A DNA stretch of 64,000 nucleotides. Origin: Paenibacillus terrae (GTDB lineage Bacteria; Bacillota; Bacilli; Paenibacillales; Paenibacillaceae). A program made the position numbers and the translations under genes. A model generated the notes under the pieces. The model had not been told where the DNA came from. It searched no databases and was given only the letters and a program-made list of their open reading frames with translations. Below, piece by piece: positions 1 to 64,000 of the stretch; positions within the stretch are counted from its first letter, which is position 1, and every line of letters starts with the position of its first letter. The stretch lies in NCBI RefSeq assembly GCF_005217525.1, contig NZ_PNXQ01000016.1:984953-1048952 (forward strand), read 5' to 3'.

Positions 1-304
1 TCATCCGCCAAGCGAATTTAATAAGACTTCGTAATCCATTATGTACATTCCTGCACATGCTTGTTTGATCATTTGTGCTAAGTTTACCACGGATTTTTAT
101 TCCAATGGAGGTTGTAAAAAAGCGTTTGCCGTTGCAACAGTGATCGGAAGTTCAGCTCTCTGCACAACGTGTTTCCACCTTCTATTGAAGTCTTTCTCTG
201 CTTTTCACGCAATTCACTTTGACCTGTTTATAACATACCGCTTTTATGAAGTGACGACACCAAAAGACAGGCTTTTTAGCATATGGGTTCATTTTGTAAT
301 TTTA
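1..304. other. Intergenic leader, nothing supported
   Basis: I find no convincing gene here. A 102-codon frame on the plus strand (41-349) lacks a ribosome site, has an unstructured Cys/Phe-rich composition, and runs into the promoter and start of the next gene. The beginning may carry the tail of a gene lying outside the window, but the frames close within 20 to 70 bases and I cannot identify one. Confidence 0.5.
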
Positions 305-313
305 TGCTATAAT
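305..313 (+). promoter_or_regulatory. Extended -10 promoter element of the PBP gene
   Basis: TGCTATAAT matches the extended -10 consensus TGnTATAAT. No good -35 hexamer is visible 16-18 bases upstream, which is acceptable for an extended -10 promoter. The transcript would begin near 320, after the upstream in-frame ATG at 315, which supports 342 as the true start of the following gene. Confidence 0.55.
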
Positions 314-341
314 AATGGCTGTTATAAAGGAGGAAGACTTA

Positions 342-3300
342 ATGGTTGAAGAAAAAAACAATGTGTCAGAGCCAAAGCCTTCCCGCTTATGGACATACAT
401 GCGAAGGCTCGGCCGTGTCATAAAGTGGGTCGTCATCATCGGTTTTATGGGAGCGCTGTTTGCAGGAGGAGCCGCAGCCGGCTATGTAGCCTCTATTGTG
501 AAAAGCGAGCCTGTACGCTCCAGATCCATGATTGAACAGGAAGTAGGCAAAAATGCAATTACAGGCTTCGCTTATTTCAATGACGGCTCACCTATCGGAC
601 AGCTCCGGACAGAAGAAGATCGGCGTCCTGTCACGTTTAAAGAGATTCCGCAACTCGTCATTAACGCAGTCATTGCCATTGAAGATAACCATTTTTATGA
701 GCATAAAGGTGTCGATCTGTCGGGAACGCTTCGGGCTATAAAACAAAAAGCTTTGCATGAATCCGTACAAACCGGGGGGAGCACCCTGACCCAGCAGCTC
801 GCCCGTCGTGTCTTTCTGAATCTGGATCGCACGGATGACCGCAAGATCAAGGAAATTTTGCTCTCTCTGCGTCTTGAGCGCTTCCTGAGCAAGCAGCAAA
901 TTATTACGGCTTATCTCAATAAAGTACCTTTTGGTAACGGGTCAAGCGGCTATAACGTCTTTGGGATCAAAGCAGCGGCCAAAGGTATTTTTAATGAGAA
1001 TGATCTGAATAAGCTGAATGTGGCTCAAGCCGCCTATCTGGCAGGTCTGCCACAGCTTCCTTCCTCTTATTCGGCTTACAACGGTAAGGGCGAATTTAAT
1101 GAGTCCGGCTTTAAAAGGGCAATCAACCGCCAGCACCTGGTACTCAGCCGAATGCTGGAGGAGAACAAAATCAATCAGGCACAGTATGATGAGGCGATGG
1201 CTTTTGATATCAAAAAGTCGCTCGCTCCACGCACGGTTAAAGCCTACAACACGTATCCGTATCTTATGATGGAAACGGAACGGCAAGCGGCACAGGCACT
1301 TATGTCGGTCACAAATCCGGGTCAAGCGGCCAATGCCAGTGCAGATGCCAAAACCAAGGATGATAACGACTTGCTCAAAGAAGCTGAACAGCAGCTTCGA
1401 ACAGGTGGTTATATGGTATACACCACTATTGATAAAAGTATTTACAAGTCGATGCGCCAAATCGCAGAGAACAAAAATAATTTCTCATCCACAAGTAAAA
1501 CTAAGGGTGACGAACAGGCAGCCGCCATTCTTATCCAGCATAGAACCGGCGCGATTCTCGGTATGATGGAAGGCCGGGATTTCCAAAAGGAACAGATGAA
1601 CTATGCTACTCAAATGGTACGCCAGCCGGGATCGGCTATGAAGCCGATTGCAGCATATCTGCCTGCATTGGATAGCGGTCTTGTGCAGCCTGGCAGCATC
1701 GTGGATGATGCACCTATTATTTTGAAGGATGGCAGCAATGGGTATCACATCCCGAAAAACTCCAATAACCGCTATCAGGGGCTGGTTACGGCCCGCTATG
1801 CGCTGAATCAGTCACTAAATACGATAGCACTCAAGCTGTTTAACGAAAAAGTAGGTATCAGCAAAGCTTGGGATTTTGCCAAGAAGTTAGGTATTACCAC
1901 CTTGGAACCAAGCGATAACAACGCTCAGACGGGTGTACTGGGCGGCCTGGCCCACGGGGTCACAGTCGAGGAACTGACGAATGCTTATGGTGCGATTCCA
2001 AATGGCGGTGTATTTAATGACGCCTACATGATTGAAAAGATTGTGGACTCGCAAGGCAATATTGTTTATAAGCATCAGCCTAATCCTGTACAAGCCTTTA
2101 CACCACAAACCGCCTATCTGATGACGGATATGCTGCGTACAGCCGTGTCCGAAGGTACAGGCAGACTGGTCAAGCGTAATTTCAATCAAGCTGGTAAGAT
2201 TCCGATTGCCGGTAAAACAGGCACTACACAATCCTATACTGATGTTTGGTTTGAGGGCTTTACGCCTGACGTCACGCTAGGTGTGTGGGTTGGTTACAAG
2301 CAACCTGTCAACAAGCTTGAAACGAAAGCACAAAAAGAGCGGGCACGCCGCCTATGGGCGCAAATCATGAACGAAGTGACCGCAAAGGATCCAGATCTGT
2401 TCCAAACTGACAGCTTCAAGCGGCCAGATGGTATTGTAACAAGAACAGCGTCCGCATATGGTTCGGATATTTACAACATTAAGTATCCACCCAAAAACAG
2501 TGAAAATGGTGTCACTCGTACCAAATATATTACCTATCAAGGTGTCAATTACATTCCACGGGACGGCACACCGGATGACATGTTGAATGAGCAGACCGTT
2601 AGTAAGCGGGAAAAACCGATTTCAGAGCTGATTAAAGAGCTCCAGCAAGCCTTTACGGTGATGAGACGACATAATTCGTTGTCCTACTATCTGCCTCAGG
2701 ATGCAGATAAGGCGGCTCCTACCCGGATTGATCCGCGTAAAGACGATGGAGCCGATCCTAGTGCTCCGTCTAACGTTAGCGTAAGCTATAGTGACGGCAA
2801 AGCTATGATCAGCTTTAGCCCGAGTGGAAACAGTGATGTCGTAGGATACCGTCTATATCGTTCTACGGATGGGGGCAGCTTCCAACGGCTTGGCAAAGTC
2901 GTCATGGCTGACGGCTCCAAAGTGTTCTCTGACAGCCCGGGTAGCAGCAGCTCCAGTTACTACGTAACCGCCGTGGATGTAGGCGGACATGAGTCTGAGC
3001 CAAGCTCCCAAGCAAGTACAGCGCCTGTAGCGCCGCCTGTTGATCCTGAGAATCCAATTGTACCGGGTGAAGGAAATGGAACAGCATCGAAGCCTACGGA
3101 GCTTCCTACGGCTCCTGGGCAGCCTCAAGCTAAAGCAGCAGGCTCAGCCGTAGCACTCCAATGGAGTGCTGGAAAGCCTGCAGATGCGATTACAGGCTAT
3201 AACGTGTATTACAGTGAAAGCGGTGCGGAGCCTTTTACAAACATCGGCTCCACCGCATCCACCAGCTTTCAATATAAAGCAGGCAGCAAACCGAAGGGTT

Positions 3301-3365
3301 GGTTCCGCATCACTTCCATGAATGCCTTGGGAGAATCAGCTCCTTCTGGAGCCGTTCGACCATAA
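342..3365 (+). CDS. Class A penicillin-binding protein (PBP1A family) with C-terminal FN3 domains
   Basis: Bifunctional peptidoglycan glycosyltransferase/DD-transpeptidase acting on lipid II at the outer face of the membrane. A basic N-terminus precedes one membrane anchor (about residues 28-52). The GT51 domain carries the ExxxFxxHxG motif near residue 113. The transpeptidase domain has the SxxK serine in GSAMK near 430, an SLN motif and KTGTT near 624. The last ~220 residues hold two fibronectin type III-like domains separated by a Pro-rich linker, an extension seen in some Firmicutes PBPs and probably used for wall or protein binding. ATG 342 is chosen over 315 because AAAGGAGG ends 8 bases before it. 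The gene appears monocistronic and is followed by a bidirectional terminator. Confidence 0.93.
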   Translation: MVEEKNNVSEPKPSRLWTYMRRLGRVIKWVVIIGFMGALFAGGAAAGYVASIVKSEPVRSRSMIEQEVGKNAITGFAYFNDGSPIGQLRTEEDRRPVTFKEIPQLVINAVIAIEDNHFYEHKGVDLSGTLRAIKQKALHESVQTGGSTLTQQLARRVFLNLDRTDDRKIKEILLSLRLERFLSKQQIITAYLNKVPFGNGSSGYNVFGIKAAAKGIFNENDLNKLNVAQAAYLAGLPQLPSSYSAYNGKGEFNESGFKRAINRQHLVLSRMLEENKINQAQYDEAMAFDIKKSLAPRTVKAYNTYPYLMMETERQAAQALMSVTNPGQAANASADAKTKDDNDLLKEAEQQLRTGGYMVYTTIDKSIYKSMRQIAENKNNFSSTSKTKGDEQAAAILIQHRTGAILGMMEGRDFQKEQMNYATQMVRQPGSAMKPIAAYLPALDSGLVQPGSIVDDAPIILKDGSNGYHIPKNSNNRYQGLVTARYALNQSLNTIALKLFNEKVGISKAWDFAKKLGITTLEPSDNNAQTGVLGGLAHGVTVEELTNAYGAIPNGGVFNDAYMIEKIVDSQGNIVYKHQPNPVQAFTPQTAYLMTDMLRTAVSEGTGRLVKRNFNQAGKIPIAGKTGTTQSYTDVWFEGFTPDVTLGVWVGYKQPVNKLETKAQKERARRLWAQIMNEVTAKDPDLFQTDSFKRPDGIVTRTASAYGSDIYNIKYPPKNSENGVTRTKYITYQGVNYIPRDGTPDDMLNEQTVSKREKPISELIKELQQAFTVMRRHNSLSYYLPQDADKAAPTRIDPRKDDGADPSAPSNVSVSYSDGKAMISFSPSGNSDVVGYRLYRSTDGGSFQRLGKVVMADGSKVFSDSPGSSSSSYYVTAVDVGGHESEPSSQASTAPVAPPVDPENPIVPGEGNGTASKPTELPTAPGQPQAKAAGSAVALQWSAGKPADAITGYNVYYSESGAEPFTNIGSTASTSFQYKAGSKPKGWFRITSMNALGESAPSGAVRP

Positions 3366-3425
3366 CAGCCCACAACAGAAAACAAATACTGATTATGTGT
3401 AAAAATCCACTTTATCTGCACCAAC

Positions 3426-3472
3426 AAAAAGGGAGCCCCTCAGCCGTCACGGCTTCGGAGACTCCCTTTTTT
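3426..3472. terminator. Bidirectional intrinsic terminator between PBP gene and acsA
   Basis: GGGAG/CTCCC outer arms and a GCCG/CGGC inner stem are flanked by AAAAA on the left and TTTTTT on the right, so the hairpin can end transcription from both converging genes. Confidence 0.8.
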
Positions 3473-3493
3473 GCATCTTTCTTGTAAAGCATT

Positions 3494-5209
3494 TCAATCC
3501 TCTATGGTAGACAAATCCCCTGTAGGCAGATTAAGCTCCCAGGCTTTCAACACACGTCTCATAATTTTACCCGAACGGGTTTTGGGCAGCTTTTCCTTAA
3601 ACTCAATTTCACGTGGTGCAGCATGGGCAGACAGCCCTTCTTTGACAAAGCGATAAATATCCTGCTGCAAAGCCTCCGAGGGTATATAGCCTTCACGAAG
3701 TGCGATAAAAGCTTTAATGATCTCTCCCCGCACAGTATCCGGCTTTCCGATCACTCCGGCCTCCGCTACAGCGGGATGCTCCAGAAGCTTGCTCTCGACC
3801 TCAAATGGACCGATCCGCTCCCCTGAGGAATTAATGACATCATCAATTCGTCCCTGAAACCAGAAGTATCCATCCTCATCCATATAGGCAGAATCACCGG
3901 ACACATACCAGCCGGAAAAACGGAAATACTCCTGAAATTTGTTCGGGTTGTTCCATATACGGTTCATCATAGACGGCCACGGCGTACGTACCGCCAAATG
4001 CCCCATTCGGTTAGGCGGCAGCACTTGCCCTCTGTCGTCCAGAATAGCGGCCTGTATGCCGGGCAATGGCTTTCCCATTGAGCCGGGTTTAATCGGCAGC
4101 TCAGGGTAATTACAGATCATTTGGCCACCCGTTTCCGTCATCCACCAGGTATCATGAATACGCTGCTTATATACCTGCCACCCCCAGCGCACTACCTCGG
4201 GATTCAGCGGCTCTCCGACGGATAGCACATGCCGCAGGCTTCCGAGATCATATTTGTCAACGATATCCTCCCCTGCGCTCATGAGCATCCGAAACGCCGT
4301 AGGAGCGCTGTACCATACAGTCACCTCATGACGCTCAATGGTTCGGTACCAGTCCTCGGGGCTAAAACGACCGCCACGAATAACATTTGTTGCCCCATTC
4401 AGCCATGGGGCAAAAATGCCATATGACGTTCCTGTAACCCAACCGGGATCGGCTGTACACCAATATACATCCTCTTCACGCAGATCCAGTACCATTTTTC
4501 CGGTATAATAGTGCTGAATCATCGCGTTTTGCACATGATACACGCCTTTAGGCTTGCCCGTTGAGCCTGACGTGTAATGAATAATCAACCCATCCTCACG
4601 ACTCAGCCACTCCGGTTCAAGTTCCTCGGAGGCCGTAAGCATTTCCGATTCAAAATCAATAATCCCTTGCTCCCGTTCGTCCACATCGCCAACCACAAAA
4701 ATATGCCGCAGCTCCGGAAGCTCCTCACGCTTTACGCGCGAGAGAAGTGCAGGCGTTGTCACCAGCGCCACCGCCCCGCTATCTTCCAGCCGATCCTTGA
4801 CCGCCGTTTCCATAAATGCCTCAAATAAAGGTCCCACGACTGCTCCTACCTTCAAAATGCCAAGCAGACTAATGACTAGCTCAGGTGAACGCGGCATGAA
4901 GATAAAGACCCGCTCCCCTTTGCCAATTCCATATTTACGCAGCACATTACCAAACCTGTTGGAGCTGGCACGCAATTGAGTAAAGGAATAGGCTTCATGG
5001 CGGTTCGCGTCACAATACAACAACGCCGTTTTGCTGCCTCTCCCTTCCTCTACATGTCGGTCAATCGCTTCATGTGCCATATTCACTTTGCCTGATTCAT
5101 ACCACGTAAAATGACGCTCTGCATCTTCCCACTGAAAGCGGTTGTAAGCTTGTTCATACGGGCCCATATTGGATGTGGGAACTACAGCCTGGAGTTCTTC
5201 AATCTTCAT
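3494..5209 (-). CDS. acsA: Acetyl-CoA synthetase (AMP-forming)
   Basis: Converts acetate, ATP and CoA to acetyl-CoA through acetyl-AMP in the cytoplasm, allowing acetate reuse. It has 571 residues, the length of B. subtilis AcsA. The AMP-binding P-loop-like motif YTSGSTGKPKG lies at about 212-222, and the C-terminal motif PKTRSGK places the regulatory lysine at about residue 548. Acetylation of this lysine inactivates the family. The start is set by GAGGAGG 9 bases upstream. The divergent neighbour is the AcuA acetyltransferase known to modify AcsA, so enzyme and modifier share one intergenic region. A cre site 44 bases upstream predicts repression by CcpA, whose gene lies 1.7 kb further on. 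Confidence 0.95.
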   Translation of the reverse strand: MKIEELQAVVPTSNMGPYEQAYNRFQWEDAERHFTWYESGKVNMAHEAIDRHVEEGRGSKTALLYCDANRHEAYSFTQLRASSNRFGNVLRKYGIGKGERVFIFMPRSPELVISLLGILKVGAVVGPLFEAFMETAVKDRLEDSGAVALVTTPALLSRVKREELPELRHIFVVGDVDEREQGIIDFESEMLTASEELEPEWLSREDGLIIHYTSGSTGKPKGVYHVQNAMIQHYYTGKMVLDLREEDVYWCTADPGWVTGTSYGIFAPWLNGATNVIRGGRFSPEDWYRTIERHEVTVWYSAPTAFRMLMSAGEDIVDKYDLGSLRHVLSVGEPLNPEVVRWGWQVYKQRIHDTWWMTETGGQMICNYPELPIKPGSMGKPLPGIQAAILDDRGQVLPPNRMGHLAVRTPWPSMMNRIWNNPNKFQEYFRFSGWYVSGDSAYMDEDGYFWFQGRIDDVINSSGERIGPFEVESKLLEHPAVAEAGVIGKPDTVRGEIIKAFIALREGYIPSEALQQDIYRFVKEGLSAHAAPREIEFKEKLPKTRSGKIMRRVLKAWELNLPTGDLSTIED

Positions 5210-5252
5210 GCGTTCAGCCTCCTCACGATATAATGAGAATAAATACAGAACA

Positions 5253-5267
5253 AGATAACGCTTACAA
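5253..5267 (-). promoter_or_regulatory. cre site (CcpA operator) upstream of acsA
   Basis: On the minus strand the sequence reads TTGTAAGCGTTATCT, which matches every fixed position of the cre consensus WTGNAANCGNWNNCW. It lies 44 bases upstream of the acsA start, in or near its promoter, and is compatible with glucose repression of acetate activation. Confidence 0.75.
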
Positions 5268-5452
5268 ATTCAATACAAGCATGCCAATTCCTTTGTGTAA
5301 CATTTGATAAAAGCGACTAATTGTGAACAATTTATGTCTAAAACAGTATATCATAGGTGAGGATGTGACGACCATCCTTTTCATTTATTTGTTTTTTTGC
5401 TATAAGTAGGGGATATGGAAACCTAGGTCATGGTAAACAAGGAGGCGCATGT

Positions 5453-6085
5453 ATGCAGCATTTAAAACTGCACCATTTGGACACGCTGAGTCATAACGGG
5501 CAAAAGATCTTCGTAGAAGGCCCCGTATCCGTTGAACAGCTGCGTTCATTTCAAATGCATCCACAACTGGACGCCTTTCGCAAGCCAAAGGAGCAATTCG
5601 ACGCGTTGGTGGATATTTCGGGACTGCCGGAAGGCAGGATTATCATCGCTCATGATGGAGGAACCATTTTCGGATACGTGACTTTTCACTATCCGGATGA
5701 GATGGAACGCTGGTCGGAAGCCGGAATGAAGGACCTGCTGGAGCTTGGAGCGATTGAGGTAGCCGACGAATATCGCGGACTGGGTCTGGGAAGCCAAATG
5801 ATCCGGGTCGCCTTTGAGGATGGGCAACTGGAATCCTATATCATCTTTACGACTGAGTACTATTGGCATTGGGATTTGAAAGGCAGCGGTCTCTCCGTAT
5901 GGGAATACCGTCGCATGATGGAACGTCTGATGAAAGCAGTGAATATGGTCTGGTACGCTACGGATGATCCTGAAATATGTTCCCATCCGGCGAATTGCCT
6001 AATGGTCCGAATGGGAGAGGATGTCCCCCTCACATCACGGGAACAGTTTGACCGTATCCGGTTTGTGAGAAGGTTCATGTATTAA
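5453..6085 (+). CDS. acuA: Acetoin utilization protein AcuA, GNAT acetyltransferase of AcsA
   Basis: A GNAT-fold acetyltransferase that acetylates the C-terminal lysine of acetyl-CoA synthetase and switches it off. The length (210 aa) equals that of B. subtilis AcuA. The acetyl-CoA binding region is visible as EYRGLGLGSQMIRVAF (about 104-119). AAGGAGG at 5440-5446 fixes the ATG at 5453. It is divergent from acsA. The acuB and acuC genes that follow it in Bacillus are absent here, the next gene being a convergent nucleosidase 19 bases away. Confidence 0.92.
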   Translation: MQHLKLHHLDTLSHNGQKIFVEGPVSVEQLRSFQMHPQLDAFRKPKEQFDALVDISGLPEGRIIIAHDGGTIFGYVTFHYPDEMERWSEAGMKDLLELGAIEVADEYRGLGLGSQMIRVAFEDGQLESYIIFTTEYYWHWDLKGSGLSVWEYRRMMERLMKAVNMVWYATDDPEICSHPANCLMVRMGEDVPLTSREQFDRIRFVRRFMY

Positions 6086-6104
6086 ATGTTACACCGCTAG
6101 ACTT

Positions 6105-6803
6105 TTAACTCAAATGCTTCAGCATATACTCCACAATCCGATGGGAACGATGGGAAGATTCCACTGTGAATTCGCCAAAATTAACATGGGCAGATCCGTC
6201 TGCCTTATCAGACATAGAGCGGAGAACAATGTAAGGCACAGCGTTCATATGGGCTGTCTGAGCTACTGCTGCGCCCTCCATCTCGGTACAGGCACCGTCC
6301 AGCTCCTGATACAATGCGGCTACCAGCTCACGGCTGGCGACAAACTGGTCACCGGAAAGCACCTTGCCGATAATATAACGATCGCCGAAGGACTGACAGG
6401 CTTGCTCAGCTAGATAAACAAGATCAGGATCAGCTGCAAACTCCGAGGTATCCTGATAAGGAATGACCCCTCTGGCATAACCCAAAGGCGTTACATCCAT
6501 ATCATGCTGCATACACTTCGAGGAGATCACGATATCCCCAATATTTAAATCTGGATGGATCGCTCCTGCCACTCCTGTAAATATGATTTGTTCCGCTCCA
6601 AAGCTATCGATAAGGATTTGTGTCGTTACCGCAGCATTGACCTTACCTACACCAGACTTGCATACGACAACCTGTTGACCGTGAATGACTCCCTTTGTAT
6701 AGGTGATTCCAGCCTTGACCGACTTACTAGCTTCAGTCATTGCAGCAAGCAGCAGCTCAATTTCTTCATCCATGGCACCAATTAGTCCATAAATTCGGCT
6801 CAT
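6105..6803 (-). CDS. mtnN: 5'-methylthioadenosine/S-adenosylhomocysteine nucleosidase
   Basis: Hydrolyses MTA and SAH to adenine and the thio-sugar, clearing by-products of polyamine synthesis, methylation and autoinducer-2 formation. Visible signatures are the start MSRIYGLIGAMDEEI, the purine-pocket region FTGVAGAIHPDLNIGDIV, and the catalytic segment TEMEGAAVAQTA followed by RSMSDKADGSA. The start at 6803 removes 12 residues from the longest frame: AGAGGG precedes this ATG and the family begins here. It is 232 residues long, normal for the family. SpeA, encoded 15 kb away, starts the polyamine pathway whose later step yields MTA. Confidence 0.93.
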   Translation of the reverse strand: MSRIYGLIGAMDEEIELLLAAMTEASKSVKAGITYTKGVIHGQQVVVCKSGVGKVNAAVTTQILIDSFGAEQIIFTGVAGAIHPDLNIGDIVISSKCMQHDMDVTPLGYARGVIPYQDTSEFAADPDLVYLAEQACQSFGDRYIIGKVLSGDQFVASRELVAALYQELDGACTEMEGAAVAQTAHMNAVPYIVLRSMSDKADGSAHVNFGEFTVESSHRSHRIVEYMLKHLS

Positions 6804-6857
6804 CTCAAATCCCTCTTTTCTTTGTTTAATGATGTGCAATATGGACTATTTATTCAC

Positions 6858-6885
6858 GAAAAAAGCTCCATTAAAGGAGCTTTCA
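6858..6885 (-). terminator. Intrinsic terminator of ccpA
   Basis: On the minus strand AAAGCTCC and GGAGCTTT form an 8-bp stem with a 6-base loop followed by TTTTTT. It lies directly downstream of ccpA and upstream of mtnN. Confidence 0.8.
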
Positions 6886-6913
6886 TCGAAATCTATCCTG
6901 TTAACAAATCTGT

Positions 6914-7921
6914 CTAGTCTAAATAATTAACCGATAACCGCAAAATCGTTTCATGCGGCAAAATGACGCGAGGATTTTCCACATTTTCCTTCTTCATCAG
7001 CTTGGTCAGCAAACGCATCGCTACTGCACCCAAATCGTACATCGGTTGCGCCACTGTCGTAAGCTGCGGACGAACCATGGAAGCCATACGGATATTGTCC
7101 ACACTGATGACAGAAAAATCGTCCGGTACTTTCAATCCTTCATCCTGAATGCTATGAATCGCACCAATTGCCATTTCATCCGTAGCCGCAAAAATCGCAC
7201 TTGGCTTCTTCTTGAGCCCCAGGAAATACTTCATTGCCTCCACACCGGACTCATAACGATAGTTCCCGATTCGCACGAGATCTTCCTGATACTCCATTCC
7301 TGCTGCTTCCAGCGCTCTCTTGTAGCCTTGGAAACGTGCATAGCCGTTCGCAGGATCCTGAAGAGTACCACTAATCATCGCGATTTGACGGTGCCCGTGG
7401 CGGATCAATGTATTCACTGCATCAAAAGCAGCGGCTTCATGGTCAATATCAACCGAAGGATAGCTGCCTTTCTCATCACTCGTAGCGCACAGAACGATAG
7501 GAACCGCAGCCGTATGAAAGGCCTGAATATGCTCGTCCGTTACTGTGCCACCCATGAACAGAAGTCCATCAACCTGCTTTTCGAGCAGCGTATTGATGAC
7601 ACGAATCTCTTTTTCTTTCCGCTTATCGGCATTACACAAAATAATGTTATAGTGATACATATTCGCTATATCCTCAATACCGCGCGCAATTTCTGCAAAA
7701 ATTGAGTTCGATATATCCGGAATAACCACGCCAACGGTCGTTGTCTTCTTGCTAGCCAGACCTCTTGCCACCGCATTTGGGCGATATCCCAATTGTTCAA
7801 TCGCTTCATATACCTTTTTGCGAGTCTGAGGCTTTACGTTAGGATTATTGTTAACTACACGGGACACTGTCGCCATTGAGACACCAGCTTCGCGAGCTAC
7901 ATCATAGATCGTTACCGTCAA
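6914..7921 (-). CDS. ccpA: Catabolite control protein A (LacI family)
   Basis: Global regulator that binds cre sites with HPr-Ser46-P or Crh-P and represses or activates carbon genes. The N-terminal helix-turn-helix and hinge read [20 protein letters not shown] and [20 protein letters not shown], almost identical to Bacillus CcpA, and [20 protein letters not shown] near the C-terminus are also CcpA-like. I prefer the TTG at 7921 (335 aa). The upstream ATG (7942) would place the Shine-Dalgarno-like GGAGAGAAGG inside the coding sequence and add eight residues not found in homologues. The start choice is uncertain, the identity is not. Likely targets in this window include acsA. Confidence 0.94.
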
Positions 7922-8028
7922 ATTCCTTCTCTCCATTGCCAATAAATTTTCAACCGAATCCTAGAACAACTAATTAGGACTATGATACGACAAAATACTA
8001 CTTTATGCAACGACAGCGCTCATTCTAT

Positions 8029-8370
8029 CTATACCAAATGATCGTGAAGCGCACGCGCAGTGATATTCGAATGGGATGTATGCCAGACAGCCTCTCCGCC
8101 CTTGATCAAAATAGCCTGCGGTGATTCATGCTGCAGATGGAGCTTGTTCGCAGCCTCATTGGACACCGGCCGGTCTTCTACTACATAAATGATACCGCAT
8201 TCAATATTTTCGTTGGGAGTGCCTTGCAAATAGGACTCCAGTTCCCGATGTGCGCCAGAGCTAATCGGACAGCGCGTGCTATGTTTAAAAAGAAGCAATG
8301 CCTTGTCTGATGACGCTTCCAGCGCCGCATCTAATTGTTGAACAGTAGTCATTTTTGTCATCGTCGCCAT
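8029..8370 (-). CDS. ytxJ: Bacillithiol-system redox protein YtxJ-like (monothiol bacilliredoxin)
   Basis: A small thioredoxin-fold protein of the YtxJ/DUF2847 family, thought to act as a monothiol bacilliredoxin that removes bacillithiol from modified proteins. It has 113 residues. The candidate active cysteine is Cys34 in HSTRCPISSGAH, followed by the cis-Pro-like ESPQAILI segment typical of the thioredoxin fold. An AGGAAAGGA sequence lies about 11 bases before the ATG. It stands alone between ccpA and a zinc-motif hypothetical protein. Confidence 0.82.
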   Translation of the reverse strand: MATMTKMTTVQQLDAALEASSDKALLLFKHSTRCPISSGAHRELESYLQGTPNENIECGIIYVVEDRPVSNEAANKLHLQHESPQAILIKGGEAVWHTSHSNITARALHDHLV

Positions 8371-8471
8371 TGGATATACATTCCTTTCCTCGTATTGTCG
8401 TATGTCCTATTCACATCCTAACAAAAAGAACATGTAAAATCCAATGGTGACCATGAAAATTTTCATTTTTT

Positions 8472-8918
8472 TTAGTTTTTTGTATTCATAAACACCGATT
8501 CACTGGTAAAACCGGATAATTGCACCAATCTATTCTGTACATCGTTCATCCAATCCTCATCTCCTAGACTTCTCGCATAACGATAAAGGTCCAGCAGCAG
8601 GTTGATTCGAAGCTCCATTCGCTCCTCCAAAGAGGATTGCCAATCCACATTAGGATTCCCCGCTTCCTCCAGCACCAGCTTGCGAATGATTTCAGCCAAC
8701 TCGTTATTACGGGCAAAGGAAATACGCCGAGCCGTAGGCTTGCTTCCCAAATTTTGTAGCAGCTCCTTAATGTCCTTCGTCACATGCTGCAAAACCTCAC
8801 TGGAGAAGCAAGAAGGGCATGAAAATACAGGAACATGTAAAATTTCAACCTTGTTCGCGTAAATCACCTTTCTCAACTCCAGCCCCATCGGTTTACCGCA
8901 TTGGCATTGCTTATGCAT
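8472..8918 (-). CDS. Hypothetical protein with N-terminal CxC/CxxC zinc-ribbon motif
   Basis: I do not recognise a named function. The N-terminal ~45 residues contain Cys5-x-Cys7 and Cys34-x-x-Cys37 separated by beta-rich sequence, a YgiT-like zinc-ribbon pattern. The remainder (about 50-148) is charged and predominantly helical. YgiT-like ribbons occur in antitoxins and nucleic-acid-binding proteins, but no toxin gene lies beside it and no HTH is evident. GAGGTGG lies 5 bases before the ATG, so translation from 8918 is well supported. Confidence 0.65.
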   Translation of the reverse strand: MHKQCQCGKPMGLELRKVIYANKVEILHVPVFSCPSCFSSEVLQHVTKDIKELLQNLGSKPTARRISFARNNELAEIIRKLVLEEAGNPNVDWQSSLEERMELRINLLLDLYRYARSLGDEDWMNDVQNRLVQLSGFTSESVFMNTKN

Positions 8919-9255
8919 TTAACCACCTCATTACGTAGGATCAAGCTATATGAGGATTTCATATCAGAATCCAGATATATCTATCTACTAGTCTATAAAA
9001 GATTTGTTAACTCTATAAAATTTTTCACACCCTTTTTTATTTCGACTTAGTGACCTCAAATCCTTCCACAGATTGCAGCTATGAACAAATTACCAAAGGT
9101 TTAGTGGGTTATGGAATGGTGATGCTAGTATTAAAAGAGCGAGTCAATTTATGAGAATGTGCAGAGGAATGGACTTAAGACGCTCTTTTTCTTAAGATGT
9201 ATAGGTATAGATATAAAACAGCGTGTCATCAAGTGACACACGAAAGGATGGTTAG
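8919..9255. other. Intergenic region with an inverted repeat (9133-9141 / 9181-9189)
   Basis: No gene is visible. AAAAGAGCG at 9133-9141 is complementary to CGCTCTTTT at 9181-9189, and the right arm is followed by further T residues. The 39-base loop is long for a terminator, but the arrangement could be an attenuator or a decayed terminator ahead of the DJ-1/PfpI gene. A GAAAGGATGG ribosome site lies at 9242-9251. Confidence 0.4.
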
Positions 9256-9792
9256 ATGTCGAGACTTGCAGGAAAAAAGGTTATCGCCCTGGTAGATGAG
9301 GAATTCGAGGATCTGGAGCTATGGTACCCTGTGTACCGTGTCCGTGAAGAAGGCGCAGAAGTGCATTTGGCCGGTGCTGAAAAGGGTAAAAAATATATCG
9401 GAAAATATGGCGTACCTGCTGAAGCAGAATATGCCTTTGAGGAACTGAACAGCCGCGATTATGACGGGATTCTTGTCCCCGGAGGCTGGGCGCCGGATAA
9501 ACTGCGACGCTATCCCAAGGTGATTCAACTTGTACAGGAGTTACACGCCGCCCAAAAACCCATCGGGCAAATCTGCCATGCAGGCTGGGTGCTAATCTCT
9601 GCCAAAATTTTGGACGGTTTCACCGTAACATCCACACCGGGCATTCGTGATGATATGGAAAACGCAGGAGCCATCTGGAAGGACGAAGCTGTCGTGACAG
9701 ACAGACATATCGTATCTGCCCGCCGCCCGCCTGACCTTCCACCATATGGAAAAGCGTTCTGCGATCTGTTGGCAAACAACACAAAGAAATAA
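9256..9792 (+). CDS. DJ-1/PfpI family protein (class I glutamine amidotransferase-like)
   Basis: Member of the PfpI/YhbO/YfkM branch of the DJ-1 superfamily, whose members are described as proteases, chaperones or glyoxalase/deglycase enzymes linked to stress. It has 178 residues. The nucleophile elbow is QICHAGW with Cys107 and His108, and a conserved acidic residue (Glu16, in VDEEFED) would pair with it. The VPGGWAPDKLRR segment is typical of the PfpI branch. It has its own ribosome site and is followed by a strong bidirectional terminator, so it is probably monocistronic. The exact substrate cannot be read from sequence. Confidence 0.88.
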   Translation: MSRLAGKKVIALVDEEFEDLELWYPVYRVREEGAEVHLAGAEKGKKYIGKYGVPAEAEYAFEELNSRDYDGILVPGGWAPDKLRRYPKVIQLVQELHAAQKPIGQICHAGWVLISAKILDGFTVTSTPGIRDDMENAGAIWKDEAVVTDRHIVSARRPPDLPPYGKAFCDLLANNTKK

Positions 9793-9812
9793 GGCAGTCC
9801 AATAAAATGAGC

Positions 9813-9864
9813 AAAAACACCTTCAAAATCACCACGTTATCCATGGTTTTGAAGGTGTTTTTTT
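9813..9864. terminator. Bidirectional terminator between the pfpI-like gene and ptsI
   Basis: ACACCTTCAAAA and TTTTGAAGGTGT form a perfect 12-bp stem, flanked by AAAA on the left and TTTTTTT on the right, between converging genes. Confidence 0.85.
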
Positions 9865-9895
9865 CAAGACAGGCTTCACAGCCATTGCAACACAA

Positions 9896-11641
9896 TTACT
9901 GCCGTCCAGGCCCGACTGAAGTACAACTGACACTAACTGCGGTCAGCTTGTCTTCGATCGCTGCGCCAGTAGACATGCTGAAGCACGCCTGGGCAACCAG
10001 CGTTGCCTCAGCTGCGGACGTGTTCAGCACACGATGCTTAACTCGCAGCAAGGACTGAGGAGACATGCTTAGCTGGTGAATTCCCAATTCCAGCCACAAG
10101 GGAATGGAGCGTTCATCTCCTGCCATTTCACCGCACACACTCACATCAATACCCGCTTGATGAGCTGCCTGTGCCGTCATACGCAGCATCCGCAGCACAG
10201 CCGGATGGTATGGATGGTACATATGGGCAATCTGCTCGTTCATACGGTCTACAGCCAGCACATACTGTACCAGATCATTCGTGCCTATACTGAAAAAATC
10301 TGTTTCAGCAGCGAGTAGATCGGCAATCATTGCTGCCGCTGGCACCTCAATCATAATCCCTTGCTGGATATGTGGATTGTAGGCAAGCCCTCTCGCATCC
10401 AAATCCGCCATAGCTTCCTTCAAGATCGCATCCGCCTGGCGGATCTCCTCCACCGATGAGATCATCGGATACATGACCTTGATATTCCCTGCCACACTGG
10501 CACGTAAAATAGCTGTCAGTTGTATCTTGAATAATTCCTTCCAATCGAGACTGATGCGTATAGCACGATAGCCGAGAAACGGGTTTTCCTCCACCGGCAG
10601 TTGAAGATAGTCCAGTGGTTTATCCCCGCCGATATCCAATGTACGGATAACAACGGAGTGGTTTCCTGCCTTTTCTGCTACCAGCCGATACACCTCATAC
10701 TGCTCATCTTCATCAGGTGCAGAGTTTCGATCCATATATAAAAATTCCGTGCGGAACAGTCCAACACCCTGCGCCCCATGCTTCAATGCCGCCTCAAGTT
10801 CCTTAACAGAACTGATATTTGCTGCCAGCCTCAGTTCAGTTCCATCCTTGGTCACGGCTTCCACGGAAGCGAGCACTTGAAGCTGTTCTTTTCTGCGGCG
10901 CTGCTCCTCACGTAATGCCGTATAATGATCAATAATGGATTTCTCCGGCTTCACATAAACCTTACCCAAGTCTCCATCGACAACCATCATATCCCCAGTC
11001 TGGACAGGCAAATTGAGATTGCTCTCCAGTCCCGAAACGAGCGGGATGCCCATCGCACGGGCCATGATCGCAGAATGCGATGTTTTGCCCCCATTCATTG
11101 TCACAATTCCTAATACATAGCTTGGATTCAAGTGGGCCGATTGAGATGGAGAAAGCTCTTTGGCGACCAGAATGTAAGGCTGCGTGTCCTTCGGAAGAGT
11201 TACTTCCGGCGCACCCAGCAAATGCTTGAGCAACCGATTCCCCACATCCTTGATGTCAATCGCCCGCTCCTTCATGTATTCATCATCCAGCAGATCAAAC
11301 ATCGTCACAAAATGGTCAATCGCTTCCTTGACAGCCACCTCGGCTGCTTTATATTGACGCTCAATGATTCCACGAACTTCGTTCATGAATTCAGGGTCCT
11401 CCAATATAGCCAGATGCGCATCAAAAATGCTGGATTCCTCCGGTCCCACCATTTCCCGAAATTCATCCTTAATAAACTGGATTTCACTTTTGGATGTGCG
11501 TATCCCTTCATACAACCGCTCGAATTCCTTTGCGAGATCCACCGCATCCATTTTCTGCTCAGGTAAATCCCACTCCCAGCTCGGCAGGACAAAAGCCTTC
11601 CCGATTGCCACACCTGTTGCGGCGCCGATGCCTTCTATCAT
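9896..11641 (-). CDS. ptsI: PTS Enzyme I (phosphoenolpyruvate-protein phosphotransferase)
   Basis: Transfers phosphate from PEP to HPr, the first common step of all PTS sugar uptake. The phosphorylated histidine is His189 in GGKTSHSAIMAR, matching the usual Enzyme I position. The C-terminal PEP-binding domain contains GLFRTEFLYMDR, YPMISSVEEIRQA, GTNDLVQY and VCGEMAGDE. Its ATG overlaps the stop of ptsG by 4 nt (ATGA), so the two are translationally coupled. At 581 residues it is slightly longer than typical, because the last ~20 residues form a non-conserved Ser/Cys-rich tail. No HPr gene (ptsH) is adjacent, unlike the usual ptsHI order. It must energise both PtsG and the beta-glucoside PTS encoded near 50 kb. 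Confidence 0.95.
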   Translation of the reverse strand: MIEGIGAATGVAIGKAFVLPSWEWDLPEQKMDAVDLAKEFERLYEGIRTSKSEIQFIKDEFREMVGPEESSIFDAHLAILEDPEFMNEVRGIIERQYKAAEVAVKEAIDHFVTMFDLLDDEYMKERAIDIKDVGNRLLKHLLGAPEVTLPKDTQPYILVAKELSPSQSAHLNPSYVLGIVTMNGGKTSHSAIMARAMGIPLVSGLESNLNLPVQTGDMMVVDGDLGKVYVKPEKSIIDHYTALREEQRRRKEQLQVLASVEAVTKDGTELRLAANISSVKELEAALKHGAQGVGLFRTEFLYMDRNSAPDEDEQYEVYRLVAEKAGNHSVVIRTLDIGGDKPLDYLQLPVEENPFLGYRAIRISLDWKELFKIQLTAILRASVAGNIKVMYPMISSVEEIRQADAILKEAMADLDARGLAYNPHIQQGIMIEVPAAAMIADLLAAETDFFSIGTNDLVQYVLAVDRMNEQIAHMYHPYHPAVLRMLRMTAQAAHQAGIDVSVCGEMAGDERSIPLWLELGIHQLSMSPQSLLRVKHRVLNTSAAEATLVAQACFSMSTGAAIEDKLTAVSVSCTSVGPGRQ

Positions 11642-13521
11642 GTTTCTACCCCTCCAACATTCCTGTCATGCAGCACAACGGACATTACCGAGGTCTGACC
11701 TTTTTTCACTGTTTTAAACGGAGCAAAGCTCCATGACTTCACTCGATCCGGGTTCGTAATGACCATGGGGGTCACTAAAGATGGAGCTTGTTCCCGCAGC
11801 GCCTGCAAATCAAATTTGATCAGCAATTGTCCCGGTTCCACCGTATCGCCTGCTTCTACCATAGCAGTAAAATTCCCTTTTAGCTGTGAAGTATCAATCC
11901 CTATATGAAGCAGAACCTCAATTCCCTCTCGTGTAGAGATGCCCAAAGCGTGCATGGTCGGATACAGATGCATAACCGTACCATACACCGGAGACACAAG
12001 TTCACCTCGTTCGGGAACAAAAGCAACTCCGTCCCCGACCAGCTTTGTTGCAAAAATTTTGTCCGGCACCTCGTGAATCGGCAGCATTTTTCCGTGCACA
12101 GGAGCGTTGAACAACACTTGAGGTAGATCACGTTCCATAAGCTTCGCGATTTCCTCACGAATCAACTCCGAATACGTACCGAATACAACCTGTAAGTTAC
12201 CCCCGCCCAGATTGATCAGTCCGGCCGAGCCCAATGCTTTTATCGCTCCGGTATCAATCAGCCGATCATTGTGGACGGTCAGACGCAACCGTGTAATGCA
12301 GGCTTCCACCCGAACAATATTTTCCTTCCCTCCAAGCGCCTCCAAAATGAGAGGAGCGCTGTAGGGAATATTGCCAGCCCAATCCTCCAGAACTGAACCT
12401 TCCTCGCGACCTGGAGTGGGAATACGGAACCTTCGAATCGCCCAGCGAAATAGCACATAATATACCAGCCCATAGGCCACCCCTAATGGAATCAACAACC
12501 AGGCGTTATGTGACAGATGGAAATTGAGTACGTAATCTATAAAACCCGCTGAATATGAAAAACCGTGATGAATATCCAGCTCAAAGGTAAGCCACATGGC
12601 TAGACCGGACATGACCGCATGAACAAGGAACAAATATGGAGCGGCAAACAAAAAGGCAAACTCGATTTGTTCCGATACACCGGTAAAAAAGCAGACCAGT
12701 GCAGCAGTCAAAAACGTCTTTTGCACCTTCGGCTTCAAGTCTTCACGCGCTTCCTGAATAATCGCCAGCGCAATGGCTGGAATCGCAAACATCATGATCG
12801 GAAACAACCCTGACATAAAATAGCCCGCCGTCGGATCGCCAGCAAAAAACCGGGGTAAATCTCCCTGCACTATGTTGCCTGACGGTGCTTTATATGTACC
12901 CAGTTGAAACCAGAATATATTATTAAGCAGATGATGAAGGCCAAAAGCCGCCAGCACCCGATACAAAATACCGTAAATAAACAATCCGAAGCCGCCCAAG
13001 TTCAATTCCAGACCTGCTATAAACTGCAATCCTCTCTGAATGAGTGGAGCCACAATCAGCATCAGTCCTGCGAACACGGCGGAGAACAAGCCAATCAGCA
13101 GTAAAACAAATCGAGTCCCTCCAAAAAATTGGAGTACCTCGGGCAGCTTAATGCTTTTGAAGCGGTTATACGCCACCCCTGAAATGACACCCAAAATGAT
13201 GCCGATGAGCGTCGCGGGATGAATGAGTCCGTTTCCAAATCTCAATGTGACCTGATCATATATAGCCATACCAGCCAATGCCGCCAGTCCTGCCTGGCCT
13301 GCCTGATTCGACATGCCGAGTGCTACACCAACCGCAAACAAGTACGGCAAAAAATAAAAAATCCCACGCCCTGCTGCATTAGCCATTTCAGACACCATTG
13401 GAAATCCCCAAGCGGACCAGGGAAGGCTGCCTAGACTTAGTAATATAGCAGCAGCCGGTAACACCATCGTCGGGAGCATGACAGCCCGACCAAGCTGTTG
13501 TAAGGATCCGAGCCAATTCAT
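11638..13521 (-). CDS. ptsG: Glucose-specific PTS EIICBA
   Basis: Imports and phosphorylates glucose (or N-acetylglucosamine) across the membrane. Domain order is IIC (about 1-380, many hydrophobic segments beginning LPTMVLPAAAILLSLG), IIB with phosphocysteine Cys408 in VEACITRLRLTV, and IIA with the active His539 in LLHIGIDT. The start at 13521 (627 aa) has AAAGGAGAGG upstream and drops 18 basic residues of the longest frame. The family normally begins at MNWLGSLQQLGR. A TTGACA-17-TACCAT promoter sits just upstream, giving a very short leader with no room for a GlcT-type antiterminator hairpin. It forms an operon with ptsI. Glucose is the likely substrate, but the sugar specificity is inferred from family. 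Confidence 0.93.
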   Translation of the reverse strand: MNWLGSLQQLGRAVMLPTMVLPAAAILLSLGSLPWSAWGFPMVSEMANAAGRGIFYFLPYLFAVGVALGMSNQAGQAGLAALAGMAIYDQVTLRFGNGLIHPATLIGIILGVISGVAYNRFKSIKLPEVLQFFGGTRFVLLLIGLFSAVFAGLMLIVAPLIQRGLQFIAGLELNLGGFGLFIYGILYRVLAAFGLHHLLNNIFWFQLGTYKAPSGNIVQGDLPRFFAGDPTAGYFMSGLFPIMMFAIPAIALAIIQEAREDLKPKVQKTFLTAALVCFFTGVSEQIEFAFLFAAPYLFLVHAVMSGLAMWLTFELDIHHGFSYSAGFIDYVLNFHLSHNAWLLIPLGVAYGLVYYVLFRWAIRRFRIPTPGREEGSVLEDWAGNIPYSAPLILEALGGKENIVRVEACITRLRLTVHNDRLIDTGAIKALGSAGLINLGGGNLQVVFGTYSELIREEIAKLMERDLPQVLFNAPVHGKMLPIHEVPDKIFATKLVGDGVAFVPERGELVSPVYGTVMHLYPTMHALGISTREGIEVLLHIGIDTSQLKGNFTAMVEAGDTVEPGQLLIKFDLQALREQAPSLVTPMVITNPDRVKSWSFAPFKTVKKGQTSVMSVVLHDRNVGGVET

Positions 13522-13546
13522 GGCATTCCTCTCCTTTCTATCCCTG

Positions 13547-13575
13547 ATGGTAAGCCGAATAAATACTTTTGTCAA
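13547..13575 (-). promoter_or_regulatory. SigA promoter of ptsG-ptsI
   Basis: On the minus strand a perfect -35 TTGACA (13570-13575) is separated by 17 bases from TACCAT (13547-13552). Transcription would start about 12-15 bases before the ribosome site. A degenerate cre-like sequence overlaps the -35 but misses two fixed positions. Confidence 0.6.
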
Positions 13576-13855
13576 AGCGATTCTCTTGCTTGATAAAAAA
13601 TACTTATATACGTTTGTAGAAGTTTGAATAACTCCATTAAAATGACTTATTTAAGTTATATTTTGCTTATTTATCAGCTTGGAGCAGCGATTCCATTACC
13701 ATAACCAATAAAATAAGCGAATTCACCTAGATATATCAGTATAATGGCATACATACATTATATGGATTCCTGTAAGTATAATATACGGCGCCTGACTAAA
13801 CTTACCAAGCAATTGAATGAAAAAAAGCAAAGCCAAATATAGTCTAATTCCACAC
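13576..13855. other. Intergenic region upstream of ptsG, nothing specific
   Basis: AT-rich, no open frame with a ribosome site. I looked for a ribonucleic antiterminator/terminator pair of the ptsG-GlcT type between promoter and gene and did not find one. Confidence 0.4.
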
Positions 13856-13858
13856 TAA

Positions 13859-13895
13859 AAACCTTCTCCCCGATGAAATACGGGGAGAAGGTTTT
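13859..13895 (-). terminator. Terminator-like hairpin ahead of ptsG, downstream of the CoA-binding gene
   Basis: AACCTTCTCCCCG and CGGGGAGAAGGTT form a 13-bp perfect stem with T runs on both strands. It ends the minus-strand unit 15671-13910. Confidence 0.85.
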
Positions 13896-13909
13896 TCTTC
13901 ATATCCAGA

Positions 13910-14344
13910 TTATCCTTTCCGTACAGCTTGGGTTACGGAATCCTCTACCTTAATGCAGCGATCCATAATAACCGTCATTCCATGCTCCTGCGCGATGTCA
14001 GCAGCTTCCTGGCTGATAATGCCCTGTTGAAGCCACAAAACCTTGGCACCAATGGCAGCTGCCTCACGAGCAACCTCAGCGCAATACTCACTGCGACGGA
14101 ATACATTGACCAATTCGACAGGCTCAGGTACTTCTTCAAGACTTGCATAGCAAGTTTCTCCTAAAATCGTTTGCCCCGCTGCCGCAGGATTAACCGGAAT
14201 AATCCGGTATCCCCGCTTTTGCATAGCATAAGACACCATATACGAGGTTCGGTCTGATTTATCAGACAAGCCTACAACCGCAATGTTGCCTACCTGCTCC
14301 AAAATGCTTTTGATTTCTTCTCTTGACGGATTTTCAAAAGCCAT
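13910..14344 (-). CDS. CoA-binding domain protein (YccU-like)
   Basis: A single-domain Rossmann-fold protein of the CoA-binding family related to the N-terminus of succinyl-CoA synthetase alpha. It has 144 residues. The nucleotide-loop region reads NIAVVGLSDKSDRTSYMVS, followed by GYRIIPVNPAAAGQTILGE, which is typical of YccU-like proteins. The role is unknown and may be CoA or acyl-CoA sensing. It lies 34 bases downstream of the EPSP synthase gene on the same strand and probably shares its transcript, ending at the strong hairpin near 13.88 kb. Confidence 0.85.
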   Translation of the reverse strand: MAFENPSREEIKSILEQVGNIAVVGLSDKSDRTSYMVSYAMQKRGYRIIPVNPAAAGQTILGETCYASLEEVPEPVELVNVFRRSEYCAEVAREAAAIGAKVLWLQQGIISQEAADIAQEHGMTVIMDRCIKVEDSVTQAVRKG

Positions 14345-14378
14345 CCTGTCTCCTCCTGTTCACTTCTAAAGCTTATTA

Positions 14379-15671
14379 TTATTTTACCCACTCTACAGAG
14401 GCGCCAAGCGTCGTCAGATGGTCAAAATATTGCGGATATGATTTGGCAACATGATGCGCATCCTTGATCACCAGCGGTTTCTGGGCCCGTAGACCGACTA
14501 CCGTCAAAGCCATAATAACACGGTGATCAAAATGCGCATTGATTTCAACGCCGCCTTCGACCCCCTCCGGTCGGCCATGTACGATAATTTCAGCCTGACG
14601 TTCCTCCACGCGAGCTCCGGCCTTGGTCAGTTCGTTCAAATAATCGGTAATGCGGTCACATTCCTTATACCGCAAATTTTCCACATTATAAAAACGGGAC
14701 GTACCCTCAGCAAATACAGCAGCAGCCACCATCGCCAGCACCGCATCGGTTGCAGCATCGCCGTCAAACTCGATGGCCTTCAAACGGCCATTCCCCTTCA
14801 CGACAACTGTGTCGTTCTTGTGCGTCAGCGGTACTTCCATCATACGAAGCACATCTACAATAGCACGTTCTCCCTGCTTGCTCTGCTCCTTTAGCCGATG
14901 GATGGTGACATCCGAGTTCGTTACGGCAGCCGCTGCCAGCACCGCGGCACTGCCTGGGTAATCCCCCTGCACTGTATACGTGCGCGGCTGATAAGATTGT
15001 CGTCCCGGAACACGGAAAGACATATAATCGTCACTTGCATGAATGATTATACCTGCCTCTTGGAGCACCTCCAGCGTCTGACCAATAACCACCTTGGATT
15101 TCAGATCATGCAGCACCTCGATTTCGCTGTCTTCCTCCAGTAAAGGTGTAAGGAACAGCAATGCGCTCAAATATTGTGAGCTAACCGAACCGGACACCTG
15201 TATTTTGCCGCCCTTAGCTTGACCGCCCTGGATACGAATAGGCAACTTACCTTCGCGATGGTCCACTCTCACACCCAATTGGCCCAGCGCATCAATTAGA
15301 TCATCATGGGGTCGTTTACCCAATGAGTCAGGATATGTATTAACGAAGGTAACATCCGGGCATAAGGATACAACTCCCATCAAAAAACGGAGCACCGCTC
15401 CGGCATTCCCTACATTTAACTCCTTCACAGCACGAGGATGGCTACCAAAACCCGTAATGACAATTTTTTCATCATCCTCTTCCAGCACTGCCCCCAGATC
15501 AGCGATACAACGACGCATAGCATCACTGTCCTCACTGTGTGCCGGAAAATAAATGGTACTTTGCCCATCGGCGAGCGCCGCTGTGAGCAGATAACGAGTA
15601 GTGTAGTTTTTGGAGGATAAGGCCCCAATCTCTCCCTGCAGGGAAGGGGTAGGTCTAACGATAACATCCAT
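14379..15671 (-). CDS. aroA: 3-phosphoshikimate 1-carboxyvinyltransferase (EPSP synthase), divergent form
   Basis: Condenses shikimate 3-phosphate with PEP in the shikimate pathway. The two-domain inside-out barrel is complete (430 aa). Catalytic residues are conserved: Lys21, Arg26, the SVSSQ segment, Asp in ATDA, Lys and Glu in YKECDR, DHR, and Lys in VAKSYPQYF. The motif equivalent to GNAGTAMRP is GNAGAVLRF (88-96), so the positions of E. coli Thr97 and Pro101 are Ala and Phe, and the N-terminal PGSK motif is LSSK. The start at 15671 is preferred over 15680, since AAAGGAG lies about 10 bases away from it but only 1 base from the upstream ATG. No other aro gene is adjacent, so it might be a second copy. 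Confidence 0.85.
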   Translation of the reverse strand: MDVIVRPTPSLQGEIGALSSKNYTTRYLLTAALADGQSTIYFPAHSEDSDAMRRCIADLGAVLEEDDEKIVITGFGSHPRAVKELNVGNAGAVLRFLMGVVSLCPDVTFVNTYPDSLGKRPHDDLIDALGQLGVRVDHREGKLPIRIQGGQAKGGKIQVSGSVSSQYLSALLFLTPLLEEDSEIEVLHDLKSKVVIGQTLEVLQEAGIIIHASDDYMSFRVPGRQSYQPRTYTVQGDYPGSAAVLAAAAVTNSDVTIHRLKEQSKQGERAIVDVLRMMEVPLTHKNDTVVVKGNGRLKAIEFDGDAATDAVLAMVAAAVFAEGTSRFYNVENLRYKECDRITDYLNELTKAGARVEERQAEIIVHGRPEGVEGGVEINAHFDHRVIMALTVVGLRAQKPLVIKDAHHVAKSYPQYFDHLTTLGASVEWVK

Positions 15672-15834
15672 ATTGTGCATGCTCCTTTTCGATTCAAACC
15701 ATCCTAGTTTACGTTAATTATACAAGCTGTAGTGTTCATTTCTCTACCAAAAAAATATACAATATTCATCTAGGTCTTTCGGAGTTTAATCCAGCAGGTC
15801 GATTCGTCTTTATCTGCCTTTAGGTTCAGCCTAA

Positions 15835-15864
15835 TTGACAGCTTAGAGATCGCTTCGCTATCAT
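15835..15864 (+). promoter_or_regulatory. SigA promoter of the rhodanese gene
   Basis: A perfect TTGACA at 15835-15840, an 18-base spacer, and TATCAT at 15859-15864. The gene start follows about 75 bases later. Confidence 0.55.
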
Positions 15865-15940
15865 ACATAGAGAGTGTGATGTTTTGCACACGTCAATAAC
15901 ACACGCAGCACCCATTTTACATTAGAAAAGAGGTCCAGCC

Positions 15941-16246
15941 ATGACGCAAATCGCCCTGATTGAACCTTCTGAGCTTCGCGCACGCCTGCAAGCAGGAGAA
16001 CAACTGCAATTGATCGACGTTCGCGAGGCAGAAGAAGTAGCGGAAGGCATGATTGACGGTGCCAAGCATATTCCGCTCGGACAGATTCCGAGTCGCCTTG
16101 AGGAAATTGAACGTACCGGTGAAATTATCTTTATTTGCCGGAGCGGTTATCGCAGCGAACGAGCCTGCGAATATTTACAACAGCTCGGTTATGAAGGCTG
16201 CACTAACATGACCGGCGGTATGCTGCAATGGTCACAAGAACAGTAA
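15941..16246 (+). CDS. Rhodanese-domain protein
   Basis: Single rhodanese domain of 101 residues, probably a sulfurtransferase moving sulfane sulfur to an acceptor in the cytoplasm. Cys66 in FICRSGYRSERA is the expected persulfide cysteine in the active loop. The N-terminal LIDVREAEEVAEGMIDGAKHIPLGQI is the CH2A-like signature of the fold. It has its own promoter and terminator. No sulfur-metabolism genes are adjacent to indicate a partner. Confidence 0.88.
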   Translation: MTQIALIEPSELRARLQAGEQLQLIDVREAEEVAEGMIDGAKHIPLGQIPSRLEEIERTGEIIFICRSGYRSERACEYLQQLGYEGCTNMTGGMLQWSQEQ

Positions 16247-16264
16247 AATACTGCTCACCACAAG

Positions 16265-16288
16265 AGACGGGATCTTCCCGTCTTTTTG
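16265..16288 (+). terminator. Terminator of the rhodanese gene
   Basis: AGACGGGA and TCCCGTCT form an 8-bp stem with a 3-base loop followed by TTTTGTT. Confidence 0.85.
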
Positions 16289-16410
16289 TTATAACCCAAA
16301 GCTTAGACGCGGTAATGCGTTAAAATATCTTGTTCTTATCATACCACAGCGCCAAAAGATTACACAATCCTCCAGCTTCATCCTCATCCAATCAACCTTC
16401 CACGAAATCA

Positions 16411-16457
16411 AAAAAACGGAAGCTTCTTCTACCACAAGGGTAAAAAAAACTTCCGTT
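16411..16457 (-). terminator. Terminator of gnd
   Basis: On the minus strand AACGGAAG pairs with CTTCCGTT and is followed by TTTTTT. The loop is about 27 bases long. Confidence 0.65.
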
Positions 16458-16480
16458 GTATTACATTTTCCATCAATTTA

Positions 16481-17887
16481 TTAGAACCATTGGTGATGGA
16501 ATACGCCTTCTTTGTCCACACGTTTGAACGTATGCGCACCGAAGTAGTCACGTTGTGCTTGCAGCAAGTTTGCTGGCAGACGCTCAGTACGATAGCTGTC
16601 ATAGTATGCGAGCGCGCTGGAGAAGCCTGGCACTGGAATACCTTGAGATACAGCCACGGAAATCACCTGACGCCATGCGTTTTGGTAAGTTTCTACTACA
16701 TTTTTGAAGTAGGAATCCAGCAACAGGTTTTTCAGAGCAGGATCGCGGTCATACGCATCCTTGATGTTTTGCAGGAATTGCGAACGGATAATGCAACCGC
16801 CGCGGAAGATCATAGCGATTTTTCCGTATTTCAAATCCCAATCGTATTCATCGGAAGCTGCACGCATTTGAGCAAACCCTTGAGCATAAGACACAATTTT
16901 ACTTGCGAACAATGCTTTACGTACGCTTTCGATAAATTCTTTTTTGTCGCCGCTGAAGGATTCTGCATTAGGACCGCTCAGTACTTTGCTTGCTGCAATA
17001 CGCTCATCTTTCATAGCTGACAGGAAGCGGGAGAATACGGATTCGGTGATCATAGACAGTGGCACGCCCAGATCCAGGGCGCTTTGGCTTGTCCATTTAC
17101 CAGTACCTTTTTGACCTGCTGCATCCAGAATAACGTCTACCATTGGTTTGCCTGTTTCGGAATCATATTGGGAGAAGATGTCAGCCGTGATTTCGATCAG
17201 GTAGCTGTCCAGCTCACCTTTATTCCATTCTGTGAAGATTTCATGAAGCTCTTCAGCATTCACATTCAGGACCGATTTCAACAGGTGATAAGCCTCACCA
17301 ATCAATTGCATGTCGCCGTACTCGATACCGTTATGCACCATTTTTACATAGTGACCAGCACCGTCGGGACCGATATATGTACAGCAAGGGTCGCCGTCTA
17401 CTTTGGCAGAGATTGCTGTCAGAATCGGCTCTACCAGCTTGTAGGCACTTTCTTGTCCACCCGGCATAATTGCAGGACCGTTCAAGGCACCTTCTTCGCC
17501 ACCGGATACGCCTGTACCAATAAAGCGGAATCCTTTTTCCTCCAGCTCCTTACTGCGGCGCTGTGTATCAGGGAAGTAGGCATTGCCTCCGTCTATAATA
17601 ATGTCGCCCTTGTCCAGATGAGGCACAAGCTGCTCAATCGTGGCATCCGTTGCTTTACCAGCTTGAACCATGATCAGGATTTTACGGGGCGATTCCAGTG
17701 AGTTCACAAATTCTTCAATGGAGAAAGTACCCGTCAGTTTCTTACCTTCTGCTTCTTTGATAAGATCGTGCGTTTTTTCGGGAGAGCGGTTAAATACCGA
17801 GACGGTGAAGCCTCTGCTCTCAATATTAAGGGCCAAATTCTTACCCATTACCGCCAGGCCGATCACACCAATCTGCTGTTTTGCCAT
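16481..17887 (-). CDS. gnd: 6-phosphogluconate dehydrogenase, decarboxylating
   Basis: Oxidises 6-phosphogluconate to ribulose 5-phosphate and CO2 with NADP, the last oxidative step of the pentose phosphate pathway. The N-terminal nucleotide site reads [17 protein letters not shown], the active-site block is [23 protein letters not shown], and substrate residues lie in [15 protein letters not shown]. The C-terminal GWRQ-like region also fits. At 468 residues it is the usual dimeric long form. ATG 17887 follows AAGGATGAGG, and eight residues of the longest frame are excluded. It is monocistronic, with a terminator. Its product feeds the same pentose-phosphate pool that the transketolase near 57 kb would use. 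Confidence 0.95.
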
Positions 17888-18026
17888 CTGGTTCCTCATC
17901 CTTTGCAACATATTTTTTATTCTATATCGCCGCTTTACCGCATTACACTTTATGTGAATCGGAACACGTGCAGTTCTATTTTAACGTTTTTGGTGTCAGA
18001 AGTGAACCCCTGTCTATTCGCAGATC

Positions 18027-18054
18027 AAAACACCCCATTTTCATGAGGTGTTCA
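18027..18054 (-). terminator. Probable terminator of the 18.1-18.7 kb gene
   Basis: AACACCTC and GGGGTGTT form a stem with an 8-base loop on the minus strand, followed by a short T run. Moderate strength. Confidence 0.5.
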
Positions 18055-18074
18055 GTTATACTAAATCTACATCA

Positions 18075-18674
18075 TTATGCTTCCATCATCAGCAGTTGGC
18101 GGGATAGCGCTTGCAGGCGTTCATGGCAGCTCTTGGTTCTAATCGTATCTCTCTCTGTCATTGCCTTGAACAACTTCTCCAATTCATTATCCACTTCCAT
18201 TCTGAGCAGCAGCAGTCGGGTCTCTCCCTCATTGGAAATGTACATATCCTCCATCTCCTGCGCTGACAGCACTGGTCCCTTCTGATAAATGACGCGTTGC
18301 TTAAAACCGGTAACCTCCACCAGACGAATGACCTCACCGAACAAAATATTCTCCACCAAAATATGATGGTCCTTGACTCTTTTGACAATGGCATGGCCTC
18401 GGGTGCTTCCAATCAGCTTTTCCAACCACTCAGCCAGCTTGGCATCGCGGATCACATAATCTCCGGCCAACTTGTAGTGCCCTGTACGCAATTGTTGAAA
18501 ACGAAGCTTCACCAGCTTGCGCCCGGTTCTTACCGACAGCACCAGGTATGACTCATCCTCGCTCCAGTACAGCGAATACCCTTCCGATATCAAATCCTTG
18601 ATCAGATTATGGATATGCCGACGGCTAAACCGGAGCTCCAGATTGCAATATTCTACCTCGCAGCCCTTGTTCAC
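18075..18674 (-). CDS. Conserved hypothetical protein, 199 aa, GTG start
   Basis: I do not recognise this protein. It has no signal peptide, membrane segment or Cys/His motif. The sequence is rich in basic and acidic residues with alternating beta strands (VKLRFQQLRTGHYKLAGDYVI), and its C-terminal 60 residues look helical (EVDNELEKLFKAMTERDTIRTK). AAAAAGGAGGG with 6-base spacing makes the GTG at 18674 a strong start. It is transcribed alone, between gnd and the divergent yktB-like gene. Confidence 0.65.
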   Translation of the reverse strand: MNKGCEVEYCNLELRFSRRHIHNLIKDLISEGYSLYWSEDESYLVLSVRTGRKLVKLRFQQLRTGHYKLAGDYVIRDAKLAEWLEKLIGSTRGHAIVKRVKDHHILVENILFGEVIRLVEVTGFKQRVIYQKGPVLSAQEMEDMYISNEGETRLLLLRMEVDNELEKLFKAMTERDTIRTKSCHERLQALSRQLLMMEA

Positions 18675-18891
18675 GGCATTCCCTCCTTTTTCAAGTCCGA
18701 TTCAAGAAGTCCGGCTACAGCAAGCCTGCGGCTTTCCCGCTTGATCTTCCCTTGCTCTATTTTATACTTCATTTTATGTAAGGGTACTTGGTTATTTGAC
18801 CTATTTTTATGAGTAACAACGCACAATCCTACTTTTGCCTTATGCGCTTGTCCCAAACCCGGCCTAAAGTCGGCCAAGCCTGCTGACGTTA

Positions 18892-18900
18892 TGCTATAAT
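18892..18900 (+). promoter_or_regulatory. Extended -10 promoter of the yktB-like gene
   Basis: TGCTATAAT is a perfect extended -10. The -35 region has no good hexamer but contains the palindrome GGCC-7-GGCC at 18861-18875. Confidence 0.5.
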
Positions 18901-18953
18901 CGGACATATTACGCCACACGAAATGGCTTAACCCAGTTACAGGAGGAAAAGGT

Positions 18954-19586
18954 ATGACGTTCAATGGATTTACAGTAAAGGACTTTGATGTTTTTGAAAT
19001 ACCGGGGCTGGAGCCTCGCATGGAGGTACTGATTGAACAGGTTCGACCCAAACTGGAAGCGATTGGTGCGGATTTGGCTCCTTTCCTGACGGACTTGTGT
19101 GGCGAGCCTATGCACGTTCACGTTGCAAAGCATGCACGGCGCAAAGTAAATCCGCCCAAGGATTCCTGGGTAGCTTGGGCGGCAAACAAGCGTGGATATA
19201 AGGCGTTGCCGCATTTTGAGGTAGGGATGTTTTCTTCTCATCTGTTCATCATTTTCGCAATTATTTATGAAAGCCCGAACAAAACCACGTTTGCCCAGGC
19301 ACTCAAAGCCAATCTGAGCGATGTCCGCACTAGCCTACCTGAGCATTTTTACTGGTCCATGGATCATATGGCCCCGGAAGGTACGGAGCAAAAACAAATG
19401 GATGAGAAGAATTTTCAAACGATCATTGACAAGCTGCAGCAGGTTAAAAAAGCCGAGGTCATGTGTGGTATCCGTATTGACCGGGACGACCTGCTCGTCG
19501 GTGACGGGGCTGCGCTGCTACAGACGGTGCGTTCCACTTTTGAGCGTTTGCTGCCGCTGTACCGAATGGCTTTTCCGAAAGAGTAA
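18954..19586 (+). CDS. yktB: UPF0637 (DUF1054) family protein YktB
   Basis: Conserved Firmicutes protein of unknown biochemical role. Family signatures are obvious: VHVAKHARRKVNPPKDSWVAWAANKRGYKALPHF followed by GMFSSHLFIIFAIIYESPNK, matching the B. subtilis protein nearly residue for residue. It is 210 residues long, as in the family, and probably cytoplasmic. AGGAGG lies 8 bases before the ATG. It converges on a transporter gene 26 bases downstream, with no clear terminator between them. Confidence 0.9.
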   Translation: MTFNGFTVKDFDVFEIPGLEPRMEVLIEQVRPKLEAIGADLAPFLTDLCGEPMHVHVAKHARRKVNPPKDSWVAWAANKRGYKALPHFEVGMFSSHLFIIFAIIYESPNKTTFAQALKANLSDVRTSLPEHFYWSMDHMAPEGTEQKQMDEKNFQTIIDKLQQVKKAEVMCGIRIDRDDLLVGDGAALLQTVRSTFERLLPLYRMAFPKE

Positions 19587-19612
19587 CCAGCCTTGGCTAA
19601 TCAAGCTGCTAA

Positions 19613-20896
19613 TCAGGCTTCAGCCGTCTTTCTGCGCGGATTACGTGCCAAAGCCAGATGACAGCCGAACATGAGCAGCATTACAACTCCGCTGATGATA
19701 AATGGAGCTGTGTGTCCTGCACGGTCCCACAGCACTCCTGAAACGAGCGGACCGATGACCATACCTGAACCTTGGAGTGTCAGAAAAAAGCCCCATATCG
19801 TCGCTCGCTCGCTTTCTGGGATCAATTTGGCGAGGAACGTGTTCCATGCAGGCAAAATGAGCGCATAGCCCAAGCCAATGAGGGCTACGGATACAAACAC
19901 AAGCGGAATGGATCGGATGGCGGAAAAGAAAAACAGCGTAATGCCGGCAAGTAAAAAACCGGCGTGCAGAAAGTATTCTGTTCCGAGCCGATCCACTAGC
20001 TTTCCGCAAGGAATAAGCGCCAGCACCGTCACCCCGCCGCCCGCGATCAAAAATACACTGTACAGATTCGGCGAAATGCCGAGGTCTGTCCGGGCGTACA
20101 GCGTTAATACTGGGCTGATCAGACCGATAACAAACGACTGCAAAAACAGCGCCGGGTAAATTAACGGGTTTACATCAAGTTTTGTTTTGAGAAAGTTGAG
20201 CGTTTCCTTGATTCCTACCAGTAGCTGCTGCTTTTGCTTCGCGAGACCGTCGGAGGACACCAAGGCGCTCCGTTGCAGCGCTCCTTTGTCAGCAGATTTT
20301 TTGCGTCCGGGCAGCAAAAGGGAGACCAGCAATAACACAATGCTGCATCCTGTCAAAATCATAAACACCATTCCGTAGGAATGACCATAATGTGCCATAG
20401 CGAAATTCATAACAAGCGGCCCCATTCCAGTTCCGCCCATGGACGCAATTTCCAATGTGCCCATCGCCGCACCATTGCTGTTATTTGGCCCGGACATTTC
20501 AGTCGTTCCAGTCATGACACAAGGCCAGAGCGGAGAAGTGCCCAGACCGAGCAGCAGACAGGCGACTACGAGCCACACTGGCTCTGTGAGCACGCTTAGC
20601 ATGATCACCGCTACAAGTGTAAACAGCAACGCGGACGACATCGTTCCCCGGTAGCCGAGCCGTTCAGCTATCCAGCCTGCCGGTGCCCGGAACGCATTGT
20701 CGCCAAAATACTGGAGCGAAAAGGCCAGACCGATGATTCCGGCTGACAGTCCGAGCGTTTCTCCCATATATACCGGAAGGATAGCTACCAGAAGAGATCC
20801 CTTCATAAATTCAACCAGAAATACCAGTACCCATAATTCCGCAAAAAAGGGAGACCATAACCGCCGAGGATTTTTTTCTCTTCCGATTTGCTTCAT
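19613..20896 (-). CDS. Major facilitator superfamily transporter
   Basis: An integral membrane transporter with about 12 hydrophobic segments split by a central hydrophilic loop (around residues 195-225). The motif A region between helices 2 and 3 reads GWIAERLGYRGTM, and a second copy after helix 8 reads GKLVDRLGTEYFL. It resembles drug or metabolite efflux MFS proteins, but the substrate cannot be predicted. I start at 20896 (MKQIGREKNPRRLW, 427 aa) because the 22 residues before it are not family-like, although the ribosome site GAGGATGTGGGA is imperfectly spaced. It is divergent from speA. Confidence 0.8.
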   Translation of the reverse strand: MKQIGREKNPRRLWSPFFAELWVLVFLVEFMKGSLLVAILPVYMGETLGLSAGIIGLAFSLQYFGDNAFRAPAGWIAERLGYRGTMSSALLFTLVAVIMLSVLTEPVWLVVACLLLGLGTSPLWPCVMTGTTEMSGPNNSNGAAMGTLEIASMGGTGMGPLVMNFAMAHYGHSYGMVFMILTGCSIVLLLVSLLLPGRKKSADKGALQRSALVSSDGLAKQKQQLLVGIKETLNFLKTKLDVNPLIYPALFLQSFVIGLISPVLTLYARTDLGISPNLYSVFLIAGGGVTVLALIPCGKLVDRLGTEYFLHAGFLLAGITLFFFSAIRSIPLVFVSVALIGLGYALILPAWNTFLAKLIPESERATIWGFFLTLQGSGMVIGPLVSGVLWDRAGHTAPFIISGVVMLLMFGCHLALARNPRRKTAEA

Positions 20897-20988
20897 CTGT
20901 CCCACATCCTCTATCTTCGTTTTTTCGTCATGAAGTCCGGGCTGCCCCCATGCTCCTCTCATTCACAAATAAAAGCACCATCAACCGC

Positions 20989-21016
20989 TTGCAATCCTAC
21001 TTCAAACTGCTATACT
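20989..21016 (+). promoter_or_regulatory. Promoter of speA
   Basis: TTGCAA, a 16-base spacer, then TATACT preceded by TGC (extended -10). The leader is about 60 bases long and contains a 7-bp hairpin CAGGATT/AATCCTG at 21041-21059, ending shortly before the ribosome site. Confidence 0.6.
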
Positions 21017-21082
21017 CAATTTTGTTCTATTATCACTTGCCAGGATTGTCGAAATCCTGCACGAAAGGTTGTGACAACACTA

Positions 21083-22558
21083 ATGAATCAAAGCAACACC
21101 CCGCTTTTTACTGCTTTGAAAAAGCACGCTCAGAGCAACCCGGTTCAATTTCACATCCCAGGTCATAAAAAGGGAGTGGGCGCAGATCCGGAATTTCGCG
21201 AATTTATGGGGGATAATGCCTTTTCCATAGATATGATCAACATTGCTCCATTGGACGATCTGCATCAACCTACGGGTGTCATCGAAGAAGCCCAAAAGCT
21301 TGCGGCAGAGGCCTACGGAGCAGATTATACTTACTACAGCGTACAGGGTACAAGTGGTGCTATCATTACTATGATTATGTCCATCTGCTTGCCGGGTGAT
21401 AAAATTATTGTACCCCGAAATGTACACAAATCTATAATGTCTGCCATTATATTGTCTGGAGCAAAGCCTGTATTCGTATCTCCGGTCAGTGATGAAAATC
21501 TTGGTATTCACCACGGGATTACAACCAAGTCCGTACGCCGGGCACTGGAACGCCATCCTGACGCCAAGGGCGTCCTCGTCATCAACCCGACATATTACGG
21601 TGTGTGCGCCGATTTGAAAGAAATTGTTGATCTCGCTCACAGCTATAATGTGCCGGTCCTGGTCGATGAGGCCCACGGTGTACTCATTCATTTTCATCCT
21701 GATCTGCCAATGTCCGCCATGGAAGCGGGAGCAGATATGTCAGCTACAAGCGTCCACAAGCTGGGCGGTTCCTTGACACAAAGCTCCATTCTGAATGTGA
21801 ATACCAAAAACGGATACGTCAATCCGCAACGTGTGCAGACGATTTTCAGTATGCTGACAACGACTTCCACTTCCTATATCCTGTTGGCTTCTCTGGACAC
21901 ATCACGCCGCAATCTGGCTCTTAACGGCCACGAAATAGCACAACGTGCGCTTGATTTGGCTGAATATTGCCGTGCAGAGGTCAACAAGATTGAAGGACTA
22001 TATTGCTTCGGCAGTGAAATCCTTGGTACAGAGGCTACCTATGATTATGACGCGACCAAAATCACCATTCATATTCGTCATCTAGGTCTTACTGGGTACG
22101 ATGTAGAAAATTGGCTGAGAGACCATTACAATATCGAGGTTGAGCTTAGCGATATGTACAATATTCTCTGTCTGGTGACCCCTGGGGATACGAAAGAGGA
22201 CATTGAGATTTTGTTGAAGGCTCTGCGCGAGCTGGCCGCTATTCATTACTCTACAGGTCAGCTACATGAGCTGATTGTGAAAATACCGGAAATTCCGCAA
22301 CTTTCACTCATTCCGCGAGACGCTTTTTATGGAGATACTGAAGTGGTGCCATTCAAAGAATCTGCGGGACGCATTATTGCAGAATTCATTTATGTATATC
22401 CACCAGGTATTCCGATCCTGCTGCCGGGCGAAGTGATCTCACAGGACAATATTGATTATATTGTCGATCATGTGGAAGTAGGCCTGCCTGTTAAAGGGCC
22501 TGAGGATCGAACGGTACATCAAGTGAAGGTTATCGTCGAAACGGACGCTATTTCCTAA
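21083..22558 (+). CDS. speA: Arginine decarboxylase SpeA (aminotransferase-fold Orn/Lys/Arg decarboxylase)
   Basis: PLP-dependent decarboxylase making agmatine from arginine, the first step of polyamine synthesis in Bacillus-type bacteria. It closely resembles B. subtilis SpeA: the N-terminus FHIPGHKKGVGADPEFREF, the PLP lysine in ATSVHKLGGSLTQSS, and the C-terminal domain ending GLPVKGPEDRT. It has 491 residues from ATG 21083. The longest frame would add 65 Cys/Ser-rich residues and overlap the divergent transporter gene. GAAAGG lies about 11 bases before this ATG, a weak site adjoining a leader hairpin. A lysine decarboxylase activity is possible in this fold, but the SpeA similarity is strong. 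Confidence 0.9.
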   Translation: MNQSNTPLFTALKKHAQSNPVQFHIPGHKKGVGADPEFREFMGDNAFSIDMINIAPLDDLHQPTGVIEEAQKLAAEAYGADYTYYSVQGTSGAIITMIMSICLPGDKIIVPRNVHKSIMSAIILSGAKPVFVSPVSDENLGIHHGITTKSVRRALERHPDAKGVLVINPTYYGVCADLKEIVDLAHSYNVPVLVDEAHGVLIHFHPDLPMSAMEAGADMSATSVHKLGGSLTQSSILNVNTKNGYVNPQRVQTIFSMLTTTSTSYILLASLDTSRRNLALNGHEIAQRALDLAEYCRAEVNKIEGLYCFGSEILGTEATYDYDATKITIHIRHLGLTGYDVENWLRDHYNIEVELSDMYNILCLVTPGDTKEDIEILLKALRELAAIHYSTGQLHELIVKIPEIPQLSLIPRDAFYGDTEVVPFKESAGRIIAEFIYVYPPGIPILLPGEVISQDNIDYIVDHVEVGLPVKGPEDRTVHQVKVIVETDAIS

Positions 22559-22611
22559 CACTCCTGAGCCGTAACAAGCTCGGAAAATCTTGTAAGCATC
22601 TTAAAAGCTTA

Positions 22612-22642
22612 ACAAAAAAAGCCCCCGTTTGGGGGCTTTCTC
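22612..22642. terminator. Bidirectional terminator between speA and yrzB-like gene
   Basis: AAAGCCCCC and GGGGGCTTT form a 9-bp stem with a 4-base loop. AAAAAAA precedes it, giving a strong U-run for the minus-strand transcript. Confidence 0.88.
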
Positions 22643-22680
22643 ATTAGCTTACAAAGTTGTAACAGCCAATAGAACCAATG

Positions 22681-22986
22681 CTATTCGTATTGAGCAACCA
22701 GTTCGCTGTATGCCTCTTCTACACGTTTCCATTCATCTTCGTCCTCAATATTGTAAAGCACCATTTCCTCGTTTTCTTCTTCCATACGAAGAATAATGCC
22801 GTCTGCTTCAGGATTGCCACGCTCCAGCAGGAGAGCGTAAACGTGATTTTCTACGTCAAAGGTCTCTACCAGCACCATTTCTACATCTTTGCCATTTTCA
22901 TCAGTTAGCGTAAGAACCATTTCTTCATGTTCGTGGTCATGATCGTGGTTGCAGGCTTCACCGTGTTCATGTTTGTGATCACTCAT
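22681..22986 (-). CDS. DUF1292 family protein (YrzB-like)
   Basis: Small acidic protein of 101 residues. A His/Asp/Glu-rich head (HKHEHGEACNHDHDHEHEE, about residues 4-22) could bind metal, and the DUF1292 body follows (VLTLTDENGKDVEMVLVETF, YALLLERGNPEADGIILRM). In Bacillus the family member lies in the yrrK-yrzB region, while here it stands alone. The function is unknown. ATG 22986 is preceded by AAGGTAGGT, and six residues of the longest frame are removed. Confidence 0.85.
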   Translation of the reverse strand: MSDHKHEHGEACNHDHDHEHEEMVLTLTDENGKDVEMVLVETFDVENHVYALLLERGNPEADGIILRMEEENEEMVLYNIEDEDEWKRVEEAYSELVAQYE

Positions 22987-23065
22987 GGAAATACCTACCT
23001 TCAAATTGTTTTATTTTCCCCCGTATCGTAACATGATCAAGGGTACAGGTCAATTTGTGGTATGC

Positions 23066-23623
23066 CTAATTTATCGCTGTAATGACTTTTTCGGACACCA
23101 GTGTATAGCTGCCGTCTTTGCTTTCTTTAATGTAGAAACCGACTCGATAATTTCCTGCTGTTTTAAAATCATACGTAAAGTCGTTTGTACGGAACCAAAA
23201 GTTATCCTTTTGTGCTCCACTGATATCCTGGGACTGAATATCTTTCACATTACCCGTTGGGTCGGTAATCGCTACCTTCACTCCGGAGATATCCGCTTTC
23301 AGCGTATCAATCTGACTGAATACATTGAATTTCACTTTGTTGCCTTTATTCACGTTGCCGAACACCGTATCCCCCTTGAACAAGAACATGTGTACATTGG
23401 GTTGGTCGAAAACAACTTTTCCACCGGACGGATCAAAACTGACAATCCCGTTAAAATCCCGAATAGGAACATATGTTTTGCCATCAATGACAACCGCGCC
23501 ATCCTTCGACACCTCACCGTTAATAATCAGCTTTACTTGGTCCTTGGCGGATTCCGCCGAAATAACGGTCCCTCCCATTATCGAAAAGGCCATTACTAGG
23601 GCCATAACTTTTCTCCATTTCAT
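23066..23623 (-). CDS. Secreted protein with copper-amine-oxidase N-terminal-like domain
   Basis: Starts with a signal peptide (KWRKVMALVMAFSIMGGTVISA, cleavage near residue 24). Then follows a short copper amine oxidase N-terminal-like segment (VKLIINGEVSKDGAVVIDGKTYVPIRDF), a module common in Paenibacillus surface proteins that is not itself catalytic. The C-terminal half is a beta-rich domain resembling an Ig-like fold (VKVAITDPTGN, AGNYRVGFYI). It has 185 residues. GGAGGG lies 10 bases before ATG 23623. Probably exported. Role unknown. Confidence 0.75.
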   Translation of the reverse strand: MKWRKVMALVMAFSIMGGTVISAESAKDQVKLIINGEVSKDGAVVIDGKTYVPIRDFNGIVSFDPSGGKVVFDQPNVHMFLFKGDTVFGNVNKGNKVKFNVFSQIDTLKADISGVKVAITDPTGNVKDIQSQDISGAQKDNFWFRTNDFTYDFKTAGNYRVGFYIKESKDGSYTLVSEKVITAIN

Positions 23624-23823
23624 CGCTAGATATCCCTCCATCATGATCTGTTAAATAACTTCTGTCTTACATTTATACCTAGCTCAGTTCCACAAGTTGC
23701 GCTAGGCATCAGAAATTGTCCAAAGTTTTTGATATGGAGTAAATCTTTAATTTCTAATCGTATAGATGGTAAGATACGACTGTAGAGGATTTATACACAT
23801 TTAGCCAGGAGGGTGAAATACGA

Positions 23824-24588
23824 ATGAGCCTGACCATACAAATGCTGGGCACAGGCAGTGCCTTTGCCAAAAAATATTACAACAATAACGCATTGCTGGA
23901 CAGCGGAGAAGGCAAGCTGCTAATCGACTGTGGAACAACCGCTTCGCTGGCTCTTCACCAAATGGGCGTCCCATTGCCCGAAATTGACGCCATTCTAATC
24001 ACCCATATTCACGCCGATCATGTCGGAGGTTTGGAAGAGTTTGGCTTTCAATTGAATATCCTTCATGGTCGCAAACCTGTGCTTTGTATCGCAGAGCCGC
24101 TAATTCATCTATTGTGGGAAAATACACTTAAGGGCGGGATGTCACAGCAAGGCATGATTGACAAGCTGGAGGATGTGTTTGAGGTAAATGTGCTGACGCC
24201 TGGTGAATCCACCAACCTAGTATCCGGCATCAAAGTTGAACTCATTCCTACTCGTCATATCCCCGGTAAAGAGAGCTACTCCCTGTTCATTAATGACCGT
24301 CTTTTTTATAGTGCGGATATGACCTTTGATCCAGGCCTGCTGAATCAACTGGTACACGAGCGGGGCTGTCGCAGCATTTTGCATGAGGTTCAATTACAGG
24401 GTGCAGGAGAAGTTCATACGACGTTGGACGAGCTGCTCAGCTTGCCAATCCAGCTTCAAGAGCGGATTCGTCTCATGCACTATAGTGACGATATGGAGCA
24501 ATTCAAGGAAAAAGCTGGAGTCATGTCCTTTCTGGAGCAGCAGCGCGTATACAACATTGTGGAGTTGGAACGCATGGGGCAAAAATAA
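23824..24588 (+). CDS. MBL-fold metallo-hydrolase
   Basis: Metallo-beta-lactamase-fold hydrolase with the dinuclear metal motif HIHADH at residues 61-66, an upstream Asp in LLIDCGTT, a His in PTRHIPG, an Asp in YSADMTFD and a His in LMHYSDD, the set seen in RNase Z-like and phosphodiesterase-like members. It has 254 residues. The first strand GTGSAFAKKYYNNNALL is typical of the small-molecule/nucleotide hydrolase branch rather than true RNase Z. The substrate is unknown. AGGAGG lies 11 bases upstream. A terminator follows at once. Confidence 0.85.
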   Translation: MSLTIQMLGTGSAFAKKYYNNNALLDSGEGKLLIDCGTTASLALHQMGVPLPEIDAILITHIHADHVGGLEEFGFQLNILHGRKPVLCIAEPLIHLLWENTLKGGMSQQGMIDKLEDVFEVNVLTPGESTNLVSGIKVELIPTRHIPGKESYSLFINDRLFYSADMTFDPGLLNQLVHERGCRSILHEVQLQGAGEVHTTLDELLSLPIQLQERIRLMHYSDDMEQFKEKAGVMSFLEQQRVYNIVELERMGQK

Positions 24589-24611
24589 TGCTGGATTCAA
24601 AGTGAGAAAGC

Positions 24612-24656
24612 AAAAAGCCGCCGGGTTTCCAACTGGAAAAGAACCTGGCGGCTTTG
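24612..24656. terminator. Terminator between the MBL gene and DUF3892 gene
   Basis: AAAGCCGCC and GGCGGCTTT outer arms with GGTTTC/GAACC-type inner pairing. A-rich on the left, it serves the plus-strand gene and possibly the converging one. Confidence 0.7.
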
Positions 24657-24708
24657 CCATATACTTGCGTGTAATTATGTGCTTATTGATAGAGACTTGA
24701 AATGAACG

Positions 24709-24945
24709 TCAGAACAAGGGTAATTGATCCAAATTATTCGTAGGATCTCCATCAGCATCGCCACGAATCCGTTTGCTTCCGTCCTTGGCTTTGAATACAT
24801 TGACCCCGGCAATCGAGCCTGCTTCAATTTCATTCAGAGCCTGACTGTAATCCAAAACCCGTCCGGTAGATGTCTGAAATGACGTCAGATCACCATCACC
24901 GTTTTTACGTACTGCCGTAATTTGTTCCCGTTCTGCATTAGCCAT
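24709..24945 (-). CDS. DUF3892 domain protein
   Basis: Small protein of 78 residues, matching DUF3892 by the pattern ITAVRKNGDGDLTSFQTSTGRVLDYSQALNEIEAGSIAGVNVF and the ending GDPTNNLDQLP. No catalytic motif is known for the family. ATG 24945 follows AAGGAG with 9-base spacing. The longer frame upstream has no ribosome site and lies in the promoter region. Confidence 0.83.
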   Translation of the reverse strand: MANAEREQITAVRKNGDGDLTSFQTSTGRVLDYSQALNEIEAGSIAGVNVFKAKDGSKRIRGDADGDPTNNLDQLPLF

Positions 24946-25034
24946 GCTGCATCGCTCCTTATCCATAAGTGTAGTGGAGGAACTTCTACTAGCATGCACC
25001 CTATGCAGAATTATATGCATCTTTGGGCTACCAG

Positions 25035-25481
25035 CTAGAGCTTTTTGCGCATGCGTACATGTGGAATCCCGGCATCGTTGAAAGGTTCTTCCGAAATCGT
25101 CTCGTAACCGAGCTTCTCGTAAAACTTTTCAGCTTGACATTGAGCATCCAGTAGCGAATGCCGCAGCCCCAGCTCCCGTGCGCGTTCCTCCAGAGCCAGC
25201 AGTAATATACGTCCGTAACCTCCGGAGCGATGCTCCTTGAGAACTGCAATACGTTGCATTTTAGCTGTATCTTCCTCATAATAGGTCAAGCGTCCCGTTG
25301 CCACCATCTCACCATGATCAGAGATCAACAAATGATGTGCAGTATCCCCCAGCTTGTCAAAATGGTCAATTTCAATATCGGCAGGAACTTTCTGCTCCTC
25401 GACAAACACCTTGGTACGGATTAATATCGCTGCCTGTAGCTGTTCTTCTGTCGTCACACTAATAATTTCTGCGGCCATCAT
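25035..25481 (-). CDS. GNAT family N-acetyltransferase (YjcF/ElaA-like)
   Basis: Single GNAT domain of 148 residues. The acetyl-CoA binding motif reads VLKEHRSGGYGRILLLALEERA, preceded by the beta4 strand MVATGRLTYYEEDTAKMQRIAV and followed by LLDAQCQAEKFYEKLGYETI. The opening EQLQAAILIRTKVFVEEQKVP is characteristic of the YjcF/ElaA group. The substrate is unknown. GGGGGAGCGG lies immediately before the ATG pair. Confidence 0.85.
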   Translation of the reverse strand: MMAAEIISVTTEEQLQAAILIRTKVFVEEQKVPADIEIDHFDKLGDTAHHLLISDHGEMVATGRLTYYEEDTAKMQRIAVLKEHRSGGYGRILLLALEERARELGLRHSLLDAQCQAEKFYEKLGYETISEEPFNDAGIPHVRMRKKL

Positions 25482-25578
25482 CCGCTCCCCCTTATCACTG
25501 CTTCAATTTGCAAACCCACTAAATTTGAATTATATATATAAATGGTAATGAAGTACAAGCTTATTTCTATTTTTCTAC

Positions 25579-25608
25579 TTTACAATTATGGTTAATACAT
25601 GATATTAT
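25579..25608 (+). promoter_or_regulatory. Promoter of tRNA-Val
   Basis: TTTACA, an 18-base spacer and TATTAT. Transcription would begin about 5 bases before the tRNA. Confidence 0.55.
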
Positions 25609-25619
25609 CTAATAACCGA

Positions 25620-25691
25620 AGGACGGTAGCTCAGCGGGAGAGCATTATCTTGACAGGGTAAGGGTCATGGGTTCGATCCCCATCCGTCCTA
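25620..25691 (+). tRNA. tRNA-Val (anticodon GAC)
   Basis: A complete cloverleaf can be folded: acceptor AGGACGG/CCGTCCT, D-stem GCTC/GAGC, anticodon stem TTATC/GGTAA with loop TTGACAG, and T-stem ATGGG/CCCAT around TTCGATC. The anticodon GAC is at 25652-25654 and reads the GUC and GUU valine codons. The discriminator is A, and CCA is not encoded. It stands alone with its own promoter and terminator, not in a tRNA cluster. Confidence 0.93.
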
Positions 25692-25697
25692 TACGTC

Positions 25698-25727
25698 AAA
25701 AGCCTTGATACTCAAGGCTTTTTTATT
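25698..25727 (+). terminator. Terminator of tRNA-Val
   Basis: AAAGCCTTGA pairs with TCAAGGCTTT, followed by a T run. Confidence 0.85.
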
Positions 25728-25832
25728 TGCCTGAAAATAAAAAAATCTCATAGTTAGAACTCCAAGTGACTTATTGTGTATATCCCCCTTCTCTCTTCTT
25801 CATTCACTTTATCCACCTGTTATAAAAATCTC

Positions 25833-25892
25833 TTCCTATCTATGAAAATGAAATAAATTCTATTCCTATCTATGAAAATGAAATAAATTCTA
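25833..25892. repeat. Perfect tandem duplication of a 30-bp unit
   Basis: Two identical 30-base copies, 25833-25862 and 25863-25892, each beginning TTCCTATCTATG and ending AAATTCTA, followed by the first five bases of a third copy. They lie in the 480-base gap upstream of the malic enzyme gene. The rest of that gap is very AT-rich, with several AAAATTTA words (25938-25990) and no gene. Confidence 0.9.
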
Positions 25893-26170
25893 TTCCTGAT
25901 TGAAAGAGCCATTCATCTCCACAGTAGCTTTGCTGTGACAAAATTTACATTTTATAAAATTTATTGAAAATATAATGAAAATTTAATGATGTTTTCAAAT
26001 AATAATGATTGAAAAACTTTTTCATTTCCATAAAATTTCTTATGTAAACACTTATATAACTATTTTTCACACAACATACTTGTTCACTTGGTTTAAAATA
26101 AGGCGTATACTGGTCCACGAATTGTTCAAGTTTTAACTAAATGTAATTTTCTAGAAAGAAGGAATTAGAA

Positions 26171-27889
26171 ATGCGTGCTTTTCAATTGACTGAAGATGGT
26201 TCTATCGAAACCAAATTAACCGGAAAGGAATTGCTGGCTAATCCACTGCTGAATAAAGGAGTGGCTTTTACTCTTGAAGAACGGCAGCAGCTTGGACTTG
26301 ACGGTCTCCTTCCTCCTACCATATTGACCATTGAGGAACAGGTTCAACGGGTTTACGAGCAATTTCAGAGCCAACCGGATGATTTGCGTAAAAATATCGC
26401 GTTAAACGATCTGTTTAACCGGAATACAGTCCTATACTATCGCTTGCTCTCCAAGCACCTAAGCGAAATGCTTCCGATTGTTTATACTCCAACGGTCGGT
26501 CAGGCTATACAGGAATACAGTCATGAATACCACAAACCCGGCGGTATGTATCTATCTATTGATAACCTTTCCGCCATTAAAGAAGCTTTTAAAAATTTGG
26601 ACCTGGACCCTGAGGATATTGACCTCATCGTAGCCACGGATTCCGAAAGTATTCTGGGAATCGGGGACTGGGGAGTTGGTGGAATTAATATCTCCATCGG
26701 TAAGCTTGCTGTATATACTGCCGCTGCCGGTATTGATCCTAGCCGGGTGCTGGCAGTTGTTCTTGATGCAGGTACGAACAACGAAAAACTATTGGAAGAT
26801 CCTTTATACATGGGGAACCGTCACAAGCGTGTTCGCGGAGAACAATATGACCAATTTATTGACACCTATGTTCAGACTGCACTGTCTTATTTTCCGAATG
26901 CGCTACTGCACTGGGAAGACCTGGGCAATATCAACGCCCGGAACATTATCAATAAATACGGAAGCAGTATTTTGACATTTAATGATGATATTCAAGGCAC
27001 TGGTGCAGTTACGCTCGCAGGTGTTATGTCTGGTGTCAAACTGTCTGGAGTCCCACTGAGCAAGCATCGAGTTTTGGTCTTTGGTCCAGGAGCCGCTGGT
27101 ATCGGTAATGCAGATCAAATTAGTGCAGCCATGATGCTGGAAGGACTATCGGAAACCGAAGCAAGAAGTAACTTCTGGGCTTATGATTACCGCGGTCTGC
27201 TTACTAATGAAACAGAAGGACTTTTCCCATTCCAGGTTCCTTATGTACGGGACGCCGCAGAATGTCGTGATTGGGAACGTGTGGAGGACGGCAAAATTCC
27301 ACTTCTTGAAGTCATTCGCCGGGTGAAACCAACCATTTTGATCGGAACCTCCGGTGTTACCGGAGCATTTAGTGAGGAAATCGTTAAAGAAATGGCCAAG
27401 CATACAGAACGTCCTATTATTATGCCTATGTCTAATCCGACTCCACTGGCTGAAGCAACTCCAGAAGACTTGATCCACTGGACTGAAGGAAAAGCATTGA
27501 TTGCAACAGGCAGCCCTTTTGAACCGGTAACCTATAATCATGTTAAGTTTGAAATTGGACAATCCAATAATGCTTTCGTGTTCCCCGGTCTAGGACTTGG
27601 CGCGATTGTAGTGAAATCCAAAATCATCACAGACAGCATGTTCGCCGCCGCTGCCCATGCAGTAGCCGATAGGGTCGATTTGTCTCAGCCTGGAGCTTCC
27701 CTGCTGCCGAAAATCAACGAGTTGCGTGAAGTATCTGTATCTGTAGCTGTAGCAGTTGCAAAGGCTGCGGTCCAGGATGGCGTAGCACGTCACCAGCCCG
27801 ATGATATCCACCAAGCGGTTCGGGATGCAATGTGGGACTGCAAGTATAGACCGATCAAACAGAATGGCAATGCAACGGTCCTGGTTTAA
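26171..27889 (+). CDS. maeA: NAD-dependent malic enzyme
   Basis: Oxidative decarboxylation of malate to pyruvate and CO2. At 572 residues it is the long malic enzyme form (SfcA/MaeA type). Visible signatures are the tyrosine region [18 protein letters not shown], the Asp/Asn metal site [16 protein letters not shown], the NAD-binding loop [15 protein letters not shown], the GTSGVTGAF block and [12 protein letters not shown]. The ribosome site is GAAGGAATTAG. The gene is followed by a stem-loop and then by the relic of an auxin-efflux-family permease, mirroring the B. subtilis pair of malic enzyme and putative malate permease. Confidence 0.93.
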
Positions 27890-27947
27890 GATTAGCGATC
27901 AACGACAGGTTGTACTTGCTTACAAGCAAAGTAATTATTGATTACCC

Positions 27948-27975
27948 GATGTCCGCCAGTCATTTGGCGGACATC
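27948..27975 (+). terminator. Stem-loop after the malic enzyme gene
   Basis: GATGTCCGCCA and TGGCGGACATC form an 11-bp perfect stem with a 6-base loop. The following sequence (TTCATTATT) is a poor U-run, so it may be a weak terminator or an RNA-stabilising hairpin rather than a full stop. Confidence 0.6.
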
Positions 27976-27996
27976 TTCATTATTGGAGGCGACATC

Positions 27997-28232
27997 ATGG
28001 CTACAGGTCATATTTTCATCATTTAGTTCCTATTTTCTTTGTCATTTTAATTGGTTATTTTGCAGGCTTGTTAAAGCATTTAACCCTGTTTCTTAGGATT
28101 ATCGGCTTTTATATCGTATTGTTCGTAGGGTATCGCTTAATAGCCAAAAAAGCTCTAGCCGCATTTGCATTTGTCATCAGCTCAGCATTGTCGCTTATTT
28201 CCCTCCCCTTGCTCATTTCATTGCTTATTTAA
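27997..28232 (+). pseudogene. Remnant of an auxin efflux carrier (AEC) family permease
   Basis: A good ribosome site (TTGGAGGCG) and ATG at 27997 lead into only nine codons before a stop. One base out of phase, from about 28014, the frame encodes FHHLVPIFFVILIGYFAG, the typical first helix of AEC carriers. It then continues to a C-terminal-type segment AFVISSALSLISLPLLISLL and stops at 28230-28232. AEC carriers are about 310 residues. Here only ~75 codons remain, so the first helix has been joined to the last one or two by a large internal deletion, plus a 1-base loss near the start. By position it was probably a malate or related organic-acid transporter partnered with the malic enzyme. Confidence 0.75.
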
Positions 28233-28602
28233 GGGACAGAATTTTTTTCTATAAGCCTCGACGTGATGCATACATATACATGACCTTAGGGTGCCCATCC
28301 GTTACTCAACCTCTTATTTTTTAAATATTGTCCAGACAATAAAATGAATTATTCATGCCGACAAACGGTGGTTCCACAATGTTGTTTAGATGTAAGACAC
28401 CGCTTTTCATTATAGATAATCCCATTTTTTCTATATGAAAATGAAAATAATATTTGTCGGTTTTTGTCACTATATTTCACTAATATGTAACTGATATTCT
28501 CCAAATTTAATAAATACCTAACATTTAGAAAGCTAATTGACGAAGTATATAAGAGATAGGTTGTAAATTAAAAATAATTTTAAATTAAAGGAGAAGAAGC
28601 AC
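28233..28602. other. AT-rich region upstream of the chemoreceptor gene
   Basis: No gene is seen. Two adjacent palindromes are present: TATTGTC-CA-GACAATA (28326-28341) and ATGAAT-T-ATTCAT (28344-28356). The second is followed by GCCGACAA at 28357-28364, one mismatch from the SigD -10 GCCGATAA, with TAAA at 28340-28343. The spacer of 13 is one or two bases shorter than usual for SigD, so a motility-type promoter is only a possibility. Confidence 0.35.
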
Positions 28603-30366
28603 GTGAAAAATTTGAAGTGGAGCACTATGTCCTTTTTTGGCAAAAATCTATTAATTTCTTTTATCAACATCGTATTAATAGGTACTATTCTCATTACATC
28701 CAGCTACATACTCCAAAAGAATATTCTGACCACACAGTTGCAAGACCAGGTTAAGGTGTTAACCAAAAAATGGGCAAATGATGTTGACAAAGCAAAATTT
28801 CAACAAGCACTAAACGAAAAAGATTATAACGGTCCTGTTCAGCAGGAATTGCGTACATTTCTCGATTCTATTCACACACTCTATCCTAATGTTGCCCAAG
28901 CTTACATATTTGGCACAGAGCTAAAAGAAGGGAATCAAACCTCTGTTATTAGCATTCCCACAAATCTGGTTCAATCTTTCCAAGACTCAAAGCTGAATAT
29001 AGGGGGAATGTACACGCTCCCTAATGAAATCACAAAAACTGTAAATGAAATGCTTCAATCCAACCTACCGGCGCTGAGCAACTTTTACACTGATGATTTT
29101 GGTACTTGGACTACCATTGCTTATCCTCTTACTGATGATAGCGGTCAAATTACAAGTGCCATTTTCTTTGACGTAGACGCAAGTTCTGTACCTGCCGGAC
29201 TTCAAAAGCTGCTTATATATGGTGTTTCATTGCTCATTCTGTTCCTTGCTATTTTCTTAACCATTCAATATGTGCTGGTAAAACGTACCCTTTCCCCGAT
29301 TCGCAGCTTGATGAAGGGCATTGATGAAGTGAGCGAGGGAAATCTGAATGTTAGCATCAAAACAGGCCAAGATGATCTTGGCATTATCAATCAAAAGTTT
29401 AATACCATGATCAAACGTATTAACGATACGATGGTAAAAGTACAGGATACGACGCAAGAGGTTACAGGATCAGCTCAGGAATTGCTAAGTATTAGCGAGA
29501 AAAACAGTGCGAATACGAACATCATTAACAGCAATATTCAGGAAATAACCCAAGGACTTGAATCCCAGGATCACGCTGCGCTTGAAAGCTCCCGGGCTAT
29601 GAATGAAATGTCCACGGTTATCCAAACCATTGCCGAAAGCTCATCTTCCGTAGCAGATCAAGCTTATTCCATGGAAAAACGCTCGGTAGAAGGCAACCAG
29701 GTAGCCCAAAAGCTATCTACTCAAATGGATTCTATCTCCACTACAATTGAAAGAACAGTTGATTCCGTTAATGCGCTACAGAACCGATCTAACGAAATCA
29801 GTAATATTGTAAGCATCATTACAGGCATTGCCAGCCAAACCAATCTGCTCGCACTGAATGCCTCCATTGAGGCCGCCAGAGTAGGTGAGGAAGGTAAAGG
29901 TTTTGCAGTAGTAGCAGGAGAAGTGCGTAATTTGGCTGAGCAATCTCAAGAATCCGCTAGACAAATTACCGACCTTATTGGAGAAATTCAAAAGGAAATT
30001 GAACAAACAGTAGAAGGAATGAGTCTAGGCTCGAAGGAAGTTCAAATCGGGCTGGAAGTCACACGCCAGACGGGCGAAATGTTCTCGGAGATTTTGAATG
30101 CGGCCAATAATGTATCGTCACAAATTCAGGAGGTATCCAGTGCGACGGAGCAGATTTCAGCCAGCACGCAGGAAATGTCAGCAACCTCTGACGAGTTGTC
30201 TTCCACAGTAAGCAAAACAGCGGACAGCAGTAAACAAATTGAGCACACCATTGGAGAACAGGCTGAGTCGATGGCTTCTATCGTCAAAGCTTCCGACAAG
30301 CTTACCTTGATGTCCGAGGAGTTAGGAGAGCTTATTTCATTCTTCAAGGTAAATCGGAAATCCTAA
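28603..30366 (+). CDS. Methyl-accepting chemotaxis protein
   Basis: Membrane chemoreceptor signalling to CheA/CheW. TM1 (about 15-37) and TM2 (about 202-226) enclose an extracellular Cache-like sensor domain of about 165 residues. A HAMP domain follows ([23 protein letters not shown]), then the cytoplasmic coiled-coil. The conserved hairpin tip reads [35 protein letters not shown]. It has 587 residues. It starts with GTG, supported by AAAGGAG 9 bases upstream. The ligand is unknown. Its position after a malic enzyme and a lost permease makes an organic acid one speculative option. Confidence 0.93.
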
Positions 30367-30395
30367 CGATCTACCTTCAATAAACCAACGAAAAC

Positions 30396-30441
30396 AAAGA
30401 ACCTCTATTCTGCATATTGTGCGGATTAGAGGTTCTTTGAC
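30396..30441. terminator. Terminator between the chemoreceptor and GH53 genes
   Basis: AAAGAACCTCT and AGAGGTTCTTT form an 11-bp stem around a 24-base loop between two converging genes. Confidence 0.7.
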
Positions 30442-30456
30442 ATACTCTTACGTACT

Positions 30457-31509
30457 CTAGTTTATAAAGCCTTCCAGCGCTGAGGTTGGCTTACCGTCAG
30501 CCTGCCAAGCACCTTTGTTATAGCCCTGATTATAACCTGGGGTTGCAGTCGGCTCCCAATAAAATACTCCCAAGCCTTTGCCGCCCGCGATACTACGAAC
30601 CTTCGTTTTGATGTCGGCAATAAATGCCTTGGAGGTTGCAGGTTCATTATATTCCATTCCGATTTCACTGATAACAATACCTTTGCCGTATTTTGCAATG
30701 AGATCATTGGCATTGGTAATCGTCTGGTTCACTTTTCCCTGCCAGTTCGAAGGAGACGGATACAGAGAAAACCCGATGAGGTCAAACTGAGCTCCATTGT
30801 CAATCAAGCCGCCAATATTCCAGGCTAAGGTGGAGCCATTATCTCCGTTTGCCAGGTGTACGATCGTTTTAGTACTGCTGCTTACCGATTTTACAGCATT
30901 ATTCCCTGTATTGATGAGCCAGGCGTAGTTTTTCATGTTCACTGAGGCTTTGCCGTCTTCCCAGAGCATTCCATTGTTCGTTTCATTGCCGATTTGCACC
31001 CAATCCGGGGTTACCCCCTTGCTTTTCATCGTGTTCATAACATAAACCGTATGAGACCAGACCGCATCCATAAGTTGCGTAAATGTAAGATTTCGCCACG
31101 CATAAGGTTTGTTCTGCTGTCCGGGATCAGCCCATGAATCGCTGTAGTGCAGCGTCAGCATGACGCTCATACCCAATTTTTTAGCTCGCTGCGCCAGTTC
31201 TGCTGCCTTTTCGGCATTCATGTATCCGCTTCCATAATCTTTCATGTCAGGGTTTACCCACACCCGGATACGCACCGAATTGATCTGATAATCGTCCCGC
31301 AAAATTTGCAGTACATCTCGGCGAACCCCTTTTTTATCCTTCCAGGTCATACCTTGCGCTTCCATTCCTGCTACCCAGCTTATATCTGCTCCTTTGGCAA
31401 AAGCAGGGGCGGCCGAGACCGCACCAAATCCCGCAGAGCCAAATGGATACAAAAAGCTGGATAACAAGATCAACATCGCAAATACCATAGTCCGTTTACT
31501 TGTTTTCAT
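30457..31509 (-). CDS. Secreted endo-beta-1,4-galactanase (GH53)
   Basis: Cleaves the beta-1,4-galactan side chains of pectin outside the cell. A signal peptide occupies about residues 1-39. Family 53 signatures are GADISWVAGMEAQGMTWKD, VRIRVWVNP, LTLHYSDSWADPG, the acid/base Glu176 in QIGNETNNG and the nucleophile Glu282 in VISEIGMEYNEP. It has 350 residues. It lies last in the galactan operon, downstream of the GH42 beta-galactosidase. The polymer is cut outside, oligomers enter through the ABC system, and the GH42 enzyme finishes them inside. It corresponds to B. subtilis GanB. Confidence 0.93.
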   Translation of the reverse strand: MKTSKRTMVFAMLILLSSFLYPFGSAGFGAVSAAPAFAKGADISWVAGMEAQGMTWKDKKGVRRDVLQILRDDYQINSVRIRVWVNPDMKDYGSGYMNAEKAAELAQRAKKLGMSVMLTLHYSDSWADPGQQNKPYAWRNLTFTQLMDAVWSHTVYVMNTMKSKGVTPDWVQIGNETNNGMLWEDGKASVNMKNYAWLINTGNNAVKSVSSSTKTIVHLANGDNGSTLAWNIGGLIDNGAQFDLIGFSLYPSPSNWQGKVNQTITNANDLIAKYGKGIVISEIGMEYNEPATSKAFIADIKTKVRSIAGGKGLGVFYWEPTATPGYNQGYNKGAWQADGKPTSALEGFIN

Positions 31510-31599
31510 AAGTCATCCCCCATCTGAATTGTGTACACCCCACTGTCTCTGACAAATCGATCCGAATCCCTCACTTGGGAAAACGACAGCCATCACACT

Positions 31600-33699
31600 C
31601 TATACTATTTCCGATTTGCTCCGCTCTGTCTTTAATACCTTAACAGTATAGGCATCCAATCGAACCTTTCCATCTTCCACCACATGATTTTCGAGCATAT
31701 CCGCATAAATATGTCCATCCAGCCGAATCTCTTGTGGCTCATGAGTGAAATTCAGTATGAAAATATAGTCATGAACTCCATCGGTACGAATCGCCGTATT
31801 CACTCCATGCGGCAATTGAACATTGAGCGCTTTACTAATTCCTGCGCCATCAATTAAACTTTTGTAAAAATGACTGTGAAATGATCCGGTGTTGCGTGAG
31901 GCGATATAATAAGCTTTTCCCTGTCCCAAGCGATTCACCGTCAAGGCTGGGCGTCCTGCATAAAAGTCTGAACCGTATACAGCCAGTACCTCTGCCCCTT
32001 CCGTATGAATGAGATCGCACAATTCCACAGCTTCATACTCACCATGCAGATCCAACTCATTGCCTTCAACTGGCAAAATATGATTACGGTCGTGATCATG
32101 CAGCGCGTCAATCTCTTCCGACCAGATCCCAAGCGTCTTACGAAGCGGTCCCGGAAAGCCTCCAAGGAAGCACAAATCATGTTCATCCACGATACCTGAC
32201 CAATAAGTTGCTACAAAAATGCCACCGCTTTCAACAAACTTTTGGATTCGTTCGCCCACACCGCTGCGCACCATATATAGCATTGGAGCTACCACAAGTT
32301 TGTATTTGGAAAAATCTGCATCCATATGAATGACATCTACAGGCACACCCTGCTCCCACAAAGCCAAATAATGTGCTTCGGCGGTATCCTCATATTTCAC
32401 ACCTTTATTTCGCGGCCCTTGTGAATCATTGACCGCCCAGCGGTTCTCCCAGTCAAAAATAACTGCGGTCTCCGCAGGCACTGATGTACCGATAACTTCC
32501 TCCAGTTTTTCCAGCGCAATACCGACTTCTGTCACATCCCCGAATACCCGAGTGTGCTCATGTCCAACATGATCGACGACTGCACCGTGCAGCTTTTCAC
32601 TCGAACCGCGACTTTTCCGCCACTGAAAATATTGAACTGTGTCTGACCCGTGTGCCACAGCCTGTAAAGACGATAGCAGATGCATTCCCGGTCGCTTCAG
32701 CTTGCTAACATCTTGCCAGTTCGTCAAACTCGGCGTACTCTCCATTAGCATCCAAGGCTTACCTCCCTTGATTGAGCGAATAATATCATGCATCATAGCC
32801 ACCTTCGCTGCTTGACGACTCTCATCACCTCCCCTATCATGCCACGTCGGATAACTGTCCCAGGATATCACATCCAGCAAATCGGCAAACTTCCAGTAAT
32901 TCAGTCCTTCAAAAAACTCCATAAGATTGGTCGTAACCGGAATTTCCGGGTTGGCTGCCTTGAGCGGTACAATCTCATTTTCAATAAAATCTGCGGTCTG
33001 ATCGGTCACGAAGCGTCTCCAGTCCAAATTCATAGCATGGACTTGTGTTTCACCGTGAGGGGCCGGAGACTCGATTTGGCTCCAATCCGTAACCGTGTGA
33101 CTCCAGAAGGTCGACCACCATGCGTGATTAAGCTTATCCAGCGTACCGTATTTATCCTTCACCCAAACACGAAATGCCTCCTGACAATAATCACAGTGAC
33201 AATCCCCCCCAAATTCATTGGAAATATGCCAACCAATGACAGCCGGATGATTTGCATAACGCTCAGCCAGCTTCGTATTCATGATACGTACTTTTTCCCG
33301 GTAGACAGGCGACGTAGAACAGTGATTATGACGAAACCCGTGCAAGTTACGGACACGGTTAGCCTCCACACGCAGTACCTCTGGATATTTTTGCGACATC
33401 CAGGCCGGTCTTGCTCCACTAGGAGTAGCCAAAAACGCATAGATCCCGTTCTCAGCAAACGAATCCAGGATACGGTCCAGCCATTCGAACGTGAATACGC
33501 CTTCCTTAGGCTCCAATGCCACCCAGGAAAAAATGCCTACGGACATCACGTTACATTTAGCCAGTTTCATCAGACGAATATCCTCTTTTAGCACCTCGGG
33601 ATAATGCTGCCATTGCTCTGGGTTATAATCCGCCCCATGCAGCATACGTGGAACTCGATCACTGATTGGCGGGTATTTGATTATGTTTTGCTGTAACAC
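31600..33699 (-). CDS. Beta-galactosidase (GH42)
   Basis: Intracellular hydrolase of beta-galactosides, expected to act on galacto-oligosaccharides from pectic galactan. It has 699 residues and no signal peptide. The TIM barrel begins LHGADYNPEQWQHYPEVLKEDI. The acid/base is Glu162 in GWHISNEFGG, and the nucleophile is Glu320 in WMLMESTPS. The zinc cluster of the family is present (Cys127, Cys167, Cys169, Cys172). A beta-trefoil-like trimerisation domain and a C-terminal small domain follow. It begins 31 bases after the upstream permease gene in the same operon. Counterpart of B. subtilis GanA. Confidence 0.94.
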   Translation of the reverse strand: MLQQNIIKYPPISDRVPRMLHGADYNPEQWQHYPEVLKEDIRLMKLAKCNVMSVGIFSWVALEPKEGVFTFEWLDRILDSFAENGIYAFLATPSGARPAWMSQKYPEVLRVEANRVRNLHGFRHNHCSTSPVYREKVRIMNTKLAERYANHPAVIGWHISNEFGGDCHCDYCQEAFRVWVKDKYGTLDKLNHAWWSTFWSHTVTDWSQIESPAPHGETQVHAMNLDWRRFVTDQTADFIENEIVPLKAANPEIPVTTNLMEFFEGLNYWKFADLLDVISWDSYPTWHDRGGDESRQAAKVAMMHDIIRSIKGGKPWMLMESTPSLTNWQDVSKLKRPGMHLLSSLQAVAHGSDTVQYFQWRKSRGSSEKLHGAVVDHVGHEHTRVFGDVTEVGIALEKLEEVIGTSVPAETAVIFDWENRWAVNDSQGPRNKGVKYEDTAEAHYLALWEQGVPVDVIHMDADFSKYKLVVAPMLYMVRSGVGERIQKFVESGGIFVATYWSGIVDEHDLCFLGGFPGPLRKTLGIWSEEIDALHDHDRNHILPVEGNELDLHGEYEAVELCDLIHTEGAEVLAVYGSDFYAGRPALTVNRLGQGKAYYIASRNTGSFHSHFYKSLIDGAGISKALNVQLPHGVNTAIRTDGVHDYIFILNFTHEPQEIRLDGHIYADMLENHVVEDGKVRLDAYTVKVLKTERSKSEIV

Positions 33700-33729
33700 T
33701 ATAAATCATCTCCTTTTAACCAATGCGGT

Positions 33730-34608
33730 TTACTCTTTGACAGAACCAAGCGTCATACCTTTAACAAAATACTTTTGTAAAAATGGATATACAATCAGAA
33801 TAGGCGCTGCACCAATAAAAATTTGCGCTGCATTCACTGTCGTTTGCGAAAGCAACTCCATCTCTTTGGGACTCATACTCATAGAACTCATATCCTTCTG
33901 AATGATTACCGTTTGCAGGAATGTGGCCAATGGATAATCCTTAGCATTGCTCAAATAAAGCAGTCCGTCAAACCATGAGTTCCAGTGAAATACCATACTA
34001 AACAAAGCAATCGTCGCAATAGATGGCAGGGATATCGGCAAAAATATACTAAACAAGGTCCGAAAATGACCTGCCCCGTCAATCAGTGCGGCCTCCTCCA
34101 TCTCTTTGGGTATTCCTCTAAAAAAGTTCAACATGAGGATTACCAGAAATGTATTGACCGCTCCTGGCAAAACAAGAACCCAAAAGCTGTCCATTAGATG
34201 AATCTTTTGAATAACCATATAGAATGGAACCAGGCCACCGTTAAAAACCATACTGAATACGAATAGCCATGAATAAACGTTTCGACTACGGAACACAGAT
34301 GTTTCCTTTGAAAGTGGATAAGCAGCTAAGAAGGTAATGAGTAGCGTCAAGCCAGTTCCCAGCACGGTCCGGAGAACAGAGATCCAGATAGAGTGCAGAA
34401 AAATAGGATTATTCATCGTCTTCTTGTAGGCTTCTAATGAAAATTGCACCGGCCACAGTCCAACGAGATTGGCATCTGCTGCTGATTTGGCACTAAATGA
34501 TACCGCCAATACATGAATCAGCGGAACGATACACATGATGGATAAAAACACAAGCAAACAAATATTAAACACGTTGAAGATGCGATATGTCGTTGTTTTA
34601 TGATACAT
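33730..34608 (-). CDS. Carbohydrate ABC transporter permease (LplC/YtcP type)
   Basis: One of two membrane subunits of a CUT1 oligosaccharide importer. It has six hydrophobic segments and 292 residues. The cytoplasmic EAA loop that touches the ATPase reads EMEEAALIDGAGHFRTLFSIFLPIS, and the C-terminal end KYFVKGMTLGSVKE is typical of this subfamily. It follows its partner by 27 bases. No ATPase gene is in the operon, which is usual for this group, where a shared MsmX-type ATPase encoded elsewhere is used. Confidence 0.92.
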   Translation of the reverse strand: MYHKTTTYRIFNVFNICLLVFLSIMCIVPLIHVLAVSFSAKSAADANLVGLWPVQFSLEAYKKTMNNPIFLHSIWISVLRTVLGTGLTLLITFLAAYPLSKETSVFRSRNVYSWLFVFSMVFNGGLVPFYMVIQKIHLMDSFWVLVLPGAVNTFLVILMLNFFRGIPKEMEEAALIDGAGHFRTLFSIFLPISLPSIATIALFSMVFHWNSWFDGLLYLSNAKDYPLATFLQTVIIQKDMSSMSMSPKEMELLSQTTVNAAQIFIGAAPILIVYPFLQKYFVKGMTLGSVKE

Positions 34609-34635
34609 GACTCTCCCTCTTTCAGCCTCGTGGAA

Positions 34636-35526
34636 TCAAAATATGCGGTAGCCTGCCCATTTGTAAGCAAGTCGATAAGATACCAGAATAAGAACCATAC
34701 TAATAACGGATTTGAACAACCCGATGGCGGTAGCAAAGCCCATTTCCCCATTAATTATTGCTGTCCGGTAGACGAACGTGTCAATAATATCGCCTTTTTG
34801 GTATACCAACGGATTATAAAGGTTAAAAATCTGGTCAAAACCGGCATTCAGGACATTGCCGAGTGCAAGCGTACCGACAACCACCACCATAGGAATCAGC
34901 GAAGGTACAGTAATGTGTAGCGTCTGTCTCCAGCGGCTTGCCCCATCCATCTCGGATGCTTCGTACAACGAAGGATTAATGCCCGCCAATGCGGCGAGAA
35001 ATACGATGGTGTTGTAGCCAAACTCCTTCCATATATCCGACACAATGACAGTAAAGCGAAACCAGTTATTATCTCCTAGAAAAAAAATGGGCTGGATCCC
35101 GAAACTCCCGAGAATACGGTTCATAAATCCATCTGTAGCCAACAGGTCAACCAAAATCCCACCCAAGATTACCCACGACAGAAAGTGTGGCAGGTAGACC
35201 AGTGTCTGAATGGAACGCTGAAGTCCAACCTTGCGGATTTCATTGAGAAGTATAGCAAAAACAAACGGAATCAGTAGATTGAAAAACATCTTTAATACTG
35301 CGATAATGAGCGTATTCCAGACGACCTGAAGACTGTCTTCCCTTTGAAACAAAAATCGAAAATTGTCTAGTCCAACCCACTCGGAACCGGTTATGCCGAG
35401 CCAAGGCTTGTAATTTTGAAAGGCCATCACAATGCCGCCCATCGGAATGTAGCTAAATACAATTAAGAAAATGATGGCTGGCAGCAGCATAATATGAAAT
35501 GGCCACGTACGTTGCAGACTTCTCAT
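34636..35526 (-). CDS. Carbohydrate ABC transporter permease (LplB type)
   Basis: Partner membrane subunit of the importer, with six hydrophobic segments and 296 residues. The opening LLPAIIFLIVFSYIPMGGIVMAFQNYKPWLGI is characteristic of the LplB/YtcP-associated family. The EAA loop reads SLYEASEMDGASRWRQTLHITVPSL. ATG 35526 is preceded by AGGAGG with 7-base spacing, so the first 12 residues of the longest frame are excluded. It lies between the binding-protein gene and the second permease. A gap of about 236 bases, which contains a hairpin, separates it from the binding-protein gene. Confidence 0.92.
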   Translation of the reverse strand: MRSLQRTWPFHIMLLPAIIFLIVFSYIPMGGIVMAFQNYKPWLGITGSEWVGLDNFRFLFQREDSLQVVWNTLIIAVLKMFFNLLIPFVFAILLNEIRKVGLQRSIQTLVYLPHFLSWVILGGILVDLLATDGFMNRILGSFGIQPIFFLGDNNWFRFTVIVSDIWKEFGYNTIVFLAALAGINPSLYEASEMDGASRWRQTLHITVPSLIPMVVVVGTLALGNVLNAGFDQIFNLYNPLVYQKGDIIDTFVYRTAIINGEMGFATAIGLFKSVISMVLILVSYRLAYKWAGYRIF

Positions 35527-35716
35527 TGCAGTTCCTCCTGTAACTCTCATGTTATACTTCAATTATAGAGACGTTTCCGCTGTCCCGACAGTTCAAAAAA
35601 CCAACATACATGGCACAAAAGCAATCATTTTTTAGTCTCACCATGGGAGTGAAAGTATATCTCGTATTCATAAAGATAACGCATACATTTTTAATTGATT
35701 CTGTTAATCTGTATTA

Positions 35717-35744
35717 AAAAGGCTGCCCGTTTGGGCAGCCTTCC
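35717..35744 (-). terminator. Hairpin between the binding-protein gene and the permeases
   Basis: On the minus strand AAGGCTGCCC pairs with GGGCAGCCTT, loop of 4, followed by TTTAA. Located after the solute-binding protein gene, it probably lets only part of the transcripts continue into the permeases, which explains the common excess of binding protein over permease. Confidence 0.75.
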
Positions 35745-35762
35745 TACCAGTTTTAACTGTTA

Positions 35763-37445
35763 CTACTTTTCAATGCTTTTATACCATTCGTTCACTTCAT
35801 TTGTAATTTGTTCGCCTCCGGCAGTCTTCCACGTCTGCACGAAGGTGTCAAAGGCCGAAATCGGCTGTTTACCATAAATAATTTCATTGAAGGTCTGGTT
35901 TTCGATTTTGTCCAGATAGTCCTTTTTGGCCTTCATCGTTGGTGTAGTAGGCCCCGTGAACTGATCCTTCATGGAGATGTCCTTTTGTTCCATCAACACC
36001 TTGGCAGCCGCAGGAGTACCTTTCCCGTAATTAACCATTACATCCTTCTCTAGACGGGTCTTCGCTTCCCCGCCGTTAGCCAAGCTTAACAAAGCTTTCA
36101 TTTGGGCATCAGGTATACGCGCACCATCACGAACCAGCAAATAACGAACAGAGTTTACATAACCTCCTGCTATTTTGTCGATAGGCAACAGCTTTCCACT
36201 CGCATCCAAATCATAGTCGTAGCCTTTAAACATCCCGTTCGCCAAATCCCCTTCCGGTTTGACATTTGCAAAGTGATCAAACAGGTAATTTTGATAGGTG
36301 AAAAAAGCTTCAGGATGCTGCATTTGTTTGTTGATCAGTACGACACCATTGGTGTATTGCGTACCGTGCCGCATGGCTTTGTTGTCAGGCCCCACTGGGA
36401 TCTTGATCGGCTTCCATACAGCGCTCTTCACATTTTTCACCGTATCCTGGAGCGGCCAGCCACTCATCCAGTATGGACCAGGAATCATACCTGCTGTTCC
36501 CGCGACTGTGGGTTCTTTCGTCTTATTCTCATCCCATAATGCTGCTTCCTGAGGGATATATCCCTTTTTAAGCCACTCGCTAAGCTTTTGTAAACCCGGC
36601 TTCATGCCAGGCTGCACGGAGCCATATTCCAGACTGCCGTTCGTACCTTTGTTCCACTGTTGCGGGAGTGTACCGTATGCCCCGAAAATCCAGGACGGGT
36701 CACCCATCCAAGTGTTCATGGACTTTTTGAAACCGATGCTGAGCGGAATAACTTTGTCCGGAGACAATCCATCCGGATTTTTGTTTTTAAAAGCATCCAT
36801 CACTTTTTCCAGTTCATCCATCGTCTGAGGGGCCTTCATGCCCAGCTTGTCCAGCCAATCCTGTCGTACCCACAACACATAGTCGTGATTATAGGCGAAA
36901 TCAAGTACAGGAATACCCATTTTTTTGCCATCCCGACTATACTGGTTCCATACGTTCGTATCCTGATTCATCGCTTGCTTCCAGGAATCCGAAGCATACT
37001 TATCGAATAACGGACCCGCTTCTGCAAACATGCCGGAATCGATCATATCCTGCGCCAGTTGCTCATTCTCCGTCCCCAGTACAACGACGTCCGGCATCTC
37101 CTGACCTGAGGACATAGCCAAACGCAGCTTGGTGGCAAATGCACCATTCGTATCCGTGACAGACCAGAGTGATTTAATATTAATACCGAATTTCTCTTTA
37201 GCCCATTTCGTCGCAACGTTATTTTCGATAGATTCACCATTTTTAAATTTTAAGGCGGGATCTACACCCCATACCGTGGAAATTGTGACTTCCGGATTGT
37301 ATTTTTCTTTGTATACGTTTTCAGTTTTAGCTGTGCTATTGGTATCTCCACCACTCCCTGTACCAGAGCAGCCCACAAGGCCAACTCCTAATACCATAGT
37401 TGCGGCGAGCAACGACAACAGCTTTTTTTTTGAATGAACTCGCAT
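35763..37445 (-). CDS. Extracellular solute-binding lipoprotein (LplA type)
   Basis: Membrane-anchored receptor of the ABC importer. A type II signal peptide ends in the lipobox LVGC with lipidated Cys26, followed by a Gly/Ser-rich linker. The ~530-residue family 1-like binding domain contains GMIPGPYWMSGWPLQD and WMGDPSWIFGAYGTLPQQW, features of the large LplA subgroup. It has 560 residues. ATG 37445 follows GAGGGGG with 6-base spacing, and 33 residues of the longest frame are rejected. By context the ligand is probably galacto-oligosaccharide. A TATAAT at 37482-37487 lies upstream. Confidence 0.92.
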   Translation of the reverse strand: MRVHSKKKLLSLLAATMVLGVGLVGCSGTGSGGDTNSTAKTENVYKEKYNPEVTISTVWGVDPALKFKNGESIENNVATKWAKEKFGINIKSLWSVTDTNGAFATKLRLAMSSGQEMPDVVVLGTENEQLAQDMIDSGMFAEAGPLFDKYASDSWKQAMNQDTNVWNQYSRDGKKMGIPVLDFAYNHDYVLWVRQDWLDKLGMKAPQTMDELEKVMDAFKNKNPDGLSPDKVIPLSIGFKKSMNTWMGDPSWIFGAYGTLPQQWNKGTNGSLEYGSVQPGMKPGLQKLSEWLKKGYIPQEAALWDENKTKEPTVAGTAGMIPGPYWMSGWPLQDTVKNVKSAVWKPIKIPVGPDNKAMRHGTQYTNGVVLINKQMQHPEAFFTYQNYLFDHFANVKPEGDLANGMFKGYDYDLDASGKLLPIDKIAGGYVNSVRYLLVRDGARIPDAQMKALLSLANGGEAKTRLEKDVMVNYGKGTPAAAKVLMEQKDISMKDQFTGPTTPTMKAKKDYLDKIENQTFNEIIYGKQPISAFDTFVQTWKTAGGEQITNEVNEWYKSIEK

Positions 37446-37481
37446 ATTGTTCCCCCTCAAAAAATCATTTTCTACTCTTTT

Positions 37482-37582
37482 ATTATAAGAGGGCTTTACT
37501 ACGCAGCCTATGTCACAAAATAAATATTTCTGCACCTTTCCCAACTGATCTTTACTATTCTCTTCTTGGTCTCATCTTTACT
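37482..37582 (-). promoter_or_regulatory. Promoter and repeated AGTAAAG elements upstream of the binding-protein gene
   Basis: On the minus strand a perfect -10 TATAAT lies at 37482-37487, with AGTAAAG (37494-37500) between it and a poor -35. Two perfect AGTAAAGAT repeats lie further upstream at 37548-37556 and 37574-37582, 26 bases apart. The second runs into the stop codon of the response regulator. A poor -35 plus spaced direct repeats is the pattern expected for activation by an AraC-family regulator such as the one encoded next door. Confidence 0.45.
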
Positions 37583-39275
37583 GGTCCCGAAATTCATGTG
37601 GAGTCATTCCGTAATGCTTTTTGAACATCTTACTGAAATATTGGGGATTCTGATAGCCCAGTTCGGTTGTAATTTCATAAATTTTTTTGTTGGAATACTT
37701 GAGTAGATAAAGAGCCCGCTCCATTCTCATTCGGATGATATAATCTCCCAGACCTTCTCCGGTTTCAGCTTTATAGATTTTCGACAAATAGACCGGATGA
37801 AGATAAACCTGATCGGCAATCGTCTTAACAGACAGCTCCTGACCTTTATCCTGGAAGATGAGCTCCTGAACCTGTTTGACCACGTAGCTTTTGGCGCTTT
37901 GCTCACTTGCAGACCATTCCGATTTCAGCTTGTTCATCATGGAGAATATCCATTCCTTCAGGTTGGAGAACGATTGAACCATTTTCTGCGCATGCAACGG
38001 GTCGAAGCCTGTTTGATCCATCTGCGTAATGAAGCGACCTTGCTTGTGTGCCGTGTACATAAAGGCGCTCGTAACCGAGATAAACAGCTCATATAAATGT
38101 TCGCGGGTATACCCTGCTTCCTCTATCTTCCCAAATACACGGTTCAGCTTCGCCTCAGCCTCCTCCCATTGCCTAGACTCCAGTAAATGAGTGAGCGTAG
38201 GAGGCATGTATAGTCCCTCCAGCGACTTGACCGACCTGTGAGACTGTTCTGTCTGCTCATCCACAAATAGCAACGTATCCGTCTCCTCCTGGTGGTTCCA
38301 GTATAAGGATCTTATCGCCGTCTGATATGCCTTAGGCAGCTCCTCCGGGAACATAAACCAACCTGTTACTGTGACGTAAATGTCCCCTTTCAAGTAATTG
38401 CTCACATTTTTCCGAAAGGTTTCGATAGTCGCCCGCAAAATACTACTATGCTCGTCCATACTAATTTCTGTTAATCGCTTCATTTCATGCTGTTCTGGGA
38501 CATCATCTGATCCTTCTTCATGATCCATACCATACTTTTCCCTATTGTTATTCCAATTTGCTTCTATTAATACAATTAAGCAATCATGTGGCGCTTTACA
38601 GTGCCAGACGTGAAAATCGGGTGCGAACACTTCTTCAGCAATATTCCCAATCGCATACTCGATTAAGGATATAGAATGATAATCCATATCAGAAAAATGC
38701 TTGCCCATCTGAATGAGCAGCATACCTGCGGGGTGTCCCGTACGTAACATAATTTCGTACTGAGATAACCTATCTTCTATCATTTGTGCAGACAAATCAC
38801 GTCCAAGTACCAAATCGTGCATTAAGTGGGTGCGCAGCACACCAAAATCCGTCCGGCGGTTATACTGTAATTGATGTACCTTGTTAAAAGCCTCCCATTC
38901 TTCCTTTAGCGAATCTATGGCAGCTGATACACATTTCATAAACTCTTCATCATCCACCGGTTTTAAAATATAATCAAAAGCCTTAAGCTGAAGTGCCTTT
39001 TTAGCATATTCAAAATCGGCATAGCCTGTTAGTAGCAAACATCGGATATGCGGCCATCGTTCGTTTACCTCAACAATCAACTCTAATCCTGTCATGCCCG
39101 GCATACGAATATCCGTAACCAGAATATCAATATCATACGCTTCCAGCACATCCACTGCTGCTAATGCGGAAACCGCTTGATGAACCCTCTCAATACCCAA
39201 CGCCTCCCATGGAATCGTAGCTGCCAGGCTTTCTGTTACATAGCTCTCATCATCTACCAGTAATATCTGAACCAT
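37578..39275 (-). CDS. Response regulator, AraC family (YesN-like)
   Basis: Transcription activator of a two-component pair. The N-terminal receiver domain (1-125) has the phospho-acceptor Asp55 in ILVTDIRMPGMTG, with the acidic DDE at 8-10 and Lys in YILKPVDD. A long middle region follows, then a C-terminal AraC DNA-binding domain (about 465-565) with TIADQVYLHPVYLSKIYKAETGEGLGDYI and ELGYQNPQYFSKMFKKHYGMTPHEFR. It has 565 residues. Its start overlaps the sensor kinase gene by 26 bases. It probably activates the galactan transport genes directly downstream. Confidence 0.93.
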   Translation of the reverse strand: MVQILLVDDESYVTESLAATIPWEALGIERVHQAVSALAAVDVLEAYDIDILVTDIRMPGMTGLELIVEVNERWPHIRCLLLTGYADFEYAKKALQLKAFDYILKPVDDEEFMKCVSAAIDSLKEEWEAFNKVHQLQYNRRTDFGVLRTHLMHDLVLGRDLSAQMIEDRLSQYEIMLRTGHPAGMLLIQMGKHFSDMDYHSISLIEYAIGNIAEEVFAPDFHVWHCKAPHDCLIVLIEANWNNNREKYGMDHEEGSDDVPEQHEMKRLTEISMDEHSSILRATIETFRKNVSNYLKGDIYVTVTGWFMFPEELPKAYQTAIRSLYWNHQEETDTLLFVDEQTEQSHRSVKSLEGLYMPPTLTHLLESRQWEEAEAKLNRVFGKIEEAGYTREHLYELFISVTSAFMYTAHKQGRFITQMDQTGFDPLHAQKMVQSFSNLKEWIFSMMNKLKSEWSASEQSAKSYVVKQVQELIFQDKGQELSVKTIADQVYLHPVYLSKIYKAETGEGLGDYIIRMRMERALYLLKYSNKKIYEITTELGYQNPQYFSKMFKKHYGMTPHEFRDQ

Positions 39276-41076
39276 CAGATCCCTCCATTTTAACCATATT
39301 CGAATTTGACGAAGGTTTGAGCTTGATCAAGCTATTCGCCTGCTCTTCTTCTGCTAATAGCGGCCATTTTAAAACGGCACGCAGTCCTCCCAAAGGTGAC
39401 AATGAGAAGCCCAGTCCGGCGTCTTCCCCAAAATGTAATCGCATTCGCTGATGCACATTCCATAAACCATAGCCGCTTTCCTCTTCCACAGGCTTGTCAA
39501 GTGCTGATCTCAGGGATGTTATGGCCTCCCCTCCCAAACCGAGTCCGTTATCATCTACAATCAAGCACATATATGGGCCGATCTGTTCCGTTGTAATGTG
39601 GATTATCCCATCCTCTGCTTGAGGTTCTATCCCATGCAGCACCGCGTTTTCTACTAGTGGTTGCACTACAAGCAGCGGAATCAGCAGACTGTTGGCCTGC
39701 GGAGAAACATGAATTGAAAATGTTAGCCGCGGCATACGCATCTGCTGAATTTTCAAATAATAATGAACAAACTCGATTTCCTCCGATAAAGGTACCAAAT
39801 CCCGTTCCTGTCTTGTCGTATAACGATAATACTTGGACAAATTATGAGCCATTGCCACGACCGCCTCATGATTACGCAGCTTCGCCATACTTGTAATAAA
39901 AGAAAAACAATTATAGAAAAAGTGTGGATTGATTTGTGACTGGAGCTGCTTTAGACGCGCTTCCTTCACATGTAGCTTCTCAACATATACCTTTTCAAAC
40001 AGCTCCTGAATCTGTCCGACCATCAAATTAAATTGACGAGCTAGAAAAGCAAACTCATGACTTCCCTTCGGACTCAATCGGACAGCATAGTCCCCATCCT
40101 TTAATCTCCGAAATGCCCGCACTAGCTGAAGAATTGGCACTTGCACCTGTGAATGAAGCAGATAAGCACCAATGAAGCCTACCAGCAGCAAGCCAACAAC
40201 GGTTATATAAAATAGTCGGTTAGATGTGTAAATCGGAGACATCATATCGGACAGAGGCATGTAGTCAATCAAATACCAGCCCGTCGTTTGTGAAAGAACG
40301 GCGTGAACAAGGTAACTCTCTTCTCCAACTTTCACGGTCAGATTATCAACTTCATGCAGTCCCATCTTCTCCAGTTTCGTAATCAGCTTACCTGACAGCT
40401 CTTCATTGGCAGTACGATTATAGATCACTCCCACGCCTTTTTTATAATAAAAAGGCTCCTTCCGTCCATCACCTTTGAAGCGGTCAAGCATGTCCTGAAT
40501 ATTGCTGCTGTCAAATTCGACCTTAATAATCGTATTAGCGCTATCCAGATTACCAAGTGAAGAAAACGGGGACAATGTATACAATGAAAATATAAACTGA
40601 TCCTTCCCATATATCTTTTTTTTAGATACCTGCCAGCCGTTTTTAATCACTTGCGTTAATTCTTTCTGATCATAAAAACTGGCTCCTTTTTCTGATACAA
40701 CACGTCCAAGCGAAGGTGAATAAATATTCAGACTCGTTCTCCAATTCGATGAGCTTTCTTGAAGTCCAAGCTTGGTTTGGATCCGTTTGACAAGGTTAAT
40801 GCCATCCAGGTTGAGGGTCTTGTCCTTTAAAAAAATCGCTTGAAAACTGGCTACATCAGGATCATGAATCAGCAGATGCGGCCAGGAGGATATCATTTCA
40901 ATATTCGTATTTACCTGATTTTGAAAAAAAGTCAACTGATTATAATTAGACTGATTCAGTTCCTTACGCAACACGTCTGTCGTTGTCTGGTTCGAATAGA
41001 CATATAGGATTAGCACAGGAATAAGCAATACGATAACGATAGAGACGATTTTAGTATAAAAATTAAATTTTAACAT
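39250..41076 (-). CDS. Sensor histidine kinase (YesM-like)
   Basis: Membrane sensor kinase with TM1 (about 8-30), an extracellular sensor region of about 250 residues, TM2 (about 286-310), HAMP, a His_kinase domain with the phospho-histidine in LQSQINPHFFYNCFSF, and a C-terminal ATPase with LVVQPLVENAVLHGI and DDNGLG. It is the upstream member of the two-component pair. The start is uncertain: ATG 41076 puts the first helix at the N-terminus, with AGAGGAT 13 bases upstream, while GTG 41100 and ATG 41091 are alternatives. It likely senses galactan breakdown products or the loaded binding protein. Confidence 0.9.
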   Translation of the reverse strand: MLKFNFYTKIVSIVIVLLIPVLILYVYSNQTTTDVLRKELNQSNYNQLTFFQNQVNTNIEMISSWPHLLIHDPDVASFQAIFLKDKTLNLDGINLVKRIQTKLGLQESSSNWRTSLNIYSPSLGRVVSEKGASFYDQKELTQVIKNGWQVSKKKIYGKDQFIFSLYTLSPFSSLGNLDSANTIIKVEFDSSNIQDMLDRFKGDGRKEPFYYKKGVGVIYNRTANEELSGKLITKLEKMGLHEVDNLTVKVGEESYLVHAVLSQTTGWYLIDYMPLSDMMSPIYTSNRLFYITVVGLLLVGFIGAYLLHSQVQVPILQLVRAFRRLKDGDYAVRLSPKGSHEFAFLARQFNLMVGQIQELFEKVYVEKLHVKEARLKQLQSQINPHFFYNCFSFITSMAKLRNHEAVVAMAHNLSKYYRYTTRQERDLVPLSEEIEFVHYYLKIQQMRMPRLTFSIHVSPQANSLLIPLLVVQPLVENAVLHGIEPQAEDGIIHITTEQIGPYMCLIVDDNGLGLGGEAITSLRSALDKPVEEESGYGLWNVHQRMRLHFGEDAGLGFSLSPLGGLRAVLKWPLLAEEEQANSLIKLKPSSNSNMVKMEGSDGSDITGR

Positions 41077-41192
41077 GTGGTCTATACACATCCTCTGCAC
41101 AAAAAACAGGCATACTTAAATGGTATGCCAGAGCCCTGACCTTCGTTGCCGTCAGTACATACTATACATTATAAATGGTTGGCGGTGATAAA

Positions 41193-41393
41193 ATGTTTGA
41201 TGCTAAGCAAATGGAATGGTTCAATCAATTATCCGCTGAAGATCTGGCTATTTTAGGTGCCGGCTTTACTACACTAGGTGATTTTTTTGCTTTTTTGGCA
41301 TTGATTAGAGCCAAGCAGGAGCCTGCTAAGGATAATAATTTTGTGGCTCTGGTTAGGACCAAACAGGAGCCTACTAAGGGAAAAAAAAAGTAA
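41193..41393 (+). CDS. Small hypothetical protein with a repeated C-terminal motif
   Basis: 66-residue protein beginning MFDAKQMEWFNQLSAEDL, followed by a hydrophobic stretch LAILGAGFTTLGDFFAFLAL that could span a membrane. The tail contains two related copies, ALIRAKQEPAK and ALVRTKQEPTK, and ends in a lysine run. GGCGGTGATAA precedes ATG 41193. Divergent from the sensor kinase gene. Unrecognised. The repeat suggests internal duplication of about 48 bp. Confidence 0.55.
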   Translation: MFDAKQMEWFNQLSAEDLAILGAGFTTLGDFFAFLALIRAKQEPAKDNNFVALVRTKQEPTKGKKK

Positions 41394-41414
41394 CGATACG
41401 ATCTCATAAGATTA

Positions 41415-41852
41415 TTATTTGACGACAAATTTTACGCGAGTTCCATCCTCAAACTCATCCAGTTGGTGACTGACCCATGATCCTGCCCCACGATTATCCT
41501 TAGGAGCTATGTATTTGACATTTGCACCTTTGCCACCTTCTGCGCACATAGCCATCGGCCATTCGTCACGATCGTATCCTTTACGAGTGGGAACTCCTGC
41601 AAGCGAATGCTTGCGATTTTGCTCGGCTCCTTCGCGGTCAATTGTGCATATGGATGATTTCCCCGCCTGAATGGCTTCCTTGATATGCTGCGCCGTTTCA
41701 GGATAACGACCTGACGGAAATTGCAGCGTAACCTGAGACGATGAAGGCGGGTTCACTCCTGTCGTTTTCGTAAGAAGATTGCCACCTTCAAACCAATACA
41801 CGCCAGCAGCTAGCAGCACTAGAGTTATAAAACTTAACAGCTTTTTCTTCAA
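41415..41852 (-). CDS. NucA/NucB-like secreted or membrane-anchored deoxyribonuclease
   Basis: Similar to the sporulation/competence nucleases NucA and NucB. A short basic N-terminus and hydrophobic segment (KKKLLSFITLVLLAAGVYWF) act as signal or anchor. The nuclease core carries CTIDREGAEQNRKHSL and GYDRDEWPMAMCAEGG, the conserved family block with the likely catalytic Asp-Glu, plus DNRGAGSWVSHQL. I choose the TTG at 41852 (145 aa), because GGAGGGAAGAGGGG precedes it and it places the signal peptide at the N-terminus. The frame from 41894, also TTG, lacks a ribosome site. Likely role: degrading extracellular DNA. Confidence 0.85.
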   Translation of the reverse strand: MKKKLLSFITLVLLAAGVYWFEGGNLLTKTTGVNPPSSSQVTLQFPSGRYPETAQHIKEAIQAGKSSICTIDREGAEQNRKHSLAGVPTRKGYDRDEWPMAMCAEGGKGANVKYIAPKDNRGAGSWVSHQLDEFEDGTRVKFVVK

Positions 41853-41937
41853 TTCCCCTCTTCCCTCCAAGCTATTCCAGTGGATAACCTTCAATCAAGG
41901 AAATCCCCGAACTTTATTTTTCTATAGCATACCCGAC

Positions 41938-42030
41938 TCAATGAGATATCCAGCGGACAAATCCGAAGAAGGCACACCACAGGAGAAGACTGATCAATAT
42001 TCCCCAAAATAAACCTTTAAAAAGCTTCAT
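41938..42030 (-). CDS. Very small membrane protein (30 aa)
   Basis: MKLFKGLFWGILISLLLWCAF followed by FGFVRWISH: a basic start, one hydrophobic helix and a basic end, resembling the single-helix small proteins common in Bacillales. GAAAGG is about 13 bases upstream, which is poor spacing. The frame extends upstream to 42123 without family-like sequence. Function unknown; the call rests on composition alone. Confidence 0.4.
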   Translation of the reverse strand: MKLFKGLFWGILISLLLWCAFFGFVRWISH

Positions 42031-42308
42031 ACCGCACTGACAACCTTTCCGACTGGGCTTTGCTCTAGTATAACATGTCAGAAAGACTGTTGTCGCAACA
42101 TGCCCCGCATATAGCTTAATCATAAATATTTTAATTTTAAAATATAATAATTTGAAGATAAATCGGAAGCATTCCGGAAATTAGTCCCATCTCCATTGGA
42201 AATGACAATTATGATATAAAAAAAATCACATTTTAATCAAAATTTAATGAAAATTTTCCGAAAATGATGTATAATTATTGACATAATAAAACGTACGAGG
42301 TGATCATC

Positions 42309-42611
42309 ATGGCATTATTAAACAGAGTACAGGAGTTAAAATTGCAACTGCCTAGCGAGCATCATAGTATTTCACATTACGTGGAGCATGCGCTGCATTC
42401 AATTGACAGTTTTGTTGAGCAACATCGTCAATTTATAGCCGCTCAGGCTTTGTATGGTGAAAAAATTAACGGCACGGAAGAAAGACTGTTCCGAGATACC
42501 ATTTCCGAGATTAAAGCTCAACTGGTGGCCACGCTGGAAAAGACGGTTGAAGACTTCTCACACAAAGGCGACAAACACTGGAAGAACCATTATCAGGACG
42601 GCGTAGAATAA
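42309..42611 (+). CDS. Hypothetical helical protein, 100 aa
   Basis: Not recognised. The sequence is His- and Gln-rich and appears all-helical (LLNRVQELKLQLPSEHHSI, RQFIAAQALYGEKINGTEE, LVATLEKTVEDFSHKGDKHW), without signal peptide or metal motif of a known type. GAGGTGAT lies 4 bases before ATG 42309, and TATAAT (42270-42275) could be its -10. It is followed by a strong terminator, so it is a single-gene unit. Confidence 0.65.
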   Translation: MALLNRVQELKLQLPSEHHSISHYVEHALHSIDSFVEQHRQFIAAQALYGEKINGTEERLFRDTISEIKAQLVATLEKTVEDFSHKGDKHWKNHYQDGVE

Positions 42612-42615
42612 GTTG

Positions 42616-42659
42616 AAAAATAACCCCTGGTCATTGATTATCGACCGGGGTTATTTTTG
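42616..42659. terminator. Terminator between two converging genes near 42.6 kb
   Basis: AATAACCCC and GGGGTTATT arms with GGTC/GACC continuing the stem after a one-base bulge, and a T run on the right, A run on the left. Confidence 0.85.
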
Positions 42660-42687
42660 CATAAGCGATATGCGCAATATATGAAGA

Positions 42688-44577
42688 CTATTTTAACACT
42701 CTGACAGAGGTGGCTACAGTCTTACCGTTAAAAACCACTTTAATACTGGAATTTCCGTAAGCCAATGCCTTCACCTGTCCCCCGCTAACCTGTACGATAG
42801 AAGGCATGGAGGAAGTCCATACCGCTGAACTTGTCACATTGGTAATTGCGCCTGTGTCATAAACCGCATTAACACTCAGCACTTGAGAGGAACCGTTCGG
42901 AAGCTTCAAGTTCTTGTTACTCAATACCAGCTTGAGCAGCTTAGGTGTAACCTTGATCTCAATGTTAAACGACTTATTCTGGTATGTGCCCGTAATCGTC
43001 GCTGTTCCAATCCCTACCGCTTTGATGGCTGAACCTTTTACAATCACCACGGAAGCATTGGATGTAGTCCATTTCACTTTGTTACTGAGCGTCACTTTTT
43101 TACCATCTGTATATGCACCGATGACCTTGACGGATTGGCTTCCCTTCAAATTCATGTCAGCGCTTGAAAGGCTTGGCGTCAACGTAGAAATAGTTCCTTC
43201 TACGATGACAGGCACTTTCACATATTTATTCAAATACATAGCCTTAATTCCAGAGTTACCACCACTTACTGCTTTTACCTTGCCATTTCCCACTGTTACG
43301 GCCGCAGTAGTACCCACCCAGCTTACCTGATTCGTAACATCGAGCGTACCACCACCAGCCATTTGAGCTTTTACCGTGGGAACACTCACTTCTTGTCCGG
43401 CTACCAGCACATACTTTTTCTCGGAAGCGGTCAGCTTGAGAACTTTGTATTGCACGGTTACCGGAATATCCAGCTTGATGGCACCCAATGTAGCTGTCAA
43501 TGTCGCGCTACCCGGGCTCACTGCAACCAGCTTACCGTCTGCGATTTTGACAACACTTTCATTGCTCAGGCTCCATTTTACATCAGATTGTACTGCTTTT
43601 TTGGCTCCATTGACCAAGTAAGCAGATATGCTCGGAAGAGCCGTTTTGCTTCCTGTTTCGAGAGATAAGCTTGCTTTGCTAGATATCAGTTTTTCAATGG
43701 TCGGCAATACGCTGACCTTCACGGTCTTACTCAAACCGTGATAGGACACAGTAATTACCGAATTTCCTGCGTCCATTGGGCTAATTTTCCCTTGCTCCAC
43801 TGTGGCAACCAGCGGATTGGAGGAAGTCCATTCAGCCGTACTGGTGACATCCGTTTTACCTCCGGTAAGGTTCACATCGGTCGCATTGACCTGAATTGGT
43901 GAACTACCCAGGAAGACCGATTGGGAAGCGGATGGACTCAATATTAATGCCTGGGAAGAGGAACGTACATACACGATCGTTTGTGCTTTGAGTTCATCTT
44001 TGCTTGCTTTAATGTAAGTCATGCCCTTGGCAAGCGGTCGAACCAGACCATCTTCCACTGTAGCCACGGACGGATTCGTGGATGTCCATTCCACATCGGA
44101 TACTTTTTCTGTACCGCCCGCCGTAAGCGTACCTTGGACGATCAATTTCTTCGAATCTCCGCCCACCACCAGATTTAAGGGACCGGATGGATCTATTTGC
44201 AGCTTGCTGTAAGGCGATTTAACCGTAATCGTTGTGCTTACCGTTTGCTGTTCATATGTGGCAACAACCTTAATCTGCCCTTTTGATACTGGAGTAATGA
44301 GTCCCTTATCTACCTTTAATATGCTTGAGTCTCCAGAGATCCATGCTGCCTTTTGGGTAACATCCTCTTTATCAGACTCTGTCACATTCCACACTTTTAA
44401 TTGGGCAGGGCTTCCACCCAGATTCAATGTAGTCGTATTTTGACTGTCCCACTGTACCGTAGAGGTCTTGCTCTCCTCTGCCGCCTGGATCAAACCCGCT
44501 GGCAATGCTGCAAATAAAAACATCAGCACAGCAAGTAAGAAGGTACTCCGTTTGCTCATACGTTTCATACGTTCCAT
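42688..44577 (-). CDS. Secreted protein of repeated bacterial Ig-like (Big2) domains
   Basis: Signal peptide (about 1-32) followed by roughly seven tandem Ig-like repeats of 80-90 residues. Each is marked by a pattern like VEWTSTNPSVATVEDGLVRPLAKG, VKWTTSNASVVIVKGSAIKAVGIG and AVWTSSMPSIVQVSGGQVKALAYG. No catalytic, S-layer or LPXTG anchor is visible, so the protein consists of repeats only. It has 629 residues. Big2 proteins usually act as surface adhesins or structural wall proteins. AAGGGAGAG lies 6 bases before the ATG. Repeats are diverged, not identical at DNA level. Confidence 0.88.
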   Translation of the reverse strand: MERMKRMSKRSTFLLAVLMFLFAALPAGLIQAAEESKTSTVQWDSQNTTTLNLGGSPAQLKVWNVTESDKEDVTQKAAWISGDSSILKVDKGLITPVSKGQIKVVATYEQQTVSTTITVKSPYSKLQIDPSGPLNLVVGGDSKKLIVQGTLTAGGTEKVSDVEWTSTNPSVATVEDGLVRPLAKGMTYIKASKDELKAQTIVYVRSSSQALILSPSASQSVFLGSSPIQVNATDVNLTGGKTDVTSTAEWTSSNPLVATVEQGKISPMDAGNSVITVSYHGLSKTVKVSVLPTIEKLISSKASLSLETGSKTALPSISAYLVNGAKKAVQSDVKWSLSNESVVKIADGKLVAVSPGSATLTATLGAIKLDIPVTVQYKVLKLTASEKKYVLVAGQEVSVPTVKAQMAGGGTLDVTNQVSWVGTTAAVTVGNGKVKAVSGGNSGIKAMYLNKYVKVPVIVEGTISTLTPSLSSADMNLKGSQSVKVIGAYTDGKKVTLSNKVKWTTSNASVVIVKGSAIKAVGIGTATITGTYQNKSFNIEIKVTPKLLKLVLSNKNLKLPNGSSQVLSVNAVYDTGAITNVTSSAVWTSSMPSIVQVSGGQVKALAYGNSSIKVVFNGKTVATSVRVLK

Positions 44578-44698
44578 TCGTTTCTCTCCCTTAGTTTCAG
44601 CTCTATAAAATAGGATATAATTAACAATCCCATTACCTTTATCGGTAAACAGCTACTTAATTTGAACCCTTAGGAAGAAAAAAGGTGGATTATAACAG

Positions 44699-45121
44699 TT
44701 AAAGTTCTCCGTGTAGCGACCTGACCACGAACAAATGATCCTCCTTGGACAAGGTTTGTCCATCATCCAGAACGACATCACAATCCGTGTGACTGGTCAA
44801 TTTTGTGTTGTAGGCAATCAGATGGTCTTCTTTCCAAACAGTCACCGCCGATTGAAAAAGAATGGCATTATCGAACTGCAATGGAACGCTCATCACATAA
44901 CCGATAGAATTTAGCTTCGCCGGATGACGGCTTCTGCGCTCACGCCCAGGAGGGAGCATCGAAATATACGTAATATTTTCAAAAGGAATAGACAACATCT
45001 TCGGGCCTAAAATAACGCACTTGTGCGTGTCATCCCATTTTTCAATCGTGCCGCGCATCTTTTGGGTATGACCGTTGTTGCCGTGATATAAAATGACCTG
45101 ACGTCCCTTCCATTGACGCAT
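44699..45121 (-). CDS. Hypothetical protein, 140 aa, downstream of ung
   Basis: Not recognised. It is beta-rich with an Sm- or barrel-like appearance (GRQVILYHGNNGHTQKMRGTIEKWDDTHKCVILG), followed by a basic stretch PPGRERRSRHP and a C-terminal VVLDDGQTLSKEDHLFVVRSL. There is no signal peptide. ATG 45121 has GGAGGTGA 5 bases upstream. The longer frame overlaps ung. It starts 16 bases after the ung stop codon and is probably co-transcribed with it, but no DNA-repair role can be read from the sequence. Confidence 0.7.
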   Translation of the reverse strand: MRQWKGRQVILYHGNNGHTQKMRGTIEKWDDTHKCVILGPKMLSIPFENITYISMLPPGRERRSRHPAKLNSIGYVMSVPLQFDNAILFQSAVTVWKEDHLIAYNTKLTSHTDCDVVLDDGQTLSKEDHLFVVRSLHGEL

Positions 45122-45137
45122 GTCCTCACCTCCAGTG

Positions 45138-45806
45138 CTAGCGGTTAGGAATCTCCCACCGAATCGCTTCCATTCCATGCTCCAGCAAAAATGCATTGGT
45201 TTGCGAAAAAGGCTTGCTGCCGAAAAAGCCCCTATGAGCCGCCAAAGGACTCGGATGGACGGATTTTAAAACCAAATGCTTGCTCGTATTCACAAAGCTT
45301 GCTTTCTTCTGAGCATGGCTTCCCCACAAAATGAACACTACTGGCTGCTCACGTTCATTAATCGCCTCAATAACGGCATCCGTGAAACGTTCCCAGCCTA
45401 TTCCCTGATGAGATTGCGGTTGTCCTTCACGCACGGTCAGCACATTGTTCAGCAGCAGCACTCCCTGCTCTGCCCAAGGAACCAGGTAGCCCTGATTGGG
45501 AATGGGAGTGCCGATATCATCACGCAACTCTTTATATATATTTTGCAGAGACGGCGGTGTACGCACACCTGGTCTTACGGAAAAGCTCAAGCCGTGGGCT
45601 TGTCCCTCTCCATGATAGGGGTCCTGTCCCAATATAACCGCTTTGGTAAGATGATATGGTGTTAATTTGAGTGCAGAAAACAAATCTTCCTTTGGAGGGT
45701 AGACTTTATGTATCTTGTATTCGCGTGCTAATGTATACCTCAATTCATTGAAATAAGGCTTTTCTACCTCTTCTCGCAAAACTTCATCCCAATCATTACC
45801 AAACAT
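45138..45806 (-). CDS. ung: Uracil-DNA glycosylase
   Basis: Removes uracil from DNA. Family 1 signatures are complete: the water-activating Asp62 in [18 protein letters not shown], the uracil pocket [20 protein letters not shown], and the DNA-intercalation loop [13 protein letters not shown] with His184. It has 222 residues, normal for the family. Upstream lies GGAGACGGGAG. The next gene on the same strand follows after 16 bases. Confidence 0.96.
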
Positions 45807-45865
45807 AACTCCCGTCTCCTCTCGATATATGGGTCCCGAAATGTTTAAACTGTTTATTCACAAAA

Positions 45866-45903
45866 AAATAAGCTGGTCTCCCTCATCCGGAGCCAGCCTA
45901 TTT
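45866..45903 (-). terminator. Intrinsic terminator upstream of ung
   Basis: On the minus strand GCTGGCTCC and GGAGACCAGC form a stem (one mismatch) followed by TTATTTTTTT. It would stop read-through from the S-layer-homology gene into ung. Confidence 0.65.
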
Positions 45904-46081
45904 ATTCGTTACCTGTGTTACATGCCGAAGGACCAGGATAGAAACCATACGATAATCAGCTACCGTTGGTTCTAAATTCGATTTCCTTATTATAGCATTA
46001 ACGATAATGGTGTCAAGTAACTGTAAGCCCAAATCCACACGGCACCTCATAAAAATCAAGAGGTTGGCCCAGCATAGTCGG

Positions 46082-46741
46082 TTAAGCCTTATGAGCTTTT
46101 AGATATTCCAGTGCGTTATACAACATAACGGCTGCTTCCGCACGTGTAATCTCGCTTTTTGGATTAAATTTTTTACTTGCATCCAGGGTATTAACCTTGT
46201 ATATCAGCGAACGCTGGATGCTGCCTTGATACGATGGCTCCAACTTGCTATCATCGGCAATCGTTACAGGTGCAATTTTGATCATCGGCAGGCTACCTGC
46301 TTTTTCCATGCCCTGAATCAGCATATGGGTGAACTCTTCCTTGGTCAGCGTTTTTGAAGGATCGATATCTTTAGGAATCTCTACGCCATTATAATGCGCG
46401 TTGATAAAGGCTTCGGCATACCATGCGGTATCCTTAACATGGGTGAACAGTCCGCTGGCCTGTGGCGCCTTATTAAAATCAATAGCAGCCAAACTGAGCT
46501 GAAACCCGCCGGAGATCAACTGAATGCCTTGGGCAGCAGTCACTCTAGAGGCGGGGAGAAACTGCGTATCAGAGACCCCTGTGAGCAAACCCTGATTTTG
46601 AAGGGAAATGATTTTGTCTTTGCCGCTTATGCTGTCCAAATCCCTGAACGGATTGCCCGCCGCAAACATTTGACCTCCAAAAGAGAAGGAAAGAAGCAAT
46701 ACTGTGGTCATGGCTGCGAATGCGCTTTTTCTCATATTCAT
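46082..46741 (-). CDS. Secreted S-layer-homology (SLH) domain protein
   Basis: Signal peptide (about 1-28) followed by SLH-like repeats: NPFRDLDSISGKDKIISLQNQGLLTGVSDTQFLPASRVTAAQGIQLI (about 30-75), a divergent middle copy with LTKEEFTHMLIQGME, and a clear C-terminal one with FNPKSEITRAEAAVMLYNAL. It has 219 residues. SLH domains bind pyruvylated secondary wall polymers, so it is probably wall-attached. There is no other domain. AAGGTGG lies 7 bases before the ATG. It follows the DUF4038 gene by 119 bases on the same strand, but nothing ties it to that sugar locus. Confidence 0.85.
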   Translation of the reverse strand: MNMRKSAFAAMTTVLLLSFSFGGQMFAAGNPFRDLDSISGKDKIISLQNQGLLTGVSDTQFLPASRVTAAQGIQLISGGFQLSLAAIDFNKAPQASGLFTHVKDTAWYAEAFINAHYNGVEIPKDIDPSKTLTKEEFTHMLIQGMEKAGSLPMIKIAPVTIADDSKLEPSYQGSIQRSLIYKVNTLDASKKFNPKSEITRAEAAVMLYNALEYLKAHKA

Positions 46742-46860
46742 GTAAGTTCCACCTTGTAGTTGAATTAGGCCGCCTGGCCATTAACAACCTCTTTGACGTA
46801 GTTCAGGATGGAAAGGTTGCAAGCGATCTAACAGAGATTCGGATGAAGATTGCGGAACGC

Positions 46861-48147
46861 TCAATTCTTATCTTTCACGCCAATCACGATGACATCCCCC
46901 TCAAAATTATGCATATCAATAACCGTTACATTGTCCTGAAACGCTACCGAAGCTGCTGCAAATCGGCGGTATTCCAGGTCGAGAATCGTAAAGTCATATT
47001 CTCTGAGATCAGCGTCTAGCTTCAGGACCGTGTTCACCGGCACATAAATAGCAATTTTTTCGAAGCCTCTGGTTGAGGCAACTCGAATCTCTTCCGTGTT
47101 CTTAAGTACTATGTTCCAAGGCTGCAAATCTACCAGTCCGTATATCTGGAACAGCCACTTCGCGAATCCATAATCCCACGCTCCCTCAAATTTAAGGGCA
47201 GCCTGCCATTCATAGGGGCTATCAAAACCTTCCCCGGTAACTCCAAAGCGCTTCCCTTTTTTGTGCCAGCTCCATATTCCATGTGCTCCGTAGGTTACGC
47301 CGGCTCCCGCACCGGACAAAAGACTTTGCCATGCAGCTTTACGCACGTCGGCACGGCCGAAACGACCGTATTCTCTCCGGCTGTATCCCATCATCTCGTA
47401 GCAAGGTTCCGAGTTTAGCACAGGCCGTGTTACCCGCTTGTTGTAGAAGTCCAACGCCAAGGTGTAGGCCTTGGACTGAAACTGCGAATTGTGACCTGAT
47501 TGGTACATGTAAAAGTCCAAATTAGGATCGTTAATGAACTCATCCGGCAAATCCGCCAGTCTACCCTGAATGTGCAGAGTAGTCAAGCACTCTGGACTAT
47601 GTGTCTTCACAACGTGAAGTGCGGTGCGGTAATACTCGTTCGCTCGCTCTGACGGGAAGTCAGTATCCCCGCTCACGATATAGATAGGGTGATACTTTGA
47701 GAATCGGTCTGCCGCGTAACGCACATACGGTTCTACCGCCTCCAGAGGCATCTTTTTCTCATCACGAAGCTTGGCCGCCCATGTATCCGGGATGTAATTG
47801 CACCAAAGCAAAACAAGCGCGGGTACAAATCCCTTGCTCACCGCCATCTCGACCATTGTCTCCGCCCTGTCAAAATAGTCTGGATTCAGCGAATAAAAAT
47901 CGTAGCTCCCGTCCTCAATCCGTTCGAACGGTTCGTAATCCAAATCACTGCCGCTGGCATCCCACTGACGCAGCAAATTGATTTGCAGAACATTAAACCC
48001 CTGGCTACTTCTGTAGTCAAGATAATCAGCCCATTCCTCCAGTGAGATGTTGGTAAATGCGCTCCATACGGTATCCGCCAGATAAAAAAATGGAACTCCT
48101 TCATTGACAAAGTAACGTTTGTTCTCCGCTATGCCAAGCTTTATCAT
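46861..48147 (-). CDS. DUF4038 / GH140-like glycoside hydrolase (putative apiosidase)
   Basis: A TIM-barrel glycosidase of the DUF4038 family, whose characterised GH140 members remove apiose from rhamnogalacturonan II. The N-terminal strand NKRYFVNEGVPFFYLADTVWSAFTNISLEEWADYLDYRSSQGFNVLQINLL is diagnostic. VSGDTDF, GRADVRKAAWQSLLSGAGAGVTYGAHGIWSW and the C-terminal DUF5060-like beta tail follow. Acidic residues in VSGD and LNSEPCYE are candidates for catalysis. It has 428 residues and no signal peptide, so it acts inside the cell on imported sugars. It is the last gene of the PTS unit, separated from the IIC gene by a hairpin. Divergent, across the LacI promoter, are isomerase, kinase and transketolase genes fitting apiose. 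Confidence 0.8.
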   Translation of the reverse strand: MIKLGIAENKRYFVNEGVPFFYLADTVWSAFTNISLEEWADYLDYRSSQGFNVLQINLLRQWDASGSDLDYEPFERIEDGSYDFYSLNPDYFDRAETMVEMAVSKGFVPALVLLWCNYIPDTWAAKLRDEKKMPLEAVEPYVRYAADRFSKYHPIYIVSGDTDFPSERANEYYRTALHVVKTHSPECLTTLHIQGRLADLPDEFINDPNLDFYMYQSGHNSQFQSKAYTLALDFYNKRVTRPVLNSEPCYEMMGYSRREYGRFGRADVRKAAWQSLLSGAGAGVTYGAHGIWSWHKKGKRFGVTGEGFDSPYEWQAALKFEGAWDYGFAKWLFQIYGLVDLQPWNIVLKNTEEIRVASTRGFEKIAIYVPVNTVLKLDADLREYDFTILDLEYRRFAAASVAFQDNVTVIDMHNFEGDVIVIGVKDKN

Positions 48148-48181
48148 ACGGCATCCTCCTTATTGCTGTAATGACAGAAAA

Positions 48182-48202
48182 CGGCGAACAGTTCGCCGCT
48201 TT
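48182..48202 (-). terminator. Hairpin between PTS IIC and DUF4038 genes
   Basis: CGGCGAAC and GTTCGCCG are perfectly complementary around a single central base, giving a 7-bp stem with a 3-base loop followed by TTTTCTG on the minus strand. It resembles a weak intrinsic terminator that would lower but not abolish expression of the following glycosidase gene. Confidence 0.5.
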
Positions 48203-48218
48203 CCCTTTTATTGCTCAT

Positions 48219-49523
48219 TTATGAAGTAACGATACTAGCTTGGGCTCCAGCCGTTCCCTCCTGCTCTGACTTCTCCTGTGCTTCGCGTTCCCTGTTCAAC
48301 GCTTGTTTATCAAGCGTTCTAAAGAACGGATAGTAAATCAACATACAAACGGGAATGAGCAAAAGCTGTGCAGCTGCAAGTCTCCAGCTCCCCTCAATAA
48401 AGCCCAGAGCAAAAATAGGAGTGCCAAATGCCGGGTAAATTCCGATGGGTGCAGGCAGCAAGCCCGCAGTTGTCGCAAAATAACCGAGGACGGCGCAGAC
48501 GATAGGAGCAACGATAAACGGAATAGCCAGGAGCGGATTCAAAACAACTGGAATTCCGAAAATGAGTGGCTCGTGAATCGAGAAGAAAGTCCCCGGAAGG
48601 CCGAGCTTGCCAATCGTGCGTAATTGCTTGCTCTTGGCCAAGAAGACCAGCAGGAGAGCGAAGCCCAGCATCGGCGCATAGTTTGAGAAGATATACCAGA
48701 AAGCCAGCCCGATAATGTTCGGTAGCGGAGCTCCCGCCTGGAAAGCGTCGAGATTGGCAAGATCCAGGCTCATCCAGATCGGTTTGACAATGGCAAGCGT
48801 TACAATTGCGCCGTGGATTCCGAACATCCAGAGCACCTGCATAATGATGAGGGCGACAATCATAGCCCCCAGTGATCCACCCAGTCCTTCCAGTGGCACT
48901 TGCAGATAGGTATAAATAAACTCATGGACCGTACCGAATGACGTATGCATGAACAGACCGGAAACGATAACGAATGCCATAGCTACGAGTATCGCTGGAA
49001 TTAATCCTGAGAATGTTTTGACAACGGTTGGAGGTACTCCTTCGGGCATTTTAATGGTCCAGTTGCGATCGACAATCCAGATATACAATCGGGAAGCCAG
49101 CAAGCCAACCAACATAGCGACAAACAAACCCTGCGCACCAAGCCACTGAAGTGGAAGCGCCCGGACTTTATCGAATGTTTGAATCGGCGTCAAAATAAGA
49201 AACGAGAGCAGTGCCGTTGCTGCCGGAACCAGCGGGTCCTTGTCAAAAGCTTGCGCCAGTCTGTAGGCGATGAAGAAGACTGCATAGAGGGCGATGATGC
49301 CAGTTGTCATCGTCGATCCTAATCCGATAATACCCTTAATGGGTGCGATGAGGTTCTGGTAAGGCTCCCAGGCAAGTGCGGAGAAAAGCGTCGAAAATGC
49401 TCCAATAATCAAAAAAGGAAGGGTGGACATCAGTCCATTTGATATAGCGCTCATATAGCGATTTTGCTGAATTTTCCCAGCGTATCTTTGTAATTTATGC
49501 GATAGTTTTTTTTCGTTAGCCAT
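48219..49523 (-). CDS. PTS transporter subunit EIIC, lactose/cellobiose family
   Basis: Membrane channel of a beta-glucoside-type PTS. It has ten or so hydrophobic segments and 434 residues. The opening KLQRYAGKIQQNRYMSAISNGLMSTLPFLIIGAFSTLF and the conserved segment FFSIHEPLIFGIPVVLNPLLAIPF (substrate-site Glu of the family) match the CelB/LicC group. The C-terminus is a Glu/Gln-rich hydrophilic tail. AGGAGTTGAAGG precedes the ATG. It works with the IIA and IIB proteins encoded 1.5-2 kb upstream. The 6-phospho-beta-glucosidase gene lies between, suggesting a disaccharide or aryl-glucoside substrate. Confidence 0.93.
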   Translation of the reverse strand: MANEKKLSHKLQRYAGKIQQNRYMSAISNGLMSTLPFLIIGAFSTLFSALAWEPYQNLIAPIKGIIGLGSTMTTGIIALYAVFFIAYRLAQAFDKDPLVPAATALLSFLILTPIQTFDKVRALPLQWLGAQGLFVAMLVGLLASRLYIWIVDRNWTIKMPEGVPPTVVKTFSGLIPAILVAMAFVIVSGLFMHTSFGTVHEFIYTYLQVPLEGLGGSLGAMIVALIIMQVLWMFGIHGAIVTLAIVKPIWMSLDLANLDAFQAGAPLPNIIGLAFWYIFSNYAPMLGFALLLVFLAKSKQLRTIGKLGLPGTFFSIHEPLIFGIPVVLNPLLAIPFIVAPIVCAVLGYFATTAGLLPAPIGIYPAFGTPIFALGFIEGSWRLAAAQLLLIPVCMLIYYPFFRTLDKQALNREREAQEKSEQEGTAGAQASIVTS

Positions 49524-49568
49524 ATTCCTTCAACTCCTGCTTTAGAGTTTCATCTGTTGTACTATAAT

Positions 49569-51008
<1,440 letters not shown>

Positions 51009-51024
51009 CTATTTGTACAGACGA

Positions 51025-51324
51025 TTATAGATTTAAGGCTTCGGCAAGTACCTTTTCACCATTCATCATGCCATAATCCATTCTGTCGATTACGCTTACC
51101 TTGATGCCTTTAGGCTCGTATTTGGTTTTAAAATCGTCTTCCAAATAGCCGACCTGCGGTCCAATCAGCAGTACATCCGTTTTGTCCGCATACTCTTTAA
51201 AGGAGCTTTCGGAAGTAGCTCTGATCTCAACCTCAACATTTTGAGCCTGTGCAGCCTTCTGCATTTTCTGCACCAGCATACTTGTAGACATTCCCGCTGC
51301 ACATACGAGCGTAATTTGTTTCAT
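51025..51324 (-). CDS. PTS transporter subunit EIIB, lactose/cellobiose family
   Basis: Cytoplasmic phosphotransfer subunit of 99 residues. The phosphocysteine is Cys8 in ITLVCAAGMSTSMLV, the P-loop-like signature of the family, and LLIGPQVGYLEDDFK follows. It receives phosphate from IIA and passes it to the sugar held by IIC. Its ATG overlaps the IIA stop codon (ATGA), so the two are translated together in equal amounts. Confidence 0.94.
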   Translation of the reverse strand: MKQITLVCAAGMSTSMLVQKMQKAAQAQNVEVEIRATSESSFKEYADKTDVLLIGPQVGYLEDDFKTKYEPKGIKVSVIDRMDYGMMNGEKVLAEALNL

Positions 51325-51680
51325 TGGTTATTCCTCCCCGATAATGGTGTGATGGATACTGATGCTTCGTAACGGTTCAATCTGCTGTAAAGTTCCACGA
51401 TATGTCTCGCCAGATCCTTGGTCGTAATGGCAGACATGAGATGGTCTTGTGCATGCACCATGAGCAGTGTCACTTCATGAGTTGTCCCACCCGCTTCCTG
51501 CTGGATCAGTCGCGTCTGCGATTTATGCGCTTGGACCAGTTCGTTCTTGCATTCTTCAAGACATTCTGCTGCCTGCTCCGCATTACCCTTCTCGGCAAAG
51601 CTGATGGCTTCCATAGCTTTACTCTTCGCAATACCCGAATTTGTTATAAGTCCCATTATGATTTCCTGATACTCATCCAT
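51321..51680 (-). CDS. PTS transporter subunit EIIA, lactose/cellobiose family
   Basis: Helical trimeric phosphocarrier of 119 residues. The phospho-histidine is His76 in LLMVHAQDHLMSA, and the first helix IIMGLITNSGIAKSKAMEAISFAEKG is typical. It takes phosphate from HPr. ATG 51680 is placed by GGGGTGA 5 bases upstream, and six residues of the longest frame are dropped. It is the first gene of the PTS transport unit, after a terminator that isolates it from the regulator genes. Confidence 0.94.
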   Translation of the reverse strand: MDEYQEIIMGLITNSGIAKSKAMEAISFAEKGNAEQAAECLEECKNELVQAHKSQTRLIQQEAGGTTHEVTLLMVHAQDHLMSAITTKDLARHIVELYSRLNRYEASVSITPLSGRNNQ

Positions 51681-51800
51681 TGAATTCACCCCATGCATTT
51701 CATCTCTTTAGCTTACAGATTCAGTGTATACGATTCTTGCCGACTTCTAAACGCAACCCTTTTCCACTAGAAGCGGAAATGCTTACAATGGAAAAAAATA

Positions 51801-51853
51801 GCAAAACTCCGCACGATGCTTGTTCAAAATCCAAGCAGATGTCGTGCAGAGCT
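51801..51853 (-). terminator. Terminator between PRD regulator and PTS IIA genes
   Basis: On the minus strand CTCTGCACGACATCTGCTTG pairs with CAAGCATCGTGCGGAG, with a small internal bulge, followed by TTTTGCTATTTTTTT. The PTS genes therefore probably have a promoter of their own between here and 51680. Confidence 0.8.
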
Positions 51854-51858
51854 TTATT

Positions 51859-53808
51859 TTAATACAGTTTATGTTTGACAATAATTTGAGCAAAATCCCC
51901 GTAGGTTTTGCATTCCAGCATTTGCTGGATAATATCGGAGTCATCGACTAGCCCCATCAGATGCTTATACATTTTCGCCGGAGGCTCGTCGCCATTTTTG
52001 TTAATACTGAGCAGGCAGACGAATTGCACGGGCTTACCGGACCAATCTATGGGAGATTTCAGTGTACAGACCGCCCATACCGTCCGGTTGCTTTGCGGAA
52101 TAATGGGATGAGGAATGGCTACCAGATTTCCGTAAGCCGTAGGAGCAGCATTTTCCCTTTCCAGCACCAATCCGATGAATCCCTCGGAAGAGCGGATCAA
52201 TCCGGAAGCATGCATTCTTTCTCCCAAAAAAGTAATAATCTCTTCTTTTGTAGTGAAGTTTTGTCTCAGAAACACAAGCTCTTCCATAATGTAGCGGAAA
52301 GTAAATTCGCCTTCATCCGTCAGCAGCTCTTCAATCTTATCGATGTCACCGCCGCCAAGCAGAGTCTGAACTACCACGACCGGAACGGATAATGTCTGCG
52401 GGATTGGAACTGTGCTTACCACAAAATCAATGCCATGCAAAGGAACCTGCTGCAACTTGTAATACTCGGTCGTGCCAGCAACCTCAAGCCTTTCACCGAA
52501 CTTGCTACGTAACTTGTAATACAGCAAGCGGGCACTTCCAACACCCGAAGTGCATACGACAAGGCAGCGTTTAGGTCTGTTGTTCATCTGCTGCCTCTCC
52601 ATGGCGGCCCCGATATGAATCGCCAAATAACCCATTTCTGTCTCTGGTATAGCCAAATTCAGTTTGCTCTCGATCAACTTGGCACCTATGACCCCCGCCT
52701 GAAAAGCCAAAGGATAATTATTCTTCACATGATCCAGCATCGGATTACGGATATTCATCCCATATTTTACGCGGTTTAGCGCCGATTTCAGATGAAGACA
52801 TATGCCCATTAACAGTTCTTGATCCCGGCTGATATTCAGGTTAAAACCCCTGTCAATTTCAGCCAGCATTTCTCTGCCAAGCTCATAAATTCCCCGATCC
52901 AAGAGCTTCTGAGGTCCCGCCTCTTCTGTCTGTTGCTCCGTAACTCCCTCAAACCACTTGTTCCCGGCCAGATGCATGGCGATATAAGCAACCTCATCCT
53001 CCGGAAAGATCAAATCCATTTGCTTTTCAATGTGGCTAACAATATGTTCAGCGGCTCGAAATTCCTCGGTAGCCCGAAAATCTTCCCTTTCATCGGAAAA
53101 CATTGCGACCCGGTTCCCATCGCGAATACGCTTGCAAGCTATAGCAATATGAATGGACAGGTTGTTGAAGGCAACATCCGACAAAGTGACCCCGTGGTTC
53201 TGGATTTGCTCCAGAATAATACCGCGAATGAGTGTCATTTCCCAAGGGGTAACCATTCTCGATGCGGCCTCCACGCCCCCAGTCCTTTCTTCTTCAGAAC
53301 GGTTGACGATGAATTCAGACATGCAGAAACGTAAGCGAACCTCGTCGCCCCTCAGCTTGACACCGTAATTCGGGCGCTTATCAATGCCGATTCCGTAAGC
53401 CTGTAGCATATGCTTAACCTCTTTGAAATCATTTTGTACGGTGGATTTGCTAATGTATAACTCATCCGCCAACTCTTCCAGCTTCAAATAATTTTCTGTA
53501 AGCAGGAGGCGCGAGATTAAATAACGCTGTCGGTATTCAGGAGAATTGGGATCATCCGGTTCGTTATACAGGAACAACTGCTGTAGGAGCGTACGAAAGC
53601 TGCGGTCGTCCGTGATTTTCAGTTCATACCCCCTTGAACGAACAGGTTGAATCGATGCTCCATGCTTGGCCAGAAATTCATCCAGTTCTCTGATATCGCT
53701 ACGTACGGTACGTGAAGTAACCTGGATCAACTTTGCCAGATGCTCGCTCTTGACAGGAGTGTCCGCAGCCAGCAAATGCTGTAGAATCGAAACCATTCGC
53801 GTATTCAT
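51859..53808 (-). CDS. PRD-containing transcriptional activator with PTS EIIB/EIIA modules (LicR-like)
   Basis: Multi-domain regulator controlled by PTS phosphorylation. Order: HTH_11 winged helix (1-60), second Mga-type HTH (about 85-140, YLKLEELADELYISKSTVQNDFKEV), PRD1 (about 190-290), PRD2 (about 300-400), GatB-like EIIB with Cys in CLVVCTSGVGSARLL, and fructose-type EIIA with His in NLVAIPHPIIPQ. It has 649 residues. This architecture matches B. subtilis LicR, which activates the lichenan PTS operon. Phosphorylation by HPr activates it, and phosphorylation through its cognate IIB shuts it down when no sugar is present. It probably controls the IIA-IIB-GH1-IIC-DUF4038 unit immediately downstream. 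Confidence 0.92.
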   Translation of the reverse strand: MNTRMVSILQHLLAADTPVKSEHLAKLIQVTSRTVRSDIRELDEFLAKHGASIQPVRSRGYELKITDDRSFRTLLQQLFLYNEPDDPNSPEYRQRYLISRLLLTENYLKLEELADELYISKSTVQNDFKEVKHMLQAYGIGIDKRPNYGVKLRGDEVRLRFCMSEFIVNRSEEERTGGVEAASRMVTPWEMTLIRGIILEQIQNHGVTLSDVAFNNLSIHIAIACKRIRDGNRVAMFSDEREDFRATEEFRAAEHIVSHIEKQMDLIFPEDEVAYIAMHLAGNKWFEGVTEQQTEEAGPQKLLDRGIYELGREMLAEIDRGFNLNISRDQELLMGICLHLKSALNRVKYGMNIRNPMLDHVKNNYPLAFQAGVIGAKLIESKLNLAIPETEMGYLAIHIGAAMERQQMNNRPKRCLVVCTSGVGSARLLYYKLRSKFGERLEVAGTTEYYKLQQVPLHGIDFVVSTVPIPQTLSVPVVVVQTLLGGGDIDKIEELLTDEGEFTFRYIMEELVFLRQNFTTKEEIITFLGERMHASGLIRSSEGFIGLVLERENAAPTAYGNLVAIPHPIIPQSNRTVWAVCTLKSPIDWSGKPVQFVCLLSINKNGDEPPAKMYKHLMGLVDDSDIIQQMLECKTYGDFAQIIVKHKLY

Positions 53809-53850
53809 TCAAGGTGACCCCCCGTTCTTTTGTCCAAATCTATCCTCCAC

Positions 53851-54921
53851 TCAGGCCTGCTCGGTTAGCTCGCCTTTAGGTACGAAAGTGGCAGGAGCAG
53901 CACAGGAATTGCGCTCTACAAATTTCGTATCCACTGTGATTTTTGCTGTAACCTGCGTTCCCTGCTCAATAGAATCGGTCAGGAGATCGACAGCCAGAAC
54001 AGCCATTCTTTCTTTTTCTACATGAATGGTTGTTAGCTCCGGCGTAACAATGACCGATTCCGTAATGTTGTCAAAGCCGATAATTGAAGTATCCTGCGGC
54101 ACCCGGATGCCAAGCTCGCTCATGGTCTTCATAGCGCTGATAGCAATATAGTCGCATTCGCAGAACCAGGCCGTTGGCAAAGTTTTCCCGCTCTCCAGAT
54201 AAACGGTTAGCTGCCGATTCAGATCCTCCTGCGAAGTAAGAATGGTTGGCGCTACAGCCAGCATTTGTGCCTCCGGAATCTTCAGCCCCCGTTCCATGAG
54301 TGCCGACAAAAATCCGCGTTTACGTTCCTCAAAATTATGAATTCGTACATTTGAAGCAATATAACCGATTGAGGTATGACCCATGTCGCATAAATAAGCT
54401 CCTGCCTGATAAGCACCCATAACATTATTAATCTGGATAAATTGTACGGGAAGCGTATCAAAGCAGGTATCCAGCACAATCAGATTCTGCAGCTCGGCAT
54501 GAATATCACTGATCTGCTCACGGGTCAGATTGGTTCCCAGAACAATGGTGCCTGCGCTGCGTTTCTCCTCTGCAACCATCTGGATATCCCTCTGGAAAAA
54601 TTCTACGTCGACCGTCGAGAAGATCAACGAATACCCTTTTTGTCGGCAACGTTCCTCAATAAACTGGATTAATTCTTTAAAAAATGGCTGCTGATAGTAT
54701 TCCTCAAGGACAATACCCGAATTTGTACACACGAGAAAAAGCAAGGACTTATCACTTCTTGAAGCCGTTATCGTCTTGCTTTTGGGACTGTATCCTGCCT
54801 CGTGGGCTACCTGGAGAATACGTTCACGCGTATCCGGGCCAATACCCGGCTTGCCGCTGAAGGCCAGTGAAACAGCTGATTTGGATACGTTGGCCAGCTT
54901 AGCGATGTCTTCCATTTTCAT
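53851..54921 (-). CDS. LacI family transcriptional regulator
   Basis: N-terminal LacI HTH (MEDIAKLANVSKSAVSLAFSGKPGIGPDTRERIL) with an unusual recognition helix (KSAVSLAFSG rather than TSTVSRVLNG) and a long hinge. The periplasmic-binding-like sensor domain (about 60-340) follows, including SIIGFDNITESVIVTPELTTIHVE. It has 356 residues. It is divergent from the isomerase operon, 324 bases away, and two palindromes flank that operon's promoter. It is therefore the likely repressor there, with the sugar or its phosphate as inducer. The regulator gene pair (LacI then LicR-like) is co-oriented with a 42-base gap. Confidence 0.93.
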   Translation of the reverse strand: MKMEDIAKLANVSKSAVSLAFSGKPGIGPDTRERILQVAHEAGYSPKSKTITASRSDKSLLFLVCTNSGIVLEEYYQQPFFKELIQFIEERCRQKGYSLIFSTVDVEFFQRDIQMVAEEKRSAGTIVLGTNLTREQISDIHAELQNLIVLDTCFDTLPVQFIQINNVMGAYQAGAYLCDMGHTSIGYIASNVRIHNFEERKRGFLSALMERGLKIPEAQMLAVAPTILTSQEDLNRQLTVYLESGKTLPTAWFCECDYIAISAMKTMSELGIRVPQDTSIIGFDNITESVIVTPELTTIHVEKERMAVLAVDLLTDSIEQGTQVTAKITVDTKFVERNSCAAPATFVPKGELTEQA

Positions 54922-55054
54922 GCCCTAATTCTCCATTCTAAATAAGATGAACACAGCAGTGAAGTGAATAAGTGAAGTTTACATCGAATTGAGATGTGAT
55001 GCAATGGTTAGCTGAATTTATTTATATTTGTTTAGATATTTGTTTAGTTATTTA

Positions 55055-55074
55055 TTTAGATTTTCGCAACTAAA
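55055..55074 (+). promoter_or_regulatory. Candidate LacI operator 1
   Basis: TTTAG at 55055-55059 and CTAAA at 55070-55074 are inverted around a CG-centred core, the usual shape of a LacI-family operator. It ends 17 bases before the -35 box. Further TTTAG half sites lie just upstream (55031-55047). Confidence 0.55.
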
Positions 55075-55091
55075 TATCACCGAATAATTCA

Positions 55092-55120
55092 TTGACACCG
55101 TTTTAATTCGATGTTACTAT
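55092..55120 (+). promoter_or_regulatory. SigA promoter of the isomerase-transketolase-kinase operon
   Basis: Perfect -35 TTGACA (55092-55097), exact 17-base spacer, and -10 TACTAT (55115-55120). Transcription would start near 55127. Confidence 0.7.
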
Positions 55121-55147
55121 GGCCTCGACATAGAAATAGTCATTGAA

Positions 55148-55166
55148 TTTAGTTTTTAAAACTAAA
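55148..55166 (+). promoter_or_regulatory. Candidate LacI operator 2
   Basis: TTTAGTTTT and AAAACTAAA are perfectly complementary around one central base (19 bp). It lies about 20 bases after the predicted transcription start. With operator 1, its centre is 92-93 bases away, close to nine helical turns, which suits repression by looping or roadblock. Confidence 0.6.
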
Positions 55167-55245
55167 CTAATTTAATTTTGTTTAGTTTATTTATTCTATT
55201 TTGTTCAGCAAATGTTGTTTATTCAAGTACAGAGGAGACATGATC

Positions 55246-56709
55246 ATGAAGAAATTAAAGTTGGGTTATGCTCCGACGCGCCGATTTACGTTCAGCGCCG
55301 ACGATGCCTTTAAGTACAAAGTGGAAATTCGCAAGAAAATTGAGAGCTTTGGCATGGATATCGACATTGTAGACCTGGAGGGCCTTAATGAGGAAGGCTT
55401 GCTGTATGACGACCATATAAACGCGGATTTAATTGCAAAGCGATTCAAAGAGGAAGAAGTCGACGCAGTTTTTTTCCCACATTGCAACTTTGGTACAGAA
55501 GATACTGTAGCTCGTGTAGGCAAGGCGCTCGGCAAGCCTGTCCTGCTGTGGGGACCGCGGGATGAAGCGCCGCTTGCGGACGGCATGCGCCTTCGCGACA
55601 CCCAATGCGGTATTTTCGCCACAGGTAAAGTGCTTCGAAGATTCAACGTTCCCTTTACCTATGTAACGAACAGTTGGGTGAATGATCCGGTTTTCGAAAG
55701 AGGCTTTACCAACTTTGTGGCTGCCGCCAACGTCGTGCGCCAATTCAAAAGCTTACGCATTCTCCAGATTGGCCCACGCCCTGCTTCGTTCTGGACGATG
55801 ATGTGCAATGAAGGCGAACTGCTGGAACGCTTCGGTATTGAGATTCACCCCATTACCATTGTCGACATTCAGCTTAGAACCAAAAAAATCGCCTCCAGCA
55901 ATAGCTCCGAGCTTCTGGAAACGATGGATTACATTAAAGAAAAACTCGATTACAGTGAAGTGACCGAAGATGACGTAAGACGGATAGCTGCTTTAAAGGT
56001 CGCCATGAAATCCTTCGCCCGTGAGACGGGAAGCAGCGCTATCGCAATCCAGTGCTGGTCCTCTTTGCAGGATGCCATATCCATTATGCCGTGTCTGGCC
56101 AACGCAATCCTGACTGACGAACAAATTCCGGTTACTTGTGAAACAGATATCCATGGAGCCATTACTTCCATTATGGTGCAGGCTGCCTCCATGAACACAA
56201 TGCCAACCTTCTTCGCAGATATTACTGTTCGACATCCTGAGAATGATAACGGCGAACTTCTCTTCCACTGTGGCAATTTCCCGGTCTCGCTCTCTGTAGA
56301 GAACAAACCGAAGTTACGCAAGCATTTTCTCTTCGACGACCATTCTCCCGGAACGCATGAAGGCGAAATCCGCGGTGGCGGTATGACCATTGCCCGATTT
56401 GACGGCGACCACGGTGAGTACTCCATGTTCCTCGGGCGTGCCCGGGGTATTGAAGGTCCTTATACCCGCGGCTCCTACGTATGGGTGGAAGTAAACGATT
56501 GGCCGCTGTGGGAGGAAAAACTCGTAAAAGGGCCTTACGTCCATCATTCCGTAGGTATCCACGCCAATGTGATCCCGGCCATTTATGAGGCCTGCAATTA
56601 TATACCCGGCCTGACGCCTGATCCGGTCGATCCCACAGAACAGGAAATTCAAAGCTGGCTTAGAGGATCCGATCTCGCCCGTAATAAGCACCCGAACATT
56701 CACGTTTGA
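55246..56709 (+). CDS. L-fucose/L-arabinose isomerase family protein (candidate apiose isomerase)
   Basis: Sugar ketol-isomerase of the fucose/arabinose isomerase superfamily, 487 residues. Visible features are the Rossmann-like N-terminus with VDAVFFPHCNFGTEDTVARV, LLWGPRDEAPLADGMRLRDTQCG, the metal-site-type region ACET-like in VTCETDIHGAITSIM, and the C-terminal VRHPENDNGELLFHCGNFP and HHSVGIH. The family needs a divalent metal. It probably converts an aldose to the ketose used by the FGGY kinase two genes on. ATG 55246 is preceded by AGAGGAG with 8-base spacing. Substrate inferred only from the neighbours, with apiose the best fit and fucose, arabinose or another pentose possible. Confidence 0.8.
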   Translation: MKKLKLGYAPTRRFTFSADDAFKYKVEIRKKIESFGMDIDIVDLEGLNEEGLLYDDHINADLIAKRFKEEEVDAVFFPHCNFGTEDTVARVGKALGKPVLLWGPRDEAPLADGMRLRDTQCGIFATGKVLRRFNVPFTYVTNSWVNDPVFERGFTNFVAAANVVRQFKSLRILQIGPRPASFWTMMCNEGELLERFGIEIHPITIVDIQLRTKKIASSNSSELLETMDYIKEKLDYSEVTEDDVRRIAALKVAMKSFARETGSSAIAIQCWSSLQDAISIMPCLANAILTDEQIPVTCETDIHGAITSIMVQAASMNTMPTFFADITVRHPENDNGELLFHCGNFPVSLSVENKPKLRKHFLFDDHSPGTHEGEIRGGGMTIARFDGDHGEYSMFLGRARGIEGPYTRGSYVWVEVNDWPLWEEKLVKGPYVHHSVGIHANVIPAIYEACNYIPGLTPDPVDPTEQEIQSWLRGSDLARNKHPNIHV

Positions 56710-56763
56710 GACGTCTAAAGCGACAAAGCCCATCCCTATAATATCTATCTTGAGGAGGACATT

Positions 56764-57609
56764 ATGGAAATCCAGGAACTGAAAGTCAAAGCCGCACAAA
56801 TCCGCATGGACCTGCTAACCATCATTCACCGCGCCAAAACGGGACATACGGGGGGATCGCTGAGCAATACAGACATTTTAACGGCTTTATATTATGAAAT
56901 CATGAACGTTGACCCTGCTAATCCAAAATGGGATGACCGTGATCGCTTTATCGCCAGCAAAGGGCATTCCGTAGAATCTCTATGGTGTATTCTGGCCGAC
57001 CGGGGCTTTTTCCCAAAAGAAGAGCTGGAGACCTATAGCCAGTTCGGTACCCGACTCATTGGCCACCCGAACAACAAGGTTCCAGGGATTGAAATGAACA
57101 CCGGGGCCCTCGGCCACGGTCTGCCCATTTCCGTAGGCATGGCACTAGCTGCCAAGCGGGATGACCGTCCTTACCGTGTATTTTGTCTAATGGGAGACGG
57201 CGAACAGGCCGAAGGCTCCAACTGGGAAGCCGCTATGGCAGGCTCTCATTATAAGCTGGATAACCTGATCGGCATTATCGACCGCAACCGACTCCAGATC
57301 AGCGGTGCTACCGAAGAAGTCATGGGACTGGAGCCGCTGGAAGAGAAGTGGACTGCCTTCGGCTGGAACGTCGTCTCTATCAACGGCAACAATATGGAAG
57401 AATTGCTTAAGGCATTCAGGTCCGTCCCTGAAGTAGCGGGAAAGCCAACGTTAATTATGGCCAATACCACCAAGGGCAAAGGCGTATCGTTCGCCGAAAA
57501 TGTCCCGGCATGGCACCACCATGTGCCTAATGATAAAGAGTTGGAGCTGGCTCTCACAGAGCTAAAGGCAACAATCGAAGAATTGACGCAGAAAGGACAG
57601 GTGCATTAA
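56764..57609 (+). CDS. Transketolase, N-terminal (thiamine diphosphate) subunit
   Basis: First half of a two-subunit transketolase. The ThDP-binding motif runs from GDGEQAEGSNWEAAM (144-158) to the conserved NRLQISG-type region. His residues of the active site appear in GHTGGSLS (about 27-34) and SKGHSVESL. It has 281 residues. Its stop codon is 2 bases before the partner's ATG. Split transketolases in sugar operons are usually dedicated to one branched or unusual ketose phosphate, and the companion isomerase and kinase support that here. The enzyme would transfer a two-carbon unit to glyceraldehyde 3-phosphate. TTGAGGAGG lies 5 bases upstream. Confidence 0.93.
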   Translation: MEIQELKVKAAQIRMDLLTIIHRAKTGHTGGSLSNTDILTALYYEIMNVDPANPKWDDRDRFIASKGHSVESLWCILADRGFFPKEELETYSQFGTRLIGHPNNKVPGIEMNTGALGHGLPISVGMALAAKRDDRPYRVFCLMGDGEQAEGSNWEAAMAGSHYKLDNLIGIIDRNRLQISGATEEVMGLEPLEEKWTAFGWNVVSINGNNMEELLKAFRSVPEVAGKPTLIMANTTKGKGVSFAENVPAWHHHVPNDKELELALTELKATIEELTQKGQVH

Positions 57610-57611
57610 GC

Positions 57612-58547
57612 ATGAATAAAATTCCTAATCGCCAAGTAATCTGTGACACACTGCTGGAGTTGGCCAAAGACGACCGTGATATCATGGTACTGGCCAGCGA
57701 TTCGCGTGGTTCTGCTGCAATGGCTCCCTTTGCCAATACATTCCCGGAGCAGTTCGTTGAGGTCGGCATTGCCGAACAGAATATCGTAGGCATGTCTGCA
57801 GGCCTGGCCCACAGCGGCAAAAAACCGTTTGTGACTTCACCAGCCTGCTTCCTCAGTATGCGCAGTATTGAACAAGTCAAAGTTGACGTTGCTTATTCGC
57901 GGACAAATGTGAAGCTCATCGGCATTAGCGGAGGCGTCAGCTACGGGGCGCTTGGCATGTCACACCACTCCGTGCAAGATATCGCAGTAGCCCGGGCAAT
58001 TCCGGGACTGGCGATTGTCCTGCCTGCTGATCGTCACGAAACGAAGAAAATGACCGAAGCGCTTGTAAAATATGACGGCGGCGTATACGTGCGAATCGGG
58101 CGTAATCCCGTTGAGGACGTTTACGAAACCGATGATTACCCATTCGAAATAGGCAAAGCTATAACTGTGAGAGAAGGCAAAGACGTTACAATTATTGGTG
58201 TCGGTGAAACCGTGCGAATCGCACTCGATGCCGCCAAGGCACTCAACGACGAAGGCATATCCGCCCGGGTAATCAACATGCATACAATCAAGCCGCTGGA
58301 TGAAGAGGCGATCATTACCGCTGCACGTGAAACTGGACGCATCATTACCGTTGAGGAACATAGCATTTACGGCGGTCTCGGCGCAGCGGTGGCAGAAATT
58401 GTTGTGCAGAATCACCCGGTTCCTATGAGAGTGCTCGGCATCCCGGATGAGCCGGCGATTGCCGGTAAATCGGCGGAAGTTTTCCACCACTACGGCATTA
58501 CGGGTGACAATATCAAACAAATTGCATTCGAATTGATTAATAAGTAG
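57612..58547 (+). CDS. Transketolase, C-terminal (pyrimidine-binding) subunit
   Basis: Second half of the split transketolase, 311 residues. The pyrimidine-binding domain includes the catalytic Glu55 of EVGIAEQNIVGMSAGLA, with HHSVQDIAVARAIPG and VRIGRNPVEDVYE following. The C-terminal transketolase domain holds INMHTIKPLDEEAI and VEEHSIYGGLGAAVAEI. It is translated right behind the first subunit (2-base gap) and must pair with it to form the active site. Confidence 0.93.
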   Translation: MNKIPNRQVICDTLLELAKDDRDIMVLASDSRGSAAMAPFANTFPEQFVEVGIAEQNIVGMSAGLAHSGKKPFVTSPACFLSMRSIEQVKVDVAYSRTNVKLIGISGGVSYGALGMSHHSVQDIAVARAIPGLAIVLPADRHETKKMTEALVKYDGGVYVRIGRNPVEDVYETDDYPFEIGKAITVREGKDVTIIGVGETVRIALDAAKALNDEGISARVINMHTIKPLDEEAIITAARETGRIITVEEHSIYGGLGAAVAEIVVQNHPVPMRVLGIPDEPAIAGKSAEVFHHYGITGDNIKQIAFELINK

Positions 58548-58559
58548 AGGGCGAAGCAT

Positions 58560-60077
58560 ATGGAGCACAATCAACAATATATATTGGCCATCGACCAGAG
58601 TACTTCAGGCACCAAAGCACTCCTTGTAGACCATCAGGGTACAGTAATCGCCCGCAGCGGGATGGAGCATAAGCAATATTACCCCCATCCCGGCTGGGTA
58701 GAGCATGATCCGCTCGAAATTTATGAAAATGTCAAAATAACGGCCCGCAGCGTATTGGAGCAAGCATGCGTCCACCCGTCCGCACTAGCTGCGCTGACAA
58801 TCACCAATCAACGCGAAACGGCACTGGTGTGGGATAAGACGACTGGTCAGCCAATATATAATGCTATTGTCTGGCAATGCCAGCGTACGGCGGACCTGTG
58901 CGCCGAGCTGAAGCAAGCTGGCCACGAAAGCACTATCCACGCCAAAACAGGGCTTATGCTTGACCCTTATTTCTCCGCTGCCAAGTTCAAGTGGATCATT
59001 GAACATGCGGAAGGAGCTGCCAACCTGCTGGCTGAAGGGAGGCTACTTGCAGGGAACATGGACAGTTGGCTGGTCTGGAAGCTTACCGGCGGCAAAAAAC
59101 ATGCAACCGACTATACAAATGCCAGCCGTACATCGCTGTTCAATATCCACACGCTGGAGTGGGATGAAGAGCTTGCTCAGTTGTTTTCCGTTCCTTCTTC
59201 CCTGCTGCCCGAGGTTAAACCATCCGACGCTATTTTCGGATATACGGCAGATTGCGACCTTTTCAATGAGAAAATACCGATTTCGGGCGTCATTGGAGAT
59301 TCACAAGGGGCATTGTATGGGCATCTGTGTTTCAAGCCCGGAACAGCCAAAGCAACCTTTGGCACGGGCACCTCTGTATTAATGAACGTAGGGAATCATC
59401 CGGTGGATGGCGGTGACGGACTTGTAACCGCTATCGCCTGGGGGGCCGGCGGAACTGTTACGTATGCACTTGAAGCCATCATCCGGACAACAGGTGACAG
59501 CATCAAATGGACGCAGGACAACTTAGGACTGTTCTCTACCTTTGAGGAAATGCAGCGCTTAGTCGAAAGCGTTCCTGCAAACGATGGTGTCTATCTTGTG
59601 CCTGCCTTTGTCGGAATGGGCGCTCCCTATTGGAATCCCTACGCCCGGGCGGCAATTATCGGTATGAACCGTGGAACTGGCAAAGGACACATTGTCCGGG
59701 CTGCGTTGGAGAGCATCGCTTACCAAGTACGGGATGCTATAGAGTTTATTCAGGAACAGTCCGGGATTGAGTTGGTCGGCCTGCGCACGGACGGTGGGGC
59801 TTCCTCCAACACTTGGCTGATGCAATTTCAGGCCGATATTCTGGGCAACCTTGTGAGCCGATCCACATGTGCCGAGCTGTCGGCCATGGGTTCAGTCTAT
59901 CTCGGTGGGCTCGGCGCAGGCTTTTGGTCCGATCCAGATCAAATCGCTTCCAATCTTAAAATGTATGAAGCATATGAACCAAAGATGGATGACGCTACCA
60001 GAGAGAAATATTATACTGGCTGGCAGCGGGCTGTTCAATCTGTAGTGCAACAACAGCATGAATCTCCCGTTTTATAA
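58560..60077 (+). CDS. FGGY carbohydrate kinase (glycerol-kinase-like; candidate apulose kinase)
   Basis: ATP-dependent sugar kinase of 505 residues. The FGGY N-terminal phosphate motif reads AIDQSTSGTKALLVD (about 10-24). The substrate region is GWVEHDPLEIYENV and TDYTNASRTSLFNIHTLEWD, and the C-terminal domain has GVYLVPAFVGMGAPYWNPYARAAIIGMNRGT and LRTDGGASSNTWLMQFQADIL. Overall it is close to glycerol kinases, but here it sits at the end of an isomerase and transketolase operon, which favours a ketose substrate. Apulose kinases of the known D-apiose pathway are FGGY enzymes of this kind. A terminator follows. Confidence 0.88.
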   Translation: MEHNQQYILAIDQSTSGTKALLVDHQGTVIARSGMEHKQYYPHPGWVEHDPLEIYENVKITARSVLEQACVHPSALAALTITNQRETALVWDKTTGQPIYNAIVWQCQRTADLCAELKQAGHESTIHAKTGLMLDPYFSAAKFKWIIEHAEGAANLLAEGRLLAGNMDSWLVWKLTGGKKHATDYTNASRTSLFNIHTLEWDEELAQLFSVPSSLLPEVKPSDAIFGYTADCDLFNEKIPISGVIGDSQGALYGHLCFKPGTAKATFGTGTSVLMNVGNHPVDGGDGLVTAIAWGAGGTVTYALEAIIRTTGDSIKWTQDNLGLFSTFEEMQRLVESVPANDGVYLVPAFVGMGAPYWNPYARAAIIGMNRGTGKGHIVRAALESIAYQVRDAIEFIQEQSGIELVGLRTDGGASSNTWLMQFQADILGNLVSRSTCAELSAMGSVYLGGLGAGFWSDPDQIASNLKMYEAYEPKMDDATREKYYTGWQRAVQSVVQQQHESPVL

Positions 60078-60123
60078 ATAATCTCTATACTTCATTCCTC
60101 ATATCTCCCCAAAACAAACCATA

Positions 60124-60158
60124 CAAAAGGGCCCTTGCTTTTGCAAAGGCCCTGTTAT
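60124..60158. terminator. Bidirectional terminator between the kinase and LysR genes
   Basis: AGGGCCCTTGC and GCAAAGGCCCT form a stem with one bulge. AAAA on the left gives a U-run for the minus-strand LysR transcript, and the plus-strand side is weaker. Confidence 0.7.
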
Positions 60159-60162
60159 TAAA

Positions 60163-61041
60163 TTACTCACTCGAACGATATAACTGACTCAACACTTTTA
60201 CAAATTCACGGGCTGCCGGGGTCGCTTCATCAAAGGAATGCGCGATAATTCCGATATCCCGCGTAATCCGGGGAATAATCTCTTTAACGATTAGTGAATG
60301 GGACACTGAGGAAAGCGTAAATTTCGATATAATGCCGATGCCCAGCTTTTTTTGGACCATATGGACTAACGTTTCGGCTGTTTGGACCGTGAGACTCTCC
60401 TGGAAAGGAATTTGCTGCTCATGCAAGGTGTTTAATACAGCAGATTCATGTCCTCCTTTACAGAAGATAAGGTCGTTCCTGTTCTGTTCCAGAGAAACCT
60501 CGTGTTCTGCTTGCAATGGATGATTCTCCGGTATGATGGCAACCATGGAATCGTGTTCAAGAATGCGGACGTTATAATGATCAAATGGGGAAGCTACTAT
60601 TCCAATTTCAACAGTGTGATCCTCCACCCATTGTTTAATTTGATTCGAGTTTCCTTCCATCAGTTCAATGGTGACTTCCGGATATTGGGAGCGGAATAAG
60701 CAGATCGCTTCTGGAAGCAAGTTCGTAGAGGCCGCCGGGAAGGAGCCTATTTTTACTTTACCGCGCAAAAGCTTATTCTCCTGACACGCAAGCTGAACTA
60801 TTTTATCTTCGATTTCCTTCATTTGTCTGGCCAGACTCAGCATTTCTTTTCCCACTTCGGTCAGTACGAGTCCATTCTGCTTGTCGCGAATAAACAATTT
60901 CACCTGCAAAGTATTTTCAAATTGGATCAAAGCCTTGCTAACCGCAGGCTGGGAAATAAACAGCGCTTTAGCAGCCTCCGTCATATTCATTTTCTCCGCA
61001 ACCTTCATAAACACTTCGAGATGATTCATATTCACAGACAT
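60163..61041 (-). CDS. LysR family transcriptional regulator
   Basis: N-terminal winged HTH (MNHLEVFMKVAEKMNMTEAAKALFISQPAVSKALIQFENTLQVKLF) and a C-terminal periplasmic-binding-like effector domain (about 90-290). It has 292 residues. It is divergent from an MFS transporter gene 136 bases away, the classic LysR arrangement in which the regulator controls its neighbour. Two palindromes in between are candidate binding sites. The effector is unknown and no link to the sugar locus is evident. Confidence 0.93.
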   Translation of the reverse strand: MSVNMNHLEVFMKVAEKMNMTEAAKALFISQPAVSKALIQFENTLQVKLFIRDKQNGLVLTEVGKEMLSLARQMKEIEDKIVQLACQENKLLRGKVKIGSFPAASTNLLPEAICLFRSQYPEVTIELMEGNSNQIKQWVEDHTVEIGIVASPFDHYNVRILEHDSMVAIIPENHPLQAEHEVSLEQNRNDLIFCKGGHESAVLNTLHEQQIPFQESLTVQTAETLVHMVQKKLGIGIISKFTLSSVSHSLIVKEIIPRITRDIGIIAHSFDEATPAAREFVKVLSQLYRSSE

Positions 61042-61050
61042 ACACCCAAC

Positions 61051-61092
61051 ATAACCATACGGTTATCCCCTCTATGAAATAATAGTATTTCA
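61051..61092. promoter_or_regulatory. Two palindromes in the LysR/MFS intergenic region
   Basis: ATAACC-4-GGTTAT (61051-61066) and TGAAATA-4-TATTTCA (61075-61092) are both perfect. Their centres are 25 bases apart, about two and a half helical turns. LysR regulators typically bind a dyad recognition site plus an adjacent activation site. Confidence 0.55.
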
Positions 61093-61177
61093 GTTATATC
61101 AAAACATACCTTATGATAAAAAACAACTCCTGCTCCTTATGAGCAGATGTAATGCTTGATTAGAAGGGGATTGGAAT

Positions 61178-62389
61178 ATGAATTCAAATCTGAATTTTAC
61201 CGAACACACTACCAGAGATACAGCTTCATCTAAAGGACTTCCATGGGGCGGGTTACTGGCGCTTGCTATGACCGGATTTATTTGTATTCTCACCGAAACG
61301 CTTCCCGCTGGTCTATTGCCACAAATCAGCAAAGGACTGGGAATATCGGAAGCTTTGTCTGGCCAATTGGTCACGTTGTATGCTCTCGGTTCGCTCGCTG
61401 CCGCAATCCCTTTGACTGCCGCAACACGGGGCTGGCGACGACGGCCTTTATTATTGCTCTGTATCATTGGATTTCTCATGTTTAACACCATTACGGCACT
61501 GTCTTCTTACTATATCTTGACGCTGGCTGCCCGTTTCCTTGCAGGCGTAGCCGCTGGTGTGTTATGGGGAATGCTTGCTGGCTATGCCCGGCGAATGGTT
61601 CCGGATTCATTAAAAGGACGCGCCATGGCTGTCGCCATGTCAGGAACCCCGCTGGCTCTTGCCCTCGGCGTTCCGTTAGGAACGTTCCTCGGTGCGCTTG
61701 TTGGCTGGAGAACAGTTTTTGGTACCATGTCCTTTCTCGCGGTAGTCTTAGTCGTCTGGGTACTCTGGAAACTTCCGGATTTTCCCGGACAGGCTTCCCA
61801 ACAGCAACTCCCGCTGAGTAGGGTTTTCACGATTGCCGGTGTACGTCCCATTTTACTTGTCGTTTTGGTTTGGGTACTTGCGCATAATATTCTGTACACC
61901 TATATCGCTCCTTATTTGAGTCAGGCTGGACTGGCCTCCCGAACGGATGTGGTGCTGCTTATTTTCGGGATAACTTCAGTTGCCGGAATTGGATTGGTCG
62001 GTGCATTGATCGACCGCTGGTTGCGTTTATTGGTACTCATGAGTACCCTTGGCTTTGCTGTAACTGCTGTGGCACTAGGAATCGGAAGTCACCAACCTGC
62101 CATCGTGTATTTAAGTGTTGCCCTGTGGGGACTGACCTTCGGCGGTGCCGCTACCTTATTACAGACCGCATTGGCCGAAGCGGCAGGCGAGAGTGCAGAT
62201 GTAGCTCAGTCTATGCTTGTAACCGCTTGGAATCTGGCCATTGGCGGGGGCGGCTTGCTTGGCGGAATTCTTTTAGAGACGCTTGGGGTTCACTCTTTTC
62301 CGTGGACGTTGCTTATCCTTATGCTTCTTGCCTTCGTCATTTCGTGGATTACCAAGGAACACGGCTTTTCTGCAAGAAGATATGAGTAG
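61178..62389 (+). CDS. MFS transporter (AraJ/YdhP-like efflux family)
   Basis: 12 predicted membrane helices, 403 residues. The opening GLLALAMTGFICILTETLPAGLLPQISKGLGISEALSGQLVTLYALGSLAAAIPL is characteristic of the AraJ/YdhP sugar- or drug-efflux group. The segment GRAMAVAMSGTPLALALGVPLGTFLGALVGWR is the motif C region of antiporters, which favours export. AGAAGGGG lies 8 bases upstream of the ATG. Probably activated or repressed by the divergent LysR protein. Substrate unknown. Confidence 0.88.
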   Translation: MNSNLNFTEHTTRDTASSKGLPWGGLLALAMTGFICILTETLPAGLLPQISKGLGISEALSGQLVTLYALGSLAAAIPLTAATRGWRRRPLLLLCIIGFLMFNTITALSSYYILTLAARFLAGVAAGVLWGMLAGYARRMVPDSLKGRAMAVAMSGTPLALALGVPLGTFLGALVGWRTVFGTMSFLAVVLVVWVLWKLPDFPGQASQQQLPLSRVFTIAGVRPILLVVLVWVLAHNILYTYIAPYLSQAGLASRTDVVLLIFGITSVAGIGLVGALIDRWLRLLVLMSTLGFAVTAVALGIGSHQPAIVYLSVALWGLTFGGAATLLQTALAEAAGESADVAQSMLVTAWNLAIGGGGLLGGILLETLGVHSFPWTLLILMLLAFVISWITKEHGFSARRYE

Positions 62390-62512
62390 ACCTGAAACTC
62401 AAGAAACGGTATGGATGGAAGAAAAAAATTGTTTAGAGGTCTGCAGGTGATGGTAACTTGAAAGCTGCATCATGAGATATGCAGAAGCTAAACAAAACAT
62501 AGGTTAAGTTAC

Positions 62513-62555
62513 AAAGAACCTTCCAATCCATCTTGATGGACCGGAAGGTTCTTTT
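62513..62555 (+). terminator. Terminator downstream of the MFS gene
   Basis: AGAACCTTCC and GGAAGGTTCT form a 10-bp stem with an 18-base loop and a TTT tail. It lies between the MFS gene and the converging GH115 pseudogene. Confidence 0.75.
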
Positions 62556-62571
62556 ACTGGGACCGAGTCCT

Positions 62572-63923
62572 CTAATATAGCACCTTCTCCAAGCAGCGTG
62601 CCAATTCATCATCGGGTAGCGGCTTGCGATGCGTATTTTCCAGGTAGATATGTTTCTCTGTTTCCGGCATTACATATTGTTTGTACCGCAGGAACATATC
62701 GGGACTATCTCCCTGAATCCGGAGAAATCTCCGCACTGTGTCCGTATGAGAAATGGTGTTATCGAGATTGGCCAACCAATCCGCCCGGTAGAAATGCTCC
62801 CATCTTCCAGTTCCTGCGAGCAAGAGCGCTTCTTTACCCATCTGGTAGCTCCAAACTGCACGCGAAGCTTGTATAAATGCTCGTGGATAATCTTCTTCAA
62901 GAAATAACCCGTAAGCGATGCAGATGTCAGCCAGCCCACGGGAGCCGCTCAGATGCAATTCAATCTGCACAAGAAGCTGATTATAAAGCCTGCGACATTC
63001 GTCTTCAGGCAATTGTTTCATAATTCGCAGACACCTCTCTCGCAGTCCAACCCAGCCGGGGATTGCCGATTCGGCTTTTTCCTTGAACCAGCGTACCTGC
63101 TCAGGAAAAGATCCTTCTCCAGCAGCCCAGCACAGCCGTTCATCTCTGCCTTCTTTACCTTGCAGCCAAAAGCCCATCATTTGCCGTACCGGATGGTGAT
63201 AGAATTCCTCCCCCGCCCGATAAAGTCAGTAAGCTGCTGTTCAGCATCCGTGTTACCATACGTCCATAAATTCGCTGCCAAATCCAGCGTATATAAATGC
63301 GGCAAAATATTACCCGAATTGACCAACAGATACTCGTCTGCTCCTACGGCAAATGCTGTCGTTAATTCGTCAACAATCAGCTCGGCAGAGGAGGGAAATT
63401 GCGTAATATGGTTTGACACCTGCAAATCATGGAAGGTCACATGATAATATACTCCGTTCTTGCCTTCATCCTCCACCTCGGGCAATGCCGGTACACGATG
63501 GTTGAGATTGCCATGGCGCCGGGATACCATTTTACCGTAACCATTGTCCGCCCATATTTTAATTACTCCTTCGGGGACTTCAATGTGACCCTGCTTGTAT
63601 AACTCGGCAATCTCGCCATACATCGCCATACTGCAAACGGGCTGCTCCACAAATTCGCAGATCATACTGTACTGCTTGCGAACCACATAAGATATTAATT
63701 GTCCACGTTTCTCCGGCGTATTAAAGGAAGGATCATTTTCCCAAAAAGGCTTGTCTCCCTGCCTACGAAAAGACAATACCCATATAATTTTCTCTCCCTT
63801 TTGCCGTTCAATCGCTTCCTGCCATAGCTATTCAAACAGTTTGGAATGCTCTTTGTAGCTGGCCTGAAGATAAGAAAATCCTCCCTCTATCTCATAATTA
63901 CTATGATCACTTGATAATAGTTG
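62572..63923 (-). pseudogene. Degenerate glycoside hydrolase family 115 (xylan alpha-1,2-glucuronidase-like) gene
   Basis: Two adjacent frames (63776-63177 and 63180-62572) together encode the middle and C-terminal parts of one GH115 enzyme: FRRQGDKPFWENDPSFNTPEKRGQLI, WADNGYGKMVSRRHGNLNHRVPALP, GVYYHVTFHDLQVSNHI, then EEFYHHPVRQMMGFW in the other frame. Restoring one base in the T triplet (complement of 63222-63224) would join TDF to YRAGEEF. Upstream the same frame continues as DHSNYEIEGG...HSKLFE, an in-frame TAG (63828-63830), then LWQEAIERQKGEKIIWVL, and is blocked by another TAG at 63924-63926. The N-terminal half of the family is absent. A frameshift, a nonsense codon and a truncation indicate real decay, not one sequencing error. 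Confidence 0.8.
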
Positions 63924-63975
63924 CTATAACAGTATGATAAAAATATCAACGAACCAACAACTAGGGGGCTTATTA

Positions 63976-64000
63976 GTGAACAAAAAGGAATTTGTAATTC
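63976..64000 (+). CDS. Start of a gene running off the window (partial)
   Basis: A GTG at 63976 is preceded by AGGGGGC with about 7-base spacing and opens a frame reading MNKKEFVI before the window ends. Too short to identify. The ribosome site is the only support. Confidence 0.4.

Follow-up and report, generated by a model that had tools for sequence, protein, structure and literature searches.

A predicted route in Paenibacillus terrae and other bacteria, including Listeria, for PTS uptake of apiosyl plant glucosides and intracellular use of their apiose

Many flavonoid and phenolic glucosides of plants end in apiose. Its non-oxidative catabolism was reportedly worked out by Carter et al. 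in 2018 as a D-apiose pathway of ApsI, AplK and AptAB. Carter et al. 2018 is cited for the D-apiose pathway in an excerpt of PMC13001218, which also has E. coli strains with the SE15-type cluster growing on D-apiose, and aplK and aptAB are named in PMC12054123. E. coli SE15 carries aptAB and aplK, and three further enterobacterial AptAB clusters (Klebsiella, Sodalis and Rahnella) each have an isomerase of the broad L-fucose/L-arabinose family, an FGGY kinase and ABC importer genes. The other systems to be compared are the GH140 apiosidases BT1012 (presumably the protein of structures 3kzs and 5msy) and 8t9w, and the cellobiose/beta-glucoside PTS operons, for which we take LicBCAH and the bgl type as examples.

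Profile searches of the window, that is, the whole 64,000-nucleotide stretch of P. terrae DNA analysed, found all the genes concerned at 46861-60077 (Table 1). A GH140-like protein, PTS, GH1 enzyme, two regulators, isomerase, split transketolase and FGGY kinase had been listed there in an earlier, sequence-only reading, and all are confirmed. The minus strand carries the PF13204 Apiosidase protein, IIC, GH1, IIB, IIA, a LicR-type PRD regulator and a LacI regulator, and the plus strand the isomerase, the N and C halves of the transketolase and the kinase, with short intergenic gaps inside both operons. Since the same set recurs in relatives, it is not a chance juxtaposition. The split transketolase and the kinase pocket serines are shared with the non-oxidative D-apiose pathway as found in SE15, and the isomerases of the window and of the other three enterobacterial clusters fall in one broad L-fucose/L-arabinose family. 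ABC importer genes are present in all four enterobacterial clusters; the window differs by its PTS and internal GH140. It has a LicR-type activator, IIA, IIB, IIC and GH1 in common with the LicBCAH and bgl-type operons, but a GH140 has been added and an apiose module attached.

Table 1. Features of the locus, with positions in the window
Feature	Position	Strand	Basis
GH140-type apiosidase	46861..48147	-	PF13204 313.4 bits, cut-off 26.5
PTS EIIC, lactose/cellobiose family	48219..49523	-	TIGR00410 318.9 bits, cut-off 236
GH1, probable 6-phospho-beta-glucosidase	49569..50993	-	PF00232 516 bits
PTS EIIB, Cys8	51025..51324	-	PF02302
PTS EIIA, His phosphorylation motif	51321..51698	-	PF02255
Palindrome TTTCCGCTTCTAGTGGAAA, proposed LicR site of PTS operon	51761..51779	-	pattern once in genome
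Strong hairpin then U-rich stretch, after LicR gene, before PTS operon	51802..51856	-	z -7.4 (value for the 111-nt stretch 51760-51870)
LicR-type regulator: HTH, two PRD, EIIA domain	51859..53808	-	Pfam domains
LacI-family regulator	53851..54921	-	domain search
Promoter-like TTGACA-17-TACTAT ahead of plus operon	55092..55120	+	consensus match only
Palindrome TTTAGTTTTTAAAACTAAA, proposed LacI operator	55148..55166	+	pattern once in genome
Proposed apiose isomerase; sugar isomerase with the L-arabinose/L-fucose isomerase fold	55246..56709	+	profiles, model, alignment
Split transketolase N subunit, AptA-like	56764..57609	+	50% identical to SE15 AptA
Split transketolase C subunit, AptB-like	57612..58547	+	36% identical to SE15 AptB
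Proposed apulose kinase of the FGGY family; Ser248 and Ser272 at GlpK Gln/Phe positions	58560..60077	+	profile score, pocket residues

Judged by sequence comparison, it is very likely that P. terrae and other bacteria, including Listeria, take up apiosyl plant glucosides by a PTS, free the apiose inside the cell and send it to central metabolism. From the genes, their linkage, their motifs and their residue signatures we infer the following substrates, order of hydrolysis and regulation. The lactose-family PTS would import an apiosyl-beta-glucoside and phosphorylate the glucose at O-6, which means that the apiose must be attached elsewhere, most likely at O-2, its position in apiin-type compounds. 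The cytoplasmic GH140 would cut D-apiose off this phosphorylated glycoside in free form, leaving a remainder that GH1, or some other cellular 6-phospho-beta-glucosidase, would convert to glucose 6-phosphate and the aglycone. The isomerase would turn apiose into apulose and the kinase would form apulose 4-phosphate, whose two-carbon unit the split transketolase would pass to glyceraldehyde 3-phosphate; the products would be DHAP and xylulose 5-phosphate. LacI would act in the shared intergenic region, repressing there both the plus operon and transcription of lacI-licR, and LicR would activate the PTS operon. We give this explanation as a whole, with import, internal GH140, apulose route and LacI/LicR control, a probability of roughly three in four. 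One point in its favour is that no transporter gene lies inside the plus operon itself. On comparative evidence the earlier interpretation is largely upheld: conserved linkage, the kinase pocket and the operators shared in relatives lend good support to its coupling of PTS import to internal apiose release and the apulose route, and four of its points (kinase, isomerase, GH1 and aroma precursors) are corrected below.

The kinase belongs to the glycerol-kinase branch of FGGY and, at 607.4 bits against a GlpK cut-off of 590.35, lies above the cut-offs of both TIGR01311 and NF000756, so that NCBIfam would call it a glycerol kinase. It is 46% identical to the genome's own GlpK versus 39% to AplK, a remote relationship. 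The glycerol pocket residues, which we take to be Gln246 and Phe270 in E. coli numbering, are nevertheless missing and are replaced by Ser248 and Ser272. This Ser/Ser pocket occurs in the window kinase, all 108 relatives and 8/8 references (two slightly overlapping sets), and in the kinase of the SE15 apiose cluster; Gln/Phe is found in 28/28 clear GlpK sequences, 3 of the 31 presumed rows having been dropped as wrong open frames without the conserved Arg/Glu. SE15 AplK and relatives served to define the signature, which follows no published rule. A second glycerol kinase with coincidental neighbours, as the two passed cut-offs would have it, is highly improbable given these serines, the kinase's adjacency to the two transketolase genes in 78/80 loci and a separate, better-scoring glpK (728 bits) elsewhere in the genome; the pocket and that glpK led us to reject it. 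From the two pocket residues and the context we propose an apulose kinase, as had been suggested. The kinase tree was not used because support was weak (0.29 for the module clade).

The isomerase was taken to start at 55246 (55240 is in frame) rather than at the TTG at 55201, in view of the ribosome-binding site and of upstream sequence in relatives. It had been called a fucose-isomerase-family enzyme; the sequence gives no assignment (Pfam Fucose_iso_C 20.4 bits, below the 29.3 cut-off), and what stands is a fold match, an AlphaFold model with a modest mean pLDDT of 66.7 matching L-arabinose isomerases with a best Foldseek E of 5.4e-13. Searching the PDB by sequence gave no match for the isomerase, for its alignment or for the Klebsiella isomerase. 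Identity to the isomerases of the Klebsiella, Sodalis and Rahnella AptAB clusters is a remote 26-27%. The best NCBIfam model is that of sulfoquinovose isomerase (SftI), at 103.8 bits against a cut-off of 700, and a sulfo-transketolase pathway is reported in the literature. Furthermore, 5 of 10 isomerase relatives from a phylum sample (49-60% identical) showed neither transketolase half in their neighbourhood (in one case on a short contig end), which means that this isomerase family also serves other settings. These points would suit a module for a different sugar, such as a sulfosugar or another branched sugar, with the transketolase splitting a different ketose phosphate. We consider this improbable, since the kinase has the AplK pocket, since Apiosidase-related proteins are nearby in 39/80 loci (in 17 of the window type, in 22 with a match to a DUF5060 protein that has an Apiosidase domain), and since the SftI model does not discriminate, the one enterobacterial AptA-linked isomerase tested scoring alike (114 bits). 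The sulfoquinovose/sulfo-transketolase form was rejected on the SftI score and the kinase. The transketolase consists, as in AptAB, of two adjacent half-genes with the ThDP motif and catalytic Glu that we take as hallmarks, and is predicted at the gene level to act on apulose 4-phosphate; its N subunit matches the solved split transketolase 6yak (286 bits, phmmer) and SE15 AptA (271 bits, BLAST) about equally.

Catalytic domain and Asp/Glu motifs place the first protein of Table 1 in GH140, and release of apiose is predicted from them. Residues D161 and E247, in GD and EP.YE motifs, align with the catalytic Asp/Glu positions of 8t9w and 3kzs, and we assume for them the roles known from BT1012. 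Unlike BT1012 and 8t9w, which share this domain and these positions, the window protein is linked to a PTS, has an additional SRxxYGR motif after the nucleophile and shows no signal peptide by eye, beginning at the domain edge (MIKLGIAENKRYFVNEG...), in agreement with the sequence-only reading. The motif is present in 39/39 window-type rows (including near-identical ones from the window and its species, and Listeria three times) and in 0/27 DUF5060-type relatives, and its invariant arginines, R257 and R262, make it a candidate phosphate clamp.

The PTS belongs to the lactose/cellobiose family, with IIC, IIB and IIA and the phosphorylatable Cys and His; IIB and IIA score above the Pfam cut-offs and slightly below those of NCBIfam. 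The GH1 protein misses the NCBIfam subfamily cut-offs and keeps an S-x6-K-x-Y motif (Ser/Lys/Tyr) that we take to bind phosphate; its best solved relatives are 8b80 and 4ze4, and it has Thr at the Trp position of 4ze4, a 6-phospho-beta-galactobiosidase. A GH1 gene is present in the window as first read, but it is not constant: only 3/14 Lac-PTS loci have an intact window-type gene between IIB and IIC, and in the other 11 it is absent, reduced or replaced, which counts against our explanation. Aroma-precursor disaccharides, suggested earlier as substrates, are a poorer fit than 1,2-linked apiosides of the apiin kind: in the 1,6-apiosyl precursors the glucose O-6 is blocked, so a PTS that phosphorylates O-6 should refuse them.

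Conservation of the gene set was borne out, the module of isomerase, split transketolase and kinase being complete in 78/80 fetched relatives' loci. Since 60 of the 80 have no PTS, PTS import is not a fixed companion of the module, a point against our explanation. Window-type GH140, in contrast, tracks the PTS, occurring in 17/20 PTS-bearing and 0/60 PTS-free module loci. This speaks for the explanation, but the loci are related, and four are borderline: one of the 17 GH140 genes is a remnant of 58 codons (L123, also L220), L115 was counted as lacking GH140 though an apparent GH140 start precedes its PTS gene, and L094 and L096 were counted as PTS-bearing with a PTS gene and GH1 on the other strand that resemble a neighbouring bgl-type operon. 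Some genomes have the GH140-PTS genes but no apiose module, which also speaks against it. In its favour, Gfo/Idh and EutH genes lie in the GH140-PTS operons of 8/8 sampled genomes without the isomerase and 0/11 with it (G097 counting as isomerase-bearing although its isomerase is broken, and L252, with another GH140 type and a 60% identical Gfo gene, being excluded).

The Listeria monocytogenes locus (L002) has on one strand LacI, an isomerase (54% identical), TK-N, TK-C, kinase, PTS IIBCA and a DUF4038 protein, with gaps of -8 to +15 nt. We take lmo1030 to be the first gene of this lmo1030-lmo1036 locus, numbers having been assigned by gene order and annotation. It shares LacI, isomerase, split transketolase, kinase, PTS and GH140 with the window but replaces the Lac-family PTS by IIBCA of another family, and GH1 and LicR are not annotated in the 15.7-kb stretch around it. 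A review calls lmo1036 a beta-glucosidase (PMC8079631), which speaks against the apiose reading, and PMC8190317 names lmo1035 and lmo1036.

The two window operons could also be separate neighbours, a beta-glucoside PTS operon whose GH140 has another use beside an apiose operon served by another importer. Each has its own regulator, and the proposed operators are different and unique in the genome; no operator common to both was found when one was sought. The proposed LicR palindrome is kept in 14 aligned upstream regions, and for the proposed LacI operator, AACTAAAC is the most frequent 8-mer in the regions preceding 93 isomerase genes. A strong hairpin, proposed to be a terminator or attenuator, precedes the PTS operon, and most module loci, as noted, have no PTS. 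The promoter-like pattern occurs 33 times versus 21.7 expected. Separate systems are nonetheless unlikely, if slightly less so than a module for another sugar. GH140 tracks the PTS, Listeria has the same combination on one strand with near-zero gaps and another PTS family, and collinear loci exist: ISO-TKN-TKC-KIN-LicR-IIA-IIB-IIC-GH140 runs along one strand in 4/14 Lac-PTS loci (Paenibacillus; GH140 a remnant in one). GH140-GlcPTS lies upstream of ISO in three loci. In these three P. macerans-type loci (L112, L114 and L119) a single operator motif stands ahead of both GH140-PTS and isomerase, 13 of 15 TTTAGTT/AACTAAA sites preceding GH140 or ISO and the other two lying in the first ISO codons.

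The sequence-only reading knew of no described system joining a PTS to apiose, and among the matches listed, judged by title or abstract start, we found no published description either. Returning to the PTS-coupled pathway, we extend it with a proposal that we hold at even odds: the GH140 subfamily would be a phospho-apiosidase, its SRxxYGR arginines holding the PTS-made 6-phosphate during release of apiose from apiosyl-glucoside 6-phosphates, in a pathway common to Paenibacillus and Listeria (lmo1030-1036), and module-free genomes would have a variant that oxidises and exports apiose (Gfo/Idh plus EutH).

If the explanation is true, Gram-positive bacteria, food-borne ones included, take up the whole glucoside by a PTS, a route that would also yield glucose 6-phosphate and release the aglycone inside the cell. 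It would give a proposed function to a Listeria operon that is otherwise unexplained and whose glycerol kinase is probably mis-named, and it points to a glycosidase subfamily that may act on phosphorylated apiosides.

Open reading frames and family scans recovered every gene that the sequence-only reading had named at the locus. Minus-strand intergenic gaps downstream of IIA range from -4 to 71 nt and those of the plus operon from 2 to 54 nt. LicR and IIA are separated by 160 nt, in which a U-rich stretch accompanies a strong hairpin (z -7.4). Genes of the LysR and MFS families lie outside the locus and were not counted as part of it; in L098 and L099, its nearest relatives, the module is followed by open frames of similar size, not counted either. 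Two palindromes were found, which we read as the predicted LacI (TTTAGTTTTTAAAACTAAA) and LicR (TTTCCGCTTCTAGTGGAAA) sites, the latter being kept ahead of IIA across 14 aligned loci. lacI and licR are spaced by 42 nt and are probably transcribed together from a start near the TTTAGTTTTTAAAACTAAA palindrome, so that LacI could govern the supply of LicR. No operator common to the plus and minus operons was found in the window.

Positions of features in the window and in stretches from other genomes (L numbers)
Feature	Position	Strand	Remark
LacI regulator	54921-53851	minus	first in transcription order
LicR-type regulator	53808-51859	minus	second in transcription order
IIA, IIB, GH1, IIC, GH140	last gene ends 46861	minus	in this order after LicR
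Isomerase	55246-56709	plus	first of plus operon
Transketolase N half, C half, FGGY kinase	ends 60077	plus	after isomerase
Palindrome TTTAGTTTTTAAAACTAAA	55148-55166		proposed LacI site; pattern matched at one place in genome
Palindrome TTTCCGCTTCTAGTGGAAA	51761-51779		proposed LicR site; pattern matched at one place in genome
Gfo/Idh/MocA dehydrogenase and EutH-like membrane protein	L235 8913-11053		equivalents in L236, L240, L241, L242, L249, L251, L254
Old-yellow-enzyme family protein	L221 4540-6459		
Nucleoside-hydrolase-like protein	L060 16095-17012; L079 13853-14776; L153 14690-15706		near module
GH1 remnant	L121 17401-17601		67 codons
Apparent GH140 remnant	L220 11312-11485		beside PTS genes
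Transketolase halves, kinase and SDR genes	L219 7986-11283		Sinorhizobium plasmid

A search with the isomerase at E up to 1e-3 matched 100 of 394 genomes of the window's family; 81 of these were orthologs at approximately 79-100% identity, a count that takes in the window's own genome and some fragments. Copies from named species were mostly from Paenibacillus and Cohnella, the nearest being from P. terrae. Eighty loci were fetched, excluding the own locus and genome G004 (read later as L231). The four-gene module was complete by tblastn in 78/80 loci (with the isomerase in pieces in one). Window-type GH140 together with a PTS was present in 17/80. The PTS was of the Lac type in 14 of these loci (one GH140 being a remnant) and of the Glc type in three; three further loci had a PTS gene nearby without GH140, and 60 had no PTS. 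A second scan, of the best 80 of 169 loci from named species, which overlap the family-survey genomes, gave PTS and GH140 in nine (species including P. terrae, P. albidus, P. massiliensis, P. macerans and P. turicensis); the other 71 had no PTS.

Four lines of linkage connect the PTS with the apiose module. In Listeria monocytogenes a single strand carries, in this order, LacI, isomerase, both transketolase halves, kinase, PTS IIBCA and GH140, spaced by -8 to +15 nt; its PTS belongs to another family than that of the window. In 4/14 Lac-PTS loci the genes are collinear, the kinase being followed by LicR, IIA, IIB, IIC and GH140. Three P. macerans-type loci of about 20 kb each share a TTTAGTT/AACTAAA motif (6, 5 and 4 copies); 13 of the 15 copies precede GH140 or the isomerase and the other two lie in the isomerase's first codons. 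Finally, 20 further Apiosidase loci were taken from among the matches listed (L247 lying only ~11 kb from its module), and the window-type GH140 was found in 19, always beside a PTS gene. Within the 80 family loci this GH140 occurred in 17/20 PTS loci vs 0/60 PTS-free loci (Fisher 1.1e-14, a value that overstates the evidence for association because the loci are related). An apparent GH140 remnant lies beside PTS genes in L220 and another upstream of the PTS gene in L115. A GH1 remnant between IIB and IIC in L121 implies that GH1 has been lost from the PTS operon in some relatives.

Among the 19 sampled GH140-PTS genomes, all eight free of an isomerase ortholog have Gfo/Idh/MocA and EutH genes between GH140 and PTS; these genes were found in none of the 11 with the isomerase (broken in one). 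The Gfo gene, at an identity of at least 75%, was present in 12/394 family genomes, none of them among the 81 with an isomerase ortholog. The two gene sets appear to be alternative ways of handling one and the same released sugar, the Gfo/EutH pair being a possible oxidise-or-export substitute for the apiose module.

The PTS-linked GH140 proteins retain the catalytic residues (D161 and E247 in the window). An S-R-x-x-Y-G-R motif follows the nucleophile in 39/39 of them, some near-identical; it was absent from 27/27 DUF5060-type relatives and one other GH140, and was not seen in alignments of the window GH140 with 8t9w and 3kzs. Its two invariant arginines, near the nucleophile in sequence, could form a phosphate clamp.

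Of the 60 PTS-free loci, 22 match a Monoglobus DUF5060 protein that carries an Apiosidase domain (the Pfam check of this type covered the Monoglobus protein and L053, one of the 22). A nucleoside-hydrolase-like protein occurs in 14, and the remaining 24 have neither. The 14 showed no PTS or Apiosidase-type matches, and PF01156 was found in both nucleoside-hydrolase-like proteins run through Pfam. In the loci read, the gene follows either the kinase or a GH43 gene, and its product might be an unrecognised apiofuranosidase. GH2- and GH78-like genes lie beside the module in L117, L118, L120, L087 and L088, suggesting that it is also used on other plant glycans.

The window kinase shares more overall identity with the GlpK of its own genome (46%) than with the apiose-cluster kinase of E. 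coli SE15 (39%), and that GlpK, encoded elsewhere in the genome, scores higher (728 bits vs 607). At the two pocket positions that are Gln246 and Phe270 in E. coli GlpK, the window kinase has serines. This pair was found in 108/108 distinct kinase relatives from isomerase loci and in 8/8 references (window, Listeria, Monoglobus, SE15, Klebsiella, Sodalis, Rahnella and Sinorhizobium), two sets that overlap slightly, and in 0/28 clear GlpK proteins (31 rows from 30 phylum-sample loci and the own genome, less three dropped as wrong frames). Smaller residues at these positions would presumably let the pocket accommodate apulose with its additional two-carbon arm. The SE15 aptA, aptB and aplK genes were found via locus tags in PMC13001218, which reports that E. 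coli strains with the same cluster grow on D-apiose, SE15 itself having served there as the sequence query; two oxidoreductases are proposed to replace apsI, which E. coli lacks. A Sinorhizobium plasmid (L219) carries AptA-/AptB-like halves, a kinase with the Ser/Ser pocket and SDR genes; as in SE15, no isomerase of this kind is annotated there.

The isomerase is the weakest assignment in the module. Its predicted model has, with modest confidence, the fold of L-arabinose and L-fucose isomerases, and its top NCBIfam model is sulfoquinovose isomerase (104 bits vs a cut-off of 700). It is 26-27% identical to isomerases adjoining AptA genes in Klebsiella, Sodalis and Rahnella, these AptA genes being 78-79% identical to that of SE15; the Klebsiella isomerase scores 114 bits on the same sulfoquinovose model. 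That the window isomerase is the counterpart of ApsI is plausible, not proven. A phylum sample of 398 genomes gave 11 matches at E up to 1e-60, the own included. Five of the other ten carry the module, and five had no transketolase half nearby (L223, L224 at a short contig end, L226, L227 and L230; isomerase identity 49-60%), which implies that the family also serves another or scattered pathway. In two of the module-bearing loci, both from one genus, the module is preceded by a different Lac-type PTS together with a GH1 that shares 72-73% identity with the window's. In one of these two, L221, an NADH:flavin oxidoreductase (old-yellow-enzyme) family protein lies between the IIC gene and GH1; it recalls flavone reductases and may act on a flavone aglycone.

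The individual parts of the pathway are of already known kinds. Among the papers listed in title and abstract searches, whose coverage leaves out most subscription journals, none connects a PTS with apiose. Passages of published reports describe the Listeria genes as lineage-variable and as being targeted by the small RNA RliI, and give them no apiose function there.

PTSs of the lactose family place the phosphate on a primary hydroxyl, in this proposal glucose O-6, and a GH1 of the window type needs that phosphate. Free apiose for the isomerase and kinase would have to come from an apiosyl unit attached elsewhere than O-6. Apiosides with a 1,2 linkage, for example apiin or liquiritin apioside, fit this O-6 chemistry better than the 1,6-linked aroma precursors.
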